Assembly: GCA_004028765.1 (NCBI GenBank)
Contig: SAIX01000107.1
Location: 1-64,000 of the forward strand
DNA from: Chitinophagaceae bacterium
GTDB lineage: Bacteria > Bacteroidota > Bacteroidia > Chitinophagales > Chitinophagaceae
Direction: 5' to 3'
DNA length: 64,000 bases
In this document: in pieces, positions 1 through 64,000 of the stretch
How positions within the stretch are numbered: position 1 is the stretch's first letter
Layout of the letters: each line of letters begins with the position of its first letter
Translations under genes and position numbers: made by a program
The notes under the pieces: generated by a model
What the model was told of the DNA's origin: nothing
The model's input: only the letters and a program-made list of their open reading frames with translations
Databases searched by the model: none

Positions 1-577
1 CGATACCGCGCATTGGGGAATGGGAATGGAATACAGTGGCCCGATCGAAGTGTGGGGCAAAGCGGCTTTTCCAACAGACGATCCGAACTATACCGGTTTG
101 TGGGATGTGCATGGCATTTTCCGGACCGAAGCAATGTATGCAAATGGCGTGCACATGATCGTATCAAATGAATTGCCGAATGGCGTTAAGTTTATCGGTA
201 CAGAAGGATGGATATGGGTAACACGCGGTAATTACCGGGTAACAGATACCGATCCGGTTGCCGACAGGCAGGGGGTAAAACCGATTGATGCAAGCAATCC
301 CAAAATTCTGCAATCCGAAATCGGCCCGAACGAAATTCACCTGTATGCAAGCCCCGACCAGCATGCCAACTTCCTCGATTGTGTAAAATCGCGCAAAGAG
401 CCGGTGGCACCGGTTGAGATCGGGCACCGTTCCTGCAGCGCCTGTTTGCTGCACCAGATCGCGATGAAACTGAAAAGAAAAATATATTGGGATCCTGCGA
501 AAGAAATGATCGCCAACGGCGATAAAGAAGCAATCGCTATGTTGTCGCGCCCGCGGAGAAAAAAATATGATTTCTGA
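1..577 (+). CDS. Gfo/Idh/MocA-family oxidoreductase, C-terminal part (5' end outside window)
   Basis: The reading frame is open from base 2, before the first internal ATG at base 20, so the gene begins upstream of the window. The first visible residues, DTAHWGMGMEY, match the region of Gfo/Idh/MocA oxidoreductases just after the catalytic histidine segment. What follows is the C-terminal alpha/beta domain, ending in a conserved Cys/His-containing stretch (SCSACLLHQIAMKL). Family members are cytoplasmic NAD(P)-dependent enzymes that oxidise or reduce sugars, inositols and related polyols. Bacteroidota homologues are often sugar-derivative dehydrogenases, some of them exported. The N-terminal Rossmann fold and any signal peptide are not visible, so substrate and location are open. 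A strong hairpin terminator follows 10 bases after the stop codon. Confidence 0.85.
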   Translation, partial: DTAHWGMGMEYSGPIEVWGKAAFPTDDPNYTGLWDVHGIFRTEAMYANGVHMIVSNELPNGVKFIGTEGWIWVTRGNYRVTDTDPVADRQGVKPIDASNPKILQSEIGPNEIHLYASPDQHANFLDCVKSRKEPVAPVEIGHRSCSACLLHQIAMKLKRKIYWDPAKEMIANGDKEAIAMLSRPRRKKYDF

Positions 578-587
578 AAAGAACAGG

Positions 588-612
588 AAGGCCATCAACA
601 GATGGCCTTTTA
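588..612 (+). terminator. Rho-independent terminator after the oxidoreductase gene
   Basis: A 9-bp perfect stem (AAGGCCATC / GATGGCCTT) with the tetraloop AACA is followed by a short T-rich stretch. It starts 10 bases after the stop codon and separates this gene from the histidine kinase downstream. Confidence 0.8.
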
Positions 613-650
613 CTTATGATAGTTATCAAACCTTGCTTACAGTTAAACGG

Positions 651-669
651 TCCCGGAAAATTTCCGGGA
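651..669. other. Perfect 19-base palindrome upstream of the PAS histidine kinase
   Basis: TCCCGGAAA, one A, then TTTCCGGGA forms a perfect inverted repeat with 9-base arms, in the 286-base gap between the first terminator and the histidine kinase start at 864. No T-run follows directly, so a terminator is less likely than a dimeric regulator site or an mRNA hairpin. The rest of the gap (613-863) is AT-rich and no further gene was found in it. Confidence 0.4.
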
Positions 670-863
670 AAACCGATTTGTAAAACCTTTTTTTTCTAAA
701 AGCGTCCAAATCAATTTGTTGAATTTGTCAGCACTATTTAGCCGTACAGAAAATGGATTTTCTGTTCAACTTTCGGACTCTTTGGCTTAATTTTAGATAA
801 ACAGTTTTTGCCCCCCTGCTTTATCATGTTATAAACAAAGAACCAATATCGCTATAGGCAGGT

Positions 864-3365
864 ATGGCTGATGATATACATAAAACGCTTTTCTCTTCCG
901 ACTCGGGTGATTTTTTTCAGCAGGATGATTACCCGGTTTTCCAGGATGCTTCGGATGCTTTTTTTGTCACAGATCCGGATGGAAGGATCGTATATGTGAA
1001 CAACCAGGCATGTGCAGTAACAGGTTTCTTGCGAACCGAATTAGTGAACAGCGATATCTGGAAACACCTCGCCGAAAATGATGCCACGGCGAACACCCGG
1101 AATATAGTTACAGATGAAAAAGCAAACCCCCGATATATCAGGAGAAGAAACGGCGTAAGGGTAAAAGTGCTTGTGAATATACAACGGATCTCCTTTAAAA
1201 GATTCCTGGTACATATACGTGACTACTCGCTGCATCAACAGTCTGAACAGGAAAAAAAATTACAGGAATCCGTTCTGAAAACCGCATTTGATTATTCCCC
1301 GACAGGAATGGCATACACTTCGCTGGAAGGAAAATGGATAAAAGTGAACCATGCACTTGCAGATATGCTCGGCTATACTGAAGCAGAAATGCTGCACATG
1401 GATTTCAGGAGTATCACACACCCGGATGACCTGCCTGCAGAACTTGCTAAACTGGAGGAAGCGATGCATGGTTCAGACAGGATCATCCAGCGAAAAAAAA
1501 GATACCTCCGCAAAAACGGCACTGTTTTATGGGCCAACGTTCAGAGTTCGTTGCTTTGCGATGATTCGGGCAAGGAGCTTTTTTTTGTGACGCATGTGGA
1601 AGATATCACCGAGAAAAAAAATATCGAAGGCCAGTTGCAGGAAAAAAGCGAATTGCTGTACCAGTTTATCAAGCAAAGCCCGATAGCCAAAGCGATGCTG
1701 GATACAGAGCTCCGTTTCCTGATGGTGAGTGATAAATACAAAGAACTCTATGGTTCGTCAAAAGGCGAAGTGACCGGGAAAACCTTATATGAGATCTTCC
1801 CCCGTTTACCGGATAAATGGAGGGAACGTTTTCAGCGGGGCCTCAATGGTGAGGTACTGTTTAAAAGAAATGAAATTCAAAAACGCTCCGATGGCAAAAC
1901 AGAATGGATCAACTGGGATATTCGGCCCTGGTACACGGTTGATGGAACAGTAGGAGGGGTGATTACCTACGTAGAAGATGTTAGTGGCTCAATTGAAACC
2001 GAACAATTGTTCCGCAACCTTGTGGAACAGTCACAGGTAGGCGTATATATTATCCAGGGCTACAGGTTTGTATATGTTAACCCGCGTTTCGCGGAAATTT
2101 TCGGGTACACCTGTGATGAAATGCAGGAGCTGGCATCGATAGCAGAAATAGTGGCTCCGGAAGAACGTGAAAAAGTAAATGAACAGATCCGGAGAAGAGA
2201 AAGCGGCGAAATCACATATATACACTATCAAACCATCGGTTTGCGAAAAGACGGAAGCCGTGTATATACAGAAGCATTTGGATCAACCACGGTTTACAAA
2301 GGCATGCCGGCCGTGATTGGCAGCCTGCTCGATATCACAGAAAGAAAAAAAACGGAAGAAGAGCTGAAAGCCGGCGAAGAAAAATTCAGGACCCTGATCG
2401 AGAATACACAGATCAGTGTGTTTATCATACAGGATGGAAAACTGAAATACATCAACCCGGTATTTTCGAGGCTGATCGGCCACCCGGTGGAAAGTCTTTT
2501 GAATAACGATATCAATTTTGTTGAACTGATATATCCCGAAGACCGGGCCCGGGTTCTCGCGAATATACAGGATCGCCTCACCGGCGGATCGCCCGGTAAC
2601 CTTGATCCCGTAAGGGTTATCAGGGCCGATGGGGTTATCCGTAAAATCGAGACCATCGGTTCACTGATCATGTATGAAGACCGCCCCGGGGTGCTGGGCA
2701 CCGCAATCGATATTACGGATAAACTAGCGGAAGAAGAACGTTTTGCAAAAGCCGTAACAGACGCACAGGAAAATGAAAAACGCCTGATCGGGATGGAACT
2801 GCATGATAATGTAAAACAGTTGCTCGTGGCCTGTGATATCCGGTTAAGTTTTGTACAAAGCAAACTGGCAGAACGGGAAAAAGCGGAAGAGCATTTACAG
2901 GTTTCAAGGGATATCATTGCCAAGGCTGTTCACGACCTGCGCGATATTTCACACCAGCTTACTCCGATTGTTGAAAACGGGTTACCCCTCGATGAAAGTA
3001 TTGAACTGCTTGTGAAAAGAATGAACCTCCGGTCGATGATGCGGGTGGTGATTCAATGCGATGAAACGGTTAACAAGGTACCCCAGGAAGTGCACCTGGC
3101 ATTTTACCGGATACTGCAGGAACAGATCAACAACGTTGTAAAATATGCGCAGGCCGGTGAAGTGCAGATCCATCTTTTTTCAAGAGAAAATAATATTTTG
3201 CTGCGGGTTGCCGATAATGGGCGTGGATTTGACAGCAGAAAAAAATTTGACGGTATCGGCTTTGAAAATATCCGCCGGAGGGCAAAAGCGCTTTGGGGAG
3301 AAATGCAGGTGATCTCTTCGCCGGGCAAAGGATGCGAATTAACTGTTACGATACCGGTTGCATAA
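864..3365 (+). CDS. Soluble multi-PAS sensor histidine kinase (NarL-type HisKA_3 class)
   Basis: This 833-residue protein has no signal peptide or membrane helix and is expected to be a cytoplasmic sensor. About five PAS/PAC units follow each other: roughly 25-120, 135-250, 260-380, 385-495 and 505-620. Several end in the PAC signature DITE(R/K)KK. The kinase core begins near residue 635. The H-box is GMELHDNVKQ with His647 as the predicted phosphoacceptor, typical of the HisKA_3 class that pairs with LuxR/NarL response regulators. The ATPase domain shows an N-box (QEQINNVVKYA), a G1 box (ADNGRGFD) and a G2 box (GIGFENIRRRAKAL). No response regulator is adjacent; the next gene is convergent with a 16-base gap. 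The signal is unknown, and no cofactor-binding residues of a redox or light sensor stand out in the PAS units. Confidence 0.9.
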   Translation: MADDIHKTLFSSDSGDFFQQDDYPVFQDASDAFFVTDPDGRIVYVNNQACAVTGFLRTELVNSDIWKHLAENDATANTRNIVTDEKANPRYIRRRNGVRVKVLVNIQRISFKRFLVHIRDYSLHQQSEQEKKLQESVLKTAFDYSPTGMAYTSLEGKWIKVNHALADMLGYTEAEMLHMDFRSITHPDDLPAELAKLEEAMHGSDRIIQRKKRYLRKNGTVLWANVQSSLLCDDSGKELFFVTHVEDITEKKNIEGQLQEKSELLYQFIKQSPIAKAMLDTELRFLMVSDKYKELYGSSKGEVTGKTLYEIFPRLPDKWRERFQRGLNGEVLFKRNEIQKRSDGKTEWINWDIRPWYTVDGTVGGVITYVEDVSGSIETEQLFRNLVEQSQVGVYIIQGYRFVYVNPRFAEIFGYTCDEMQELASIAEIVAPEEREKVNEQIRRRESGEITYIHYQTIGLRKDGSRVYTEAFGSTTVYKGMPAVIGSLLDITERKKTEEELKAGEEKFRTLIENTQISVFIIQDGKLKYINPVFSRLIGHPVESLLNNDINFVELIYPEDRARVLANIQDRLTGGSPGNLDPVRVIRADGVIRKIETIGSLIMYEDRPGVLGTAIDITDKLAEEERFAKAVTDAQENEKRLIGMELHDNVKQLLVACDIRLSFVQSKLAEREKAEEHLQVSRDIIAKAVHDLRDISHQLTPIVENGLPLDESIELLVKRMNLRSMMRVVIQCDETVNKVPQEVHLAFYRILQEQINNVVKYAQAGEVQIHLFSRENNILLRVADNGRGFDSRKKFDGIGFENIRRRAKALWGEMQVISSPGKGCELTVTIPVA

Positions 3366-3381
3366 AATGTTTCAATGCATT

Positions 3382-4485
3382 TTACTGATTGGATAATGCA
3401 TACACTGCAAAACTCGCCAGCCAGTGCTCACCCCCGTAACTGCCGCTGGCGATATTGGGCAAACTGGTTTGCAGGTGTTTGATGGCCGAACGCAATAAAA
3501 CAGTTCTTCTCGGATCATTCGCCGGCAACTCTGAAGCGATACCCTGCATACACCAGCTTCGGCTGAAATGTAATCCATCCAGGTGTACGATCTGCAGGTC
3601 GTTCCTGTCAGATACAACAGGCAATTGCGAAAGATGTTTCAATCCGCTCATGCCGATCCATTGGGCGAACCAGTTCACAAAATCCTTCTTTGGTAAAACC
3701 CTCCGCATCAGGTCGGTCTCTTCCAGTGAGGGGGAAAGGAAATCGCTTCCATCGGGCTCCCAAACCGCAGGTGCATTTTTGTCTTTACCATACATCCGCA
3801 TCGCAGCGGTTATGATCGCTTTTTCAAAAACGGAATTGCCAGATGCTTTGGCATAATCCAATGCAAAACATAAACCGAATGCTGTATTCGGGTGCACACC
3901 GGTTCGGTTGGGATAGGTTTGTTTGGGCAGGTATTCCATCCATAATTTCACAACAGTATCGCATAGCGGCTGTAAAGTTTTGCGCCATTCGATTGCCTGG
4001 GCATCGTTCCAACCGATCAGTTCCTGCTGCATTTTTAAAAGCCATGCCCAGCCATATGTTCGTTCATAACTGCGCGACAGTTTGCCGCTGAAATAAGCGA
4101 TCTCCCCTGCAATATTTTTCTGTGTGATATTTTGTGCGATGGCTTTACGGATCGCCGCATTCTCGGGCAGGCCGGGAAATAATTTCAGCAGGCGTATCAG
4201 CATCCAGTGCCCGTGAACGGTGCTGTGCCAGTCGAAACAACCATAAAAAGCCGGGTGCTGCTGGCGGGGCGTCATCAGGTGGTCACTGTCACCCATTGAA
4301 GTATGACTGGTTTTATTCGGGTATTCCTGCAGGATGCATTTTAAAGGAAGCGAGGCAAGATGTGAAGCGCCTTTTTCCGTCAGCGAAAAACGGGTACTGT
4401 CTTTACTGATGGTAAAATAAGTACCGGTTTGTGCCCAACCGTTAAACAACCCAAAACAAAGACAGATGCTGACTATTTTTTTCAT
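3382..4485 (-). CDS. DUF2891-family secreted protein
   Basis: The ATG at 4485 was chosen because it gives a clean signal peptide (MKKIVSICLCFGLFNGWAQ). A longer frame to 4599 would overlap the methyltransferase upstream. The mature part of about 350 residues is rich in Trp, His and Leu, with FDWHSTVHGHWML and GVHPNTAFGLCFALDYA as its most characteristic segments, which match my memory of the DUF2891 family. The repeated helical pattern and paired His/Trp motifs suggest an alpha/alpha-barrel like those of glycan-processing enzymes, but no function is established and I do not assign one. The gene lies 28 bases downstream of the methyltransferase gene on the same strand, so the two are probably cotranscribed. 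It is convergent with the histidine kinase. Confidence 0.75.
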   Translation of the reverse strand: MKKIVSICLCFGLFNGWAQTGTYFTISKDSTRFSLTEKGASHLASLPLKCILQEYPNKTSHTSMGDSDHLMTPRQQHPAFYGCFDWHSTVHGHWMLIRLLKLFPGLPENAAIRKAIAQNITQKNIAGEIAYFSGKLSRSYERTYGWAWLLKMQQELIGWNDAQAIEWRKTLQPLCDTVVKLWMEYLPKQTYPNRTGVHPNTAFGLCFALDYAKASGNSVFEKAIITAAMRMYGKDKNAPAVWEPDGSDFLSPSLEETDLMRRVLPKKDFVNWFAQWIGMSGLKHLSQLPVVSDRNDLQIVHLDGLHFSRSWCMQGIASELPANDPRRTVLLRSAIKHLQTSLPNIASGSYGGEHWLASFAVYALSNQ

Positions 4486-4513
4486 GTATGAATGTATTAA
4501 CTGCTGATGTATT

Positions 4514-5365
4514 TTATTGGATCGTGTTTTCAAAGAGACAGACACCCGACCAGGGAAAATTCCCGCGATGATGGGTATCGGGTTCTGGTAATTCTGCAAA
4601 TGAGCGGATATTTTCAGGTACCCGGTTCATCGATAAAGCGGTTTTCATTTTGGAGTACGATGCAATGGCTTTCCATCCGAATAACCTGAAAAAATCTTCT
4701 CCTTCTTCCGGTGCAAATACCAGTGGTGTATCCGCATCGCTGAGCAATGTGCCCATTTCCCGGTTGATCAATGTGAGGATCGGGGGCGACATCAGGTCAA
4801 GCGCCCAATGCTCAAAACCCGGTATATGTGAAAGGTCATAAGCCAGTGAACCTGCTTCTTCTTCCGGCAGGTAGCCTATCAAACCCTCACTCATCACCAG
4901 TGTTCTTTTTTCTTTCGCGATCGCATGAAACAGTGCAAGCCTTTCTTTACGTTTCGAAAGATCCATTGCATACCGTTGCAGCAAACAGCCAGGTGTGTGA
5001 ATGGCCATCTGCTCATTCATATAATCGACAATAGCCGGAAGATCGATATCGATCCAGTTGAGCGAAGAAGGAAGGTTGAGGCGGTAAGGCCTGGTATCAA
5101 GCCCCGATGCAAGGTTTACTACCTGGTTAAAACCTGCTGCCACATGTTCCATTACAATCCTGTCGAACAAAACCGTGCGGGCCACGAACGACCAGCTGTT
5201 CGCTCTTCCATCCTGCATGGCGCGGACCACTTTTTCTCCTTTTTCCCCCGCCAGTTGGCGGGCATATGGGTCATAGAACGCCGCATCAGGCCGGTCACTT
5301 TCATCGGCGCGGTACACGGCCACCCATAATGCGGTATCTGAAATATTCGTGATCGGTAAACCCAT
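4514..5365 (-). CDS. Class I SAM-dependent methyltransferase, leucine carboxyl methyltransferase-like
   Basis: This 283-residue protein resembles the COG3315/TIGR00027 group (leucine carboxyl methyltransferase superfamily), whose members methylate carboxyl or hydroxyl groups of small molecules. Diagnostic segments are the N-terminal YDPYARQLAG, the SAM-binding loop VVNLASGLDTRPYRL, followed by the acidic WIDIDLPAIVDY motif, and later VMSEGLIGYL. These occur in the usual order for the family. It is predicted to be cytoplasmic, without signal or membrane helix. The substrate is unknown. The gene is divergent from the GNAT gene, with a 113-base shared upstream region, and may form a two-gene unit with the DUF2891 gene. 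Whether it belongs functionally to the divergent operon cannot be told from sequence. Confidence 0.85.
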   Translation of the reverse strand: MGLPITNISDTALWVAVYRADESDRPDAAFYDPYARQLAGEKGEKVVRAMQDGRANSWSFVARTVLFDRIVMEHVAAGFNQVVNLASGLDTRPYRLNLPSSLNWIDIDLPAIVDYMNEQMAIHTPGCLLQRYAMDLSKRKERLALFHAIAKEKRTLVMSEGLIGYLPEEEAGSLAYDLSHIPGFEHWALDLMSPPILTLINREMGTLLSDADTPLVFAPEEGEDFFRLFGWKAIASYSKMKTALSMNRVPENIRSFAELPEPDTHHRGNFPWSGVCLFENTIQ

Positions 5366-5478
5366 AAACGGAAATTCGTAAAAATCTTCTGAACAACAGC
5401 AGGTTTTACAAGGTTACTGCGTCTAATCAGATAACTTTAAAGCACTGCCGCCTTGCAGGAAATGCCAAAACAGGAGCT

Positions 5479-5988
5479 ATGAGCCGGATATTATTAAAAC
5501 CATGGACGATGGAAGATGCGGAATGGCTGGCGGAGCATTTTAATAATGTGCAGATATGGAATAACCTGCGCGATTATATCCCGCATCCTTACACGATGGG
5601 AGATGCGGAAAAATTTATTACGGCGCAGGAAAATATCGACCCTGTTCAGAATTTCCTGGTGATGGATGAGGAAGGGAAGCCGGCGGGCGGCATTGGTATC
5701 ACGTTAAAGGAAGATATCTACCGCATGAATGTAGAGCTTGGATACTGGATCGCCGAACCCTGCTGGGGAAAAGGTATTGCAACAGAGGCGGTGCGGCAAA
5801 TGACAGGTTATACTTTTGAAAACTGGGCCATCAACCGGATTGTTGCAGAGGTGTTTGAATACAACAGGCCCAGTATGCGCGTACTGGAGAAAAATGGATT
5901 TTTTCTCGAGAATGTTTCCCGTAAGGGGATCCTGAAGAACGGGTATCTCTGGGATAATTTTATCTGGGTAAAACAAAAGATCTATTGA
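5479..5988 (+). CDS. GNAT-family N-acetyltransferase (RimJ/RimL-like)
   Basis: This 169-residue protein has the RimJ/RimL-type GNAT fold. It begins with LLKPWTMEDAEWLAEHFNN, the acetyl-CoA-binding motif A region reads YWIAEPCWGKGIATEAV, and the closing RPSMRVLEKNGF is the motif B hallmark of the family. It should transfer an acetyl group from acetyl-CoA to a primary amine on a small molecule or protein. AGGAG sits just before the ATG. A six-codon frame (MPKQEL) ends in an overlap with that ATG, which may couple translation. It is the first gene of a tight operon with a PqqD-like protein, an ATP-grasp enzyme and a PLP decarboxylase, so its substrate may be an amine made by that set. That link is inference. 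Confidence 0.88.
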   Translation: MSRILLKPWTMEDAEWLAEHFNNVQIWNNLRDYIPHPYTMGDAEKFITAQENIDPVQNFLVMDEEGKPAGGIGITLKEDIYRMNVELGYWIAEPCWGKGIATEAVRQMTGYTFENWAINRIVAEVFEYNRPSMRVLEKNGFFLENVSRKGILKNGYLWDNFIWVKQKIY

Positions 5989-5994
5989 TGCCAT

Positions 5995-6234
5995 ATGATA
6001 AAGAAAAACATTGCCACCAACGAGTTGGGATTTGTATTCAATCCTGCCACGGGCGATTCTTACAGTACCAACCCGGTTGCGGCCTCTATCCTGAAACTGA
6101 TGCGGGAAGGAAGATCACCGGGTGAGATAAAAAAAACACTCGCTGATACCTACGATGCGGATGCCGATACGATTGAAAAAGACCTGCAGGATTTTATCAG
6201 CACCCTGAAAGAATACCAGCTACTGGAATCCTGA
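5995..6234 (+). CDS. PqqD-like small protein (RRE-type winged helix)
   Basis: This 79-residue protein follows the PqqD pattern: a beta segment with FVFNPATGDSYSTN, a helix ILKLMREGRSPGEIKKTL, and a final helix IEKDLQDFISTLKEYQLL. It is most like the PqqD-related proteins found beside HPr-kinase-like or ATP-grasp genes. PqqD domains bind leader peptides of ribosomally made, modified peptides (RiPP recognition elements), and some related proteins act as small adaptor or carrier-like subunits. It starts 6 bases after the GNAT stop and 23 bases precede the ATP-grasp gene. No radical SAM enzyme, kinase or obvious precursor peptide is in the neighbourhood, so a role in presenting a substrate to the ATP-grasp enzyme is only a hypothesis. 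Confidence 0.75.
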   Translation: MIKKNIATNELGFVFNPATGDSYSTNPVAASILKLMREGRSPGEIKKTLADTYDADADTIEKDLQDFISTLKEYQLLES

Positions 6235-6257
6235 ACAGCCAACGCCACAGAAACAAC

Positions 6258-7313
6258 ATGAACCAGCCAAAACCATTCGTGATCGCCGTAACGGGACTGA
6301 ATGCCATCGACAGCCCCGGCCCCGGTGTGGCCGTTATCCGCGCTGTCCGCGAAGGCATTCCGCAACCGGTGCGTATCATCGGCCTTGCATACGAAAACCT
6401 TGAACCGGGTATTTATATGGAAGGCATCTGCGATAAAATTTACCAGGTATCTTATCCAGCCGCTGGCGCAAATGCATTGTTATCCGTACTCACACAGATT
6501 CATACAAAAGAAGGGATCGATGTGATCATCCCGAATTTTGATGCAGAGCTTCCCAATTTTATTGCAATCGAAGAGCAGTTAAAAAATATGGGTATCCGTT
6601 GTTTTTTGCCCAGCCGCGAAATGTTTGAAGCAAGGGATAAACAAAAACTGGCAGCCTTTGGTAAAGAACATGGCCTGATGGTCCCGAAAGATAAAACTGT
6701 GCACCTGTACAGCGATCTTGCGATTGCGGGCGATGAACTGGGATATCCGTTGGTAGTGAAAGGAAAATTTTATGAAGCGGTGATTGCACAAACCCCTGAA
6801 CAGGCGCAGAAAGCCTATGCAAAGATCAGCGCCAAATGGGGCCTGCCGGTGATCGTGCAGGAATATATTGCGGGAACAGAACTGAATATCGCAGCATTGG
6901 GTGATGGGGAAGGCAATGCCATCAGCATCATCCCCATGCGCAAATTATATATCACGGATAAAGGGAAAGCATGGGCAGGCATCACGCTTGAAGATGAATC
7001 GCTGCTCGACCTTGCCCGTAAATTTATTGCTGTCACCAAATGGAAAGGCGGCTTTGAAATGGAGATCATGCGCAATGCAAAGAATGAACCCTATATCATG
7101 GAGATCAACCCACGCTTTCCCGCATGGATCTATCTCAGTGCCGGCGCCGGCCAAAACCAGCCCGCAGCTCTTGTTAAAATGGCGATGGGCGAAAAAATAG
7201 AACCCTATACAACCTATGATGCAGGAAAACTTTTTATCCGTTATTCCTGGGATATGATCGTGGATGTGGCAAGGTTCCAGCAGTTCACTGCATTCGGGCA
7301 ATTGGTAAACTGA
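6258..7313 (+). CDS. ATP-grasp domain ligase (carbamoyl-phosphate synthase-like)
   Basis: This 351-residue cytoplasmic protein has an N-terminal pre-ATP-grasp Rossmann-like domain (AVTGLNAIDSPGPGVAVIRA) and then an ATP-grasp core. The core shows the central beta strand YPLVVKGKFYEA, the hinge IVQEYIAGTELNIAAL, and a C-terminal metal-binding segment containing FEMEIMR and MEINPRFPAWIY. The two Glu/Asn positions in MEINPR are the usual Mg-ATP ligands. Enzymes of this type activate a carboxylate as an acyl phosphate and join it to an amine or thiol. Length and pattern fit small-molecule or dipeptide ligases rather than carbamoyl-phosphate synthase itself. The stop codon is 3 bases from the next start. 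With a decarboxylase and acetyltransferase alongside, I infer a ligase in the synthesis of an amide or amine product. Confidence 0.85.
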   Translation: MNQPKPFVIAVTGLNAIDSPGPGVAVIRAVREGIPQPVRIIGLAYENLEPGIYMEGICDKIYQVSYPAAGANALLSVLTQIHTKEGIDVIIPNFDAELPNFIAIEEQLKNMGIRCFLPSREMFEARDKQKLAAFGKEHGLMVPKDKTVHLYSDLAIAGDELGYPLVVKGKFYEAVIAQTPEQAQKAYAKISAKWGLPVIVQEYIAGTELNIAALGDGEGNAISIIPMRKLYITDKGKAWAGITLEDESLLDLARKFIAVTKWKGGFEMEIMRNAKNEPYIMEINPRFPAWIYLSAGAGQNQPAALVKMAMGEKIEPYTTYDAGKLFIRYSWDMIVDVARFQQFTAFGQLVN

Positions 7314-7316
7314 GTA

Positions 7317-8669
7317 ATGTTAGAAACTATGACCAAGCTGAAATATGAACGGCCTTTTATCAAAAAGATGAGTGTGGGTATGATGGATAAATCAGCCGCA
7401 CAATCTGAATTTACACCGGTGAATGAGATCGACGGGGTTGCCGTGAAAGAACTGATCCGCGAGTACGGCAGCCCGGTATTTGTGATGAGTGAAACCACCC
7501 TGATCAATAATTACCAGACTGCTTTACAGGCATTCCGTACGAGGTATCCGAAAGTACAGTTCGCCTGGAGTTATAAAACGCATTATAACAATGCCATCTG
7601 CCGCATATTTCACAAACGGGGCAGCTGGGCCGAAGTGGTGAGTGGTTTTGAATACCGCAAAGCGCTGAACAATGGTGTTCCCGGCAGCCAGATCTTATTT
7701 AACGGTCCGGATAAACATGAAGATGAATTACAACTCGCTGTTGAAAATGATTCATTGATCCACCTCGATCATTTCGAGGAACTTTTTGTACTCATTGGTG
7801 TTTGTAACCGCCTGCAGAAAAAAGCAAGGGTTACCATACGGGTGAATATGGATACGGGTGTACAACCGATATGGGACAGGTTCGGGTTTAATTTTGAAAG
7901 CGGGCAGGCATGGCAGGCTATCAGCCGGATAGCTACAGAAAGTAATCTTGTGTTTACAGGGTTGCATGCACATATCGGAACCTATATGCTGAGCGCTGAT
8001 GCGTATGGCATCGCTGCCGGGAAACTAAGTGATCTGGCACTGCGTTCAAAAAAAGAACTCGGGATCCTTGTAAAATATATTGATCTCGGTGGCGGCTTCC
8101 CCGGTTCCAATATGCTGAAAGGAACCTATGGTGCCATTACGATCCCTTCTATCGATGCATTTGCAGAAGCCATCAGCCATTCATTACGCACCGCAGGCTT
8201 TGAACAAAATGAACTGCCCCTGCTCATTCTCGAAAGCGGGCGGGCATTGATCGATGATGCAGGTTACCTGCTTGGAACCGTTCTCGCTAATAAAAAACTG
8301 AGTGATGGCCGCAAAGCCACTATTATGGATTTCGGGGTGAACATCCTGTTTACTTCTTTCTGGTACGATCATAAGATCAGCCCCGCGGGCGAGCCCTCCG
8401 CTTACCAGGAAGATGCGGTATTATATGGCCCTTTATGTATGAATATTGATGTGGTGCGCGAATCGGTTCGGTTGCCATTGCTTAACCGCGGTGATCATGT
8501 GGTGGTGCACAAGGTAGGTGCCTATAACATGACGCAGTGGATGCAGTTTATCGCCATGCGGCCGCCCATTGTACTCATCGATACAAACGGACGCACCCAT
8601 CTTATCCGGAAAAGGGAAGACCTTGCCTATCTCGAACAACCTGAAGTATTACCCGGTTATCTTGCATAA
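7317..8669 (+). CDS. PLP-dependent decarboxylase, fold type III (LysA/ODC-like)
   Basis: This 450-residue protein belongs to the diaminopimelate/ornithine decarboxylase family with an alanine-racemase-type barrel. The PLP lysine is predicted as Lys87 in FAWSYKTHYN. Other family marks are the barrel-end HAHIGTY, the glycine-rich phosphate loop YIDLGGGFPG, ESGRALIDDAG, and YGPLCMNIDVV, which corresponds to the cysteine and aspartate active-site segment of the partner subunit. HKVGAYNMTQ is close to the C-terminal catalytic Tyr region. Substrate is not clear: the protein is longer than LysA at the N-terminus and is not with lysine-biosynthesis genes, so a dedicated decarboxylase for another amino acid or a ligated product is likelier. 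It is 3 bases from both operon neighbours. An alternative start exists at the fifth codon. Confidence 0.85.
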   Translation: MLETMTKLKYERPFIKKMSVGMMDKSAAQSEFTPVNEIDGVAVKELIREYGSPVFVMSETTLINNYQTALQAFRTRYPKVQFAWSYKTHYNNAICRIFHKRGSWAEVVSGFEYRKALNNGVPGSQILFNGPDKHEDELQLAVENDSLIHLDHFEELFVLIGVCNRLQKKARVTIRVNMDTGVQPIWDRFGFNFESGQAWQAISRIATESNLVFTGLHAHIGTYMLSADAYGIAAGKLSDLALRSKKELGILVKYIDLGGGFPGSNMLKGTYGAITIPSIDAFAEAISHSLRTAGFEQNELPLLILESGRALIDDAGYLLGTVLANKKLSDGRKATIMDFGVNILFTSFWYDHKISPAGEPSAYQEDAVLYGPLCMNIDVVRESVRLPLLNRGDHVVVHKVGAYNMTQWMQFIAMRPPIVLIDTNGRTHLIRKREDLAYLEQPEVLPGYLA

Positions 8670-8672
8670 AAC

Positions 8673-10865
8673 TTGTTGAACAAATATTTACATACCATCC
8701 GCAATTCCACCGGCGAACTCTTAACGAGTTATTCCCTGCTGTTCTTCAGCACGAGCCAGTGGTTTGGGTTGTTATTGCTGCTCGTTACTTTTTGTAAACC
8801 TTATGCAGGGCTCCCTGGTTTGATAGCAGGGGTGATCGCGATCTTACTCGTAAAGTTTTCAGGTTTACGCGGTGCGGGAGTGCAGAAAGGATTGTTTTGT
8901 TACAATGCCATCCTCATCGGCGTGGGGATGGGCAGTTTTTTTAACTGGGGTTTTGCCTTCTGGTTATTATTGTTCCTCGCGGTATTGTTATCTATTTTAT
9001 TGAGTGGTGTATTAATGAACCAGCTTTTTCCGAAAGGCCTGCCTTTTCTTGCCATTCCATTTACAGTTTGCTTCTGGGTGGTGATTCTCGTATCGCGCGA
9101 ATTTGGCGCCATCGATCTTACCACCCGGAATATTTACTGGCTGAACCAGATGTATGCGATCGGGGATAACGGACTGGTGAATTTTATCCTCTATTTCGAA
9201 AACCTGCCCATGCATCCGCTGCTGCTCATGTTTTTCAAAAGTGTGAGCTCTCTTTTTTTCCAGGAGAATGTACTGGCAGGTATTATTATCAGTATCGGCC
9301 TGCTTTTTCACAGCCGCATCTCTTTTGTATTGCTGGTGCTGGGTTTTCTTGCGTCGATCGGTTTTAACAGTGCCGTGCATGCCTATAACGATGGCATCAA
9401 TTATTACCTGATGGGTGGTAATTTCCTGATGGTGGCGCTTGCCATCGGCGGTATTTTTATGATCCCTTCGGTTTATTCCTGGTTATGGGCATTGGTGGCA
9501 GTACCCCTGACCTTTCTGATGGTGATCGCTACCGGGAAACTTTGCGTATTGCTGGGCGTTCCGGTATTTTCATTGCCGTTTTCCGCTGTTACGCTGCTCA
9601 TACTTTATTTTTTCCGGGTAACACAGCAAACCGGGCGCATCATTCTTACACCGCTGCAATTGTATTCGCCCGAGAAAAACCTGTATCATTATCTTAATAC
9701 CAAAAAAAGACTGGCTTCTGAAACCTGGTTCCGTTTTCAGTTGCCGTTTATGGGAGAATGGATCGTTTCACAGGGGTATGAGGGCGGTATCACACACAAA
9801 GGTGACTGGAGCAAAGCACTTGATTTTGTGATTGTGGATGCGCAGATGAAAACGTACAGTGGTTATGCATTATCGTGCGAAGATTTTTACTGTTATAACA
9901 AACCGGTGCTGGCGCCAGCGGATGGGTATGTACAGGAACTCATCGACCAGGTGGAAGATAATGAGATCGGTAAAGTGAACCGCCAGCAGAACTGGGGTAA
10001 TACCATCATATTACGGCATGCAGAAGGATTGTATACCAAAATATGCCATCTGCGAAAAGAGTCATTTAAAGTAAAACAGGGCGAGTTTGTAAAAAAAGGG
10101 CAAACAATTGCAGCCTGCGGTAATTCGGGCCGCTCGCCTGAGCCGCACCTCCATTTCCAGGTACAGTATACACCGTATGTAGGCAGTAAAACAGTGTATT
10201 ATCCTTTTGAAACATTCCGTGAAAAAAAAGAAGACACCACTTCTGTACGATCCTTCGCTGTGCCTCTTGAAACTGCAAAGGTCAGCAATATCATTACCGA
10301 TGAAAATCTCGAACAGGCATTCGCATTTGCCCCCGGTTACCGGATGGAAATCAGTGCCGATGGTTTTGATACCGAATACTGGGAAGTGTTTACAGATGCA
10401 TATAACCAATGCTACCTGTACAGCCATACGCAACAGAGTACGGCGTATTTCATCAAAGGCAGTTGTTATTTTTATTTCACTGCTTTTTATGGTAACCGCA
10501 ATAGTCTGTTGTACCAGTTTTATATAAGTGCATACCATATTGCACTTTTTACAGAAGAAGGAACCGTGGTAACCGATGAATTTCCGCTGCAATGGAGTCG
10601 CAATAACCCTGGTAAATGGTTACAGGATTTCGCTGCTCCCTTTGTTATTTTCAGGCGACTTTTATACCGGTCCGAAAACCGACAGGGCGAAGGCAGCTAT
10701 TTCGACAGGGAGACGCGGATCAGCAGCCGGCAATCCTTACAGTATCCCGGCTTTGAACGCAAGGCCAATGAATCGGAGATCGTTGTACGGGAAGGAAAAA
10801 TTGCTGCGTTCAGTTTTATGTATCACAACCAGGTCAAAGAAGCTTTATGTACCGTAAAACTCTGA
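8673..10865 (+). CDS. Urea-transporter-like membrane domain fused to M23 metallopeptidase
   Basis: Translation starts at TTG 8673, 3 bases after the upstream stop; the first in-frame ATG would remove membrane helices. Residues about 15-320 form a polytopic membrane domain resembling urea transporters (Pfam UT), including NQLFPKGLPFLAIPFTVCFW and a second similar half. A cytosol- or periplasm-facing linker is followed by an M23 (LytM-like) peptidase domain, about 360-510, with metal ligands predicted at His375, Asp384 and the HLH pair His492/His494, plus GNSGRSPEPHLHF. About 200 C-terminal residues match nothing I recognise. M23 enzymes cut peptidoglycan cross-links or other glycine-rich peptides. 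I recall similar UT-M23 fusions from other Bacteroidota but know of no tested function. Within the operon it could export or process the product of the biosynthetic genes. Confidence 0.8.
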   Translation: MLNKYLHTIRNSTGELLTSYSLLFFSTSQWFGLLLLLVTFCKPYAGLPGLIAGVIAILLVKFSGLRGAGVQKGLFCYNAILIGVGMGSFFNWGFAFWLLLFLAVLLSILLSGVLMNQLFPKGLPFLAIPFTVCFWVVILVSREFGAIDLTTRNIYWLNQMYAIGDNGLVNFILYFENLPMHPLLLMFFKSVSSLFFQENVLAGIIISIGLLFHSRISFVLLVLGFLASIGFNSAVHAYNDGINYYLMGGNFLMVALAIGGIFMIPSVYSWLWALVAVPLTFLMVIATGKLCVLLGVPVFSLPFSAVTLLILYFFRVTQQTGRIILTPLQLYSPEKNLYHYLNTKKRLASETWFRFQLPFMGEWIVSQGYEGGITHKGDWSKALDFVIVDAQMKTYSGYALSCEDFYCYNKPVLAPADGYVQELIDQVEDNEIGKVNRQQNWGNTIILRHAEGLYTKICHLRKESFKVKQGEFVKKGQTIAACGNSGRSPEPHLHFQVQYTPYVGSKTVYYPFETFREKKEDTTSVRSFAVPLETAKVSNIITDENLEQAFAFAPGYRMEISADGFDTEYWEVFTDAYNQCYLYSHTQQSTAYFIKGSCYFYFTAFYGNRNSLLYQFYISAYHIALFTEEGTVVTDEFPLQWSRNNPGKWLQDFAAPFVIFRRLLYRSENRQGEGSYFDRETRISSRQSLQYPGFERKANESEIVVREGKIAAFSFMYHNQVKEALCTVKL

Positions 10866-12019
10866 TGCTATTTCTGATGGCCTGCCTGTTTCAGGTCCCT
10901 TTGCTCGCACAGGAAAAAAACCTGGATGCAGGACAGGCTGACGCGGAATCGCTGCGTTTGTACAATGAAAAAAAATGGACGGAACTTTTTCGCTATGGGC
11001 GCGAAAAACTGGATGCAGGCATCGATTTTCCGCTGCTGCACATGCGTGTGGGGTATGCCGCTTTTGTGCTGGGCAATTACAGCGAAAGCATCCGCCAGTA
11101 CCAGGCCGTTTATGATGCTGACAACAGCAACGCCATCGCCTTGTATTACCTGTATCTCGGCAACCTGTATCTTACTAATACATCTTCGTCGCGTTTTTAT
11201 GCTGGGCTGCTCAGTGCAGATACAAAGGCGGCTGAAGGCATCAGACCCAATGCCCTCTCACAGCTCGATCTCGAATACAGTTATAAATCACCTTCTATCG
11301 CTGCAAGGGGTAATGCAGGTTATGCAAGAGTAGGTGCGTCCATACAACTGGGTTACCGCTTTGAACTGCAGCAGTCGGTTGCTTTTTACAGCCAAACCAT
11401 CAGCGAGCCACAACTGACCGCGGTAAACAACAATAACAATATCAGCATCTCGCAAAAAGAATATTATGCGAAGCTGTTTTATGCAGCGCAGGGCAACCTC
11501 GGGCTGATCGCTGGTTTTCATTACCTCAATACGCCGTTCAATAATTTTATCTACCACAATTATATTGGCTTTGGTGGTATCCGGTTTGCCACACCTTATG
11601 TGCAGTTACAGGCATTGCTGCAGGCCGGGCAGATACGCGACTCTGCTTACCAGCAGGTAGATGCAGAACTTACAGCGTATCCGTTGGGCAATACAAAACT
11701 GTACAGCATTTCAAGGGCGGGTATCGGAAAAGAGTTTGCTTTTACACAGGTGCTGGGTATTGAACCGTTGCGGAATGTTTGGCTTGAAGCCAATGCCACT
11801 TTTGGTACCTACCGGAAGATGCTCGGCAACGATGCCCTTTATGTATATGATGATATTGATACCAAGAAACTGCGCGCCGGCGCAGGCTTGTATCTGTTAG
11901 CAGGAAAGAAACTGATGTTAAAACTGAATTATACCTTTGAACAGAAGGCCCGTTACGGAACTTTACAGAATACTTATCACCAAAACGCAATCACAGGAGG
12001 CATCTCATGCAGTTTTTAA
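10847..12019 (+). CDS. Secreted TPR plus outer-membrane beta-barrel protein
   Basis: The gene overlaps the transporter/M23 gene by 19 bases. A signal peptide (MYRKTLMLFLMACLF...LLAQ) is followed by one or two TPR-like helical hairpins (residues about 30-110, FVLGNYSESIRQYQAVYDAD). From about residue 140 to the end are alternating hydrophobic/aromatic strands typical of an outer-membrane barrel, closing on a C-terminal Phe (GGISCSF). The 390-residue length would fit a barrel of 12-14 strands. I know no name for the family. Its place after the transporter/M23 gene and before another TPR gene suggests an outer-membrane partner of the same pathway, for export or surface assembly; this is inference. 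Confidence 0.75.
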   Translation: MYRKTLMLFLMACLFQVPLLAQEKNLDAGQADAESLRLYNEKKWTELFRYGREKLDAGIDFPLLHMRVGYAAFVLGNYSESIRQYQAVYDADNSNAIALYYLYLGNLYLTNTSSSRFYAGLLSADTKAAEGIRPNALSQLDLEYSYKSPSIAARGNAGYARVGASIQLGYRFELQQSVAFYSQTISEPQLTAVNNNNNISISQKEYYAKLFYAAQGNLGLIAGFHYLNTPFNNFIYHNYIGFGGIRFATPYVQLQALLQAGQIRDSAYQQVDAELTAYPLGNTKLYSISRAGIGKEFAFTQVLGIEPLRNVWLEANATFGTYRKMLGNDALYVYDDIDTKKLRAGAGLYLLAGKKLMLKLNYTFEQKARYGTLQNTYHQNAITGGISCSF

Positions 12020-12630
12020 AAAACAGGAAAAGGTTATTACCCATATTGGTATTGCTTGTTAAGGCCGTTGCCGCGCAAACACCCGAGCAGTTGCAGAAAG
12101 CTTTTAAAGAAAGTTATGCAAGCGAATACAAGGCAGATTATAACGGGGCGATCAGTGCCTTGCAGAAAGTGTATAAAGCCGATAGTTATGAATGTAACCT
12201 GCGTTTGGGCTGGCTCAATTACAGCCTGAAAAAATATCCTGCTTCGATGGAGTATTACCAGAAAGCCATCAACCTGAAAAAATACAGTGTGGAAGCAAGG
12301 CTGGGTTATGCATTGCCCGCCAGTGCGAATAACCAATATGACAAAGCTTATGAGAAATATGAAGAAGTGCTCAAGATCGATCCCTATAACAGTACTGCCA
12401 ATTACTGGGTGGGGGTTAACTATTATTATGTGAAAAAATATGATGTAGCCGCCAAATACCTGGAACTGCTCGTGAATATGTACCCCTTCGATTACGACGC
12501 CAATCACATGCTCGCCTGGACTTATCTCAACCTCGGAAAAAACAACGAGGCAAAATTACTTTTCCAGAAAGCGCTTCTTTATAAACCGGATGACCAATCG
12601 GCCAAAGATGGTTTGGCAAAATGTAAATAG
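12007..12630 (+). CDS. Secreted tetratricopeptide-repeat protein
   Basis: The start overlaps the preceding gene by 13 bases, so translation is probably coupled. A signal peptide (RLLPILVLLVKAVAAQ) precedes four to five TPR units: around residues 40-75, 75-110, 113-145, 147-180 and 180-207. Their repeated phrases include YDKAYEKYEEVLKIDPYN and NEAKLLFQKALLYKPDD. TPR proteins in the periplasm or at the inner face of the outer membrane act as docking platforms. Together with the barrel gene upstream it ends the operon. No terminator with a clear T-run was seen after it. Confidence 0.85.
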   Translation: MQFLKNRKRLLPILVLLVKAVAAQTPEQLQKAFKESYASEYKADYNGAISALQKVYKADSYECNLRLGWLNYSLKKYPASMEYYQKAINLKKYSVEARLGYALPASANNQYDKAYEKYEEVLKIDPYNSTANYWVGVNYYYVKKYDVAAKYLELLVNMYPFDYDANHMLAWTYLNLGKNNEAKLLFQKALLYKPDDQSAKDGLAKCK

Positions 12631-12631
12631 A

Positions 12632-12778
12632 TCACCTTCCTGTAACAGGCGCGAGGTATTTCTTCCGGAGTGATTCTTTGTATGTTTTCTCAGGACCTGT
12701 TGGATGATAAGCGATTCGCTGCCTGATAGTGAATGCTGGCGCTATTACCCTTTTCTTGATATAAGGCTGTTTCTGCAT
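12632..12778 (-). CDS. Small basic hypothetical protein (48 residues), uncertain
   Basis: A minus-strand frame runs from ATG 12778 to TGA 12632, encoding 48 residues rich in Lys and Arg (KKRVIAPAFTIRQRIAYHP and later LRKKYLAP). It sits in the 518-base gap between the TPR gene and the SusC-like gene. There is no signal peptide, membrane helix or known motif. It could be a genuine short gene or the end of a decayed one. I give it low confidence because no ribosome-binding site or promoter is evident and the length allows a chance frame. Confidence 0.3.
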   Translation of the reverse strand: MQKQPYIKKRVIAPAFTIRQRIAYHPTGPEKTYKESLRKKYLAPVTGR

Positions 12779-13148
12779 TGAGTGATACAAAATTATCAGA
12801 ACAGCTGATCAAGGGCGGTATATCCGCTTTCAGAAACTTCCGTACTCTTATAATATATTCAAAGGAGTAGTTACCCGGTCATATTTGTAACATACTGAAA
12901 ATTATAATATATTAAATACTAGTTGCATTTTTGAAAAATGCTTTGAAGCCGCCCGGAATAACTTTTCCTGCGAATAAGTATCAATGTAGGGTAAATACTA
13001 CGTAACGTGTGGTGAACGGTCAAATACCATGTTGAACGGATGTAAAAAAATTAAAAATCGGTTAAAAAAAATATTTTAATCATTTTTTCATTAAACCCGG
13101 GTGCAGTTTTGTTGTCATCATCCTTATTGTCATCCCAAAACAAAACAC
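12779..13148. other. AT-rich intergenic region upstream of the SusC-like gene
   Basis: These 370 bases hold no further reading frame. The stretch 12880-13090 is very AT-rich (several TATAT and AAATT runs) and probably contains the promoter of the SusC/SusD operon, but no exact TAnnTTTG box at a suitable distance was found. No anti-sigma/ECF pair, which often controls SusC genes, is present on either side. Confidence 0.5.
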
Positions 13149-16100
13149 ATGAGAAAAAACAAAATTCTTTGTTTTTGCGTCCTCGTATTACTTAGTCTTA
13201 CGGGTATGGCGCAAACAACCGTAACCGGGAAGGTTATGGACGACAAAGGTTCCCCCATTCCAGGAGCCAGTGTGATCGAAAAGGGTACACGTAATGGTAC
13301 CACATCTAACAATGATGGTGGCTTTTCGATTAAAGTAAAGCAGGGCGCCAGCCTTGTGATTTCTGCGGTAGGTTTTGAGTCGCTCACCCTACCAGCCTCT
13401 TCCTCCAATCTGATGGTAAAACTGGTTCCCGATGTAAAATCACTCAGTGAAGTGGTGGTTACGGGTACAGGTGTTGCCACCAGTAAGAAAAAACTGGGTA
13501 TCTCCGTTGAATCAATTAAAGCGGATAAACTGCCCGCAGTACCTGCCGCAACCCTCGACCAGGCACTGATCGGTAAGATTCCGGGAGCACAGATATCAAC
13601 GGTTTCGGGTAACCCCGGCGACCAGGTGAATATTGTGCTGCGCGGGATCAACACCGTACAGGGTGGCACGAGGCCATTGGTGCTGATGGATGGTGCAGAA
13701 ATTCCTTTTGCCAACCTCAACACGCTCGATCTCAGCCAGGTGGAGCGCGTGGAAGTGGTACAGGGTGCGGCTTCATCCACATTATATGGGGCACAGGGAG
13801 CGAATGGGGTTATCCAGATCTTCACCAAAAAAGGACAAAAAGGAAGGGTCAGCATCAATACGTCATCGAGTGTTGCGTTTAACTCTTATATCAATTCAGG
13901 GAATTTCGGGAAAGCGAATATGCATCCCTATCTTACGGATGCGAGCGGGAATATTGTTTATTCCGGTTCAAATGCCAGTTTAGGATATACAGCCGGAAGT
14001 CCTATAAAGATCGATCCATCCATCGGGGCTATTTTGGGCTCTAACTCCATAGCATATAAATATGGAACCGATATCCCCGGACTTACCGGAACCATTCCCG
14101 GTGCTACACAAAGCTATTCCCGATATGGGATATTAGATCCGCGAAACAATGCTAACCAGCCTTATACAGGTAACCTGAAATTCTACGATCATTTCGCGCA
14201 GGTTCTGCAGAACGGGCAATCACTCAACAATTCGATCAGCATCAGTGGTGGCGCAGATAAAACAGATTTTAATATCTCGATATCGAATAACCATACCACT
14301 TCTCCTTTGCTGAAAAACAATGGGTACCTTGATAAAACCAATTTCACAGCCAACATTGGTATCGAGTTATTCAAAAACTTCACACTCCGCTCTATCACGC
14401 AACTGATTTATACCAGCAATACCCTGCATCCCGGAATGGGCGCACCGGGGGGTGCTTTTTTTGGAGCAGGTACCAGCAATGCGGGAGTAGGCGGTGTGTA
14501 TGGGTTCCTGAATACTTCGCCTTTCTTCAACCTGCTTGATACCATTACCGGTGGGGTATCACCAGCCTACCAGCGTGCAAGTTTTTTAAGTGTGAATGCA
14601 TTCAATCCTTTCTACACCATCAATTACACGAATGGTAACAGTAAGCGCTACGATATCATGCAGAATTTTGAGGCCAATTACAAACTCAACCATTTTGTAA
14701 GCCTGAATGCCCGTTATGGTATCACTTACAAAAATGAGAACGATATCTGGACTTACTACAACCAGTCGCTGAATAACAACTCTAATTATTATTCAACCTG
14801 GTCTGCCGCTTATAACGGAGCAGATAATACCGGCGAGATTGACAACTGGCAGTACAATAATACCCGCCAGAACTTTTTTGCAAGCGCTATTATCAATACC
14901 GACTTTGAAAAGGATTTTCACATGAAGTGGCCGATACAGACCACAACACAGGTATCTTTTGATTACCGCAAAAACTTTTATAAAGAGTTTGATAACTGGG
15001 GTCAGTCACTGCCTTTGAACCCACCGTTCAATTTTCAGTCCACCAACAGCCAGCATACGATCCTGGATTTTGAACAGAAATTTATCACGTACGGCTACCT
15101 TGTAGATCAGAAGATCGATTTCGGAAACTATGCAGGCGTTACCGCAGGTTTCAGAACCGATTATTCCTCTGCGTTCGGTGCGGGTTCTTCTCCGTTCACC
15201 TTCCCGCATTACAACGGTTACCTGAACCTGCAATCTTTCCGTTTCTGGGAAAAACTCAGCCCGGCGATTTCAACATTCAAACTGCGTGCGGCATATGGAA
15301 AAGCGGGTATACAACCCGGTCCGTTTGACCGTTATCCTGTGCTGAACCTGCAGCCAACCGGTAATGACCTCGCTTATACGATCCAGACCTTATCCCGTAA
15401 CCCCAACCTGAATGTGGAAGTTTCTTCCGAAACAGAAGTGGGTACCGATCTGTCGATCAATCTTGGAAAAGGCGACTGGCTGAAAGCGGTGAACGTATCT
15501 TTCACTTACTGGAAACGGCACACCGATAATGCGATCTTCGCTCAAAACGTACCGCCATCAACCGGTGCAACGCAACTGCTTACAAATGCAATTGCACTTT
15601 CTTCCAATGGCTGGCAACTGGGTGTGAATATTCCGGTGCTTACTACCCGGAACCTTACCTGGGATTTCACTGCCAACCTCGGACATCAAACTTCTGTAAT
15701 AGATAATGTTGCGGGAGGGGATATTCCGTTAACCACTGCTGCAGGATCTACCGGTCTTGTGCTGGCAGCAGGCAGAAAGATCGGTGAGATCTATGGCTAC
15801 AAAGCCCTGACTGCAGTTAACCAGGTACGTGCAGATGGTAAAACACCTTTTATCGATCCGGCGCAGCAAACCAACTATGAAATCGTAAACGGAAGAGTGG
15901 TGAATAAGATTACCAAAGCCATCTTCTTCTCTGATGAAGCTGTATCGCTTGGTGATCCGAATCCAACGCTTACTTCTTCTTTTATTAATACCCTTACCTG
16001 GAAGAATACGATTTCGTTGGGCTTCCAGTTCGACTGGATCTCAGGTTCGCACCTGTACATGCAAACCAATGAGTGGATGTACCGCGATGGTATCAGCAGT

Positions 16101-16481
16101 GATTTTACACAACCTGTAACCATTAACGGACAAACCGGTGCATGGACTGCTTATTATGCAAGCGCTTATTATGCCTTGGGAAATACGGCGCGCGGTGTGG
16201 GTAATAACGTAACGAAAGATTATTTCTATGCCGATGCCTCTTTCTGGCGTTTGAGAAATATTTCACTGGGTGTTGACTTTTCAAAATTTGCGAAACAAAA
16301 CTGGCTGAAGAAATGCCAGCTGGTATTGAGTGGAAGGAACCTGCTCACCTTTACAAAATACAAGGGGCTGGATCCGGAGATCAGTTCCGGTGCTTCCAAC
16401 TCAGCTTATGACCGCGGTATAGACCACAGCACTATCCCAAATCTGAAATCATACCAAGTCACTCTTAACCTTGGTTTCTAA
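13149..16481 (+). CDS. SusC/RagA-family TonB-linked outer-membrane protein
   Basis: The ATG at 13149 gives a proper signal peptide (MRKNKILCFCVLVLLSL...MAQ); an upstream ATG at 13101 would add 16 unlikely residues. The 1110-residue product has a carboxypeptidase-regulatory-like domain first (TVTGKVMDDKGSPIPGASV), then a TonB plug with the SusC signature (RGINTVQGGTRPLVLMDG and STLYGAQGANGVIQI), then a large TonB-dependent barrel. It ends in Phe (VTLNLGF), as these barrels do. There is no N-terminal signalling (STN/FecR-interacting) extension. SusC proteins import oligosaccharides or peptides with a SusD lid. The SusD partner follows 26 bases downstream, and no glycoside hydrolase or regulator is next to the pair, so the substrate is unknown. 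Confidence 0.95.
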   Translation: MRKNKILCFCVLVLLSLTGMAQTTVTGKVMDDKGSPIPGASVIEKGTRNGTTSNNDGGFSIKVKQGASLVISAVGFESLTLPASSSNLMVKLVPDVKSLSEVVVTGTGVATSKKKLGISVESIKADKLPAVPAATLDQALIGKIPGAQISTVSGNPGDQVNIVLRGINTVQGGTRPLVLMDGAEIPFANLNTLDLSQVERVEVVQGAASSTLYGAQGANGVIQIFTKKGQKGRVSINTSSSVAFNSYINSGNFGKANMHPYLTDASGNIVYSGSNASLGYTAGSPIKIDPSIGAILGSNSIAYKYGTDIPGLTGTIPGATQSYSRYGILDPRNNANQPYTGNLKFYDHFAQVLQNGQSLNNSISISGGADKTDFNISISNNHTTSPLLKNNGYLDKTNFTANIGIELFKNFTLRSITQLIYTSNTLHPGMGAPGGAFFGAGTSNAGVGGVYGFLNTSPFFNLLDTITGGVSPAYQRASFLSVNAFNPFYTINYTNGNSKRYDIMQNFEANYKLNHFVSLNARYGITYKNENDIWTYYNQSLNNNSNYYSTWSAAYNGADNTGEIDNWQYNNTRQNFFASAIINTDFEKDFHMKWPIQTTTQVSFDYRKNFYKEFDNWGQSLPLNPPFNFQSTNSQHTILDFEQKFITYGYLVDQKIDFGNYAGVTAGFRTDYSSAFGAGSSPFTFPHYNGYLNLQSFRFWEKLSPAISTFKLRAAYGKAGIQPGPFDRYPVLNLQPTGNDLAYTIQTLSRNPNLNVEVSSETEVGTDLSINLGKGDWLKAVNVSFTYWKRHTDNAIFAQNVPPSTGATQLLTNAIALSSNGWQLGVNIPVLTTRNLTWDFTANLGHQTSVIDNVAGGDIPLTTAAGSTGLVLAAGRKIGEIYGYKALTAVNQVRADGKTPFIDPAQQTNYEIVNGRVVNKITKAIFFSDEAVSLGDPNPTLTSSFINTLTWKNTISLGFQFDWISGSHLYMQTNEWMYRDGISSDFTQPVTINGQTGAWTAYYASAYYALGNTARGVGNNVTKDYFYADASFWRLRNISLGVDFSKFAKQNWLKKCQLVLSGRNLLTFTKYKGLDPEISSGASNSAYDRGIDHSTIPNLKSYQVTLNLGF

Positions 16482-16507
16482 TTGATGAACAAGAAAAACT
16501 CAATGAA

Positions 16508-18220
16508 ATGAAACATTTAACACTACATATTGCGGGAAAATATAAAAGCTTCCGACTGGCTGTTCCCGTGCTTGTGATTGCATTGGTTTCGGGTTCGTGT
16601 AAAAAGCAACTGGATGTGAAAGATCCGAATGATCCCACATTTGCAGGCAACGTAACTTCTGAAGCAGGTATCGCATCATTTGCAAAAGGCGGTATATACT
16701 GGAATGGTTTTAACTATGGCGATGGCTGGCTGGGGGATAGTTATTTCTCCCTGCCATGGGGATACCATGAATTGATGGGGGATGTGATCGGGGGTGGACA
16801 GGGTTCCAATAACCAGACCACTACGATGGGCGTACCTGATAATTTCCAGGCCGACCCGACTGATCCCTCCACCAAATTTGTAAACCCTTCACCGCAGGCT
16901 TCGGCTATCATCCGTGGGTTCAATACAACCGCTGCCACATCTAATGCAAACAATGCCCTGTACTACGAGTGGGTGAACATGTATGCGATGATCAATGCCT
17001 GTAACCAGACACTGGAGAACCTCGGAACCATCAGTCTCAGTACCGATAAGGCGAATACTGTAAAAGCCTGGTGTTACTGGTGGAAAGGATTTGCCTATGC
17101 ACAGATCGGAACGCTGTATTATGCAGGTTTGATTGTTGACCAGTCAAATACGGTAGTTAATAAATATGTATCGCAAACAGCGATCATTGCTGAATCTAAC
17201 CGTAACCTGAACCTGGCCTTAACAACGCTGAATGCAATTTCCAATCAGGCAGATTATAATGCGATGATCGCACAACTGATCCCTTCTCAAAATCAGACTG
17301 GTTTGGGATTGCCGCCTACTACTGCGATGTGGGCAAGATCTGTTAATACCATGCTGGCCCGCAATATCGTACTCAATAAACTTTCTCCTTTTGTGAACGG
17401 TAATCCCAATGCAACCATCAACAAAGCCAGCATACCGGCGATGACGGCTGCAGACTGGGCACAGGTAATCACTTATTGCAATGCAGGTTTAAAGAAAGGC
17501 GATTATGTATTTACAGGAAGAACAACTGCATCCAATTCTTTCTTCTCTGCAACCGGTGGTTCAGTTGCCGGTATCTGTACACAGAGTAACCAGAACAGTA
17601 CGTATAAAGTTAGTGAGCGTTTGGTACAGTGTTTTAAATCCGGTGATAAGCGCCTCGCAAACTTCTCAACTGCCAATGGTACTTTTTATGGTGATGCAAA
17701 TACGAACACCACACGCTATAGCCTTGTAGATGGTGTGGCTACCAATCTTTCCGGTATACAGATCCTGGGTTCTCGCCAGGTAGGCGGACTGGAGATTTAC
17801 ATAGGCCCCACATTTGAAGAAAACCAGTTGATGCTGGCTGAAGCAAATATCAGAACAGGTAATATTGCAGGTGCTCTTGTACTGATCGATGGTGTAAGGG
17901 CTGCACAGGGTGCCGGTGTTGCGGCACTCGCTGGCTCAGTACTTTCTGCAGCGCAGGCTATGACCGAGCTTACGAATGAGCGGATCGCCGCACTTGCATT
18001 CCGTGGCCTGTCTTTTTATGATGCACGCAGATGGGGCTGGACTTACAGCACCGCGAATGGTGGTGGCAGATATGGGGCAACTTTGATCTATAACAAGATC
18101 CTGTACACAAATGCCACAATCAATTACAATTTTATGGATTACTGGGATGTACCGGCCGATGAAGTGGTGAAAAACCCGCCTGCTGCCGGAAGCTTTGCTG
18201 TACTTAATCCGAATTATTAA
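16508..18220 (+). CDS. SusD/RagB-family nutrient-binding outer-membrane lipoprotein
   Basis: This 570-residue protein begins with a lipoprotein signal ending in LVSGSC, so Cys31 would be lipidated and the protein anchored at the cell surface. SusD marks are the TPR-containing helical body, WVNMYAMINACNQTLENL near the N-terminus, FEENQLMLAEANIRTG, and the late segment LTNERIAALAFRGLSFYDARRWGW, which is typical of RagB/SusD. ATG 16508 was preferred over ATG 16503, which is followed at once by a stop. It forms the lid of the SusC transporter encoded immediately upstream. A strong terminator lies 68 bases after the stop. Confidence 0.95.
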   Translation: MKHLTLHIAGKYKSFRLAVPVLVIALVSGSCKKQLDVKDPNDPTFAGNVTSEAGIASFAKGGIYWNGFNYGDGWLGDSYFSLPWGYHELMGDVIGGGQGSNNQTTTMGVPDNFQADPTDPSTKFVNPSPQASAIIRGFNTTAATSNANNALYYEWVNMYAMINACNQTLENLGTISLSTDKANTVKAWCYWWKGFAYAQIGTLYYAGLIVDQSNTVVNKYVSQTAIIAESNRNLNLALTTLNAISNQADYNAMIAQLIPSQNQTGLGLPPTTAMWARSVNTMLARNIVLNKLSPFVNGNPNATINKASIPAMTAADWAQVITYCNAGLKKGDYVFTGRTTASNSFFSATGGSVAGICTQSNQNSTYKVSERLVQCFKSGDKRLANFSTANGTFYGDANTNTTRYSLVDGVATNLSGIQILGSRQVGGLEIYIGPTFEENQLMLAEANIRTGNIAGALVLIDGVRAAQGAGVAALAGSVLSAAQAMTELTNERIAALAFRGLSFYDARRWGWTYSTANGGGRYGATLIYNKILYTNATINYNFMDYWDVPADEVVKNPPAAGSFAVLNPNY

Positions 18221-18287
18221 TAATAGGATATTAAAAGTCGGTTACAGTTTTCTCATGTTGTCACAATAATTTTTAGAATGACAGCAC

Positions 18288-18317
18288 GGCCCATGTTTTA
18301 ACATGGGCCTTTTTTTA
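18288..18317 (+). terminator. Rho-independent terminator of the SusC/SusD operon
   Basis: A 10-bp perfect stem (GGCCCATGTT / AACATGGGCC) with a TT loop is followed by TTTTTTT. It ends the plus-strand operon before the convergent mgtA-like gene. Confidence 0.9.
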
Positions 18318-18406
18318 TAAAGTAAAAATAGGGACGGTTTACCATGCGGCTTTTGATTCATAGCTCGGTTTGCCTTTCATTCGCTCTGAAAAATGAGTGT
18401 CAATAT

Positions 18407-20923
18407 TCAGATCTCGTTTCCATACTTCCTGAAAAACCAGACTTTCAAAAGATCAGCAGTGAGGATATACCCTGTTACGATCAGCAGCATATACAGGATA
18501 TTTTTTGCCGGTAAAGGGATCATGCCGATCTCAGCTGCAAAAGGGAGGTAGGGGAGAGCGAGTGTGAGTATCAGCCCGCCCATACTGAGGACCGATAAAG
18601 CTGCAGCAGGTTTGCTCTTAAAGAAATTACCATGTGTACGGATGATAAATAACACGAACAGCTCGGTCAATACCGACTCGATGAACCAGCCTGTTTGAAA
18701 CCCCGATTCGGTTACATGCAATACTTTTAATAAAACCAGGAAAGTGATCAGGTCAAATAAGGAACTGTGGATCCCGAAAATCACCATATAATTCCGGATC
18801 AGCTTTAAATTCCATTTACCGGGTTTGGCGATCTGTTCTTCATCCACATTATCAGATGCAACTGCGAGATAAGGAAAATCGGTGATGAAATTTGTAAGCA
18901 AAATCTGTTTGGGCAGCATTGGTAAAAAAGGCAGCAGCAGGGAAGCTGCGGCCACACTGCACATATTACCGAAAGTGGAACCCGTATTGATATAAATATA
19001 CTTCAGCGTGTTTGCAAATGTTTTGCGACCCTCTTTGATCCCGTCGGTCAGTACGGAAAGGTCTTTTTCCAGCAATACAAAATCGGCGGCTTCTTTTGCA
19101 ATATCTACCGCATTGTTCACGGAGATACCCACATCGGCTGCATTGATGGCGGATACATCATTGATGCCATCCCCCATATAAGCCACTGTATATTTTTTCT
19201 GCAACAAACGGATCAGCTGCTCTTTTTGCTGAGGCTCTACTTCTGCGAAAATATGCGCCTCCTGCAGGCGTTCAGGGCTGATGCCGCCTGCATTCAATTC
19301 ATCACCGCTTACCACAACCGGTTCTTTGATGCCGATCTGTAATGCAATGGCCCTTGCAACATTCCGGTTATCCCCCGTGATGATCTTCATCCCGATCTGT
19401 AATTGCCCCAATGCATTTATTGCTTCAGCAATGCCCGGTTTTACAGGATCCTGTAAAAAAACAAACCCGGCAAACACCATTTCTGTTTCATCGTCTTTGC
19501 TGATGCTTTCTTTCGCTAGTTTTTTATATGCCACCCCGATCGCACGCATCCCGTTCGTCCCTGCATTGCGGAAAGTGTTTTCAACAGCCGGAAGGTATCC
19601 CTGAATGGGTTGCTCCGTTCCATCTTTTATGCGGATCATTGTACATATCCCTAACAATTCTTTGCAGGCGCCTTTTGTAACGAGGATACGTTCTGAACCT
19701 GCCTGTAATGCAATGCTCAGTCTTTTCCGGGTGAAATCATAAGGCACTTCACCTGTTTTCTGTACAGGCTCCTGTGTAACAACGGGTAAACGTTTCAACA
19801 CTTCATCGATGGGGTTGTTATAACCACTTTCGAGTGAGGCATTCCAGTAAGCAAGTGTTGCGGTATAATCATCTTTATCACCAAGCCCGTTTGTAATTGC
19901 TGTTACTTCGATGGTGCCTTCGGTAATGGTCCCGGTTTTATCTGTACAAAGCAGGTTGATTTCCCCAAGGTTTTGAATGGAGGATAATTTTTTTACAATC
20001 ACTTTTTTTGTAAGCATCCGGTTGGCGCCCGCACTCATAGCGATGGTGGTAATGGCAGGTAATAATTCAGGAGCCATACCCACTGCCAGCGCAAGTGCAA
20101 ACAAAGCCGAATCGATCACATTTTTATGGTTCAGCAGGTTGATGCAAAGGATCAGTACAGATAATACCAGTGTGATCTGTAATAACAGGAAGCCGAATTT
20201 TTTGGTGCCTTTATCAAATGCAGTTTCAACTGATAGGGAAGCACTGCCGGCAAGATTGCTGAAGATCGTTTTTCCGCCTGTGGCAATCACGATCGCTTTG
20301 GCATGCCCGCTCACCACACTGGTTCCCTGCCAGATACTGTTGGTTCTTTTATTAAGTTCCGTGAGTGCATCACAGGTGCCGGTATCTTTCCGGACAGGAA
20401 AAGATTCTCCTGTCAAACTCGCTTCGTTGGTATGCAGCTCATTGCTTTCTGTTAACAGGCAATCGGCGGGTATCATATCGCCAGCGTTCAATACAAGAAT
20501 ATCCCCAGGCACGATCTTATCTGAATCAACTTCCAGTGCCTGCCCGTCGCGGATAACCGTGCAGCGCAAAGCGATCAAGGCCTGGAGTTTTTCAACCACC
20601 CGGCCTGCGTTTCTTTCCTGGAAAAAACTCATGAGCCCGGTTGAAACCACGATAAAAAGAATAATGAACACATCGGAAGTATCTCCGAGAAATGCAGAAA
20701 GGATCACAGCGCCGATGAGCAATAATACAAGCGGGCTTTTGAACTGCGACAACAATAGGCGGATGTCTTTTGTAAATCTCGATACAGGTTTGCGGATATT
20801 CCCCTGTAACAACAAACGTTTTGCAGCTTCTGTTTCCCCGAGGCCATCGGGGGTGCTGTTCAACTGCTGCATCCAATATGCAGAATTGTATTGCCAGAAT
20901 GCGTTATTGGGTTCAGTAGGCAT
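18407..20923 (-). CDS. mgtA: Mg2+-importing P-type ATPase (MgtA-like, P3B)
   Basis: This 838-residue P-type ATPase carries the phosphorylation motif CTDKTGTITEG with Asp328, the actuator loop LTGESFP (171-174 TGES), MITGDNRNVARAI-type nucleotide-binding motifs, and the hinge YMGDGINDVSAINAADVGIS. The fourth membrane helix has VGMAPELLPAI, the motif that sets MgtA/MgtB magnesium pumps apart from Ca- or Na/K-type pumps. Ten membrane helices are expected, with a short soluble N-terminus. It imports Mg2+ across the inner membrane using ATP. No magnesium-sensing leader (MgtL or M-box) was recognised in the 253-base upstream region. It is divergent from a small secreted protein gene and convergent with susD. 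Confidence 0.92.
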   Translation of the reverse strand: MPTEPNNAFWQYNSAYWMQQLNSTPDGLGETEAAKRLLLQGNIRKPVSRFTKDIRLLLSQFKSPLVLLLIGAVILSAFLGDTSDVFIILFIVVSTGLMSFFQERNAGRVVEKLQALIALRCTVIRDGQALEVDSDKIVPGDILVLNAGDMIPADCLLTESNELHTNEASLTGESFPVRKDTGTCDALTELNKRTNSIWQGTSVVSGHAKAIVIATGGKTIFSNLAGSASLSVETAFDKGTKKFGFLLLQITLVLSVLILCINLLNHKNVIDSALFALALAVGMAPELLPAITTIAMSAGANRMLTKKVIVKKLSSIQNLGEINLLCTDKTGTITEGTIEVTAITNGLGDKDDYTATLAYWNASLESGYNNPIDEVLKRLPVVTQEPVQKTGEVPYDFTRKRLSIALQAGSERILVTKGACKELLGICTMIRIKDGTEQPIQGYLPAVENTFRNAGTNGMRAIGVAYKKLAKESISKDDETEMVFAGFVFLQDPVKPGIAEAINALGQLQIGMKIITGDNRNVARAIALQIGIKEPVVVSGDELNAGGISPERLQEAHIFAEVEPQQKEQLIRLLQKKYTVAYMGDGINDVSAINAADVGISVNNAVDIAKEAADFVLLEKDLSVLTDGIKEGRKTFANTLKYIYINTGSTFGNMCSVAAASLLLPFLPMLPKQILLTNFITDFPYLAVASDNVDEEQIAKPGKWNLKLIRNYMVIFGIHSSLFDLITFLVLLKVLHVTESGFQTGWFIESVLTELFVLFIIRTHGNFFKSKPAAALSVLSMGGLILTLALPYLPFAAEIGMIPLPAKNILYMLLIVTGYILTADLLKVWFFRKYGNEI

Positions 20924-21176
20924 ATGGATGGGTTGTTCGTTTAAAGTTACTGTGTTGCAGCATTATTTTCTGTATGGGTGAACTTATGGGAATTACCGCC
21001 TGTAAAATTTCAGTAAAACTATAAGGATACTGAAATCGATGCGCCACAAATAAGTATCGTTTTATAAAGAAGAATTTGCCCGGTAACAGGGAAAATGCGA
21101 TTTTACCAACGGAATAAATAAAGTAGTACCTGCCCGTATTTCATAAGAACCGGATTCTACACCTTAAAAGCAATAT

Positions 21177-21560
21177 ATGAAAAAGATCACAGCAGTATTA
21201 ACAGGGTTGTTTTGTATGTTTCTTTCCTTACAATCAGAAGCCCAGGTAAAAGCGGGCGATGATTATTTTCTTGATAACTGGAAAGTGCTTGTAAAAGCAA
21301 CCCCGCAGGGAGATGTTACCATGGTATTTGCGATCGAAAAAAAAGAAAGCACTTACACCGGTGTGGTTCAGGATACTACCGGGAAAGAGATCAGTAAAAT
21401 TGATAAGATCGAAATAAAGGATAATACCATCACGATTTATTTTAATGCACAGGGTTATGATCTCAGTCTCGTAATGAATAAGAAAGACGACGACCATATT
21501 ACCGGCAGCCTGATCAATATGTTTGATGCGGAAGGAGAAAGGGTAAAGAAGAAAATGTAA
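21177..21560 (+). CDS. Small secreted hypothetical protein
   Basis: This 127-residue protein has a clear signal peptide (MKKITAVLTGLFCMFLSLQSEA, predicted cut before QVKAG). The mature 105 residues look all-beta, with alternating strands such as DVTMVFAIEKKE, STYTGVVQDTTG and TITIYFNAQGYDLSLVMNKK. This up-and-down pattern recalls small lipocalin-like or ligand-binding domains of Bacteroidota, but no specific family is recognised. It is convergent with katG across a shared bidirectional terminator and divergent from mgtA. The 253-base region before it (20924-21176) holds no other gene. Confidence 0.75.
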   Translation: MKKITAVLTGLFCMFLSLQSEAQVKAGDDYFLDNWKVLVKATPQGDVTMVFAIEKKESTYTGVVQDTTGKEISKIDKIEIKDNTITIYFNAQGYDLSLVMNKKDDDHITGSLINMFDAEGERVKKKM

Positions 21561-21611
21561 GCAGCCTGTCTCTGAATCATAAGAATACCAGTATCCGACA
21601 GGTATTGAATT

Positions 21612-21645
21612 AAAAAGTCATCCGGTATTTGCCGGATGACTTTTT
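21612..21645. terminator. Bidirectional terminator between the small secreted protein and katG
   Basis: AAAAAGTCATCCGG and CCGGATGACTTTTT form a 14-bp perfect stem with the six-base loop TATTTG. The A-run and T-run at its feet allow termination in both directions, fitting the two convergent genes. Confidence 0.9.
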
Positions 21646-21674
21646 AATGAATAACCAGGTATAAAACCAGGTCC

Positions 21675-23915
<2,241 letters not shown>

Positions 23916-24036
23916 TTAATTCAATGAGTGATGACGATGCCTGCAATAACAATATTCGATTTTACAGGCAGTAATAGTTGATGGCAAGATTAGGATATCT
24001 TTCCAGATAAGACAAATTGATTATTTTTATAAACAT

Positions 24037-24051
24037 ATAGTTTTTGTCTAT
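24037..24051. promoter_or_regulatory. OxyR-type operator over the oxyR start codon
   Basis: The sequence ATAG, seven bases, CTAT fits the OxyR half-operator ATAGnTnnnAnCTAT at 9 of 10 defined positions (one A is G). Its last bases overlap the ATG of oxyR at 24050. A weaker, partly matching element (ATTG...TTAT) lies about 21 bases upstream at 24016-24030. The location in the katG/oxyR gap supports autorepression of oxyR and control of katG. Confidence 0.5.
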
Positions 24052-24982
24052 GACTTTGATACAACTGGAATATATTGTAGCCGTAGATACTTACCGGCAT
24101 TTTGTACTGGCCGCCGAAAAATGTTTTGTAACGCAACCCACGCTCAGTATGCAACTGCAGAAACTGGAGGAAGAACTGGGGGTGAAAATTTTTGACCGGA
24201 CCAAACAGCCTGTGATCCCTACTGAGATCGGCGCAGGGATCATTGCGCAGGCAAGGGTGGTATTGCGGGAAGCGAAAAAAGTTACAGAGCTGATCAACGA
24301 CCAGAAGAACAGTATGACGGGGGAGATCCGCATCGGCATCATTCCCACGCTTGCACCATACCTGTTACCTGTTCTTTTTAAGCAGGTGAGGCATAAATAC
24401 CCGCAACTGAACCTTGTGGTAAAAGAAACCATCACCGAAGAGATCATCCATGAACTGAAACAAAACCGGCTCGATTGCGGCCTCGTGGTAACCCCTTTAA
24501 AAGATGCGGCCATTAAAGAAGATATTTTGTTTTATGAAGAGCTGTTTGTGTACGTATCAAGACGGAATGCTCTGTACGACAAGAAATATGTGCTCGCCAC
24601 AGAGATAGACCCCGATGAACTATGGCTGCTGGAAGAAGGCCATTGTTTCCGTTCACAGATACTGAACCTCTGCGAATTGCGCAAAACATCCGACCTGCAC
24701 TTCAGCTATACCACCGGGAATATTGAAACCCTGAAAAGGATGGTGGATAAGAGTCACGGCATCACCATCCTCCCCGAACTGGCCATAATGGAATTCAGCA
24801 AACCGCAGATGAAACTGGTAAAACAATTAAAAGAACCCCGGCCGGCCCGCGAAGTAAGCCTGGTTACCCACCGCGACCATATCAAAACCAAACTGATCAA
24901 AACACTGAGGGAAGAAATACTGTCTATCGTTCCCAAACCCATGCACCAGTTACGGAATAAAAAAGTGGTGGAGATACTTTAG
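24050..24982 (+). CDS. oxyR: LysR-family hydrogen peroxide sensor OxyR
   Basis: This 310-residue LysR-type regulator starts at ATG 24050; a TTG two codons earlier is possible but less likely. The N-terminal helix-turn-helix covers residues about 1-60 (CFVTQPTLSMQLQKLEEELG). The effector domain contains EEGHCFRSQILNLCEL, which places cysteines at 199 and 208, the same spacing and numbering as the redox disulfide pair of E. coli OxyR. The protein should therefore sense H2O2 by Cys199-Cys208 disulfide formation and activate katG. The divergent arrangement with katG and the operator-like box over its start codon support this. It is not cotranscribed with the asparaginase-domain gene as far as can be seen, since that gene has its own -7-like box. 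Confidence 0.93.
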   Translation: MTLIQLEYIVAVDTYRHFVLAAEKCFVTQPTLSMQLQKLEEELGVKIFDRTKQPVIPTEIGAGIIAQARVVLREAKKVTELINDQKNSMTGEIRIGIIPTLAPYLLPVLFKQVRHKYPQLNLVVKETITEEIIHELKQNRLDCGLVVTPLKDAAIKEDILFYEELFVYVSRRNALYDKKYVLATEIDPDELWLLEEGHCFRSQILNLCELRKTSDLHFSYTTGNIETLKRMVDKSHGITILPELAIMEFSKPQMKLVKQLKEPRPAREVSLVTHRDHIKTKLIKTLREEILSIVPKPMHQLRNKKVVEIL

Positions 24983-25047
24983 GACTTTACAGTTAAGGGT
25001 CAGGAGTTGGGTGAAAAGTTAATCGGGGGAAGTTTCGGTTGACGGCT

Positions 25048-25055
25048 TAATTTTG
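25048..25055 (+). promoter_or_regulatory. Bacteroidota-type -7 box (TAATTTTG) before the asparaginase-domain gene
   Basis: TAATTTTG matches the TAnnTTTG consensus exactly and lies 31 bases before the ATG at 25087. No clear -33 TTTG was found at the right distance. Confidence 0.4.
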
Positions 25056-25086
25056 TGAACACTAATCAACTGTTAAGATATCCGTT

Positions 25087-25581
25087 ATGAAAACGATCCG
25101 CATCTTTATTACCGGTGGCACATTCGATAAAGAATACAACCTGTTAACCGGGGAGCTGTATTTTAAAGATACACATATGCAGGAACTGCTGAGCAAGGGG
25201 CGTAACCAGGTGCCGGTAAAGATCACCACATTGATGCTGAAGGACAGCCTTGATATGACGGATGAGGACAGAAACTATATCATTAACCAGTGTGCCGAAT
25301 GCAAGGAACAACGCATCGTGATCACACATGGTACGGATACCATGACGGTTACCGCCAGGGCAATTGCTGAAAAAATAAAAGACAAAACCATCATCCTTAC
25401 CGGTGCCATGATACCGATCAAATTCGGTAGCTCGGATGGTTTATTCAACCTGGGCAGCGCCATTGCTTTTTCACAATCGCTGCCACCCGGCGTATTTATT
25501 GCGATGAATGGAAAATATTTTCCTTTCGATAAGGTTCATAAAAACCGCAAGACGGGCATCTTCGAAGAAGAGAAAGCATAA
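25087..25581 (+). CDS. Asparaginase N-terminal-domain protein (single domain)
   Basis: This 164-residue protein corresponds to the N-terminal domain of type I/II asparaginases. ITGGTFDKEYN supplies the first catalytic threonine (Thr12), and ITHGTDTM supplies the Thr83-Asp84 pair of the second triad. LTGAMIPIKFGSSDG follows, as in full enzymes. The C-terminal domain, present in classical enzymes of about 330 residues, is absent and the stop codon is followed by unrelated sequence. Short single-domain asparaginase-like proteins are found in several bacteria and may be active or have another amidase role. It is cytoplasmic, with no signal peptide. I see no frameshift that would indicate a truncated pseudogene. 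Confidence 0.82.
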   Translation: MKTIRIFITGGTFDKEYNLLTGELYFKDTHMQELLSKGRNQVPVKITTLMLKDSLDMTDEDRNYIINQCAECKEQRIVITHGTDTMTVTARAIAEKIKDKTIILTGAMIPIKFGSSDGLFNLGSAIAFSQSLPPGVFIAMNGKYFPFDKVHKNRKTGIFEEEKA

Positions 25582-25701
25582 TATTTGGTGAAATACTATT
25601 TGACGGCCAAACCGCACAGCTGAATTTATATATATCCGGCGGCGAATAATAGCTATGCTGCGGCTGCAATTTGATTTTATCTTTTGTAGCGCATGAATGA
25701 T

Positions 25702-26361
25702 TTATCGAGGATCAGTCATTTTCTCCAGCCTGTCGCTGGGATATTTTTTTGCAAAAAAATAGGAAATTTTATTCGGGACATCGTCATAGGTGACCAGCTC
25801 CCTGTTCTTATGAAATGAAAAATAATTCAGCAGGCCGAAATCGCCGGAACACATAGCAGTATGCGCGAATAAAATGCCGGTAATGATCATCCGCCATTTC
25901 GGATCAATGAAATAATATGCAACCGCCAGAACCAAACTGATTGAAACGAATGGGGCCATTGCAATGACGGTAAATTCTTTTCTGTTCGCTACAAACCTGT
26001 CGGCAAGCGCCATAAAATAAAATTTCCGCAGGTTCATCGCATACGAAGTTTGTACAGCGCCCTGCGAGCGGTATGCAAGCACATGGATGTATTCATGAAT
26101 GGGCACCAACGTAAAGGCAAGCGCAATCCCATAGGAAAAATGTGCAAACCGGTCAACAGCCGCAGGTCTATCGGCACCATAGCCCCAGGTAAATAAATAA
26201 ACCGCGAGCCCGAACAAAGCCAGGTTGGCGGCATAATAAAACAAAGAAGTAAAACTGGGTTTTTTAAGATACTTCCTGATAAACGGGGCCAGTAGGGCAT
26301 GGTCCAATGTATCGAGTAGCTCGTATTGGTTTGCCGGAAGTTCTTCAGGACTTATTTTCAT
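25702..26361 (-). CDS. DUF3267-family putative membrane zinc metallopeptidase
   Basis: This 219-residue membrane protein has four predicted helices and the zincin motif HEYIH at residues 89-93 (VPIHEYIHVLAYRSQGA), at the end of its second helix, as in the DUF3267 family of putative membrane-embedded metallopeptidases. A third metal ligand is not obvious; an acidic residue near SGDFGLLNYF is a candidate. The substrate is unknown. The gene stands alone on the minus strand, with a 170-base gap to the PorP/SprF gene stop that holds no other gene. Confidence 0.75.
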   Translation of the reverse strand: MKISPEELPANQYELLDTLDHALLAPFIRKYLKKPSFTSLFYYAANLALFGLAVYLFTWGYGADRPAAVDRFAHFSYGIALAFTLVPIHEYIHVLAYRSQGAVQTSYAMNLRKFYFMALADRFVANRKEFTVIAMAPFVSISLVLAVAYYFIDPKWRMIITGILFAHTAMCSGDFGLLNYFSFHKNRELVTYDDVPNKISYFFAKKYPSDRLEKMTDPR

Positions 26362-26531
26362 TTGCAGGAAGGGTTACTTATAATTTAACCAAGGACCAGG
26401 GAAAATGTTCATTAACTGTACCATTGTTGTTACTGATGAAATATTATACTAGTAGAGAGGTGTTTTTTCAGCAGAGCCTGTCAAGAATCAAACCGGCAGA
26501 TTCTGTGATAGCGGATTGCATATTGATCTAT

Positions 26532-27566
26532 TCAGAGTGCAGGGCGGAACCTGCCGAATTTCAGCTTCATAGCATCGGCAAAGTGTTTCCAGGCGAGAGT
26601 AAGCTCAAAAGTTCTCGGGGTTACCGAACCACCACCGTAACCAGACAGATATGCATCATAGGTAATTCCAAATTGCAGGGCCCCAAGCTCATAACCAATA
26701 TAAGGTATCAGTGTTCCGGTGGTTCTGTAATAGAGGCCAAAGTTCAGGTAGTTCTGGGATTCGGTTATGTAATCATCTGTACCTGTTCTGCGGCTGATCG
26801 TAGCACCTAAGCTCGTAATACCTGTTCCACCTTTAATCGAATGTAAAGCTGAAATTTCAATAAAAGCTCTGTCAGAAACCCCCTGTCCATAGCTCGCATG
26901 CAGGGTGTATCGTGGATTAATAAGCGATGCAGGGTCGTTCAGGATACTGTTGCTGGCTTTAAAAAAACGATAGCCGGATGCTCCGGCATTAAAATAAAAA
27001 TCTTCGTTACTGAATGTATACATTACCCCAGCACAGGCTGACAGATTTGTATGACTGTTCGCTGCCAGAATTTCCCCGGAAGGAACGGCTATATTAAACC
27101 CTGAACTGGTCAACTGGTTGTCGAAACTTAGTTTAGAAAGATCAATCCGTACATTGCTGTACAACAAACCCAATCCGAGTGAGAGGCCATTTCCTTTTTC
27201 ATCAACAGTAAGATGGCAGGCAAGATTTGCATTTAACCCTGTGTTCTTATATACACCGTCCATTGCATTTTCCTGTATTATCATACCGCCTGCACTTAAA
27301 AAATTGGAATAGTCATTATCAGCTTTCAGCTTGCCGTCTAATGAAAGTGTGAGTGTATTATAAGCTGACCCCATACCAATGGTTTGTGTTCGAAAGTTGC
27401 TCATTATCCTGAAATTGCTTTCGCCATGACTGGTAAATGCAGGATTGATATTCATCGGTATGGAATAATATTGCGAAAGATTTGGATCCTGTGCATAAAC
27501 CTTGACCGCCGTCATTAAATATGCCGGTATCAGCCATAATATCATTGATCTGATCAAATATTTCAT
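26532..27566 (-). CDS. PorP/SprF family type IX secretion system membrane protein
   Basis: This 344-residue outer-membrane protein begins with a signal peptide and the family's opening phrase (AQDPNLSQYYSIPMNINPAF). It continues with strands typical of PorP/SprF such as FRTQTIGMGSAYNTLTLSLDGKL and ends near FELTLAWKHFADAMKL. PorP/SprF-type proteins help anchor or translocate partner proteins of the T9SS at the outer membrane. Its ATG overlaps the stop codon of the 1919-residue upstream gene by four bases (ATGA), which strongly suggests a dedicated pair in which this protein serves the giant. This is the usual sprF-sprB-like arrangement in gliding and non-gliding Bacteroidota. Confidence 0.92.
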   Translation of the reverse strand: MKYLIRSMILWLIPAYLMTAVKVYAQDPNLSQYYSIPMNINPAFTSHGESNFRIMSNFRTQTIGMGSAYNTLTLSLDGKLKADNDYSNFLSAGGMIIQENAMDGVYKNTGLNANLACHLTVDEKGNGLSLGLGLLYSNVRIDLSKLSFDNQLTSSGFNIAVPSGEILAANSHTNLSACAGVMYTFSNEDFYFNAGASGYRFFKASNSILNDPASLINPRYTLHASYGQGVSDRAFIEISALHSIKGGTGITSLGATISRRTGTDDYITESQNYLNFGLYYRTTGTLIPYIGYELGALQFGITYDAYLSGYGGGSVTPRTFELTLAWKHFADAMKLKFGRFRPAL

Positions 27567-30500
27567 CGTAGTAACAATAAATTACCTGTTTGTCTGATAA
27601 GTTTACCTGAATAGTCGGTTCCTTCGGCTATCCAGACATACACATCCATTTCCTGTTTCATACCGAATGCGTTTCCATCCCAGCCAACTGATGGATCACG
27701 TGTTTCAAATACCACCTTTCCATATTTATTGTATATCCTGAAAAAATTCAACTTACCAATACCAGCAGGATATATATACAATACATCGTTTACACCGTCA
27801 CCATTCGGAGAAAAGGATTTTGGGATTACAAAAGAAACAATAGCAGAATCAAATACTTTTACTTTGAGTGTATCTTCTGTTATGCAACCTTCCGGTGAAG
27901 TCATTCTTATATAGTAATCCTGGCTTCTGAAATAATTGAAAACCGGGTTGTTTACGAAATTATTATTCAAACCTGTGGATGGGCGCCAGTTATAGAGATA
28001 ACTTGCCCCTTCAAATGTCCTGCCCTGCAACTGTATTGTTCTTCCGGAATTAGTGGTTACTATTGGAAGACTGATGCCCGGTGCAGGCGCATAGATTACA
28101 ATAATGCTGTCTTTGCTAACAGAAGTTGCACAACTAGGTATCTTGCCATAGAGTTGTATTTTCTTGGTACCTGCTTTCCGGAAAGTATATGTTTCCGAAT
28201 AACCGGCTGCTGTATCCTCGCCATTAAAATTCCATTTCCATTCTATGCCCCTAACAGCAGTTGTGTCGCTGAGATTGGTGAAAACCTTGGGTATCCCTGC
28301 ACAGAAAACTTTATCGGTATTGAAATTAAGTTTGAATGTACTCATGTCGTACATCACTGCAGGGTTTACAGCCAGGTTGCTGCAGCCAAATGAATCGGTT
28401 ACTTTTACTGAATAGACACCAGCGTTATAACTGTTGAAATTAATTGAATTTCCATTTGCCACAGCTTTCCCGTCTTGGTACCACTGATAGGATTTCTCGG
28501 TTCGGTTTACATACATAGGTTGATAAGAACCCTGGCATATCAAAGACCCGTAAGGGATAATGATACTATCGTAAGGTATGGGTTTGATAACCTGCTGCAG
28601 ATTACCCAGATCAGGCTGTAATAAACCAGTATCGGCAGAGCAGGTGGCATCACTTATATGTAATATGCTGAATTGATAACCCGGTGATGCGGGTAATTTT
28701 TTTTGCACAAACTGATATGGGTATTGGGAAATCCCGTTTTCTGTTACCAGCTTGTTGGTAAGATTATCTATGTATGTGTACGACCACGGGGCGGTTCCGG
28801 TAAAATATAATTTAATCGTATCCTGGGCATTGCTGCAAACTGTGGGATCAGCCTCGATCCTCACGGTTGGCGTAGGGTTTACAACTACATTCAGTTGAAA
28901 AGGATATCCCGTACAGCCTTTGGTTTCGGGAGTAACCCAATAGCCGGCGTTAACAGGTAAGGCCCCTGTATTGATGATTTTTTGTTGTATAGTGCTGTAA
29001 AAAACAGAATCGTTATTGGTATACCCTTTCAGTGAAAATGGTGGATTCGGTGTATTGAATTTCCATTTAAAACGGGTGCTATCCGGCGTGCCTTGCGGCG
29101 AAAAGCTGAATAATTGGTTATCACAGGAAACGGTTTTTTGCGTATCAATTTTTGAGATGGGTTTTACAGTAACATAAACAGTAAAAGGTTTAAGTGAACA
29201 AACCGGGTTGAATGGTAAAACAGTGTACACAGCTGAGGAAGCGGTTACAAGATCGTTTTTCAGGCTGTCTGAAACCAGGGTTTGTGGTGTGGTGGCCGAG
29301 CGGTATCCGGATAAACTGTTGTTGGGTATAATAACAGGCAGGCCCCATGTATAAGTGGTTCCCGATGGTTCGATATCCGGTGGGATGCTGAATATTTTAT
29401 CGCTGCAAACCGTTATTTTCTGGTCTTGAATCAATGGAGCAGGATTCAGGATAAAACTTACTTTTTTGCTGCTGTCGGTGCAGCCACTGAAATTTGTCTT
29501 GAAACTATAGCTTACCTGAATGGGATAAACCGTATTATTCGTCACCACTTCATTTATTGCGTATGAACCACTGTTAGGGCCTTCATTGATTCCTTTTATA
29601 GAATCACGCGACCAGTAAAATAATGTACCTGGCGTTCTTGATGTTGGTATATAATTAAAAGTTTTGCCGCTGCACATGTCGGGAAGAGTGGTAGCACTGC
29701 TTAATACAGGTATTGGATTTACAATCAGCTTGAGTGTAAAGGGCTGTCCCGGGCAATTGCCTGTTGCCGCCCCGGGTATAAAGGGAGTTACTTTATAATA
29801 GGCAGCGTTTGTTGTATCGGCAAGGTTGCTAAGCCTTCCGCTGATAGCTGTCCTGGGATCCAGTGTGTTTTCACTTGCTCCGGTAATACCGGTGGGTTGT
29901 GAATCAACTTTCCAAAGAAAAGTGGCCTGAACTGTATTTGAAGGTGTAAACTGAAATGTATTCCCACTGCAGATAGTTGTTGTTTGATCTGCCATTTGTA
30001 AAACAGGGTTTACAATTTCATAAACAGTTTCCTGTGAAGAGCAGCCATTAGCGCTGAGCGAAAAAACATAAGGAACCTGCACCACATTCAGCGTGGTATT
30101 ATGAAGAGATTCACTTATACTGTTATTACCCGATGATACCGCTTCACTGATGCCAACCACATAGGACCTGGTCCAGCTAAAATTTGTATTCAGGGTATTA
30201 CTGGCCGGTATGTAGTTAAAGGTATTGCCTGTGCATATCGGTACGGGATTGTAGCCTGAAACAAGTTTGGGCTTAGGTTTAATAATAACAGATACCAGTT
30301 GTGTCTTAAGATTTGCGCATCCGTTGAACTGTAAAGTATATTTATACTGCACAGTAACAGGGGAACCGGTGGTATTGATCAGATTCTCATTAATATCGCT
30401 GAAACCTTCCTTTGAAGAATTGGATATGCCCGGGATACTGTCTCTTACCCAGTTGAAAGCTGTACCCGTAAAATTGCTGACAGGTGTATACAGTATATCA

Positions 30501-33322
30501 GAACCACTGCACACAGCGGGGAGTACTGTTTGGCTGATAAGTGAGGCCGAACTTGTTTTTACAGTAACTTTTACGGGGAAGGATATCCCGGAACAGCCAT
30601 TCGCATTGGGAGTAACATTGTACAATGCATAACCGGAAGTAGTATCACTGTTATTATTTTTTAAAACCTGGCTGATAGATTTCTGTAAAACGGTAACTGA
30701 ATTGCCTCCTGAAATGCCATTGGAGTAAACCGGGTCATCCCATGTATAGGCAGTGCCTGCCGGTAAGTTATTCGGCATTTTAACTGCAAAGGGATTACCG
30801 CTGCAAACAATCGATCTCAGTGTATCAGTTATATAAGGTGAGGCTTTTACCGTAACAGTCAGTTTAAAAGGAGTGCCCACACAGTTGTTAAAACTGGGAG
30901 TTACTTTATAAGTGGCCATTACATCCAGGGTGTTGGTTGTATTAATAAGTACCTGGCTGATCGAAGAAAGCGGAACTGATTGCGCACTGCCTCCGTTTAC
31001 TGAATTCGGCACGTTAAATACAGGAGCATCCCAGGTATAAGTGGTTATAAAAGGTAACGGAGAAGGATTTATTACAAAAGGGTAACCGGAACAAATCACA
31101 GTGTCTTTGTTTGAGAAGGCCGGTGTGGGATTTACATTGGCAACAAAAGAAAAGGGATTGCCCGTACATCCTGCACTCTGTGGAGTAACGCTGTAAAAAA
31201 CCTGCTGTATCTTACCGGAGGCATTGTTCAGTGTTTGAAAAATACTGGATACCGGTACTAAATTCTGTGTGGCACCAGAAACCAATAGGCTGTCAGGGCT
31301 GATGCTGCTGATAGACCATGTATAACTTGTTGTTGATTTAAGATTGCTAACAGGTGTATAATTGAAAGAATTGTTACTGCATACATTGACAGTACCGTTG
31401 GAAACAACGGGCTGGGGTTTAATGAAAGCGTTCAACTGAAAACTGTTACCTACACATCCTGAGGAAACAGGTGTTACCGTAAATGCAACAACCGAACCAG
31501 AATCGCTGCCAATATATCTCACATTAGCAGATATGGCAGAATCTCCGTTTATATATAAATTACTGTTTCCGTTTTTAACTGTAATCAGGTTACTGGTATA
31601 GGCAGGACTGCTCCATTTGTACAAAGTACCTGTTGGCGCACCTGTTGGGTTAAAAGTAAAAGCTGCATCGCTGCAGGCATTAACGTACTGGTCCGGAAGA
31701 GAAGCAACAGGGCCTATTTTCAATACGAGGGGAAAGGCTGAGCCGCTGCACAACCCGGCGTATGGAGTTATCAGATAATTGGCATAGCCAGTTACATTTT
31801 TATTATTGGTGATGACAGGCGCAAAACTGCTGCCAGAGCCACTGCTGGTGTTTCCTCCAAGTGTGTTGGCTGGTACCAGTTGTGGGGTACCCCAGCTATA
31901 AGATGTAATACCTGCCACGGGTGCAAGTATTGGCGCTGATCCGCTGCAAATAACGATAGTGTCCTGGGGAGGCTTGGCCGTGGGTACCGGATTAATATTT
32001 ACGATAAGGTCAAAAGGAGCCAGAGCAGAACAGGATACCGTACCATAAGTAGCTATTGCATAAACACTGTATTTCGCATTTTGCTGGGTAACTGATTTGT
32101 TAAAGAGCGTCTGGCTGATTGGCGCATCCACATAAGGGTCATTCGCCTTCGGAGAATTCGTACTGATTAAACCAGATCCACCAGTAACCATCGATGTGTC
32201 GGAATATACGGGAGCAGGCCAGGTATATTGAGTGGAGGAAGGCAGGATCGTGGTTCTGGCAGGCGTACCGGCAGAAGCACCGTCTGCAGGCGAATAAGAA
32301 AAAGAAGACCCGCTGCAGGCATTGATTGATATGGGCGTGGGTAAATATGGTCTCGGGTTAATGGAAAGAATAACTTGGTAAGAAGGGCCTGTACAGGTAA
32401 GGCTCGATGCTGCATACCTGAAGAATGGCGTCAATGAGTAGTTTGTCGTAACAATTGAAGAAGTACTATTGGTAACGGTTTGTGCAAAATTTGTGGTTGT
32501 GGCATTGGGATTGGCTGAATATCCACTCAGGCCCACGATGGGTGTTGGATTGCTCCATGTGAAATAGGTGCCGGCTCCACCGGCAGAATTAATGGATGGG
32601 CTGATTTTAGGGCTCAGGATATATGAAGCGCCACTGCAAATTGTATCATTCTTTACAACGTTTGTAATATAGGGTATCGGTAAAAAAGTATATGTAATGG
32701 TATCAAGACCTGTACAACCGTTATTGGCAGTAATCGCAAAAGCATATTTAACCGATACCTGGTTGGGTGTGGTGTCAATCAGGTTGTCGAGGATTCCGTT
32801 TGTATTCCCCGCCTGGGCCTGGGAACCCAATACTGCAGGCCTGCTCCATGCCCATCCATTCGCAGGAGTAGTGACTGATGCTGCAAGTCCTGAAATATTC
32901 ACAGTGCCGCAGGTAGTTGAAGCAGAAGCCGACGGTCGGTTACTGATGTATGGCGTGGGCAAAACTGTAACTGTGAGCTTGTACTTACTGCCATCAGATA
33001 CATTGATATTATAGATTGCAGAACCGCTTGTAAGGGGATTACTTAATTTGAGCGTTTGCTGTATGGTAGGTTGTGCAGTTGCCGAGGCAGTAGCTCCTGT
33101 TACACCGGTAATGCTACCCAATGTCCATGTATAAGTAACGCTACCGGATGCCTGCCAAGCTGTTTCCAGGCTTATGGTACTGCCATTACAGAAATTACTG
33201 AGGGTAACAGGTGTAGGTGCCTGGCCAACGCATAATACCGGTAACAAGATGCCCGCACACCAGATAAGTATGGGTATGACATAAAGATGCCTTACGGTGG
33301 CCAGTGAGCGGCAGAGTTTCAT
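27563..33322 (-). CDS. Giant PKD-like repeat protein with gliding-type T9SS C-terminal domain
   Basis: This 1919-residue surface protein starts with a signal peptide (YVIPILIWCAGILLPVL...GQ). About 13-15 repeats of 110-120 residues follow. Each opens with a cysteine phrase such as VCSGNPF, ICTGNTFNY or MCSGKTFNY, and carries a W/Y-containing TYTW or FNWTR-like segment; these are PKD-like domains. The C-terminal 90 residues (SFSPNGDGVNDVLYIYP ... RIYNKYGKVVFE ... WDGN) are the gliding-motility-associated type B T9SS sorting domain. Such proteins are exported and displayed as adhesins. It is coupled by ATGA overlap to the PorP/SprF gene. The function of the repeats is unknown. The cysteine pattern suggests one disulfide per repeat. 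Confidence 0.9.
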   Translation of the reverse strand: MKLCRSLATVRHLYVIPILIWCAGILLPVLCVGQAPTPVTLSNFCNGSTISLETAWQASGSVTYTWTLGSITGVTGATASATAQPTIQQTLKLSNPLTSGSAIYNINVSDGSKYKLTVTVLPTPYISNRPSASASTTCGTVNISGLAASVTTPANGWAWSRPAVLGSQAQAGNTNGILDNLIDTTPNQVSVKYAFAITANNGCTGLDTITYTFLPIPYITNVVKNDTICSGASYILSPKISPSINSAGGAGTYFTWSNPTPIVGLSGYSANPNATTTNFAQTVTNSTSSIVTTNYSLTPFFRYAASSLTCTGPSYQVILSINPRPYLPTPISINACSGSSFSYSPADGASAGTPARTTILPSSTQYTWPAPVYSDTSMVTGGSGLISTNSPKANDPYVDAPISQTLFNKSVTQQNAKYSVYAIATYGTVSCSALAPFDLIVNINPVPTAKPPQDTIVICSGSAPILAPVAGITSYSWGTPQLVPANTLGGNTSSGSGSSFAPVITNNKNVTGYANYLITPYAGLCSGSAFPLVLKIGPVASLPDQYVNACSDAAFTFNPTGAPTGTLYKWSSPAYTSNLITVKNGNSNLYINGDSAISANVRYIGSDSGSVVAFTVTPVSSGCVGNSFQLNAFIKPQPVVSNGTVNVCSNNSFNYTPVSNLKSTTSYTWSISSISPDSLLVSGATQNLVPVSSIFQTLNNASGKIQQVFYSVTPQSAGCTGNPFSFVANVNPTPAFSNKDTVICSGYPFVINPSPLPFITTYTWDAPVFNVPNSVNGGSAQSVPLSSISQVLINTTNTLDVMATYKVTPSFNNCVGTPFKLTVTVKASPYITDTLRSIVCSGNPFAVKMPNNLPAGTAYTWDDPVYSNGISGGNSVTVLQKSISQVLKNNNSDTTSGYALYNVTPNANGCSGISFPVKVTVKTSSASLISQTVLPAVCSGSDILYTPVSNFTGTAFNWVRDSIPGISNSSKEGFSDINENLINTTGSPVTVQYKYTLQFNGCANLKTQLVSVIIKPKPKLVSGYNPVPICTGNTFNYIPASNTLNTNFSWTRSYVVGISEAVSSGNNSISESLHNTTLNVVQVPYVFSLSANGCSSQETVYEIVNPVLQMADQTTTICSGNTFQFTPSNTVQATFLWKVDSQPTGITGASENTLDPRTAISGRLSNLADTTNAAYYKVTPFIPGAATGNCPGQPFTLKLIVNPIPVLSSATTLPDMCSGKTFNYIPTSRTPGTLFYWSRDSIKGINEGPNSGSYAINEVVTNNTVYPIQVSYSFKTNFSGCTDSSKKVSFILNPAPLIQDQKITVCSDKIFSIPPDIEPSGTTYTWGLPVIIPNNSLSGYRSATTPQTLVSDSLKNDLVTASSAVYTVLPFNPVCSLKPFTVYVTVKPISKIDTQKTVSCDNQLFSFSPQGTPDSTRFKWKFNTPNPPFSLKGYTNNDSVFYSTIQQKIINTGALPVNAGYWVTPETKGCTGYPFQLNVVVNPTPTVRIEADPTVCSNAQDTIKLYFTGTAPWSYTYIDNLTNKLVTENGISQYPYQFVQKKLPASPGYQFSILHISDATCSADTGLLQPDLGNLQQVIKPIPYDSIIIPYGSLICQGSYQPMYVNRTEKSYQWYQDGKAVANGNSINFNSYNAGVYSVKVTDSFGCSNLAVNPAVMYDMSTFKLNFNTDKVFCAGIPKVFTNLSDTTAVRGIEWKWNFNGEDTAAGYSETYTFRKAGTKKIQLYGKIPSCATSVSKDSIIVIYAPAPGISLPIVTTNSGRTIQLQGRTFEGASYLYNWRPSTGLNNNFVNNPVFNYFRSQDYYIRMTSPEGCITEDTLKVKVFDSAIVSFVIPKSFSPNGDGVNDVLYIYPAGIGKLNFFRIYNKYGKVVFETRDPSVGWDGNAFGMKQEMDVYVWIAEGTDYSGKLIRQTGNLLLLR

Positions 33323-33591
33323 GCAGGTAAACAGCTGTATTTTTTGATTTTTTCAAAATGGCACAGCAAGGCAGTCACTGAATTTATTAATAAAGCGGAT
33401 GTTAGTGGGCCTTCAAAGGTTATTTAATAGTTTTTTAAGCGAAACTGGCTGCAAACGACTGCTCCTGGTTTAAATCATGATTGTTTTTATTGGTTGCTTT
33501 TGATCCGTTGCAGTAATCTCACTTAAAATTGTTTTTTCGTTTAGGAAATAAAAACTGCTTTGGTCAGAGTATTTGCTTTTCAGGTTTTCTG
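33323..33591. other. Intergenic region upstream of the giant repeat protein
   Basis: About 270 AT-rich bases lie between the giant's start at 33322 (transcribed leftwards) and the terminator of the S10-like gene. It presumably carries the promoter of the giant/PorP operon, but no exact TAnnTTTG box was found on the minus strand. A 64-residue minus-strand frame at 33470-33664 overlaps the terminator and peptidase end and looks like chance. Confidence 0.45.
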
Positions 33592-33627
33592 AAAACAAAA
33601 AAGGAAACCCTGTATAGATTTCCTTTT
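33592..33627 (-). terminator. Rho-independent terminator of the S10-like peptidase gene
   Basis: On the minus strand AAAAGGAAA pairs with TTTCCTTTT around an eleven-base loop and runs into a T-rich tract. It lies 18 bases beyond the peptidase stop codon at 33645. Confidence 0.75.
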
Positions 33628-33644
33628 CTGAATGATCGATCCTT

Positions 33645-35225
33645 CTAGTACTTCGCCGGCTCATCAGGCTTGGGCAGGGTTTTCCTGATAAAATTCCGCA
33701 GGCTCTGGTTACTGCTCTCGAGATCGGGTTTGCGCAGGTACATCATGTGGCCGCTGCGGTATCCTTCCCAGCTTAACCTGTCTTTTAACCTGCCGCTGGG
33801 ATCCATCTGCCACATGCTGTATTTGGCATTAAAATAATCGCAGGCGCCATCATAATAGCCGGATTGTATCAGCACATGCAGGTAAGGATTTTCTGCCATC
33901 GCCTGTCGCAGGTTATCACCGCTTTTATCACCGGTTCTGTCCCATGGATTTACCGGGCCGAATATATAATACCGCAGGTCGGTTTTGTATTTTAATTCCT
34001 CGCGCAGGTAAATATTAATGGCCGGCGTAAATGAATGTTCCCATGAAATGAGTTCAGCGTTAAAGTCGGGGCTTTCCCCGCCATCGCGCCTGTCGATGCC
34101 TTTGTATCTTGAATCGAGCCTGCCTACTGTAAAACTTTTTTCGCGCAGCAGTTCTTTCCAGAAAAGAGATGGCGGGATATCGAGGTTATTTTGCAGGATC
34201 ACTTTTTCCGGCAACCCCGAATAACGCGCCATCTTCACAGCGATTTCTTTTCTGCGGTCCTCTTCGAGAAAACCACCTTTTGATATAGCGGGAATCAATT
34301 CATTCACCGTAAAATTTTCCACTTCAGGAAGCATATCGGTAAGATCTTTTTTCTGCAGATCCGCGGGCAGCATTTTATGGTACCAGGCAGTTGCAGCATA
34401 ATATGGCAAACGCAAAGCCACATCCACAGGGCCAGAGCGTTCAATGCCGAGTGTGGTAGGCGATACAAGAATCACGCCATTCAAAAACATCCAGTGTGTA
34501 TTCTGTAATTCGAGTGCCATAGCCGAAACACGCCCCGTGCCATAACTTTCCCCGATAAGATATTTGGGAGAAGCCCAGCGGTTCATACGCGAAACAAAAG
34601 TGTTCACCCACTCTGATAAATATTTTACATCCGCCTTCACACCAAAAAAACGTGAAGCAGGTACATCTTTATTTATTGGCCGCGAAAAACCGGTGTTCAC
34701 GGGATCCACATAAACGATATCGGCGATATCGAGTATCGAATGCGGGTTATCTTTTAATCCATAAGGCTGCAAGGGATACCCTTCATCATCCACATGCACA
34801 ATTCTTGGCCCGGTATAGCCGAGTTCCATCCACACCGATGGTGTACCCGGCCCGCCATTAAAGGAGATCACCAGTGGCCGCGTAGTTCGGTCTTTCACGT
34901 CGCTTCTTTCATAGTAAGTAAAAAATACTCCGGCCTGTACTTTGCCATCTTCATCCCATACCGGCATCATACCCGCCGTGGTTTTATATGGCACTTTTGC
35001 TCCTTTGATCATTATTTCATGTTCTCCTGTAACGGTTTGATCGGGATTGAATGGGATATTGTATGCAGCATTGCGTGCATCGCTGATACTTGCATTTCCC
35101 GCGGGGGCTGTAGCTGTATTTGCAGCGCTTGTAGCCGGTACAGGATTGCCCGCTCCGCCGGGTCTTTGTGCATACAGGATTACTGTGCACAGCGAAACGC
35201 TGATAACAAGCATTGGTTTTCTCAT
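33645..35225 (-). CDS. Secreted S10-family serine carboxypeptidase-like protein
   Basis: This 526-residue exported enzyme has a signal peptide (MRKPMLVISVSLCTVILYAQ) and an Ala/Gly/Pro-rich spacer. The alpha/beta-hydrolase core shows the S10 oxyanion segment FNGGPGTPS (122-130). The catalytic triad is predicted as Ser227 in LIGESYGTGR, Asp463 in YYDGACDYF and His493 in GYRSGHMMY. All three sit in the normal S10 order and context. S10 enzymes remove C-terminal residues from peptides, usually at acidic pH. A periplasmic or extracellular role in peptide use is likely. The gene is monocistronic, with its own terminator, and a 78-base gap separates it from the VOC gene on the same strand. Confidence 0.9.
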   Translation of the reverse strand: MRKPMLVISVSLCTVILYAQRPGGAGNPVPATSAANTATAPAGNASISDARNAAYNIPFNPDQTVTGEHEIMIKGAKVPYKTTAGMMPVWDEDGKVQAGVFFTYYERSDVKDRTTRPLVISFNGGPGTPSVWMELGYTGPRIVHVDDEGYPLQPYGLKDNPHSILDIADIVYVDPVNTGFSRPINKDVPASRFFGVKADVKYLSEWVNTFVSRMNRWASPKYLIGESYGTGRVSAMALELQNTHWMFLNGVILVSPTTLGIERSGPVDVALRLPYYAATAWYHKMLPADLQKKDLTDMLPEVENFTVNELIPAISKGGFLEEDRRKEIAVKMARYSGLPEKVILQNNLDIPPSLFWKELLREKSFTVGRLDSRYKGIDRRDGGESPDFNAELISWEHSFTPAINIYLREELKYKTDLRYYIFGPVNPWDRTGDKSGDNLRQAMAENPYLHVLIQSGYYDGACDYFNAKYSMWQMDPSGRLKDRLSWEGYRSGHMMYLRKPDLESSNQSLRNFIRKTLPKPDEPAKY

Positions 35226-35303
35226 GGTATGATATTTTATATGGTAGGACTGTATTCTTTTGTATGAGGTATTCCGTTAAAAAATCCGCCTGTCAGTACA
35301 GGA

Positions 35304-35714
35304 TCATCCCTGGTTGATCATCCATTTCACCCCGAACTTATCGATGAACATGCCAAAATAGGCTCCCCAGGGAGCAGCCGCAATCGGAACGATTACACGG
35401 CCTTCCGCAGAAAGATTATGGAACAAGCGGTCAGCCGTTTCTTTATCATGCGGATGAAGTGATAAACAGCAATGATTGCCTTTCTGGTACGGCTCACCCA
35501 TGCTATCAATATGATCGCTCCCCATCAGCCTGATGCCTTCGGGGCCTTCAAGCGAGATGTGCATGATCTTTTTCTGATCTGCTTCAGGTAATTGCGCACC
35601 CATGGGCGATTCGGAAAAATGAGCAACCCGTGTGATCTTTGCATTCATTGCGTCAGCATAAAAATCAAAAGCTTCTTTGGTGGTTCCGTCAAGGGTAAGA
35701 TAAGCAACGAGCAT
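35304..35714 (-). CDS. VOC-family (PhnB/glyoxalase-like) protein
   Basis: This protein of about 136 residues starts at ATG 35714 (MLVAYLTLDGTTKEAFDFY); the longer frame to 35765 adds a poor leader. The pattern is that of PhnB-like proteins of the vicinal-oxygen-chelate fold: TKEAFDFYADAMNAK at the start, MHISLEGPEGIRLMGSD in the middle, then the second half ending in AAPWGAYFGMFIDKFGVKWMIN. Family members include metal-dependent lyases and dioxygenases as well as antibiotic-binding proteins; PhnB itself has no assigned reaction. It is cytoplasmic and likely has its own promoter. The 258-base region 35715-35972 upstream contains no convincing gene. Confidence 0.85.
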   Translation of the reverse strand: MLVAYLTLDGTTKEAFDFYADAMNAKITRVAHFSESPMGAQLPEADQKKIMHISLEGPEGIRLMGSDHIDSMGEPYQKGNHCCLSLHPHDKETADRLFHNLSAEGRVIVPIAAAPWGAYFGMFIDKFGVKWMINQG

Positions 35715-35972
35715 AGAAAGATTTTTTAGGTTTAAGTGGATCCCCAAGATAGTTCCTTTATACATTTGGTTGATTGGTTTGTTATGAGAGGAACCGGCTC
35801 GCAGAAAACCATTTGCAGTTCTGTTCGGCGACGATGAACAAAAATTACCTGCAACAATTACATAGAAGGTTGAAGAAAGACATCAAGAGATTTGAGGGCG
35901 GTTTTGAAATATAGAATCTTGTAATTATATTTAAAGAATAAGCATATCTACACTATAATCAGAACAAAGTAA

Positions 35973-36734
35973 ATGGAAGTTCACCACCACCCGCATGTAG
36001 GAAAGAAAAGCTTCAAAGAATATCTGTTGGAAGGATTGATGATATTTCTGGCAGTAAGTATGGGCTTTATTGCGGAGAATATACGGGAAAGTATTTCAGA
36101 CCGCGAAAAAGAGAAGCAATACATCCGGTTGTTATCAGATGATCTCAAGAAAGATACCGCTGCCTTAAATTACAGTATTAACCGGCTGCAGACCGATATT
36201 ATAAAGAATGACAGCCTTGTTGTTTTGTTTGCTAAAAACCAATTGCAACAACAGAACGATGAGTATTTATCGCTGCTTACCCTTATGTCGGGCCTGAGTG
36301 TGGATATTGTTTTTAACGACCGGGCAGCATCCCAATTAAAAGGTTCCGGTTCCATGCGTTTGATCAGGCATACGAATGTTACAGACTCTATTCTCCAATA
36401 CTGGAGCAACCAGATCAGGCTTAAAGAAATACATGACCGTTTTGAAAATACCCGCTTCGAGCATCGGAAAACAGGGTATAAAACATTTAACTGGTACCTG
36501 ACTTATTATGAAAACTACTATGATAAAAAAATGAGTGGAAGAGATACTTCCATTTATCACATGCGTGTAAAAGCTATTTATAACAATAACAATGTAATTG
36601 AATTTATCAATATATGCGCCAATCTTTATAATACAGCCAGTGCGCAATACATGCCGTTACTCAGAAAACAACTGCTGTTGGCAACAGAATTGATCGCATT
36701 GCTTCAAAAAGAATATCACCTGGAAAACGAATAA
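35973..36734 (+). CDS. HHHPH-leader single-helix membrane protein, paralogue 1 of 4
   Basis: This 253-residue protein opens with MEVHHHPHVGKKSFKEY, then a single predicted membrane helix (about residues 18-37, LLEGLMIFLAVSMGFIAEN), then a charged REKEKQYIRLLSDDLKKD helix. In the middle is KGSGSMRLIRHTNVTDSILQYW and at the end LIALLQKEYHLE. The same landmarks recur in the three genes downstream. The layout (short N-terminus, helix, E-rich segment, SG..LI motif, C-terminal EYHL) recalls DUF6090-like proteins of Bacteroidota, but the match is distant and no function is known. By the positive-inside rule the N-terminus should be cytoplasmic and most of the chain periplasmic. The HHHPH cluster could bind a metal. 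It starts a four-gene operon; 41 bases separate it from paralogue 2. Confidence 0.75.
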   Translation: MEVHHHPHVGKKSFKEYLLEGLMIFLAVSMGFIAENIRESISDREKEKQYIRLLSDDLKKDTAALNYSINRLQTDIIKNDSLVVLFAKNQLQQQNDEYLSLLTLMSGLSVDIVFNDRAASQLKGSGSMRLIRHTNVTDSILQYWSNQIRLKEIHDRFENTRFEHRKTGYKTFNWYLTYYENYYDKKMSGRDTSIYHMRVKAIYNNNNVIEFINICANLYNTASAQYMPLLRKQLLLATELIALLQKEYHLENE

Positions 36735-36775
36735 ATCTTGTAAGTGACCCTCACTTCAAACCTCAAACTACCCGA

Positions 36776-37480
36776 ATGGAAGTACACCATCACCCGCATA
36801 TTGAAAAGAAAAGTTTTAAAGAATATCTGCTCGAAGGACTGATGATTTTTCTGGCTGTGAGTTTGGGTTTTATTGCGGAAAATATCCGGGAAAATATCAA
36901 TAACCATGAAACGGAAAAGAAGAACATGGAAGTTATTGTATCCAATTTAAAATTGGATACGGCAAATCTTGCAGCTATAATTCAAAATACAAGCAGCAGA
37001 TCACAGGCGCTCGATTGTATTGAACTGATCCGCTATCAGGATTTATCAGATACAACTCTTTTAAAAAGTTTTTTTATATCCTTTGATCGCGCCCATCTGT
37101 TCAGCTATTTTATACCCAGCAGTGCAGCGTTTGAGCAAATGAAAAGTTCAGATGGCTTTAAACTGGTAAAAAACCAGGAGATACTCGACAGCCTTTTTGG
37201 TTATTATGATTACGACAAAACAAACCTTGAGCTGCAAACAAAATATGCGCAGTTTTTTATGGATCAGGTTTTTAGTTTAGAAGATAAAATGTTTGAACCG
37301 GGCCGGCTTCTGCAAACCAGCAAGATCATTGCAAGAAACCCTGACATGATGCGTGAATTGTTTAATAGTCTTCATAATATAAATGTTGCTTTAAAAAACT
37401 TTTATACACCCAGTTTACAGGTACAACTGCAAAAGGCCAGTGCATTGATCGGTTTGATAAAAAGGAAATACAATCTATAG
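36776..37480 (+). CDS. HHHPH-leader single-helix membrane protein, paralogue 2 of 4
   Basis: This 234-residue paralogue keeps the shared leader (MEVHHHPHIEKKSFKEYLLEG) and helix, then diverges. Its middle motif is QMKSSDGFKLVKNQEILDSLFGYY, the counterpart of the SG..LI motif in its sisters. It ends in LIGLIKRKYNL, the shortest version of the shared EYHL tail. The middle has almost no identity to paralogue 1 beyond helical pattern, so the ends seem to be under stronger selection than the core. Nothing suggests truncation. Confidence 0.72.
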   Translation: MEVHHHPHIEKKSFKEYLLEGLMIFLAVSLGFIAENIRENINNHETEKKNMEVIVSNLKLDTANLAAIIQNTSSRSQALDCIELIRYQDLSDTTLLKSFFISFDRAHLFSYFIPSSAAFEQMKSSDGFKLVKNQEILDSLFGYYDYDKTNLELQTKYAQFFMDQVFSLEDKMFEPGRLLQTSKIIARNPDMMRELFNSLHNINVALKNFYTPSLQVQLQKASALIGLIKRKYNL

Positions 37481-37549
37481 TTTAAAGTAGTCTTGTAAAG
37501 ACAGTTTATAGTAATCCGGTTTGCTTTATTTTCTAATCATTGCGAAAGT

Positions 37550-38296
37550 ATGGAAGTACATCACCACCCACATGTAGAAAAAAAATCTTTCAGGGAATAC
37601 CTCTTGGAAGGGCTGATGATTTTTTTAGCCGTGACGATGGGTTTTATTGCGGAAAATATCCGGGAGATTATTACTGACCATGAAAAGGAAAAAAATTTTA
37701 TTGAGTCGTTTGTGGAAGACCTGGAAGCTGATCAAAAATATTTCGAAGAACAAAGGATTTATTTTGACAAGAGATTGCAGCAGTTGGATAGTTTGATCAC
37801 ATTACTGAATACAAAAGAAAAGATCACCAACACAAATGATTTTTATTATTATGGCCGGTTGGCAGTCCGTTACACTCCTATCATTTTGCATACCGGAACA
37901 ATTGATGAAGTAAAAAATAGCGGGGGACTCCGGCTGATACGCAAAAAAGGGCTGACAAAGAAAATGGTTGAGTACTATAATCAGCTTTCAGTGATAAAAG
38001 AATACGAGCTCCGGTTAATGACTGTTGACGAAGATTACCGGCGGAAATTCATCGATATTATTGATCCATCGGCATTAGAATCTAATTATTCAAAAATACC
38101 GGGAAGAGTTGATAAACATACCAATAACCCGCCCCTGCGGAATGATTCAAAAGACGATTTGGCGAAGCTGTTCGGTTATGTACAAAATATGCGAACATTG
38201 CGGAGCGTGATTGCCGCCAGTGCGGATGATCTTAAAAAGAACGGGCAGCAATTACTCACTTTAGTTACAAATGAGTACCATCTTAAAAAAGAGTAA
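37550..38296 (+). CDS. HHHPH-leader single-helix membrane protein, paralogue 3 of 4
   Basis: This 248-residue paralogue has MEVHHHPHVEKKSFREYLLEG, the same membrane helix and a long helical segment rich in Glu/Lys (IESFVEDLEADQKYFEEQR). Its middle motif is EVKNSGGLRLIRKKGLTKKMVEYYN, the closest of the four to DUF6090-type proteins. It ends in LLTLVTNEYHLKKE. The 69-base gap before it is the largest inside the array but holds no terminator, so cotranscription is likely. Confidence 0.74.
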   Translation: MEVHHHPHVEKKSFREYLLEGLMIFLAVTMGFIAENIREIITDHEKEKNFIESFVEDLEADQKYFEEQRIYFDKRLQQLDSLITLLNTKEKITNTNDFYYYGRLAVRYTPIILHTGTIDEVKNSGGLRLIRKKGLTKKMVEYYNQLSVIKEYELRLMTVDEDYRRKFIDIIDPSALESNYSKIPGRVDKHTNNPPLRNDSKDDLAKLFGYVQNMRTLRSVIAASADDLKKNGQQLLTLVTNEYHLKKE

Positions 38297-38317
38297 ACCA
38301 ATTCCAAAATTGCTTTT

Positions 38318-39082
38318 ATGGAAGTTCACCACCACCCGCATATAGAAAACAAATCTTTTAAAGAATATATATTGGAAGGTTTAATGATATTCCTGGCTGT
38401 TACAATGGGTTTTTTCGCGGAAAATATAAGAGAACATTTTTCTGATAACAAAAGGGAAAAACAGATTATTGCCGCTTCAAAAAAAGACCTCGTAAAAGAT
38501 ACGGTCATTCTGCATAACCTGATAGACAGGTATATTCCTGCTTATCATGCATGGGTGGATTCATCGCATTTCTGTGTTGATTCATTATCATTAAAGGGGA
38601 ATGAAAGAAAATTCGGTAAAGCATTTTTCAATGCTACTTACTGGAATATCTACACACCGCCCGCCATTGCATTAACGTTGTTGAAGAACCCCGCCACATT
38701 CAGCCTGATTGAAGATGCAGACGTGAAAAAGGAAATTCTTGACTATAATGTTACCATTGATCATTATACCAAATACAGTGAATTTTTAACCAGCCTGCAG
38801 CATTATATTGATACCAGCTTCGTTGCAATCGCAGGCAGGGTAACAAGCCGGAAACTGTTGGAAAGCCTGTATAAAAAAGACAATTTCCTGGATGATGCTG
38901 ATATGCCCGATACCGTTATTTTTAAAACCTATGACAAGACGGCTTTAAAAAATTATGTAAACCGATTGGACGCGATTGATTTTAAAACGCATGATATCGG
39001 CGGGTATTACCAGGATATATTGAAAGAAGATATCAAGCTGTTAAAACTGTTTAATGAAAAATATCATCTCGGGCAGGAATGA
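38318..39082 (+). CDS. HHHPH-leader single-helix membrane protein, paralogue 4 of 4
   Basis: This 254-residue paralogue has MEVHHHPHIENKSFKEYILEG and the shared helix. Its middle motif is the most divergent (LLKNPATFSLIEDADVKKEILDY) and it contains a single Cys (HFCVDSL) in the predicted periplasmic part. It ends in LLKLFNEKYHLGQE. It begins 21 bases after paralogue 3 and is the last gene before a minus-strand tRNA. The first 100 or so bases are nearly the same in all four genes, which suggests recent duplication of the leader or gene conversion. Confidence 0.72.
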   Translation: MEVHHHPHIENKSFKEYILEGLMIFLAVTMGFFAENIREHFSDNKREKQIIAASKKDLVKDTVILHNLIDRYIPAYHAWVDSSHFCVDSLSLKGNERKFGKAFFNATYWNIYTPPAIALTLLKNPATFSLIEDADVKKEILDYNVTIDHYTKYSEFLTSLQHYIDTSFVAIAGRVTSRKLLESLYKKDNFLDDADMPDTVIFKTYDKTALKNYVNRLDAIDFKTHDIGGYYQDILKEDIKLLKLFNEKYHLGQE

Positions 39083-39102
39083 TTTTTCCGGGGGTAACAC
39101 TA

Positions 39103-39139
39103 AATAAAAAGCCCGCCAAAGCATTTGCGATGGAGGGCT
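39103..39139 (-). terminator. Rho-independent terminator of tRNA-Arg
   Basis: On the minus strand AGCCCTCC pairs with GGCGGGCT (one mismatch) and is followed by TTTTTATTT. It lies directly 3' of the tRNA gene. Confidence 0.7.
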
Positions 39140-39144
39140 GGCAG

Positions 39145-39216
39145 TAGTCCCGACAAGAATCGAACTTGTATCAAAAGTTTAGGAAACTTCTATTCTATCC
39201 ATTGAACTACGGGACC
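39145..39216 (-). tRNA. tRNA-Arg (anticodon CCU)
   Basis: A full cloverleaf is visible on the minus strand. The acceptor arms are GGTCCCG and CGGGACT, the D-stem GTTC/GAAT, the anticodon stem GAAGT/ACTTT with loop TTCCTAA (anticodon CCT), and the T-arm ACAAG-TTCGATT-CTTGT. The discriminator is A, and CCA is not encoded. It reads the AGG arginine codon. Length is 72 bases. It is transcribed towards paralogue 4 and has its own terminator. Confidence 0.95.
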
Positions 39217-39394
39217 GGGAAATAGTTGGGAATTAAGAATTATGAATTAAGAATGGGAGTGATACTGATCACTATCCCCTTTTAACTTATAACTCTCGCC
39301 TCCCTTCCGGCCGCAAAAATAATCGTTTTGGGTATTCCGTGTTCAGAAAACAGGGATTGGGGTTTTTCAGTACATTGGATGCATAAACCCTTAT

Positions 39395-39850
39395 ATGAAA
39401 TCATTACGACTGATCCCGGTATTCCTGTTATTTACCGGCTTTTTTGCAAAGGCACAGACCGGCCGCGCCAAAGCGCACCTGAACCATGTAGCCATTTATG
39501 TGGTTGATCTTGCCAAAACTAAAGCCTTTTACGAGGGGCTCTTTGGTTTCGACAGTATCCCCGAACCTTTTCATGATGGCAAACATGCCTGGTACAGCAT
39601 CGCCCCGGGTGTGGCCATGCATGTGATACAGGGAGCGGATAAACCCAAAGAATATTTCCTGAACCAGCACACCTGCTTCAGCGTACCCAATACCGAAGCT
39701 TTTGTGGCCATGCTGAAAACCAGAAAGATCGATTACTATAACAGCAAGGGCGTGAAGGGGGAGATCACCAACCGGGTGGATGGGGTAAAACAGGTATGGG
39801 TGAATGATCCCGACGGTTACTGGATAGAAGTGAACGATGCGAAGGAATGA
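39395..39850 (+). CDS. Secreted VOC/glyoxalase-family protein
   Basis: This 151-residue protein has a signal peptide (MKSLRLIPVFLLFTGFFAKAQ) before one VOC module: HLNHVAIYVVDLAKTKAFYEGLFGF, a central HTCFSVPNTEAFVAML, and the final VWVNDPDGYWIEVND. His in LNHVAI, His in QHTCF and Glu in WIEVN are at the positions where metal ligands occur in glyoxalase I-like enzymes. It would be active in the periplasm, which is unusual for glyoxalase I itself, so a different lyase or dioxygenase reaction is possible. It stands alone between the tRNA and the TPR gene, with 7-base-period repeat words on both sides. Confidence 0.85.
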   Translation: MKSLRLIPVFLLFTGFFAKAQTGRAKAHLNHVAIYVVDLAKTKAFYEGLFGFDSIPEPFHDGKHAWYSIAPGVAMHVIQGADKPKEYFLNQHTCFSVPNTEAFVAMLKTRKIDYYNSKGVKGEITNRVDGVKQVWVNDPDGYWIEVNDAKE

Positions 39851-39957
39851 GAACGTGAATCATCAATCAATTTCTCCCATTCAAAATTGACGATTCACGA
39901 TTCAAGTGTTTTTCACTCCAAACTGGTAACTTTTAACTCCGGAAGCCCCGCTCTCCC

Positions 39958-39965
39958 TATCTTTG
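39958..39965 (+). promoter_or_regulatory. Bacteroidota-type -7 box (TATCTTTG) before the TPR gene
   Basis: TATCTTTG is an exact TAnnTTTG match 20 bases before ATG 39985. It would give a leader of about 15 bases. No clear -33 element is seen. Confidence 0.5.
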
Positions 39966-39984
39966 CCCCCTCAAAAATGTGGGT

Positions 39985-40635
39985 ATGAAGTTTTACAACC
40001 TGTTGATCAAATACCGGTTCTGGCTCGGCCTCGTAGCCATCGCGCTTGCTGTATGGGTGAACCTGAGCAGTGGTTTCTGGCCTTCTTTCGTATTATACCT
40101 GGTAGGTGTTATCGCCATTGCAAGTCATTTTTTTATCGGGCCGCTGCGGCTGATACAGGAGCCCATGGAAGCGGGCAATATCGAAGAAGTGGAAAAGATA
40201 TTGAACGGTATATGGTTCCCGGGTCTGTTGTTTAAGCCGGTCCGTTCTACTTATTATACCATTAAAGGTAACCTTGCCATGATGCAGCAGGATTTTACCA
40301 CGGCCGAAAAACATCTCAAAAAAAGCAATGAACTTGGATCGCCCATGCCGGAAGCAGAAGGCGCCAATAAACTGCAATTGGGTATGATGGCCATGCAACG
40401 GGGCGATATCAAACAGGCAGAAAGCTATATCCGCGCGGCTATCCGTGCCGGTATCCCGGATAAAGAAAGCGAAGCCGTTGCCTACCTGAGCATGTGCCAG
40501 ATATTTATGAATAAGCGCGAATTCCGCGCCGCCAAAGAATTTTTCCGTAAGGCCAAAGCCTGTAAACCCACTACCAAACAGGTGGTTGACCAGGTAAAAG
40601 AGATCGAGAAATATATCTCGAGAATGCCGGGATAA
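39985..40635 (+). CDS. Membrane-anchored TPR protein
   Basis: ATG 39985 was chosen over GTG 39979, two codons earlier, because of the nearby -7 box. The 216-residue product starts with two predicted membrane helices (FWLGLVAIALAVWVNL and FWPSFVLYLVGVIAIASHFFI), which leaves the C-terminal 150 residues in the cytoplasm if the N-terminus is inside. That part contains three to four TPR-like hairpins: GNLAMMQQDFTTAEKHLKKS, LQLGMMAMQRGDIKQAESYI and CQIFMNKREFRAAKEFFRKA. Such proteins are scaffolds; no partner is visible here. Confidence 0.82.
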   Translation: MKFYNLLIKYRFWLGLVAIALAVWVNLSSGFWPSFVLYLVGVIAIASHFFIGPLRLIQEPMEAGNIEEVEKILNGIWFPGLLFKPVRSTYYTIKGNLAMMQQDFTTAEKHLKKSNELGSPMPEAEGANKLQLGMMAMQRGDIKQAESYIRAAIRAGIPDKESEAVAYLSMCQIFMNKREFRAAKEFFRKAKACKPTTKQVVDQVKEIEKYISRMPG

Positions 40636-40875
40636 GAATATTGAGCAAGGAATACTGAAGGGTTTTGCTGAAAATTTGTGAATGGGTGAGGGATTTTCAG
40701 TTAGGAGTTTAGAGTTAGGAGTTAAAAGTTTTCAACGAAAGTCAAATTATCTTAACTTTTTAACTACTCTCTATGAACTGCTGTGTGCCCTGTGTCTCTG
40801 TGTTGAAAAGTGAGTGGTAGTGACTAATCCGCTAATCCGGAATTCGCCATTGCTTATTCAATATTCTATATTCGA

Positions 40876-40883
40876 TACTTTTG
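40876..40883 (+). promoter_or_regulatory. Bacteroidota-type -7 box (TACTTTTG) at the start of the TonB-receptor locus
   Basis: TACTTTTG matches TAnnTTTG, with a TTG at 40850-40852 as a possible -33 element. Transcription would start near 40889, at or next to the TTG proposed as start codon of the next gene, so the transcript may have almost no leader. Confidence 0.45.
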
Positions 40884-40888
40884 CACCC

Positions 40889-41302
40889 TTGAAACGCCCC
40901 ATCCTTTTTATCACCCTGTTTTTTTTCACAGTATCCACCCTGGTGATGCCCTATGCCAATTTTGATGATGTGGCATCGTTGCAGGCGGTATACAATCACT
41001 GTCTAAAGGAAGATGCGGATATGGATTTTTTTGAATTCATCGGCGAAAAAATGCTCGCAGTCGGTTTTGATCCGAATGAAGCCGATGAGCCGCATAGCAA
41101 GCACCCCCTGCAGCCGATTCATGGCAATGAGCTGGTACAGATACAAAACGGTGTGATTTACCAGCAAACACCGCAGGAAATCGAATGGGAACAACCTTCA
41201 CCGCAGGTAGTGATGATGACGGTTATGAATACAAATACACTCGCCAACGGGTTTTACAGCGGCGTTTTTCATCCCCCGGCTATTGCCATTTCCCTTTCTT
41301 AA
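40889..41302 (+). CDS. Secreted/membrane-anchored small hypothetical protein
   Basis: The frame is open from 40814, but its first 25 residues lie in a repeat-rich intergenic stretch upstream of the -7 box, so TTG 40889 is the preferred start. The protein then begins LKRPILFITLFFFTVSTLVM, a signal or anchor helix, and has about 115 more residues. These are acidic in the first half (LKEDADMDFFEFIGEKML) with a His-containing centre (DEPHSKHPLQPIHG) and a hydrophobic end. No known family is recognised. Position before a PepSY-like gene and a TonB receptor suggests a role in the same uptake locus, possibly metal- or heme-related; inference only. Confidence 0.55.
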   Translation: MKRPILFITLFFFTVSTLVMPYANFDDVASLQAVYNHCLKEDADMDFFEFIGEKMLAVGFDPNEADEPHSKHPLQPIHGNELVQIQNGVIYQQTPQEIEWEQPSPQVVMMTVMNTNTLANGFYSGVFHPPAIAISLS

Positions 41303-41360
41303 TTACATCATTTTATTTTTCACCTGCAATACCCGTTATGGGTATTACAATGATTATTCT

Positions 41361-41552
41361 ATGCCATTTGCGTTATCTGCGCTTCCCAAAGCCGTGAAAG
41401 ATGCTTTTACAAAAGCATTCCCTGCTGCGGCGATCCAAACGGGATATCTCGTTGAATCGAAAGGAGGGAAGAGCGAATATGAAATTGAATACACGCTCAA
41501 CGGAAAAAAGAAAGAAGCGAAATTTTCCCCGGAAGGGAAAGCCGCTAAATAA
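41361..41552 (+). CDS. Short PepSY-like (DUF2874-type) protein
   Basis: The ATG at 41361 gives 63 residues; an upstream ATG at 41283 would overlap the previous gene and add a leader that does not look like a clean signal. The core LPKAVKDAFTKAFPAAA, then YLVESKGGKSEYEIEYTLNGKKKEAKFSPEG, follows the one-helix-plus-three-strand pattern of PepSY-like proteins found in the periplasm of Bacteroidota. Most relatives have a signal peptide, which this start lacks, so either the start is wrong or the gene is changed. It precedes the TonB receptor and a strong hairpin. Confidence 0.6.
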   Translation: MPFALSALPKAVKDAFTKAFPAAAIQTGYLVESKGGKSEYEIEYTLNGKKKEAKFSPEGKAAK

Positions 41553-41556
41553 AAAT

Positions 41557-41587
41557 ATGATGCAGCCGTTAACAGCGGCTGCATCAT
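41557..41587 (+). terminator. Strong hairpin between the PepSY-like gene and the TonB receptor
   Basis: ATGATGCAGCCG and CGGCTGCATCAT form a 12-bp perfect stem with a seven-base loop, only 22 bases before the receptor's ATG. The T-tract after it is broken (TCCTGTTT), so it may be a terminator of the small genes, or an attenuator or mRNA-stabilising hairpin in a shared transcript. Confidence 0.6.
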
Positions 41588-41608
41588 TCCTGTTTAAATA
41601 AAATCAGT

Positions 41609-43774
41609 ATGAAATATTATATCATTGGTATCCTTATTTTTCTATCACCCTGTTTTGCTGTATCGCAAACGATTACCGGAAAAATCAAAGAACCCGGCGG
41701 CAAAGCTTTGCAGGGAGTGAACATACAGGTTACCGGCACCAAAAAAGGTGCGGCCACCGATTCGCTTGGAAATTTCAGTTTACAACCAGGCCCAGGTAAT
41801 ATCAAACTCCATATTTCCTACACGGGGTACAAGGCGGTTGATACAACAGTGACCGTTACAAATAAAAATATCCTGCTCGACCTGGTATTGGAAGAGGAAA
41901 AAGAGAACCTGGATGAAGTGGTGATCGTTTCTTCTTCACGAACCAATTCACATATCGAGGACCTTCCCACCAAAGTAGAAGTTTTGGGTACGGAAGAAGT
42001 GCATGAAGAAAATGGTATCAAACCCGGTAATATCGCGAGTTTGCTTGGTGATATCGCAGGTATACAGATACAGCAAACCAATGCAGCCACGGGTAATGCC
42101 GATATGCGGATACAGGGGTTGCAGGGCAAATACACACAGATACTGCGCGACGGGATGCCGCTGTTCGGTGGCTATTCCGGCAGCTTCAGCATTTTGCAGA
42201 TACCGCCGCTTGACCTGCAGCAGATAGAACTGGTGAAAGGTGCGAGTTCAACCCTGTATGGCGGCGGTGCCATCGCGGGAATGGTAAACCTTGTCTCCAA
42301 AAAACCAAAAACAGGTAAACCGGAAAAAAGCTTTACGATCAACCGCTCTACATTGAAAGAAAATAATGCGAATCTTTTTTTCTCCGGCAGAAATGAAAAA
42401 GCAGGCTATACCTTTTTTGCAGGAGGCACGGTGCAGGATCCTGTGGATGTGAACAAAGATGGTTTTTCGGATGTGCCATCCGTAAAAAGTGTTTTCGTTC
42501 ATCCGCGCGTATTTCTGTATGGCGGTCCTTCATCAACGGTGATACTGGGCTATACGCTGAACTATGAAGACAGGAACGGCGGTGATATGCAGGTGCTGAA
42601 CGGGAAAACCACCCCGCAGAACCAGTTCTTTATACGGAATAAAAGTTTGCGTAATACGGCGGATGCCACATGGGAGAAAAAGACCGGTGAAACAGGTCTG
42701 TTTACCCTGAAAGGCAGCACCAGCTTTTTTAACCGCGACATCAGCACGAACGTATTTGGTATGAAAGCAACACAGTTTACCTGGTATACCGAAGCAACTT
42801 ACAGCCAGCGCACCGAACACCATGCATGGGTGGGCGGCATCAATTTTAACGGAGATGATTTTTCGAAAAAGCAACCCGACAGCAGTTTGATCCCCAATGA
42901 ACGCAACAGTACATTCGGGGTATTTGTGCAGGACGACTGGAAATTCGCCAATAAATTCACGTTGCAAAGCGGTGTGCGTTTTGATGCACATAATGAGTAT
43001 GGCAATTTTTTATTGCCCCGCCTGTCGCTCATGTTCAAAGCAAGCCGTACCATAACGATGCGCCTTGGCGGCGGATTGGGATACAAAACACCTTCGCTTT
43101 TTAACAGCGAAGTGGATGAAAGAGATTATCATTATCTCCTCGGCTATGCGGGTGGTGTGAAAGCCGAACGTTCACTGGGATTGAATTATGACATCAATTA
43201 CAAAACCAAACTCGGCGAATGGAACCTGACCCTGAACCAGACATTTTTTTATAACCAGATCAGCCGCCCGCTTACACTCCGTACTGCAGGCCTAACCACA
43301 CCGGTGTATTATTATGATAACGAAACAAACCGTCTGAAAACAATGGGTTTTGAAACCTATGTGCAGGCCACGCAGGACGAACTGGAATTGTATCTCGGTT
43401 ATGTTTATACCAATGCAAAAAGAAAATATGATGCAGCACATCCCAACCTGCCGCTGATCGCAAGGAATAAATTCGCAACGGTGATCGCCTATGAGTTCAG
43501 CAAGGATTTCAGGGCAGGAGTAGAAGCGGCCTATACCGGCAAACAATACCTGGATGATGGTAGCACAACCGAACCGTATCTGTTTACGGCAGCGATGATC
43601 CGTTACAATATCGGGAAAGCCGCTTTTGTACTCAATTGCGAAAACCTGTTTGATTATCGCCAGAACAAAAAGAACACAGTTGTATTTCCTCCTTACACCA
43701 ATCCCCGGTTCCCCGAAATATGGGCGCCGCTGGATGGAAGGGTGGTGAATTTGTCGATGTATGTAAAGTTCTGA
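41609..43774 (+). CDS. TonB-dependent receptor with carboxypeptidase-regulatory-like N-terminus
   Basis: This 721-residue outer-membrane receptor has a signal peptide (MKYYIIGILIFLSPCFAVSQ), a regulatory-like beta-sandwich (ITGKIKEPGGKALQGVNIQVTG), a TonB plug (IQGLQGKYTQILRDGMPLFGG and LVKGASSTLYGGGAIAGMVN) and a 22-strand-type barrel ending in VVNLSMYVKF. It is shorter than SusC-type receptors and has no SusD partner, so the substrate is more likely a metal chelate, heme, vitamin or copper complex than a glycan. Two small genes precede it. No regulator is adjacent. A 7-base-period intergenic tract follows it. Confidence 0.92.
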   Translation: MKYYIIGILIFLSPCFAVSQTITGKIKEPGGKALQGVNIQVTGTKKGAATDSLGNFSLQPGPGNIKLHISYTGYKAVDTTVTVTNKNILLDLVLEEEKENLDEVVIVSSSRTNSHIEDLPTKVEVLGTEEVHEENGIKPGNIASLLGDIAGIQIQQTNAATGNADMRIQGLQGKYTQILRDGMPLFGGYSGSFSILQIPPLDLQQIELVKGASSTLYGGGAIAGMVNLVSKKPKTGKPEKSFTINRSTLKENNANLFFSGRNEKAGYTFFAGGTVQDPVDVNKDGFSDVPSVKSVFVHPRVFLYGGPSSTVILGYTLNYEDRNGGDMQVLNGKTTPQNQFFIRNKSLRNTADATWEKKTGETGLFTLKGSTSFFNRDISTNVFGMKATQFTWYTEATYSQRTEHHAWVGGINFNGDDFSKKQPDSSLIPNERNSTFGVFVQDDWKFANKFTLQSGVRFDAHNEYGNFLLPRLSLMFKASRTITMRLGGGLGYKTPSLFNSEVDERDYHYLLGYAGGVKAERSLGLNYDINYKTKLGEWNLTLNQTFFYNQISRPLTLRTAGLTTPVYYYDNETNRLKTMGFETYVQATQDELELYLGYVYTNAKRKYDAAHPNLPLIARNKFATVIAYEFSKDFRAGVEAAYTGKQYLDDGSTTEPYLFTAAMIRYNIGKAAFVLNCENLFDYRQNKKNTVVFPPYTNPRFPEIWAPLDGRVVNLSMYVKF

Positions 43775-43915
43775 CTGGTAATTTCGGATTCGCGGATTGA
43801 CGGATAACGGATTTTAATATCGAACATCGAACAAGGAATATTGAATATCGGGGGAATTTTATTTTATGAAATTACTCCGGCATTCCTTGTTTGATATTCT
43901 GTATTCATCTGTTCT

Positions 43916-44353
43916 TCAGTCTCCCCAAATTTCTTCATGCTTTGCAAAATAGGGGATACCAAATGTTCCCATCAGCCCGGTGATGAGTTCGATGCCTACG
44001 GTGAGTCCGCGTGCACTGGCAGGCATGGGCTGGCCGGTGGGAAGCATATTCGGACCGAGCGGGATAAATGCCACGAGCGCGGTAAGGAGCAGGCAGAGGA
44101 TGATATATACAACCATTCCTTTTTTCAGGTATTCGAGTATAATGGAATACACGATGCCACCAACCACTAACGTGGGTATGCAAAAGAAGATGATGGAATT
44201 GATGTTGATATACTCGGAAAATTCATACCCGGTTATTTTCCGGTAGATGAGGTCGTAAGCGAGCCCAAGTACCGCTGTGGCGATGCCTACAAATAACCCG
44301 CCGAGGATGCCGCGGGTAGAAAGAGAATAACGGTACGAAGTTTCCTTTTCCAT
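43916..44353 (-). CDS. Four-helix membrane protein of unknown function
   Basis: ATG 44353 (MEKETSYRYSLSTRG) is the likely start; the open frame extends to 44584 but the extra 77 residues fall in repeat-rich sequence and do not look coding. The 145-residue product has four predicted helices, with ILGGLFVGIATAVLGLAYDLIY, FFCIPTLVVGGIVYSIIL, MVVYIILCLLLTALVAFIPL and LTVGIELITGLMGTFGIPYF as hydrophobic stretches in turn. No family name is recognised. Intergenic heptad-type tracts flank it. Confidence 0.65.
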   Translation of the reverse strand: MEKETSYRYSLSTRGILGGLFVGIATAVLGLAYDLIYRKITGYEFSEYININSIIFFCIPTLVVGGIVYSIILEYLKKGMVVYIILCLLLTALVAFIPLGPNMLPTGQPMPASARGLTVGIELITGLMGTFGIPYFAKHEEIWGD

Positions 44354-44359
44354 AAACAT

Positions 44360-44856
44360 TGATTTAATGTGAAGAAAATAACATGACCGTAATCTGTTCA
44401 TCAAGCCTGGCAAGCGACGATATCCGTGTGCAGTATTGTAAAATTGGTAAAGAAAATCGGTAATTGCAATAGGGGGAGAAATATTGAACAAAGGAACAAG
44501 GAATGCCGAAGTGGATAGCTGAAAATTTGTGAGTGGTGAGTAGGCAGTGGTGAGTTCTGGATCCGATAATCCGGAATTCGTCAATCGTTAATCGTCAATG
44601 ATTTTTTAACCCTTTTAACGTCTTTAACCTGCACATATCTCTCCGCGAAACTTTGTATCCTGGCACCTTCGCGAGAGAAATGGGTGAGTGGTTGGTTTTG
44701 GATCCGATAATCCGCCAATCCGCAATCCGTCAATCGTTAAAGAAACTTTTTTAACGTCTCTAACCTTTTTAACCACTTCCGCGGCTTTCAATTGAAAAAA
44801 GAGTGAAACAGGTAATATCGAAAACATCCCGTTGATGGATAAATTTCTTTACTGAT
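44360..44856. repeat. Intergenic region with several short-period repeat tracts
   Basis: These 497 bases hold no convincing gene. They contain words of the GTGAGTG family (near 44520-44555 and 44678-44690), the ATCCGATAATCCG family (44557-44575, 44698-44735), TCAATCGTTAATCGTCAATG (44578-44600, period 7) and TTTTAAC families (44603-44635, 44748-44778). The same words recur in other gaps of the window's second half. Confidence 0.6.
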
Positions 44857-46146
44857 CTACTGCTCCAGCGCCTGGTAAACGGCCACTTTAAATTTTTCGG
44901 CGATCTCTCCATGTGTAAAAGGATATTGCTGTAATACAAACTGTGCCACAATCTTTTCTTTCGGGTCTATCCAGTAAGAAGAAGCGAACATACCTCCCCA
45001 ACTGAAAGTTCCCTGCGATAAAACGGTTCTTGGTTTGCTGTCTGCGGTCACTACTTCAAAACCCAGCCCGAATTTGGTTGGGCGCCCCATATTGATATCG
45101 CCGATCTGGTTCATCGTCATTAACTCAACCGTATTCGCGCTTAGCAATCTTTTGCCGTTATAAATGCCTTTGTTCAATAACATCTGCATAAACAATGCAT
45201 AATCGTAAGCTGTGGAAACAAGCCCGCCGCCACCCGAATAAAAACTGCCACCATCAATAACCGGGTAGTCACGGTTAAACAGTCCATTTACATTGATCTG
45301 CTCGGGGGTATTCACCACCTGTTTGTTTTTGTCTTCCGAATGCAGCATGGCCAGCCTGCTTTTCTTTTCCGAGGGGATATAGAAATAGGTATCATTCATC
45401 CCCAGCGGTGCGAATATTTTTTTATGGAAGTACTGGTCAAGGCTCATCCCGCTGATCACTTCGATCAGGTAACCGAGAACATCTGTATTCAGCCCGTATG
45501 TAAATTTTTCACCTGGCTGGTGTACCAGCGGAAGGGAAGCCAGTTTTTTGATATTATCTGCAAGCAGGGTGCCGCCCTTCATTCCGATCCCGCCCATCAC
45601 CCCGGCTTTTGCATACATAGCGTTCATAACATCGTTACCGATCTGCGCATAACCGATACCGGAAGTATGCGTGAGCAATTCGCGGATCGAGATCTCTTTT
45701 TTTGCAGGGACCGTTGTGTAAGTTGTATCGGCTTTGTTGAATTTATCGAGCACAAGCGGTTTGCGGAATTCAGGGATATATTTTGAAACGGGATCATCCA
45801 GCAGCAGTTTCCCTTCTTCATACAACATCATCACACCCACACTGGTAATCGCTTTGGTTTGCGAGGCGATGCGCCAGATGGCATCTTTCTGAAGGTGCTT
45901 GTTCTTTTCCTTGTCATCAAACCCCAGGGCTTTGTGGTACACAATGTTCCCGTCTTTCGCCACCAACGCAATCGCACCGGCAATCCAGTTACTGTCGATG
46001 TATTGCTGGATCAGGTTATCGATGCGCTTCAGCCGCTCAGCAGAAAAATGGTTTTGCTGCGGTACCCCTGGTTTTAATACAGGTTGTGCATTCGGAAAGG
46101 AAATACAGGCCAACAAACAGGCCGTTGCAAAAAGCTGTTTCATCAT
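44857..46146 (-). CDS. Secreted serine hydrolase of the class C beta-lactamase family
   Basis: This 429-residue exported protein has a signal peptide (MMKQLFATACLLACISFPNAQ). The active-site SxxK is SQTK at 95-98 (WRIASQTKAI), the second motif has Tyr217 (KFTYGLNTDVLGYLIE), and the third motif region is GTFSWGGMFASSYW. This set defines the beta-lactamase/esterase/D-aminopeptidase family (Pfam Beta-lactamase). Members with YGLNTDVLG are usually esterases or peptidases, not antibiotic-inactivating enzymes, so resistance should not be inferred. It is monocistronic on the minus strand. Confidence 0.9.
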   Translation of the reverse strand: MMKQLFATACLLACISFPNAQPVLKPGVPQQNHFSAERLKRIDNLIQQYIDSNWIAGAIALVAKDGNIVYHKALGFDDKEKNKHLQKDAIWRIASQTKAITSVGVMMLYEEGKLLLDDPVSKYIPEFRKPLVLDKFNKADTTYTTVPAKKEISIRELLTHTSGIGYAQIGNDVMNAMYAKAGVMGGIGMKGGTLLADNIKKLASLPLVHQPGEKFTYGLNTDVLGYLIEVISGMSLDQYFHKKIFAPLGMNDTYFYIPSEKKSRLAMLHSEDKNKQVVNTPEQINVNGLFNRDYPVIDGGSFYSGGGGLVSTAYDYALFMQMLLNKGIYNGKRLLSANTVELMTMNQIGDINMGRPTKFGLGFEVVTADSKPRTVLSQGTFSWGGMFASSYWIDPKEKIVAQFVLQQYPFTHGEIAEKFKVAVYQALEQ

Positions 46147-46233
46147 GTGCTGGGTTTAAGGGTAAAAGTTCCTCCCTCTCCCTGAAATCACAAAATCAAT
46201 TTTAAAGGGAGAAACCAAATACCCGATCCGCTT

Positions 46234-47184
46234 CTACTTTTTCTGTTCCTTTATTCTATTGTTTGGATTCAAAGCAGTTTCTTCTACCACTTCCGGGAAA
46301 TACCGGTGTTCAAGAGCATGAATTTTATGTGCAAGGGTTTCGGGGGTATCGTTGGGTTCAACAGGGCAGCGTGCCTGGAAAATAGGTGCGCCTTCATCAA
46401 ATTTTTCATTTACATAATGAATAGTGATACCGCTTTCTTTTTCGCCTGCGGCGATAACGGCTTCGTGTACATGCATCCCATACATGCCTTTGCCGCCATA
46501 CTTAGGCAATAAGGCGGGATGGATATTGATCATACGGTTGGGATAGGCACGCACCAAAACTTCGGGTATTTTCCAGAGAAAACCTGCCAATACCACAAAC
46601 TGTATATGGTATGATGCCTGCAGTACCGGTAAATAAGCATCTCCCCTGAAAAAACGTTCTTTTTCGATCTGCAGAACAGGGATATTGTTTTTATCTGCAA
46701 TTGAAATAACCCCTGCCCCCGGTTTATTGCATACGATCAAAGCCACTTTCAAACGGGAATGATTGGCGAGGCGCTGGATAATCTTCCCTGCATTCGACCC
46801 GGCACCTGAAGCGAAAATGGCAATATTCAAAGGAGTCTGGAGTAGGGAGTTAGGGGTTTGGAGTTTTGTATCGGTCGTATTTACTCCAGACTCCAGACTC
46901 CAGACTCCTAACTTGCCCAGCAGTTTCTTCTCATATTTCCAGAAAAAAGCCCATTGGCCCAGCAATGCACCATAAAAAAGAAGGATCACCTGGTAACCAA
47001 ATACTAACATACCGAGGCGAAGGAATAGTTTCCATACCCAGTAACTGCCGGTGTCCATACCGAGCCAGGCAGTAACATAGCGGGTTAAAACGGCGGTGGT
47101 GGTACCTGTTAATCCGAAAACAAGGAATAAAATCCAGAACTGTTTAGTACTTACCCCCCATTTTTGCTGCAAACGTTTAAACAT
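46234..47184 (-). CDS. purN: DUF6787-like membrane domain fused in frame to PurN (GAR formyltransferase)
   Basis: One frame of 316 residues joins two units. Residues 1-92 (MFKRLQQKWGVSTKQFWILF, two or three membrane helices, then FWKYEKKLLGKLG) resemble the DUF6787 family of small Bacteroidota membrane proteins. Residues 119-316 are phosphoribosylglycinamide formyltransferase, the third step of purine synthesis: IAIFASGAGSNAGKII at the start, the catalytic Asn220-x-His222 in NIHPALLPKYGG, and Asp263 in KFDEGAPIF. The join, residues 93-118, is coded by an intergenic-type repeat (three AGACTCC copies and a 12-base inverted repeat). PurN may instead start at TTG 46830 (Leu119), which would give a normal 198-residue enzyme. 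There is no stop codon between the units, so a fusion is the plain reading. Confidence 0.8.
   Translation of the reverse strand: MFKRLQQKWGVSTKQFWILFLVFGLTGTTTAVLTRYVTAWLGMDTGSYWVWKLFLRLGMLVFGYQVILLFYGALLGQWAFFWKYEKKLLGKLGVWSLESGVNTTDTKLQTPNSLLQTPLNIAIFASGAGSNAGKIIQRLANHSRLKVALIVCNKPGAGVISIADKNNIPVLQIEKERFFRGDAYLPVLQASYHIQFVVLAGFLWKIPEVLVRAYPNRMINIHPALLPKYGGKGMYGMHVHEAVIAAGEKESGITIHYVNEKFDEGAPIFQARCPVEPNDTPETLAHKIHALEHRYFPEVVEETALNPNNRIKEQKK
46832..46908. repeat. Repeat tract inside the DUF6787-PurN frame
   Basis: GGAGTCTGGAGT (46832-46843) and ACTCCAGACTCC (46883-46894) are a perfect 12-base inverted repeat. AGACTCC occurs three times in tandem at 46888-46908. The words between are of the same 7-base-period kind as those in intergenic tracts nearby. 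Here they lie in an open frame and encode the linker between the two domains. Confidence 0.85.
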
Positions 47185-47367
47185 GTCCCAAAAATCATAT
47201 AAAAAATTGATGAAACAGGATTGATCATTGATATAAAATCAAGCTTTACCGATAAACAGAAAAACCATGACAATATTTGAAAGTTGAATCCTGCAATTCG
47301 CTGAAATGCAAGCCTGGCAAGGCTAAAAAAATTTTCCGCTCATGAAGTTTTTGTCAGCTTCCTGTCA

Positions 47368-47375
47368 TATTTTTG
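47368..47375 (+). promoter_or_regulatory. Bacteroidota-type -7 box (TATTTTTG) of the ACIII operon
   Basis: TATTTTTG matches TAnnTTTG and lies 50 bases before ATG 47425. It would place the transcript start near 47380. TTTG occurs at 47350-47353, but 14 bases upstream is closer than the usual -33 distance. Confidence 0.5.
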
Positions 47376-47424
47376 CAGCCGTTCACGGATATTTTTCCAC
47401 ACCAAGAACCACACGTTTGTGAAT

Positions 47425-48684
47425 ATGATATCTTATAGACGTTTCGCCAAATCTTATCTCGCCGGAACCCTTCTTTCCCTGAGCCTTTCTTTGAGTACAC
47501 TTACAGCCAATGCACAAGACGGAAAAACACTTTTCCAGACCAACTGTGCTTCCTGTCATGCCGTACACAAAAAGCTGACAGGTCCGGCGCTTACAGGAGT
47601 TGAAGATCGCTGGTCTGACCGTAAAAAAATCTATGCGTGGGTGCATAACCCGGCCGGTTTTGCCAAGGGTGATGCATATGCGGCCAACCTGTTGAAGGAG
47701 TATAGCCCTGTTCTGATGCAGGCTTTCCCCGGACTGGCCGATAAAGAGATCGATGCCATTCTCGATTATATCAAAACTGTTCCTGCACCGGGCGCTGGTG
47801 GTCCTGCAGCTGCAGCCAATCCTGCGGATGCAAAAAGTGCTGAAGGCGACAATACTTTATTATTTGGTGTTCTTACCCTGGTACTCGCCGTTGTGGCGCT
47901 GATCCTGTTACAGGTGAATGCCAACCTGAAAAAACTGTCTGACGAGCGCGAAGGAAATCCCTCTGTTGAGCCGGTTCCTTTCTGGCGCAACAAAGCCTAT
48001 ATCGCAGTGGTTACCGTAGTATTGTTTGTGATTGGCGGTTACCTTACCTCAAAAGGTGCGATGGCACTGGGCCGCAGCAAAGATTACCAGCCGGTACAAC
48101 CGATTTACTATTCTCACAAAGTGCATGCGGGTATCAACCAGATTAACTGCCAGTACTGCCATATCGGTGTTTACCAGGGCAAACAGGCTACGATCCCTTC
48201 GGTTAATATCTGTATGAACTGTCACATGGCCATTAACGAATACAAAGGCGCAAAAATCTACAATGAAGAAGGCGAAGAAGTGAATGGTACCAACGAGATC
48301 AAGAAACTGTACAAATATGCCGGTTTTGAAGAAGGCAAACCCTGGGATGCCAGCAAAGCCAAGCCGGTTGAATGGGCACGTATCCATAACCTGCCCGACC
48401 ATGTATATTTTAACCACTCACAGCACGTAAAAGCAGGACAGGTACAATGCCAGACCTGCCATGGCGAGATCACTAAAATGGACGAGGTAAAACAGTTTGC
48501 CGATCTCAGCATGGGCTGGTGTATCAACTGTCACCGCGAAACCAAAGTGCAGTTTAAAGACAATGGTTTCTACAGCATTTACGAGAAATATCACCAGGAC
48601 CTGAAGAGCGGAAAAATCGACAGTACCAAAGGGATCACTGTTGCGAAGATCGGAGGTACCGAGTGTCAGAAATGCCACTATTAA
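47425..48684 (+). CDS. actA: ACIII subunit ActA: hexaheme cytochrome c
   Basis: ATG 47425 gives a good signal peptide; GTG 47419 is two codons upstream. The 419-residue protein holds six CxxCH heme c motifs. The first (CASCH, residues 41-45) is in a separate N-terminal cytochrome domain. After two predicted membrane helices (about 146-164 and 191-208) five more follow: CQYCH, CMNCH, CQTCH, CINCH and CQKCH. ActA of ACIII is usually described as pentaheme, so this copy has an added mono-heme domain. It takes electrons from the quinol-oxidising part of the complex and passes them on to the oxidase or a soluble carrier. It opens a continuous plus-strand respiratory operon running to the DUF420 gene. 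Confidence 0.92.
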   Translation: MISYRRFAKSYLAGTLLSLSLSLSTLTANAQDGKTLFQTNCASCHAVHKKLTGPALTGVEDRWSDRKKIYAWVHNPAGFAKGDAYAANLLKEYSPVLMQAFPGLADKEIDAILDYIKTVPAPGAGGPAAAANPADAKSAEGDNTLLFGVLTLVLAVVALILLQVNANLKKLSDEREGNPSVEPVPFWRNKAYIAVVTVVLFVIGGYLTSKGAMALGRSKDYQPVQPIYYSHKVHAGINQINCQYCHIGVYQGKQATIPSVNICMNCHMAINEYKGAKIYNEEGEEVNGTNEIKKLYKYAGFEEGKPWDASKAKPVEWARIHNLPDHVYFNHSQHVKAGQVQCQTCHGEITKMDEVKQFADLSMGWCINCHRETKVQFKDNGFYSIYEKYHQDLKSGKIDSTKGITVAKIGGTECQKCHY

Positions 48685-48758
48685 TCGGGTAACCGCAAAG
48701 GCGGGACCGGAAGAGGCATTTTCAAATTTTCAAATTATCGAATTTTCAAATCAGAATA

Positions 48759-51700
48759 ATGGAGCAAAAAAAGCACTGGCAAAGTTTTGGAGAGCTGAAT
48801 CAGTCTGAAGCCTACAATAAGGATGTGAAAGATGAATTCAGGGAAGAACTTCCTTTTGTTGCAGATGAAAGCAAAAGCTTTTTAGAAGCCAAAGCGCCCC
48901 GGAGAGACTTTTTAAAGTACCTCGGTTTCAGTACCGCAGCCGCAGCCGTAGCCGCGAGTTGTGAAATGCCGGTGAAAAAAGCCATTCCTTTCGCCAATAA
49001 GCCTGAAGACATCGTTCCCGGTGTTTCCAATTATTACGCCACCACTTTTGTGCAGGATGGGGATGTGGTAAGTGTGCTGGCCAAAGTGCGCGATGGACGC
49101 CCAATCAAAATCGAAGGAAATGAACTGAGCCCCATAACACAAGGCGGTACTTCTGCCCGTGTACAGGCTTCTGTGCTCGATCTCTATGATACGGCCCGTT
49201 TGCGTTTCCCTACCATCGATGGCAAAGAAGTCACTTTCGAAGCGATCGATAAAGCTGTGGCCGGTGCTATCAGCGGCCCGGTGGTATTGCTAACAAGCAC
49301 GGTAACTTCTCCCTCAACCAGGGAAGTGATCACGCAATTCCTTGCGAAATATCCCGGAAGCCGCCACGTAACCTACGATGCGGTTTCTTACAGTGGTATC
49401 CTGCTGGCCAATGAAGCCACTTATGGCAAAAAAGCCATCCCTTCCTATCATTTTGAAAATGCAAAAGCGATCGTGAGCATCGGTGCCGATTTCCTCGGAA
49501 CCTGGATCAGCCCGGTTGAGTTTGCCAAACAATATGCAGCCGGTAAAAAACTGAATGAGAAAAAACCGGAGATGAGCAAGCACATCCATTTTGAAGCTGT
49601 GGCTACGCTTACCGGTTCGAATGCCGACGAAAAATACCTGCACCGCCCCTCTGAAACAGGAGCCGTGGTTGCTGCCCTGTTAAGCGCAGTGAACGGGCAA
49701 TCCGTATCCATTGCGGATGCCAAACTGAAAGCAGGTATTGAAAAAGCAGCTAAACTGCTCAACGCTAACAAAGGCGCGGCGTTGGTGGTATCTGGCAGTA
49801 ATGATGTAAATGTTCAAATACTCGTAAATGCCATCAATGAAGCGGTAGGTGCGGGTGGTAAAACCATCGACTGGTCAACACCGGTAAATGTTCGCCAGGG
49901 TATTGATGCGGATTTTGCAAAACTGGTGGATGATATGAATGCCGGTACTGTGGGAACCCTGCTGGTGTATGGCGCCAACCCGGTGTATAGCTGGTACGAC
50001 AGTGAGAAAGTAAAAGCCGGTTTGAAAAAAGTAAAAACCACGGTTTCTTTCAATCCGAAAGCAGATGAAACCACCGAACTCTGCAAATATGTAGTTCCGG
50101 ATCATCATTACCTCGAAAGCTGGGGAGATGCCGAACCCAAAGCCGGGCATTATTCCTTTATACAGCCTACGATCTATCCTTTGTTTAAAACACGCCAGTG
50201 GCAGGACAGTCTCCTGAAATGGAGCGGTTCTTCTGTGGATTATCTCGCTTTCCTGAAAAATTACTGGGCTGCCAAAATCGGCGGTGAAGCCGGATGGAAC
50301 AAAGCCCTGCAGGATGGTGTGGTAAATCCAGCCGCTGCAACTATGAGCGGTGCATCCTTCAACAGCGCGGCAGTGGCTGCAGCTGCAACGGCTGCAACAT
50401 CCGGTAAAAAAGGCGGAGCGATTGAACTGGTATTGTATGAGAAAATAGCCATCGGTGCCGGGCAAGGTGCCAGCAACCCATGGTTACAGGAATTGCCCGA
50501 TCCCGTTACCCGTGCCACCTGGGACAACTATGTAATTGTATCCCCCGCACTGGCTAAAACATTATTGAATATCGACCTGGCCGATGGCGGACAGGCAGAT
50601 GCATACGAGGTAAATCCTCCTAAGAAAGTGGTGAAAGTAACGGTTGGTAAAAACACGGTTGAATTACCCGCATTGATCATACCCGGTACACAGCCCAATA
50701 CCATCGCCATTGCGGTAGGTTATGGCCGCAGTGAAAAACTCGGTAAATCGGTTGTAGGCACTGGTAAAAATGCTTACCCATTTGCTTCAATGAATGGCAA
50801 TACGGTAAGTTTCACCGTGGCTGATGCCAAAGTGGAACTGACCGGCGATACGTATAAAGTTGCCCTTACACAAACCCATAGCCGTTATGATACCACCCAG
50901 GGTAACCGTACGGAAGTCATGAAAGAACTGACACTCGCTCAATTCATCAAAGAACCGACTGAGATCCGCGATGAGCGCGAAGAAGAACTGAAACCATGGG
51001 GCGGCCTCGAGAAATTTGAAAGCCAGGGTACCATTTACCCTGTGTACGACAGGCCCGGTATCAAATGGGGCATGAGTGTTGACCTGAACACCTGTACCGG
51101 TTGCGCAGCCTGCGTAGTGGCCTGTACTGCTGAAAACAATGTTCCCATTGTAGGGAAACCCGAAGTACTGCGCGGACATGAAATGCAATGGCTGCGTATC
51201 GACCGTTATTACAGCGGCGATATGGAAAACCCGAATGTGGTATTCCAGCCGCTGATGTGCCAGCATTGCGACAATGCACCTTGCGAAAACGTTTGCCCGG
51301 TTGCTGCTACCAACCACAGCAGTGAAGGTTTGAACCAGATGACATATAACCGTTGTATCGGTACCAGGTATTGCGCGAATAACTGCCCGTATAAAGTGCG
51401 CCGTTTCAACTGGGCTGATTATACAGGGGCCGACAGCTTCCCGGATAACCAGCGCGAAACCGCAAACGATGTGGTGATGGATATGAACGATGACCTTACC
51501 CGTATGGTGCTGAACCCGGATGTAACCGTACGTTCACGCGGGGTGATCGAAAAATGTTCGTTCTGCGTACAGCGTTTACAGGAAAGCAAACTGAAGGCGA
51601 AGAAAGAAAGCCGCCCGATGGTTGACAGCGATATCAAAGTGGCTTGTCAGCAGGCTTGTCCTACCAACGCCATCACTTTCGGTAATGCGAATGATGCGAA

Positions 51701-51881
51701 CAGCAACATCACCAAAAACCGTAAGGAAAACCCGAACCGCCAGTTTTATGTGCTGGAGCAGCTGCACGTATTACCCAATGTTACTTACCTCGCCAAAGTG
51801 CGTAACCTGGAAGAAGAACATGCCGGTAAGGAAGAACATAAAGCGGAAGGGGCTGAGAAGAAAGAAGCGGCACATTCTTAG
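48759..51881 (+). CDS. actB: ACIII subunit ActB: molybdopterin-oxidoreductase-like plus Fe-S domain
   Basis: This 1040-residue protein fuses the ActB1 and ActB2 parts. The N-terminus has a Tat-like RRDFLKYLGFSTAAA followed by VAASC, so export by Tat and lipidation are both possible. Residues up to about 750 resemble complex iron-sulfur molybdoenzymes but, as in other ActB proteins, no cofactor use is expected. The C-terminal third holds ferredoxin-type cysteine groups: CTGCAACVVAC, CQHCDNAPCENVCP, CIGTRYCANNCP and CSFCVQR, with CQQACP near the end. These fit three 4Fe-4S clusters and one 3Fe-4S cluster. The chain ends in an acidic/Lys-rich tail. It conducts electrons from the quinol site in ActC to ActA. 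Confidence 0.95.
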   Translation: MEQKKHWQSFGELNQSEAYNKDVKDEFREELPFVADESKSFLEAKAPRRDFLKYLGFSTAAAAVAASCEMPVKKAIPFANKPEDIVPGVSNYYATTFVQDGDVVSVLAKVRDGRPIKIEGNELSPITQGGTSARVQASVLDLYDTARLRFPTIDGKEVTFEAIDKAVAGAISGPVVLLTSTVTSPSTREVITQFLAKYPGSRHVTYDAVSYSGILLANEATYGKKAIPSYHFENAKAIVSIGADFLGTWISPVEFAKQYAAGKKLNEKKPEMSKHIHFEAVATLTGSNADEKYLHRPSETGAVVAALLSAVNGQSVSIADAKLKAGIEKAAKLLNANKGAALVVSGSNDVNVQILVNAINEAVGAGGKTIDWSTPVNVRQGIDADFAKLVDDMNAGTVGTLLVYGANPVYSWYDSEKVKAGLKKVKTTVSFNPKADETTELCKYVVPDHHYLESWGDAEPKAGHYSFIQPTIYPLFKTRQWQDSLLKWSGSSVDYLAFLKNYWAAKIGGEAGWNKALQDGVVNPAAATMSGASFNSAAVAAAATAATSGKKGGAIELVLYEKIAIGAGQGASNPWLQELPDPVTRATWDNYVIVSPALAKTLLNIDLADGGQADAYEVNPPKKVVKVTVGKNTVELPALIIPGTQPNTIAIAVGYGRSEKLGKSVVGTGKNAYPFASMNGNTVSFTVADAKVELTGDTYKVALTQTHSRYDTTQGNRTEVMKELTLAQFIKEPTEIRDEREEELKPWGGLEKFESQGTIYPVYDRPGIKWGMSVDLNTCTGCAACVVACTAENNVPIVGKPEVLRGHEMQWLRIDRYYSGDMENPNVVFQPLMCQHCDNAPCENVCPVAATNHSSEGLNQMTYNRCIGTRYCANNCPYKVRRFNWADYTGADSFPDNQRETANDVVMDMNDDLTRMVLNPDVTVRSRGVIEKCSFCVQRLQESKLKAKKESRPMVDSDIKVACQQACPTNAITFGNANDANSNITKNRKENPNRQFYVLEQLHVLPNVTYLAKVRNLEEEHAGKEEHKAEGAEKKEAAHS

Positions 51882-52048
51882 TGAGTGGTGAATGGGCAAT
51901 GGTGAGATGGATAAAATGACCATTGCTGCATAATGATCGGAAGCTGAAGTGTGCGACGCAACGGAAGCCGGACAAAGAGATACAGTTGATCCAATAAAAA
52001 ATTCAATGGACCTCAGAACAGGGTCCAGCGACCAATAAACAAGACCAG

Positions 52049-53491
52049 ATGCATTTAAAGTACGAATCACAGCTCAGGGAACCACTGGTATATGGTGAGA
52101 AGAATTATCACCAGGTAACAGAAGACATTGTTCGCCCTATCGAAGCAAAACCATCGAAGCTATGGTACATCGGTTTTTACATTTCAGTAGCCTTGCTGCT
52201 GTTCGGGGTGTACAGTATTTACCGGGATGTTACCTATGGAATTGGTCAGTGGAACCTGAATAAAACCGTGGGTTGGGGTTGGGATATCACCAACTTCGTA
52301 TGGTGGGTAGGTATCGGTCACGCCGGTACGCTGATCTCTGCGATCCTGTTGCTGTTCCGCCAGGGATGGAGAACGGGTGTGAACCGTGCAGCTGAGGCCA
52401 TGACCATCTTCGCGGTAATGTGTGCGGGCCAGTTCCCGATCTGGCATATGGGCCGTGTGTGGATGGCATTCTTTGTACTCCCTTATCCGAATACACGCGG
52501 ACCATTGTGGGTAAACTTTAACTCGCCGCTGTTATGGGATGTATTCGCGATCTCTACTTATTTCACTGTTTCCCTTTTATTCTGGTACAGTGGTTTGTTA
52601 CCCGATCTGGCTACCGTTCGCGACCGTGCCTTCACCAAACTGCGCAAGCGTTTGTATGGGGTGGCATCTTTCGGCTGGAACGGTTCCACCAAACACTGGC
52701 AGCGCCATGAAAGTTTATCGCTGGTACTGGCCGGTTTAAGTACCCCGCTGGTACTTTCGGTGCACACCATCGTATCCTTCGACTTCGCCACATCGGTAAT
52801 ACCGGGCTGGCATACCACGATCTTCCCTCCCTATTTCGTTGCCGGTGCCATTTTCTCCGGGTTCGCCATGGTGCAAACGCTGATGGTGATCATCCGAAAA
52901 GTGTTCGGGATGGAAGACTATATCACACTCGGTCACATCGAGGCGATGAACAAAGTGATCGTACTCACGGGTTCGATCGTGGGTATCGCTTACCTCACCG
53001 AGCTGTTTATGGGTTGGTACAGCCAGAACAAATATGAAGGATATACTTTCTGGTACAGCCGTGCTTACCTGTTCAGTCCGTATGGCTGGAGCTACTGGGG
53101 TATGATGGCCTGTAACGTACTGAGCCCGCAGATATTCTGGTTCCGCAAAATGAGGAGGAACCTGTTTGTTACCTTCTTTATGAGCGTGATCGTGAATATC
53201 GGTATGTGGTTCGAGCGTTTTGTGATCATCGTTACATCACTGTACCGCGATTACCTGCCATCGAGCTGGTCGGTGTATTACAGCCCCACCATCTGGGAGA
53301 TCGGGTTTTACGCAGGTACATTCGGTTTGTTCTTTACCTGCTTCTTCCTGTTCGCTAAATATTTCCCTGTGATTGCGATTGCAGAGATTAAATATGTGCT
53401 GAAAACATCAGGAGAAAGCTTTAAAGATAATATGGGCAAGATTGAAGAGCAGACAATGGAAGAGTTTGTTCACGATCATGCACATCATTAA
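52049..53491 (+). CDS. actC: ACIII subunit ActC: NrfD-like quinol-oxidising membrane protein
   Basis: This 480-residue protein has about ten membrane helices and the NrfD/PsrC character of ActC: WVGIGHAGTLISAILLL near the start of the core, WHTTIFPPYFVAGAIFSGF in the middle, and FERFVIIVTSLYRDYLPSSW towards the end. ActC carries the main quinol-binding site, next to the ActB 3Fe-4S cluster. It ends in a His-rich tail (DHAHH). A 167-base gap with heptad-type words separates it from actB, and a 125-base gap with similar words from actD, but the genes are read in one direction with no terminator between. Confidence 0.94.
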   Translation: MHLKYESQLREPLVYGEKNYHQVTEDIVRPIEAKPSKLWYIGFYISVALLLFGVYSIYRDVTYGIGQWNLNKTVGWGWDITNFVWWVGIGHAGTLISAILLLFRQGWRTGVNRAAEAMTIFAVMCAGQFPIWHMGRVWMAFFVLPYPNTRGPLWVNFNSPLLWDVFAISTYFTVSLLFWYSGLLPDLATVRDRAFTKLRKRLYGVASFGWNGSTKHWQRHESLSLVLAGLSTPLVLSVHTIVSFDFATSVIPGWHTTIFPPYFVAGAIFSGFAMVQTLMVIIRKVFGMEDYITLGHIEAMNKVIVLTGSIVGIAYLTELFMGWYSQNKYEGYTFWYSRAYLFSPYGWSYWGMMACNVLSPQIFWFRKMRRNLFVTFFMSVIVNIGMWFERFVIIVTSLYRDYLPSSWSVYYSPTIWEIGFYAGTFGLFFTCFFLFAKYFPVIAIAEIKYVLKTSGESFKDNMGKIEEQTMEEFVHDHAHH

Positions 53492-53616
53492 AATATAGTG
53501 GCAGTTGAAAATTTGAAAATTTATCATGATGATCTGTATGATCTGAAATTGAATAAGGGATAACCAATCATCCATTCTCAAATTGTCAGGTTTTCAGATC
53601 GTCTAACTAAACAGAT

Positions 53617-54207
53617 ATGGCAAAAAAGAAATTCGTTGTAGGCTGCTTTGATGATGAAGCGGTTTTATTCCCTGCGGTGAAGAAAGTCCGTACAGCAGGT
53701 TATAAGATCAAAGACGTATACACGCCATTCCCCGTTCATGGCCTTGATCATGCATTGGGTATGCGCGAAACCAGTTTGCATACAGCCGGTTTTATTTATG
53801 GTATCACGGGTACTTCCACTGCATTGGGCAGTATCAGCTGGATACTGGCAAAAGACTGGCCACTGAACTTTGGTGGTAAGCCCCATTTTGCCTTGCCCGC
53901 ATGGATACCTATTACGTTTGAGCTTACGGTATTATTTGCAGCGGTGGGGATGGTGCTTACTTTCTGTTATCTCTGCCAGATGGCGCCCTTTGTGAAAAAA
54001 CACCATTTTCATGCGCGTGCAACCGACGACCTGTTTGTGATGGTAATTGAGTGTACCGATAAAACGAATGCCGAAGACCTGAAAGGTTTCCTCGCTTCGA
54101 GCGGTGCGGTTGAAACGGATATACAGGTGGCAGAAGACGGCTGGTGGCTGGGTCGCTATGACAGGGATGAAGTTCCATTTCAGAAAAATCAAACAGTAGC
54201 TGCTTAA
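53617..54207 (+). CDS. actD: ACIII subunit ActD (DUF3341)
   Basis: This 196-residue protein starts with a soluble domain (VGCFDDEAVLFPAVKKVRTAGYKI, DVYTPFPVHGLDHAL), then has two membrane helices, about residues 60-80 and 104-124 (WIPITFELTVLFAAVGMVLTF). A second soluble part, DLFVMVIECTDKTNAED, follows. It is the DUF3341 protein that occurs only with ACIII and is a structural subunit without cofactors. It lies between actC and actE, in the normal order. Confidence 0.93.
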   Translation: MAKKKFVVGCFDDEAVLFPAVKKVRTAGYKIKDVYTPFPVHGLDHALGMRETSLHTAGFIYGITGTSTALGSISWILAKDWPLNFGGKPHFALPAWIPITFELTVLFAAVGMVLTFCYLCQMAPFVKKHHFHARATDDLFVMVIECTDKTNAEDLKGFLASSGAVETDIQVAEDGWWLGRYDRDEVPFQKNQTVAA

Positions 54208-54227
54208 TCTTTTAGAATAGATATACG

Positions 54228-54857
54228 ATGAAGAAATTATCCATCATAAGTGTTTTCTCTGCAACGGTGGCACTGATTGCCTGCAGCGATGTGAAACGCA
54301 CACCCGGACATGTGTACATGCCCGATATGGCGTACAGCCGCGCGTATGAGAGCTATGCAGATCACAGCAATCTGGAAGAACAGGGTATCCATTATACCAA
54401 TATGCCTGTTGCAGGAACCATTTACCGTGGCGAAGAAATGCCTTTCCCGGTTGCCAAAGACCAGGGAACAGATACGAGCCATTATTTCGCATCCAAGCAG
54501 GTAAAAAGCCCGATCGATTCAATGTCTGCCACCGATGCGGCTGAAGCGGAAAGGTTATACCTTATCAACTGCGGGATCTGTCATGGTGCCAAACTGAACG
54601 GTAACGGACCTCTCTACAAAGGAGGTGAGGGCCCATATCCCGCAAAACCGGCCACGCTGGTTGGTGATGCCAAATATGAAAACATGCCCGAAGGTCAGAT
54701 GTTCTATTCTGTAACCTACGGGAAGAACCTGATGGGATCTTATGCTTCACAACTGAGCCGTAAGCAGCGCTGGATGGTGATCAGGTATATCAAGAACCAG
54801 CAACTGGCTGCCAAAGCAAAAACAGTGCCGGCAGCTGGTGCAGCAGCAACCAAATAA
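54228..54857 (+). CDS. actE: ACIII subunit ActE: mono-heme cytochrome c lipoprotein
   Basis: This 209-residue lipoprotein has the lipobox LIACS, then a mature cytochrome c domain. The heme motif is CGICHGAKLNGNGP, and the methionine ligand is probably in YGKNLMGSYASQL. The extra monoheme domain is standard for ACIII and is anchored by its lipid at the periplasmic side. It ends with an Ala-rich tail. The gene begins 20 bases after actD and the next one, actF, starts 54 bases downstream. Confidence 0.92.
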   Translation: MKKLSIISVFSATVALIACSDVKRTPGHVYMPDMAYSRAYESYADHSNLEEQGIHYTNMPVAGTIYRGEEMPFPVAKDQGTDTSHYFASKQVKSPIDSMSATDAAEAERLYLINCGICHGAKLNGNGPLYKGGEGPYPAKPATLVGDAKYENMPEGQMFYSVTYGKNLMGSYASQLSRKQRWMVIRYIKNQQLAAKAKTVPAAGAAATK

Positions 54858-54911
54858 ATCAAGCTGTGCAAACAGCCGAACAATACTAACAGATACAAAA
54901 AGAGAATAACG

Positions 54912-56141
54912 ATGGCATCTATCAAGGAGCAATTTGAGATTCCCGGAAAAATGAAGACCTGGTCAATGGCCCTGATCGGCATTGGCGCCGTGGCACTGGC
55001 AATTGGCCTGTTCACCAAAGGCTTCAGCAGCGATGAGCATGAGCAGGTACATTTCTGGGGAACGCTCATGTACAATACGATCTTCTGGACCCTGGTTTGT
55101 AATGCCAGCATGTTCTTTATCTGTGTAACCACCCTGGCAATGGGGGGATGGCAGCAATCTTTCCGCCGCATCCCGGAAGCGATTTCCACGATGGTGCCCA
55201 TATTTGGTACAATCACTTTCGCGGTACTGATTTATGTGGTGGCGAGTGATAAACACCATATTTATCACTGGCTCGATAAAGAAGCCGTGGCAAAAGATCC
55301 GATCCTGTCCGGTAAGAAAGGCTTCCTGAATCCTACTTTCTTTGTTATCTGGACCACATTGGCAATCGGCCTGTGGAGCTTACTGGGTTACCGCATGCGC
55401 CAGATCAGCCGCGAAGCCGATGAGGCGCCGATGGACCAGCAGAGCGGGGCAAGTTTTATCTGGAGAAATACTGTGCGTGCAGCTTTGTTTACAGTGTGGT
55501 TCGCTTTAACCGTAGGTTCTACCATTCCCTGGTTATGGATGATGAGTATCGATGCACACTGGTATTCCACCATGTACAGCTGGTACACTTTTGCAAGCTC
55601 ATTTGTATCAGGTATGTCGTTGATCGCACTTTGGGTGATTTACCTGAAAAACAAAGGATACCTCGAACTCACCACCCAGGATCACCTGCACGATATCGGT
55701 AAATTCATGTTCGCATTCTCTATTTTCTGGACCTATCTCTGGTTCTCTCAGTATATGCTGATCTGGTATGCGAATATTCCGGAAGAAACCGTTTATTTCA
55801 AACACCGTGTACAGGGGCCATACAAAGGCATTTTCTTCCTGAACCTGATCATCAACTTTATTTGCCCGCTGCTGATCCTGATGAAGCGTTCCGCAAAACG
55901 GAATTATACACTGGTAACCTTTATGGCAGTACTGATCCTTTTTGGTCACTGGATCGATTTCTACCAGATGGTAATGGGCAGTTTGTCAAAAGATCACGTG
56001 ACATTGGGATGGCTCGATTTCGGGATACTCAGCTTCTTTGTGGGAATGATGATCCTTTTTGTTGGACGTTCACTGGCCAGCAAGCCGCTGATCGTAAAAC
56101 ACCACCCGTTCCTGAAAGAAAGTATTATTCACCAGGTTTAA
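54912..56141 (+). CDS. actF: ACIII subunit ActF: second NrfD-like membrane protein
   Basis: This 409-residue protein has about ten membrane helices and is paralogous to ActC, but it probably does not hold the catalytic quinol site. Typical segments are WGTLMYNTIFWTLVCNASMFF near the start, TVGSTIPWLWMMSIDAHWYS, and FGHWIDFYQMVMGSL towards the end. It forms the second membrane module of ACIII. The coxB gene follows after 46 bases, linking ACIII and oxidase in one transcript. Confidence 0.92.
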   Translation: MASIKEQFEIPGKMKTWSMALIGIGAVALAIGLFTKGFSSDEHEQVHFWGTLMYNTIFWTLVCNASMFFICVTTLAMGGWQQSFRRIPEAISTMVPIFGTITFAVLIYVVASDKHHIYHWLDKEAVAKDPILSGKKGFLNPTFFVIWTTLAIGLWSLLGYRMRQISREADEAPMDQQSGASFIWRNTVRAALFTVWFALTVGSTIPWLWMMSIDAHWYSTMYSWYTFASSFVSGMSLIALWVIYLKNKGYLELTTQDHLHDIGKFMFAFSIFWTYLWFSQYMLIWYANIPEETVYFKHRVQGPYKGIFFLNLIINFICPLLILMKRSAKRNYTLVTFMAVLILFGHWIDFYQMVMGSLSKDHVTLGWLDFGILSFFVGMMILFVGRSLASKPLIVKHHPFLKESIIHQV

Positions 56142-56187
56142 TCCAAGTTGCAGAATATTTGTTAGATAAGATAATATTGATAGCATT

Positions 56188-57240
56188 ATGACAATGTTTT
56201 TAACCATAGCGGTGATTGCGCTGATCTTCCTGGTGATCTTTCAGATCGCAAAGGCGAGCGAATATGTATCGGTACTGAAGGGCGAAGATGTTAGCCGCAG
56301 ACAGAATAACAAGATCAATGGTTTCCTGATGGTGACATTCCTGATCGGGGGTCTCATCGGTGTTTGGTACTGTAACAAACTGTATTACGGCAAAACCTTA
56401 TTGCCTTACGATTCTGCCAGTGTGGAAGGGGCCCGTGTGGACAGCATGTTGTGGATCACCCTTGCGGTAACTGGTATCGTATTCGTAATTACACAGGCCA
56501 TCCTCTTTGGCTTTGCCTATAAATACCAGGAGCAGGAAAACCGGAAAGTGTTTTATTTCCCGCACAACAATAAGCTCGAGGTATTGTGGACAGCCGTTCC
56601 GGCCGTGGTACTGACCGTGCTTGTGATCTTCGGTTTGCGTAACTGGTTCCTTTTTACCGGCGAACCTCCCAAAGATGCAATGGTGGTGGAAGTAACCGGT
56701 AAACAATTCAACTGGATTTTTCGTTATCCTGGTAAAGACGGTTCATTCGGGAAAAAATATTTCAGGAATATCGATGATGCCAACAGCAATTCACTCGGTA
56801 TCCTTTGGGATGATAAACTGTCGCACGATGATGTGGTTACCGATAAGATGGTGCTTGTAAAAGGCCGCCCGGTAAAACTGATCATCGGGTCCCGTGATGT
56901 GATCCATGATGTAGGTCTTTCCCATTTCCGTATGAAGATGGATGCGGTACCCGGTATCCCAACCACACTGTGGTTTACGCCGAAGTACACCACCAAAGAA
57001 ATGAAAGAGATCACACACAATCCTGATTTCGTATATGAGATCAGTTGCGACCAGATGTGCGGTAACAGCCATTATTCAATGAAAGGAATTATTGAAGTGG
57101 TAGACCAGGAAGAATATGATGTTTGGATGGCCAAACAGAAACCGCAGTACCTCGTAGCATTCCCGGATAAAGATCCGTCAAATGCAAAAGCTGCTGCGGA
57201 TACGGCAAAAGCTGCCGCCAAAACAGTGGCCAAATTGTAA
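56188..57240 (+). CDS. coxB: Cytochrome c oxidase subunit II
   Basis: This 350-residue subunit has three hydrophobic helices near its start (about 3-20, 47-65 and 88-110) instead of the usual two, then the cupredoxin domain. The CuA ligands are Cys287, Cys291, His295 and Met298 in CDQMCGNSHYSM, together with the His of GLSHFRMKM. VPGIPTTLWF separates them. There is no fused cytochrome c domain, so the electron donor must be a separate protein such as ActA/ActE of the neighbouring ACIII, consistent with a supercomplex. It ends with an Ala/Lys-rich tail. Confidence 0.93.
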   Translation: MTMFLTIAVIALIFLVIFQIAKASEYVSVLKGEDVSRRQNNKINGFLMVTFLIGGLIGVWYCNKLYYGKTLLPYDSASVEGARVDSMLWITLAVTGIVFVITQAILFGFAYKYQEQENRKVFYFPHNNKLEVLWTAVPAVVLTVLVIFGLRNWFLFTGEPPKDAMVVEVTGKQFNWIFRYPGKDGSFGKKYFRNIDDANSNSLGILWDDKLSHDDVVTDKMVLVKGRPVKLIIGSRDVIHDVGLSHFRMKMDAVPGIPTTLWFTPKYTTKEMKEITHNPDFVYEISCDQMCGNSHYSMKGIIEVVDQEEYDVWMAKQKPQYLVAFPDKDPSNAKAAADTAKAAAKTVAKL

Positions 57241-57295
57241 TAACACTACCCGGTATAACCGGTTTGTTGAATAGAAATTTTTAAAGAAGACACGT

Positions 57296-59113
57296 ATGAG
57301 TAACGAAGCCGTTTTGCACGCACATTCAGGTGTGGCAACGCATGAGGTACATGGTGATCACCATCATGAACACCACCATCATGAAACATTCATCACAAAG
57401 TATGTATTCAGCCAGGATCATAAAATGATCGCAAAACAATTCCTGATCACCGGGATGGTTTGGGCAGTGATCGGTGGTTTGATGAGTGTGCTGTTCCGTT
57501 TGCAGTTGGGATATCCTGAATCCACTTTCCCCTGGCTGGAAGACCTGCTGGGTAAATGGGCGAAAGGCGGCCGTATTACTCCTGAAGCCTATTATGCATT
57601 GGTAACCACACACGGTACCGTACTCGTATTCTTCGTGTTAACCGCCGGCCTTAGCGGAACATTTGCCAACTTCCTTATTCCGTTGCAGGTAGGTGCGCGC
57701 GATATGGCTTCGCCCTTCCTGAATATGTTGAGCTACTGGTTTTTCTTCCTTGCCAGTGTGGTGATGCTGTCTTCTATTTTTGTTGAAACCGGACCCTTCA
57801 GCGGTGGCTGGACGGCTTATCCTCCATTGAGTGCCCTGGGTGCAGCATCTCCCGGTTCTAAAACCGGTATGGATCTATGGATCATTTCAATGGCATTGTT
57901 CGTGGTTTCTTCCCTGCTCGGAGGTTTGAATTATATCGCCACGATCCTGAATATGCGTACGAAAGGTATGAGCATGACGCGTATGCCGCTCACTATCTGG
58001 GCACTGTTCTTTACCGCAGTACTGGGCGTACTTTCTTTCCCGGTATTGTTCTCAGGTTTTATCCTGTTGATCTTCGACCGCAACTTCGGAACCAGTTTTT
58101 ACCTGTCGGATATATTCATTGCAGGCCAGGGCGCTCTGCCGAATGAGGGCGGTAGTGCCATCCTGTACCAGCACCTGTTCTGGTTCCTGGGTCACCCAGA
58201 AGTATATATCATCCTGTTACCGGCCATGGGTATGGTATCAGAGATCCTTTCTGTGAATTCACGCAAACCGATATTCGGTTATATGGCGATGGTGGGCTCT
58301 TTGTTCGCTATTGCGATTCTGGCCTTCCTGGTATGGGCGCACCATATGTTTGTAACAGGATTGAATCCATTCCTCGGATCCATCTTCGTATTGCTGACAT
58401 TACTGATCGCTGTTCCATCGGCTATTAAAGTGTTTAACTGGTTAACTACTTTGTGGAGAGGGAATATCCGCTTCACACCCGGTATGATGTTCGCGATCGG
58501 TTTTGTGAGCCTCTTTATTTCCGGCGGACTTACCGGTATCTGGCTGGGTAACTCTGCACTCGATATTCACCTGCATGATACCTATTTCGTGATCGCTCAC
58601 TTCCATATCGTAATGGGTGTGGCTTCCATGTTCGGCATGTTCGCAGGGATTTACCATTGGTTCCCTAAAATGTATGGCCGTTATCTCAATAATACATTAG
58701 GCTATGTGCATTTCTGGGTTACCATGATCGGTGCTTACCTGATCTTCTGGCCCATGCACTATGAAGGCTTGGCCGGTATGCCGCGTCGTTATTACGATTA
58801 CAGCAGCTGGGAAAGCTTCAAACAGTTTATCGAACTGAACCGTTTTATCAGCACGGTTGCAATGATCGTATTTGCCGTACAACTGTTGTTCCTGTTTAAT
58901 TTCTTCTACTCCATATTTAAAGGAAGAAAAGTAAAAACACAGAACCCATGGGGTTCAAACACCCTCGAATGGACTACCCCGATCCGCCCCGGCCATGGAA
59001 ACTGGCCCGGCGAAATACCGGAAGTACACCGTTGGGCGTATGACTACGGTAAAGATGGTAAGGAATTTATTCCGCAAACCACACCGGTGGGGGCAGACGA
59101 GAGTCATCACTAA
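57296..59113 (+). CDS. coxA: Cytochrome c oxidase subunit I
   Basis: This 605-residue heme-copper oxidase core has twelve or more membrane helices. CuB and the cross-linked Tyr lie in GHPEVYIILLPAMGM. The heme a3 and heme a ligands are in HDTYFVIAHFHIVMG. The low-spin heme ligand is in the early THGTVLVFF. A His-rich N-terminal tail (HGDHHHEHHHHE) precedes the first helix; such tails occur in other Bacteroidota subunits I. It reduces O2 to water and pumps protons. A hairpin terminator with a weak T-run follows the stop. Confidence 0.96.
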   Translation: MSNEAVLHAHSGVATHEVHGDHHHEHHHHETFITKYVFSQDHKMIAKQFLITGMVWAVIGGLMSVLFRLQLGYPESTFPWLEDLLGKWAKGGRITPEAYYALVTTHGTVLVFFVLTAGLSGTFANFLIPLQVGARDMASPFLNMLSYWFFFLASVVMLSSIFVETGPFSGGWTAYPPLSALGAASPGSKTGMDLWIISMALFVVSSLLGGLNYIATILNMRTKGMSMTRMPLTIWALFFTAVLGVLSFPVLFSGFILLIFDRNFGTSFYLSDIFIAGQGALPNEGGSAILYQHLFWFLGHPEVYIILLPAMGMVSEILSVNSRKPIFGYMAMVGSLFAIAILAFLVWAHHMFVTGLNPFLGSIFVLLTLLIAVPSAIKVFNWLTTLWRGNIRFTPGMMFAIGFVSLFISGGLTGIWLGNSALDIHLHDTYFVIAHFHIVMGVASMFGMFAGIYHWFPKMYGRYLNNTLGYVHFWVTMIGAYLIFWPMHYEGLAGMPRRYYDYSSWESFKQFIELNRFISTVAMIVFAVQLLFLFNFFYSIFKGRKVKTQNPWGSNTLEWTTPIRPGHGNWPGEIPEVHRWAYDYGKDGKEFIPQTTPVGADESHH

Positions 59114-59156
59114 TTACCAACCGGGTGTGGTAATAACTGCAACCGGCCAAGATATC

Positions 59157-59188
59157 CAATGCTCCCGTCAAACGGGAGCATTGTTGTT
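59157..59188 (+). terminator. Hairpin terminator after coxA
   Basis: CAATGCTCCCGT and ACGGGAGCATTG form a 12-bp stem with the loop CAA, followed by TTGTT. The T-run is short, so read-through into ctaB is likely; it may set a lower level for the downstream genes. Confidence 0.7.
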
Positions 59189-59265
59189 AACTGAGAGAGG
59201 ATTCAAGGGTGTAAAGAAAGGAAATGCTGTTGCTGGGTTACATCCACCTCATTTGAAAAAAATAC

Positions 59266-60228
59266 ATGGCAGAAACAAACCGGGGCTCAACCTCTTTTTC
59301 GCTGGCTTCGAAAGTGAAAGATTACTTTCAGCTTATCAAGTTCACGCTGAGTTTCACGGTGGTATTCTCCTGTGTGATCTGCTACCTGCTCGCACCCAAT
59401 GTGGTGGATTACGACTGGTGGACGATCTTCTTGCTCTTTGTAGCCGGCATGCTGGTAACAGGCAGTGCCAATGCAATTAACCAGGCAGTGGAAAAAGATA
59501 CAGATGCGGTGATGAAAAGAACAGCATCGCGCCCTGTTGCCGGTGGAAGGATGAGCCAGGAAGAAGCCTACATTTTCGCCGCCATAACCGGCTTAACCGG
59601 GGTGGTGATGATGGGATGGTTCTTTCGCAGTGCAGAAAACGGTTTTAACTGGAATGCGGCGTTGCTGTCGGCCTTCAGTCTTTTTTTGTATGCGTTTATC
59701 TATACGCCGCTGAAAAAGATCAATTCCATTGCCGTACTCGTTGGCGCTTTCCCCGGTGCATTGCCCTGTTTGATCGGCTGGGTGGCGGCAACCAACCTGC
59801 TGAACCCGATGGGAGAAGTGATGGCGAATGGGAAAACATTTTCGAATGCAGGTGGCTGGGTACTTTTCGCGATACAGTTTCTGTGGCAATTCCCGCATTT
59901 CTGGGCAATTGCCTGGGTGGCGCATGGCGATTACAGTAAAGCAGGATTTAAATTGTTACCAGCCGACAAAGGCCCGACAAGATTTACAGCGATACAAGGC
60001 ATCATGTATTCTGTATTGATGATCCCGGTTGGGATACTGCCTTATTATTTCGGTATGACGGGACAGGTAAGTATGTGGATATTGATCCTGTGTAACCTGT
60101 TTATGGTATTTCAGAGTGTGCGCCTGTACAAAGAGATGAATGCAAAAGCGGCAAGAAGGGTTATGTTCAGCAGTTATATCTACCTGCCGATCGTATTACT
60201 TTCATTGCTGGCAGATAAGATAAGGTGA
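59266..60228 (+). CDS. ctaB: Protoheme IX farnesyltransferase
   Basis: This 320-residue UbiA-family prenyltransferase adds the farnesyl group to heme b to make heme o, a step needed for heme a of the oxidase. The two aspartate-rich motifs are in NAINQAVEKDTDAVMKRT (first) and the YTPLKKINSIAVLVGAF region (second); RPVAGGRMS follows the first, as in CtaB/CyoE. Nine membrane helices are expected. It sits between coxA and two subunit-III genes. The 8-copy GTGAGTG repeat begins 3 bases after its stop codon. Confidence 0.94.
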   Translation: MAETNRGSTSFSLASKVKDYFQLIKFTLSFTVVFSCVICYLLAPNVVDYDWWTIFLLFVAGMLVTGSANAINQAVEKDTDAVMKRTASRPVAGGRMSQEEAYIFAAITGLTGVVMMGWFFRSAENGFNWNAALLSAFSLFLYAFIYTPLKKINSIAVLVGAFPGALPCLIGWVAATNLLNPMGEVMANGKTFSNAGGWVLFAIQFLWQFPHFWAIAWVAHGDYSKAGFKLLPADKGPTRFTAIQGIMYSVLMIPVGILPYYFGMTGQVSMWILILCNLFMVFQSVRLYKEMNAKAARRVMFSSYIYLPIVLLSLLADKIR

Positions 60229-60231
60229 GAA

Positions 60232-60287
60232 GTGAGTGGTGAGTGGTGAGTGGTGAGTGGTGAGTGGTGAGTGGTGAGTGGTGAGTG
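60232..60287 (+). repeat. Eight perfect tandem copies of GTGAGTG
   Basis: The heptamer GTGAGTG repeats eight times without a mismatch over 56 bases, in the gap between ctaB and the first subunit-III gene. AT-rich words (TTAATTATTAATTG...) follow at 60298-60340. Partial copies of the heptamer occur in gaps near 40811, 44520, 44680 and 51882. A perfect tract of this kind is prone to slippage, so copy number may vary between strains. Confidence 0.95.
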
Positions 60288-60345
60288 AATGCGTAGGGTA
60301 TTAAAATTATTAATTCTTAATTATTAATTGTTAATTAATAAAGTG

Positions 60346-60924
60346 ATGATGACAACAGTGCAGACCAAGCAACCCCAGCGGATCCATCCGCATAAATTCA
60401 CCCTGTGGGTGGCAATGGGCAGTATCGTGATGATGTTCGCGGCGCTTACGAGTGCCTATATTGTAAAGAAGAACCAGAGCAACTGGCTCGAGTTTGATAT
60501 TCCGCAGGTATTCTGGTATTCAACAGCAGTGATATTGCTGAGTAGCGTAACGGTTCATCTTGCTGCAAAAGCGTTTAAAGCGCGAGAAATGGGACGCTAC
60601 CGTACATTGATCACGGTTACTGCGGTTCTCGGTGTATTGTTCATCAGCCTGCAGTGGCTGGGTTTTCAAAGCCTTGAATCGCGCAATATTGCATTAACGG
60701 GAGCAAGAAGCAATTCCGCTGCCTCATTCCTGTTTGTGATCACCGGTTTGCACATGCTGCATGTTTTGGGCGGAGTCATCGCATTACTGGTAATTTTTAT
60801 TCGTGCGTATTCGGTAAAAATGAAAAATTACAGCAGCCTTTCCATCGACCTTGCGGCAACGTACTGGCACTTTGTGGATGTGCTCTGGATCTATCTTTTT
60901 ATCTTTTATAACTGGATCGGTTAG
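60346..60924 (+). CDS. Cytochrome c oxidase subunit III-like protein, first copy
   Basis: The start is ATG 60346 (or the adjacent ATG 60349); the TTG at 60328 lies in the repeat-rich leader. The protein of about 192 residues has five predicted helices and the subunit-III pattern: FTLWVAMGSIVMMFAALTSAY in the first helix and TYWHFVDVLWIYLFIFYNWIG at the C-terminus. It is shorter than mitochondrial subunit III, as is normal in this group. A second, different subunit-III gene follows, a known arrangement in Bacteroidota. Confidence 0.88.
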   Translation: MMTTVQTKQPQRIHPHKFTLWVAMGSIVMMFAALTSAYIVKKNQSNWLEFDIPQVFWYSTAVILLSSVTVHLAAKAFKAREMGRYRTLITVTAVLGVLFISLQWLGFQSLESRNIALTGARSNSAASFLFVITGLHMLHVLGGVIALLVIFIRAYSVKMKNYSSLSIDLAATYWHFVDVLWIYLFIFYNWIG

Positions 60925-60971
60925 TGTAAGAAAAAGTTGGGTTTTATTCGCCTTTTTTGAACAGTAGCCAA

Positions 60972-60979
60972 TATTTTTG
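60972..60979 (+). promoter_or_regulatory. Internal -7-like box (TATTTTTG) before the second subunit-III gene
   Basis: TATTTTTG matches TAnnTTTG 23 bases before ATG 61003. It could allow separate expression of the downstream oxidase genes. No -33 element at standard distance. Confidence 0.35.
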
Positions 60980-61002
60980 TAACGAAATTTTAGAAAAGAA
61001 AC

Positions 61003-61680
61003 ATGTCTACAGCAACAGCAACACCCGGTAAACTGTGGGGCGGCGGAAAAAGCCCGTTCAATGTGGAATACGGCAAATTGATGATGTGGTATTTCCTGAT
61101 GAGTGATGCCTTCACATTCGGCGCTTTCTTGATCTCTTACGGTACCGTTCGCTTTTCAACCAACGGATGGCCCGACCCCAATGAAGTTTTCAGAAGCTAT
61201 CCCTTCGCACCCGAAGGAGCGCATGCACCGCTGGTGTTTGTGAGTATCATGACATTCATCCTTATCATCAGTTCGGTTACGATGGTACTGGCTGTACACG
61301 CCGGCCATAATATGGATAAAAAGAAAGTGGTGGTTAACCTGATCCTTACCATTCTTGGTGGTCTCGCTTTCCTCGGCTGCCAGGCATGGGAGTGGAACCA
61401 TTTGCATAGTGAAGGTGCATGGTGGGGCCATAACCCTTTCCTTAACCACGATGGTACGGCTGCTTCAACCAATTTCACCAATTTCTTTTTTACCATCACG
61501 GGTTTCCACGGTTTCCACGTATTCTCAGGGGTGATCATCAATATCATTATGCTGATTATGACACTGCGGGATGTGTTTGAAAAACGCGGCCATTACCTGA
61601 TGATCGAAAAAGCTGGGTTGTACTGGCACTTTGTAGACCTGGTTTGGGTATTCGTATTCACCTGTTTCTACCTGATCTAA
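61003..61680 (+). CDS. Cytochrome c oxidase subunit III-like protein, second copy
   Basis: This 225-residue protein has five helices and the subunit-III phrases KLMMWYFLMSDAFTFGAFL near the start, TITGFHGFHVFSGVII and GLYWHFVDLVWVFVF at the end. It is longer than the first copy in the loop between helices 3 and 4 (QAWEWNHLHSEGAWWG). Both copies have intact motifs, so neither is a pseudogene; they probably form parts of one oxidase. Confidence 0.9.
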   Translation: MSTATATPGKLWGGGKSPFNVEYGKLMMWYFLMSDAFTFGAFLISYGTVRFSTNGWPDPNEVFRSYPFAPEGAHAPLVFVSIMTFILIISSVTMVLAVHAGHNMDKKKVVVNLILTILGGLAFLGCQAWEWNHLHSEGAWWGHNPFLNHDGTAASTNFTNFFFTITGFHGFHVFSGVIINIIMLIMTLRDVFEKRGHYLMIEKAGLYWHFVDLVWVFVFTCFYLI

Positions 61681-61715
61681 ACAAAATCCTAAACGCATAA
61701 CAAGTAAGATAGTAT

Positions 61716-62177
61716 ATGGAACATACAGTAGCACATGAAGAACACAGCGGTGGCGGGGTAAAAGAGATCGTAAGGGTAACCGTGATCCTCAGTATCCTCA
61801 CAGCGGTGGAACTGGCACTCGGTTTCTGGATGATGGGTATGCCGCTCGACAGCGGTTTACGACTGGCTGTAAAAGGAGCGATCATTATCCTGATGATGGC
61901 AAAAGCTTTTTACATCGTGGCCTACTTCATGCACCTGAAACATGAACTGAAGAACATGATCATGACGATCGTGGTTCCCCTGGCCCTTTTTATCTGGTTC
62001 ATTATCGCGTTCCTGTATGATGGAAATTCTTTCCGCCACCTCCGGAATACTTATGACCCTCATTTTAAAGAACAGAGCACGATTAAGGTAGAAAAGAAAG
62101 AAGAAGCCAAACACGAAGAATCAAAAGAGGAGAAGAAAGAGGAAGCGAAACCTGAGGAAAGAAAAACGGTGGAATAA
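61716..62177 (+). CDS. Cytochrome c oxidase subunit IV-family protein
   Basis: This 153-residue protein has three membrane helices (VILSILTAVELALGFWMMG; AIIILMMAKAFYIVAYFMHL; MIMTIVVPLALFIWFIIAF), in the order of bacterial subunit IV. The hydrophilic tail of about 45 residues is made almost only of Glu, Lys and Ala. The N-terminus is His-containing (MEHTVAHEEHSGGG). It assists assembly or stability of the oxidase. A hairpin terminator follows the stop. Confidence 0.87.
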   Translation: MEHTVAHEEHSGGGVKEIVRVTVILSILTAVELALGFWMMGMPLDSGLRLAVKGAIIILMMAKAFYIVAYFMHLKHELKNMIMTIVVPLALFIWFIIAFLYDGNSFRHLRNTYDPHFKEQSTIKVEKKEEAKHEESKEEKKEEAKPEERKTVE

Positions 62178-62208
62178 GCTGGAAGGTTGCGCTTTTTATC
62201 AGATACTG

Positions 62209-62241
62209 AAAACCATCGTTAGGTATAGCGATGGTTTTTTT
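62209..62241 (+). terminator. Rho-independent terminator after oxidase subunit IV
   Basis: AACCATCG pairs with CGATGGTT around a ten-base loop and is followed by TTTTTTT. It lies 12 bases before the SCO gene, so partial read-through or an undetected promoter must supply that gene. Confidence 0.8.
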
Positions 62242-62253
62242 ATATAAAATCGT

Positions 62254-63066
62254 ATGACAAAAAAAGCATTGTTAGGGCTCGCGGTAGCGTTACTGATTCC
62301 CTTGGTGAGTTATTTTATACTCCAGTACTTCAGCAACAAAGCCGTGGATATGCCGCGGCATTACCTGCTCGATACCGTTATCACCCGCGTGGAAAAAGGA
62401 AAAGAGATCAGCGACAGTATCTGGCATAAAACAGCCAATATCCGTTTGCGCAACCAGCTTGGCGATTCGGTGGGCTTGTACGATATCAAAGGAAAGATTA
62501 TCGTAGCCGATCTTTTCTTCACCCGCTGCGGAAGTATCTGCCCTAAACTCACGGCCAATATGTCGCGGTTGCAGCAATCCTTTATCAAAGGAGGTGATAC
62601 CCGGAAGAAAATCGATACATCGATTGTTCAGTTTCTTTCTTTTTCCATTGACCCCGACCGTGATAGTGTACCGGTATTAAAGGAATATGCCGACAGGCAT
62701 GGGGTGAACCATGATAACTGGTGGATGCTTACCGGTAACCGGGATTCTATTTACAAATTTGTATTTGAAGAACTGCGGATCGACAAGTTCAGCGAAGAAC
62801 CCATCAGCCCGGATTTTGTACATACCAGCCGCTATGTATTGCTCGATAAAGAATACCGTGTCCGCGGATGGTACAATGGATTGGATACCGTAGCGCTTTC
62901 CAAACTCGCGAAAGACATTGGCCTGCTGATGCTCGAAAAAGACAGGACAAAAAAGAGCGCTGTGTTTACTGAGATCGCGGGATTAAGCTGGTTATGGCTC
63001 ATTGCGGTAGTGGCAATTGTTTTCTTTCTTTTATTTCTCCGTGCAAAAAATAAGCCTGCTGCCTGA
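62254..63066 (+). CDS. SCO1/SenC-family copper chaperone for the oxidase
   Basis: This 270-residue protein has an N-terminal anchor helix (LLGLAVALLIPLVSYFIL) and a C-terminal helix (LSWLWLIAVVAIVFFLLFL). The thioredoxin-like domain between has the copper ligands Cys92 and Cys96 in TRCGSICPKL and His190 in FVHTSRYVLLD. SCO proteins deliver copper to CuA of subunit II. Position right after subunit IV fits this job. It has a second hydrophobic helix at its C-terminus, which many SCO proteins lack. Confidence 0.93.
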   Translation: MTKKALLGLAVALLIPLVSYFILQYFSNKAVDMPRHYLLDTVITRVEKGKEISDSIWHKTANIRLRNQLGDSVGLYDIKGKIIVADLFFTRCGSICPKLTANMSRLQQSFIKGGDTRKKIDTSIVQFLSFSIDPDRDSVPVLKEYADRHGVNHDNWWMLTGNRDSIYKFVFEELRIDKFSEEPISPDFVHTSRYVLLDKEYRVRGWYNGLDTVALSKLAKDIGLLMLEKDRTKKSAVFTEIAGLSWLWLIAVVAIVFFLLFLRAKNKPAA

Positions 63067-63124
63067 ACTATTCGGGTGAGGCCGGTGTAATTATTTATTA
63101 TTTCAAATAAGTTATCAGAACCGC

Positions 63125-63709
63125 ATGTTAGAGGCAGCTATTCAAAAAAACGACAAAAAAGCCTATTGGCTGATCGGTGTATTTTCAGTGGTGGTATTCA
63201 CAGCCGTAGTGCTGTTAGGCCGATATAAACTTACTATCGATCCTGGTTTTAATGTGCACCTGTTTGCAACGCTAAACGCTTTGATCAATTCTGCCATCGC
63301 GGTCATACTTGTGTGGGCCCTCATTGCTGTGAAAAACAAAAGTTATCGGCTGCATAAAACATTAATGATGACAGCGCTTGTGCTTTCTGTTATTTTCCTG
63401 GTTTCGTATATCGCGCATCACCTGCTGGCAGGCGAAGCAAAGTTTGGCGACAGTAACCACGATGGTATATTAAGTGATGATGAAAAAACAGCTGTCGGGT
63501 CCCTTCGTATGGTTTATTATTTCATACTGGGCACGCACATTTTACTCGCTGCTTTGATACTGCCGTTTATTTTATTTACGGCTTATCGTGCGCTGACCGC
63601 GGAATTTCCACTCCACAAAAAGCTCGCGAAGATCACTTGGCCCCTGTGGTTTTATGTAGCGGTTACCGGCCCTGTTGTGTATTTGCTCATTAGCCCTTAT
63701 TACCGATAG
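63125..63709 (+). CDS. DUF420-family membrane protein
   Basis: This 194-residue protein has four or five membrane helices. It carries the DUF420 phrases HLFATLNALINSAIAVILVWAL, YRLHKTLMMTALVLSVIFLV and LGTHILLAALILPFI, and the loop includes an acidic DSNHDGILSDDEK that looks like an EF-hand-type loop. DUF420 genes are regular neighbours of oxidase genes (CtaM-like) and help assemble the oxidase. It ends the respiratory operon. The 90 bases after it contain TTTTAAC-type words that can form a weak hairpin. Confidence 0.88.
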   Translation: MLEAAIQKNDKKAYWLIGVFSVVVFTAVVLLGRYKLTIDPGFNVHLFATLNALINSAIAVILVWALIAVKNKSYRLHKTLMMTALVLSVIFLVSYIAHHLLAGEAKFGDSNHDGILSDDEKTAVGSLRMVYYFILGTHILLAALILPFILFTAYRALTAEFPLHKKLAKITWPLWFYVAVTGPVVYLLISPYYR

Positions 63710-63799
63710 AGAGGTTAAAAATGTTAAAAGGGTTAAAATGGCTGCTGCATCCGGCTAAACTTCTTACCCCTTTTAACTTTATTTACCTCTTTAACAACA

Positions 63800-64000
63800 T
63801 CACCAGCCCAATTCCTTTCCCGGATCCCAGAATTTTTTTTCAAAATCCACAACAGTATCGTTTTCTACTTTTATTTTTTCTTTTTTAAGGAGTTCTTCCA
63901 TTGCTGTTGGTGTGGCGAAATGCATTTTGCCCGATAACATTCCATTCCTGTTAACAACGCGGTGTGCGGGTACTTTGGGCTTTACCAGCCCGGCACCGTT
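63800..64000 (-). CDS. Alkyltransferase-like (ATL) DNA-binding protein, C-terminal part (5' end outside window)
   Basis: The minus-strand frame is open from the window's end at 64000 to TGA 63800, 66 residues of the C-terminus. Near its start it reads PKVPAHRVVNRNGMLSG, the DNA-binding-domain phrase of the MGMT (O6-methylguanine methyltransferase) family. Where active enzymes have PCHRV it has PAHRV, so the alkyl-accepting cysteine is replaced by Ala. That is the mark of ATL proteins, which bind O6-alkylguanine lesions and flag them for nucleotide excision repair. The rest, MHFATPTAMEELLKKE and KKFWDPGKELGW, fits the ATL C-terminus. It is convergent with the DUF420 gene. Confidence 0.85.
   Translation of the reverse strand, partial: NGAGLVKPKVPAHRVVNRNGMLSGKMHFATPTAMEELLKKEKIKVENDTVVDFEKKFWDPGKELGW

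Follow-up and report, generated by a model that had tools for sequence, protein, structure and literature searches.

In the genome of a Chitinophagaceae bacterium, a single reading frame joins a DUF6787 domain to the purine enzyme PurN through a segment encoded by a 7-bp tandem repeat of an intergenic type, raising the question of whether the repeat made the fusion or entered a linker that was already there. Here we analyse this locus within a 64,000-nucleotide stretch of DNA (the window), together with related loci and similar arrays in the same genome and in its relatives. The evidence makes it quite probable that an old Chitinophagaceae DUF6787–PurN fusion with a lax linker was entered by mostly intergenic, palindromic heptamer arrays, yielding a membrane-anchored PurN in which the repeat would be passive filler.

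Architecture of the DUF6787–PurN fusion

The 316-residue reading frame (46234–47184, reverse strand) is uninterrupted, with no internal stops. The DUF6787 domain (46906–47133, reverse strand; residues 18–93) contains two long hydrophobic helices, placed at residues 13–40 and 49–91 in the AlphaFold model and visible as hydropathy peaks, and matches Pfam PF20584 with 61.8 bits against a gathering cut-off of 27.5. The PurN domain (46285–46827, reverse strand; residues 120–300) matches Formyl_trans_N (PF00551) with 150 bits against a cut-off of 26.1, and a Foldseek search was topped by PurN structures such as 3tqr. The motifs INIHPALLP at 219 and NEKFDEGAP at 259, which we take to be the catalytic Asn-His and Asp motifs of PurN (GAR transformylase), are intact, and with the fold they predict an active enzyme. 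Because the only other PurN match in the genome is weak (E = 1.6e-5) and no PurT match in it reached the curated cut-off (502 bits, as compared with 127 for the best), the fusion is probably the sole GAR transformylase of this genome. The AlphaFold model, built with 29 aligned sequences, consists of the two long helices, a linker and the PurN domain, with pLDDT values below 50 at residues 98–113. The protein would be translated as one chain and anchored in the membrane, and the simplest reading of the modelled linker is a passive, disordered tether.

The linker (46831–46908, reverse strand; residues 93–118, 26 residues) reads GVWSLESGVNTTDTKLQTPNSLLQTP and lies in a continuous frame, which bears out the proposal of the initial annotation that an intergenic-type 7-bp repeat serves here as coding sequence. 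On the coding strand, it comprises a G-rich arm of (GGAGTCT)n units (46883–46908), which reads approximately GVWSLESGV, an 18-nt loop (46865–46882; inverted repeat I1) and a C-rich arm of degenerate ACTCC-type heptamers (46832–46864; inverted repeats I1–I6), which reads approximately LQTPNSLLQTP. TRF describes 46883–46908 as a direct repeat with a period of 7 bp, the unit ACTCCAG and 3.7 copies at 100% matches. The tract is palindromic, its arms 46832–46850 and 46883–46901 being 89% complementary; single-stranded DNA from 46826 to 46920 folds with z = −4.6 (200 shuffles), and the linker folds as RNA with z = −5.9. With up to one mismatch, GGAGTNTGGAGT occurs nine times in the window, compared with 0.55 expected, and six of these occurrences lie within the linker tract. 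Across the whole genome, GGAGTNNGGAGTNNGGAGT gives 51 matches, many of them overlapping inside one array, and the reversed control gives none. Directly after the tract, a TTG codon (46828–46830, reverse strand, first base 46830; residue 119) is the sole in-frame ATG, GTG or TTG codon from residue 75 to 125.

Age of the fusion

The initial annotation had expected the two domains to be separate adjacent genes in relatives, joined here when the repeat replaced the intervening stop and start; the relatives support neither part of this account. From 8,000 candidates scored in a homologue search, the best 120 consist of the window's own protein and 119 others that are 62–78% identical to it, and 118 of these best 120 carry both landmarks in one protein. 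We further examined 138 DNA loci (30 + 28 + 80, with the own locus and some duplicates included), retrieved by querying with the fusion or an alignment of it, which favours fused loci: 71 are fused (the own locus and two duplicates included; 69 distinct linkers), 17 are separate, in that a stop intervenes or the two domains lie in different frames, 42 lack the DUF6787 landmark in the approximately 700 bp upstream, and 8 lack the PurN motif sought and were dropped. Many of the fused linkers are short and non-repetitive, and the best-matching named loci are, going by their titles, largely from Chitinophagaceae. Among six order-level relatives with a DUF6787-like match, five have it on a contig other than that of PurN, and in the sixth it shares the contig with PurN at a distance of about 86 kb. 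In a FastTree phylogeny of 203 PurN sequences (the 42 loci lacking DUF6787 and the 8 dropped loci left out, and 84 of 199 inner branches open), the fused and separate states require seven changes, and the tree does not give their direction because its root is the midpoint. Judged from these sequences, the fusion appears to be older than the repeat.

One relative of the same genus (G010) encodes PurN without DUF6787 upstream (locus L037) and has no listed DUF6787 match, which is possibly a loss of the fusion; one heptamer array was seen in 220 kb of this genome.

Heptamers in the linkers of homologues

A six-residue peptide encoded by a pure heptamer tandem is present in 82 of 118 homologue linkers, as compared with a mean of 1.8 and a maximum of 6 after shuffling, and in 0 of 118 for each of three same-length windows elsewhere in the homologous proteins; because the homologues share descent, these are not 82 separate events. 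At the DNA loci, a heptamer-encoded 6-mer occurs in 14 of 69 linkers, versus 0.65. In the 60 of 69 linkers long enough for a periodicity test (p ≤ 0.01), period 7 is significant in 16 and period 14 in 13, and each of the remaining periods from 2 to 15 is significant in 0–4 (0.6 expected), so that, by the period test, 44 of the 60 fused linkers tested in the wider family are not heptameric. The units include AGTCTGG/ACTCCAG, AAACTCC, AAAAGTC, ACGACTC, ACAGACC and AACAGCC. The initial annotation had regarded a fusion shared by all relatives with an unrelated linker as evidence against its account; the relatives do share the fusion and some have unrelated linkers, but many carry the same or other heptamer repeats.

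These comparisons bear on the alternative that the repeat itself gave rise to the fusion, taking the place of the stop and start that had parted two genes. The tract lies exactly at the junction, some relatives (17 of the 138 loci) have separate adjacent genes, and old repeats may have eroded into non-repeat linkers, all of which would suit such an origin. However, relatives are fused through short non-repeat linkers, nearly all of the best listed homologues (118 of 120) are fused, and heptamer linkers are longer than the others, as expected for later insertion (at the DNA loci, median 38 versus 26 residues, 15 versus 53 linkers, p = 4e-5; in the proteins, 35 versus 33.5 residues, 82 versus 36 linkers, p = 0.008). 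We therefore consider an origin of the fusion from the repeat improbable.

Another alternative is a role at the RNA level: a hairpin at the domain boundary would delay ribosomes or tune how much PurN is made, and TTG 46830 might also start a PurN of its own. The strong RNA fold of the window's linker, the still stronger one of the linker at locus L090 (z = −9.9) and the position of the TTG next to the PurN domain would be in keeping with such a role. Against this, 11 of the 16 period-7 linkers stay short of z = −2, comparable arrays occur inside single enzymes such as HisS, and a start-type codon stands in the last three codons of 6 of 69 fused linkers; such a role seems improbable to us. Folds with z ≤ −2 are found in 5 of 16 period-7 linkers versus 2 of 40 others, and because the former number is so small, the palindrome was often lost or never complete. 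In relatives, a separate PurN would often have no start within the linker: counting from the ninth codon past the landmark, in-frame ATG, GTG and TTG codons are all absent from 25 of the 69 distinct fused linkers, including 2 of the 16 period-7 linkers.

The long linkers of 16 of the 120 best homologues (P0063, P0070 and P0090 among them) share the motif [RKM]LFI, mostly followed by two D/H residues and also recognized by eye at L090, which may be conserved in its own right or may form the loop of a repeat element.

Turnover at the junction

On the PurN tree, the heptamer label changes at least 32 times, with at least 9 changes forced by starred branches. At a PurN identity of 80% or more, 305 homologue pairs differ in linker class, although some of these are merely worn copies (for example, P0071/P0081), since the class rests on the 6-mer rule. 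In P0002 and P0047, whose PurN and DUF6787 domains are each 94% identical, one linker is a repeat and the other reads FTSLAPKTTHKKPPTA. Among 127 pairs of heptamer linkers with PurN at least 88% identical, only four are without a related unit, and one of these (P0072/P0079) shares a common stretch by eye. The clearest switch of family is between P0061 (ACAGACC) and P0073 (AAAAGTC), with PurN 91% and DUF6787 88% identical; the pair P0036/P0072 was dropped as a candidate, as P0036 scores as 'other' in the 6-mer test. These sequences suggest that gain, loss and decay of linker repeats are common at such depth and, because so few of the close heptamer pairs have unrelated units, that switching of family is rare.

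Heptamer arrays across the genome

We surveyed 839,177 bp, comprising 40 fetched regions and the window, of the 3.7-Mb genome, which is assembled in 140 contigs. Period-7 arrays number 84, as compared with 0, 1, 0, 0 and 0 for periods 5, 6, 10, 11 and 13; periods 8, 9 and 12 give 18, 7 and 3 arrays, so that, given the counts for 8 and 9, period 7 is dominant but not exclusive. One of the 18 places with an 8-bp period lies in the window, at 48718–48751. Measured against open frames of at least 120 residues, a crude proxy that covers 86.8% of bases and differs from gene calls, 54 of the 84 arrays are intergenic, 19 partly overlap an open frame and 11 lie inside one, where about 73 would be expected at random. 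On average, the 54 intergenic arrays are open in 1.74 of six frames, and 16 of them are closed in all six. A strict inverted partner lies within 150 bp of 13 of the 84 arrays and of none of 84 random stretches. In the regions sampled, array density did not differ significantly between eight genomes with heptamer linkers and ten others (p = 0.196).

The initial annotation had placed similar tracts between genes in the window. By the same proxy, this holds for 39230–39254, but 60225–60287 and 60305–60336 partly overlap open frames; the latter two belong to a stretch (60225–60341) in which a long GGTGAGT array is followed by an AATTATT array. A further tract, 40699–40730, has a period of 14 by TRF.

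Two contigs begin in GGAGTTA arrays (G000:C118:5-100 and G000:C121:1-96); the assembly possibly stops at longer arrays, in which case our count would be a lower bound. These contig starts and the 140-contig assembly could also hint that repeats were mis-assembled into the coding region, but linkers of the same kind recur with differing units in many other records, which makes such an artefact very improbable.

In-frame arrays in other genes

Among the 84 arrays, nine are in frame in eight conserved genes, encoding HemC (two arms), a glutamine amidotransferase, HisS, a pseudouridine synthase, an amidohydrolase, PyrD, an E1 dehydrogenase and the DUF6787–PurN fusion. Two further candidates, L192 15999–16029 (in an open frame without a Pfam match) and L200 16473–16496, were left uncounted; they lie near the 5′ end and are probably start-site artefacts.

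The two HemC arms together occupy a stretch of 23 residues (VNGQWSMVNSEKKSLTTHHSPFT), at a point where alignment with G010, G027 and G017 is interrupted. The loop is shorter in G027 and L213, and it is non-repetitive and of similar length in L210 and L211; given these loops, and as HemC matches were found in just 12 of 45 genomes, 'insertion' is a relative term here. The HisS loop keeps a constant length in relatives and looks repeat-like by eye in this genome and G010, and not in the other 28 fetched; the array there is thus a replacement rather than a clean insertion. At the E1 alpha–beta junction, this genome and G033 have ACTCACC-type arrays (with both arms by eye in G033), and G217 has a different unit (STVDRPPSTVDRRP). 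The lag-7 scores are 18.5, 15 and 17.5, respectively, as compared with at most 6.5 in the other 28 fetched relatives. G010 shows by eye a left-arm-like HSQWSLAN at this junction.

A model for heptamer capture

The reading that we favour, capture of arrays by an existing fusion, would run as follows. The DUF6787–PurN gene fusion of Chitinophagaceae would be old and its linker loosely constrained, and palindromic 7-bp arrays would have entered this linker and then changed over time. As seven is coprime with three, a heptamer tandem uses the same seven codons in all frames; a stop-free unit such as GGAGTCT, with its complement, is therefore open in every frame and tolerated when the total length preserves the frame. 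Stop-prone units such as TAACTCC would be tolerated only if the phase happened to suit, as in the C-rich arm of the linker. In the product, PurN would most likely be held at the membrane by a disordered tether, in which the repeat is a passive filler, and further conserved genes show the same kind of capture in their variable loops. In this model, the neutrality of the repeat and the order of events are inferred, as any mechanism of its spread would be.

A wider reading, to which we give an even chance, is that palindromic heptamer arrays in Chitinophagaceae act as a continuing source of new linkers and loops: they would enter a restricted number of tolerant sites in core genes, at times switch family in place with little change in the domains on either side, and decay into ordinary-looking linkers, with the DUF6787–PurN and E1 junctions as hot spots. 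If so, these two junctions would allow turnover to be followed between sister species.

The capture of arrays by an existing fusion would mean that a mostly non-coding class of repeat repeatedly supplies protein sequence at recognizable sites in conserved enzymes, for which the seven-codon rule offers a simple reason. At the junction, insertion, replacement and decay would then form a natural series open to testing, and linkers that lack any recognizable homology may be worn repeats.

Comparison with known repeat systems

In the REP/RAYT system, a Y1 transposase gene is flanked by its repeats. We considered a Y1 transposase as the mover of the heptamers and found no support for it: the genome has a single Y1_Tnp match, and its 3.3-kb locus contains no heptamer arrays, unlike a REP/RAYT locus.

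A 1997 paper by Vioque, cited in PMC4748335, reportedly describes STRR repeats of cyanobacteria within the gene for RNase P RNA; these resemble the present arrays as short tandem repeats within a functional gene, but the gene there encodes an RNA. Heptameric repeats (GGGNATC and TAACTGA) are known from Xanthomonas, Nostoc and Beggiatoaceae. In the available parts of the respective reports, 68% of those in Nostoc are intergenic (PMC4692102), and one TAACTGA set lies inside a putative PurC gene of Flexibacter litoralis, a member of the Bacteroidota (PMC4679880). The likeness to our arrays thus extends to the 7-bp unit and a mostly intergenic location with some copies within genes; as far as those parts go, however, these repeats were reported for regulation and G-quadruplexes rather than for protein linkers or site-recurrent capture. 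In the open-licence literature searched, judged mainly by titles and the openings of abstracts, we recognized no account of heptamer-encoded protein linkers in Bacteroidota and found no paper that uses the term DUF6787.

Protein-coding palindromes have reportedly been described in Wolbachia, as they have in Rickettsia. According to the accessible sections of two papers, Rickettsia palindromic elements are about 105–150 bp long and occur between genes and in frame within conserved genes (PMC10969869, PMC2229807), and an insert in the Rickettsia guanylate kinase left the enzyme active with a changed substrate affinity (PMC2229807). The heptamer arrays are likewise dispersed inverted repeats, found both between genes and in frame in conserved genes. 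By contrast with the elements described in those sections, the window tract spans 77 bp with arms of short 7-bp tandems, and the arrays comprise many units, sometimes as a single arm, and one fusion linker hosts several families across species.
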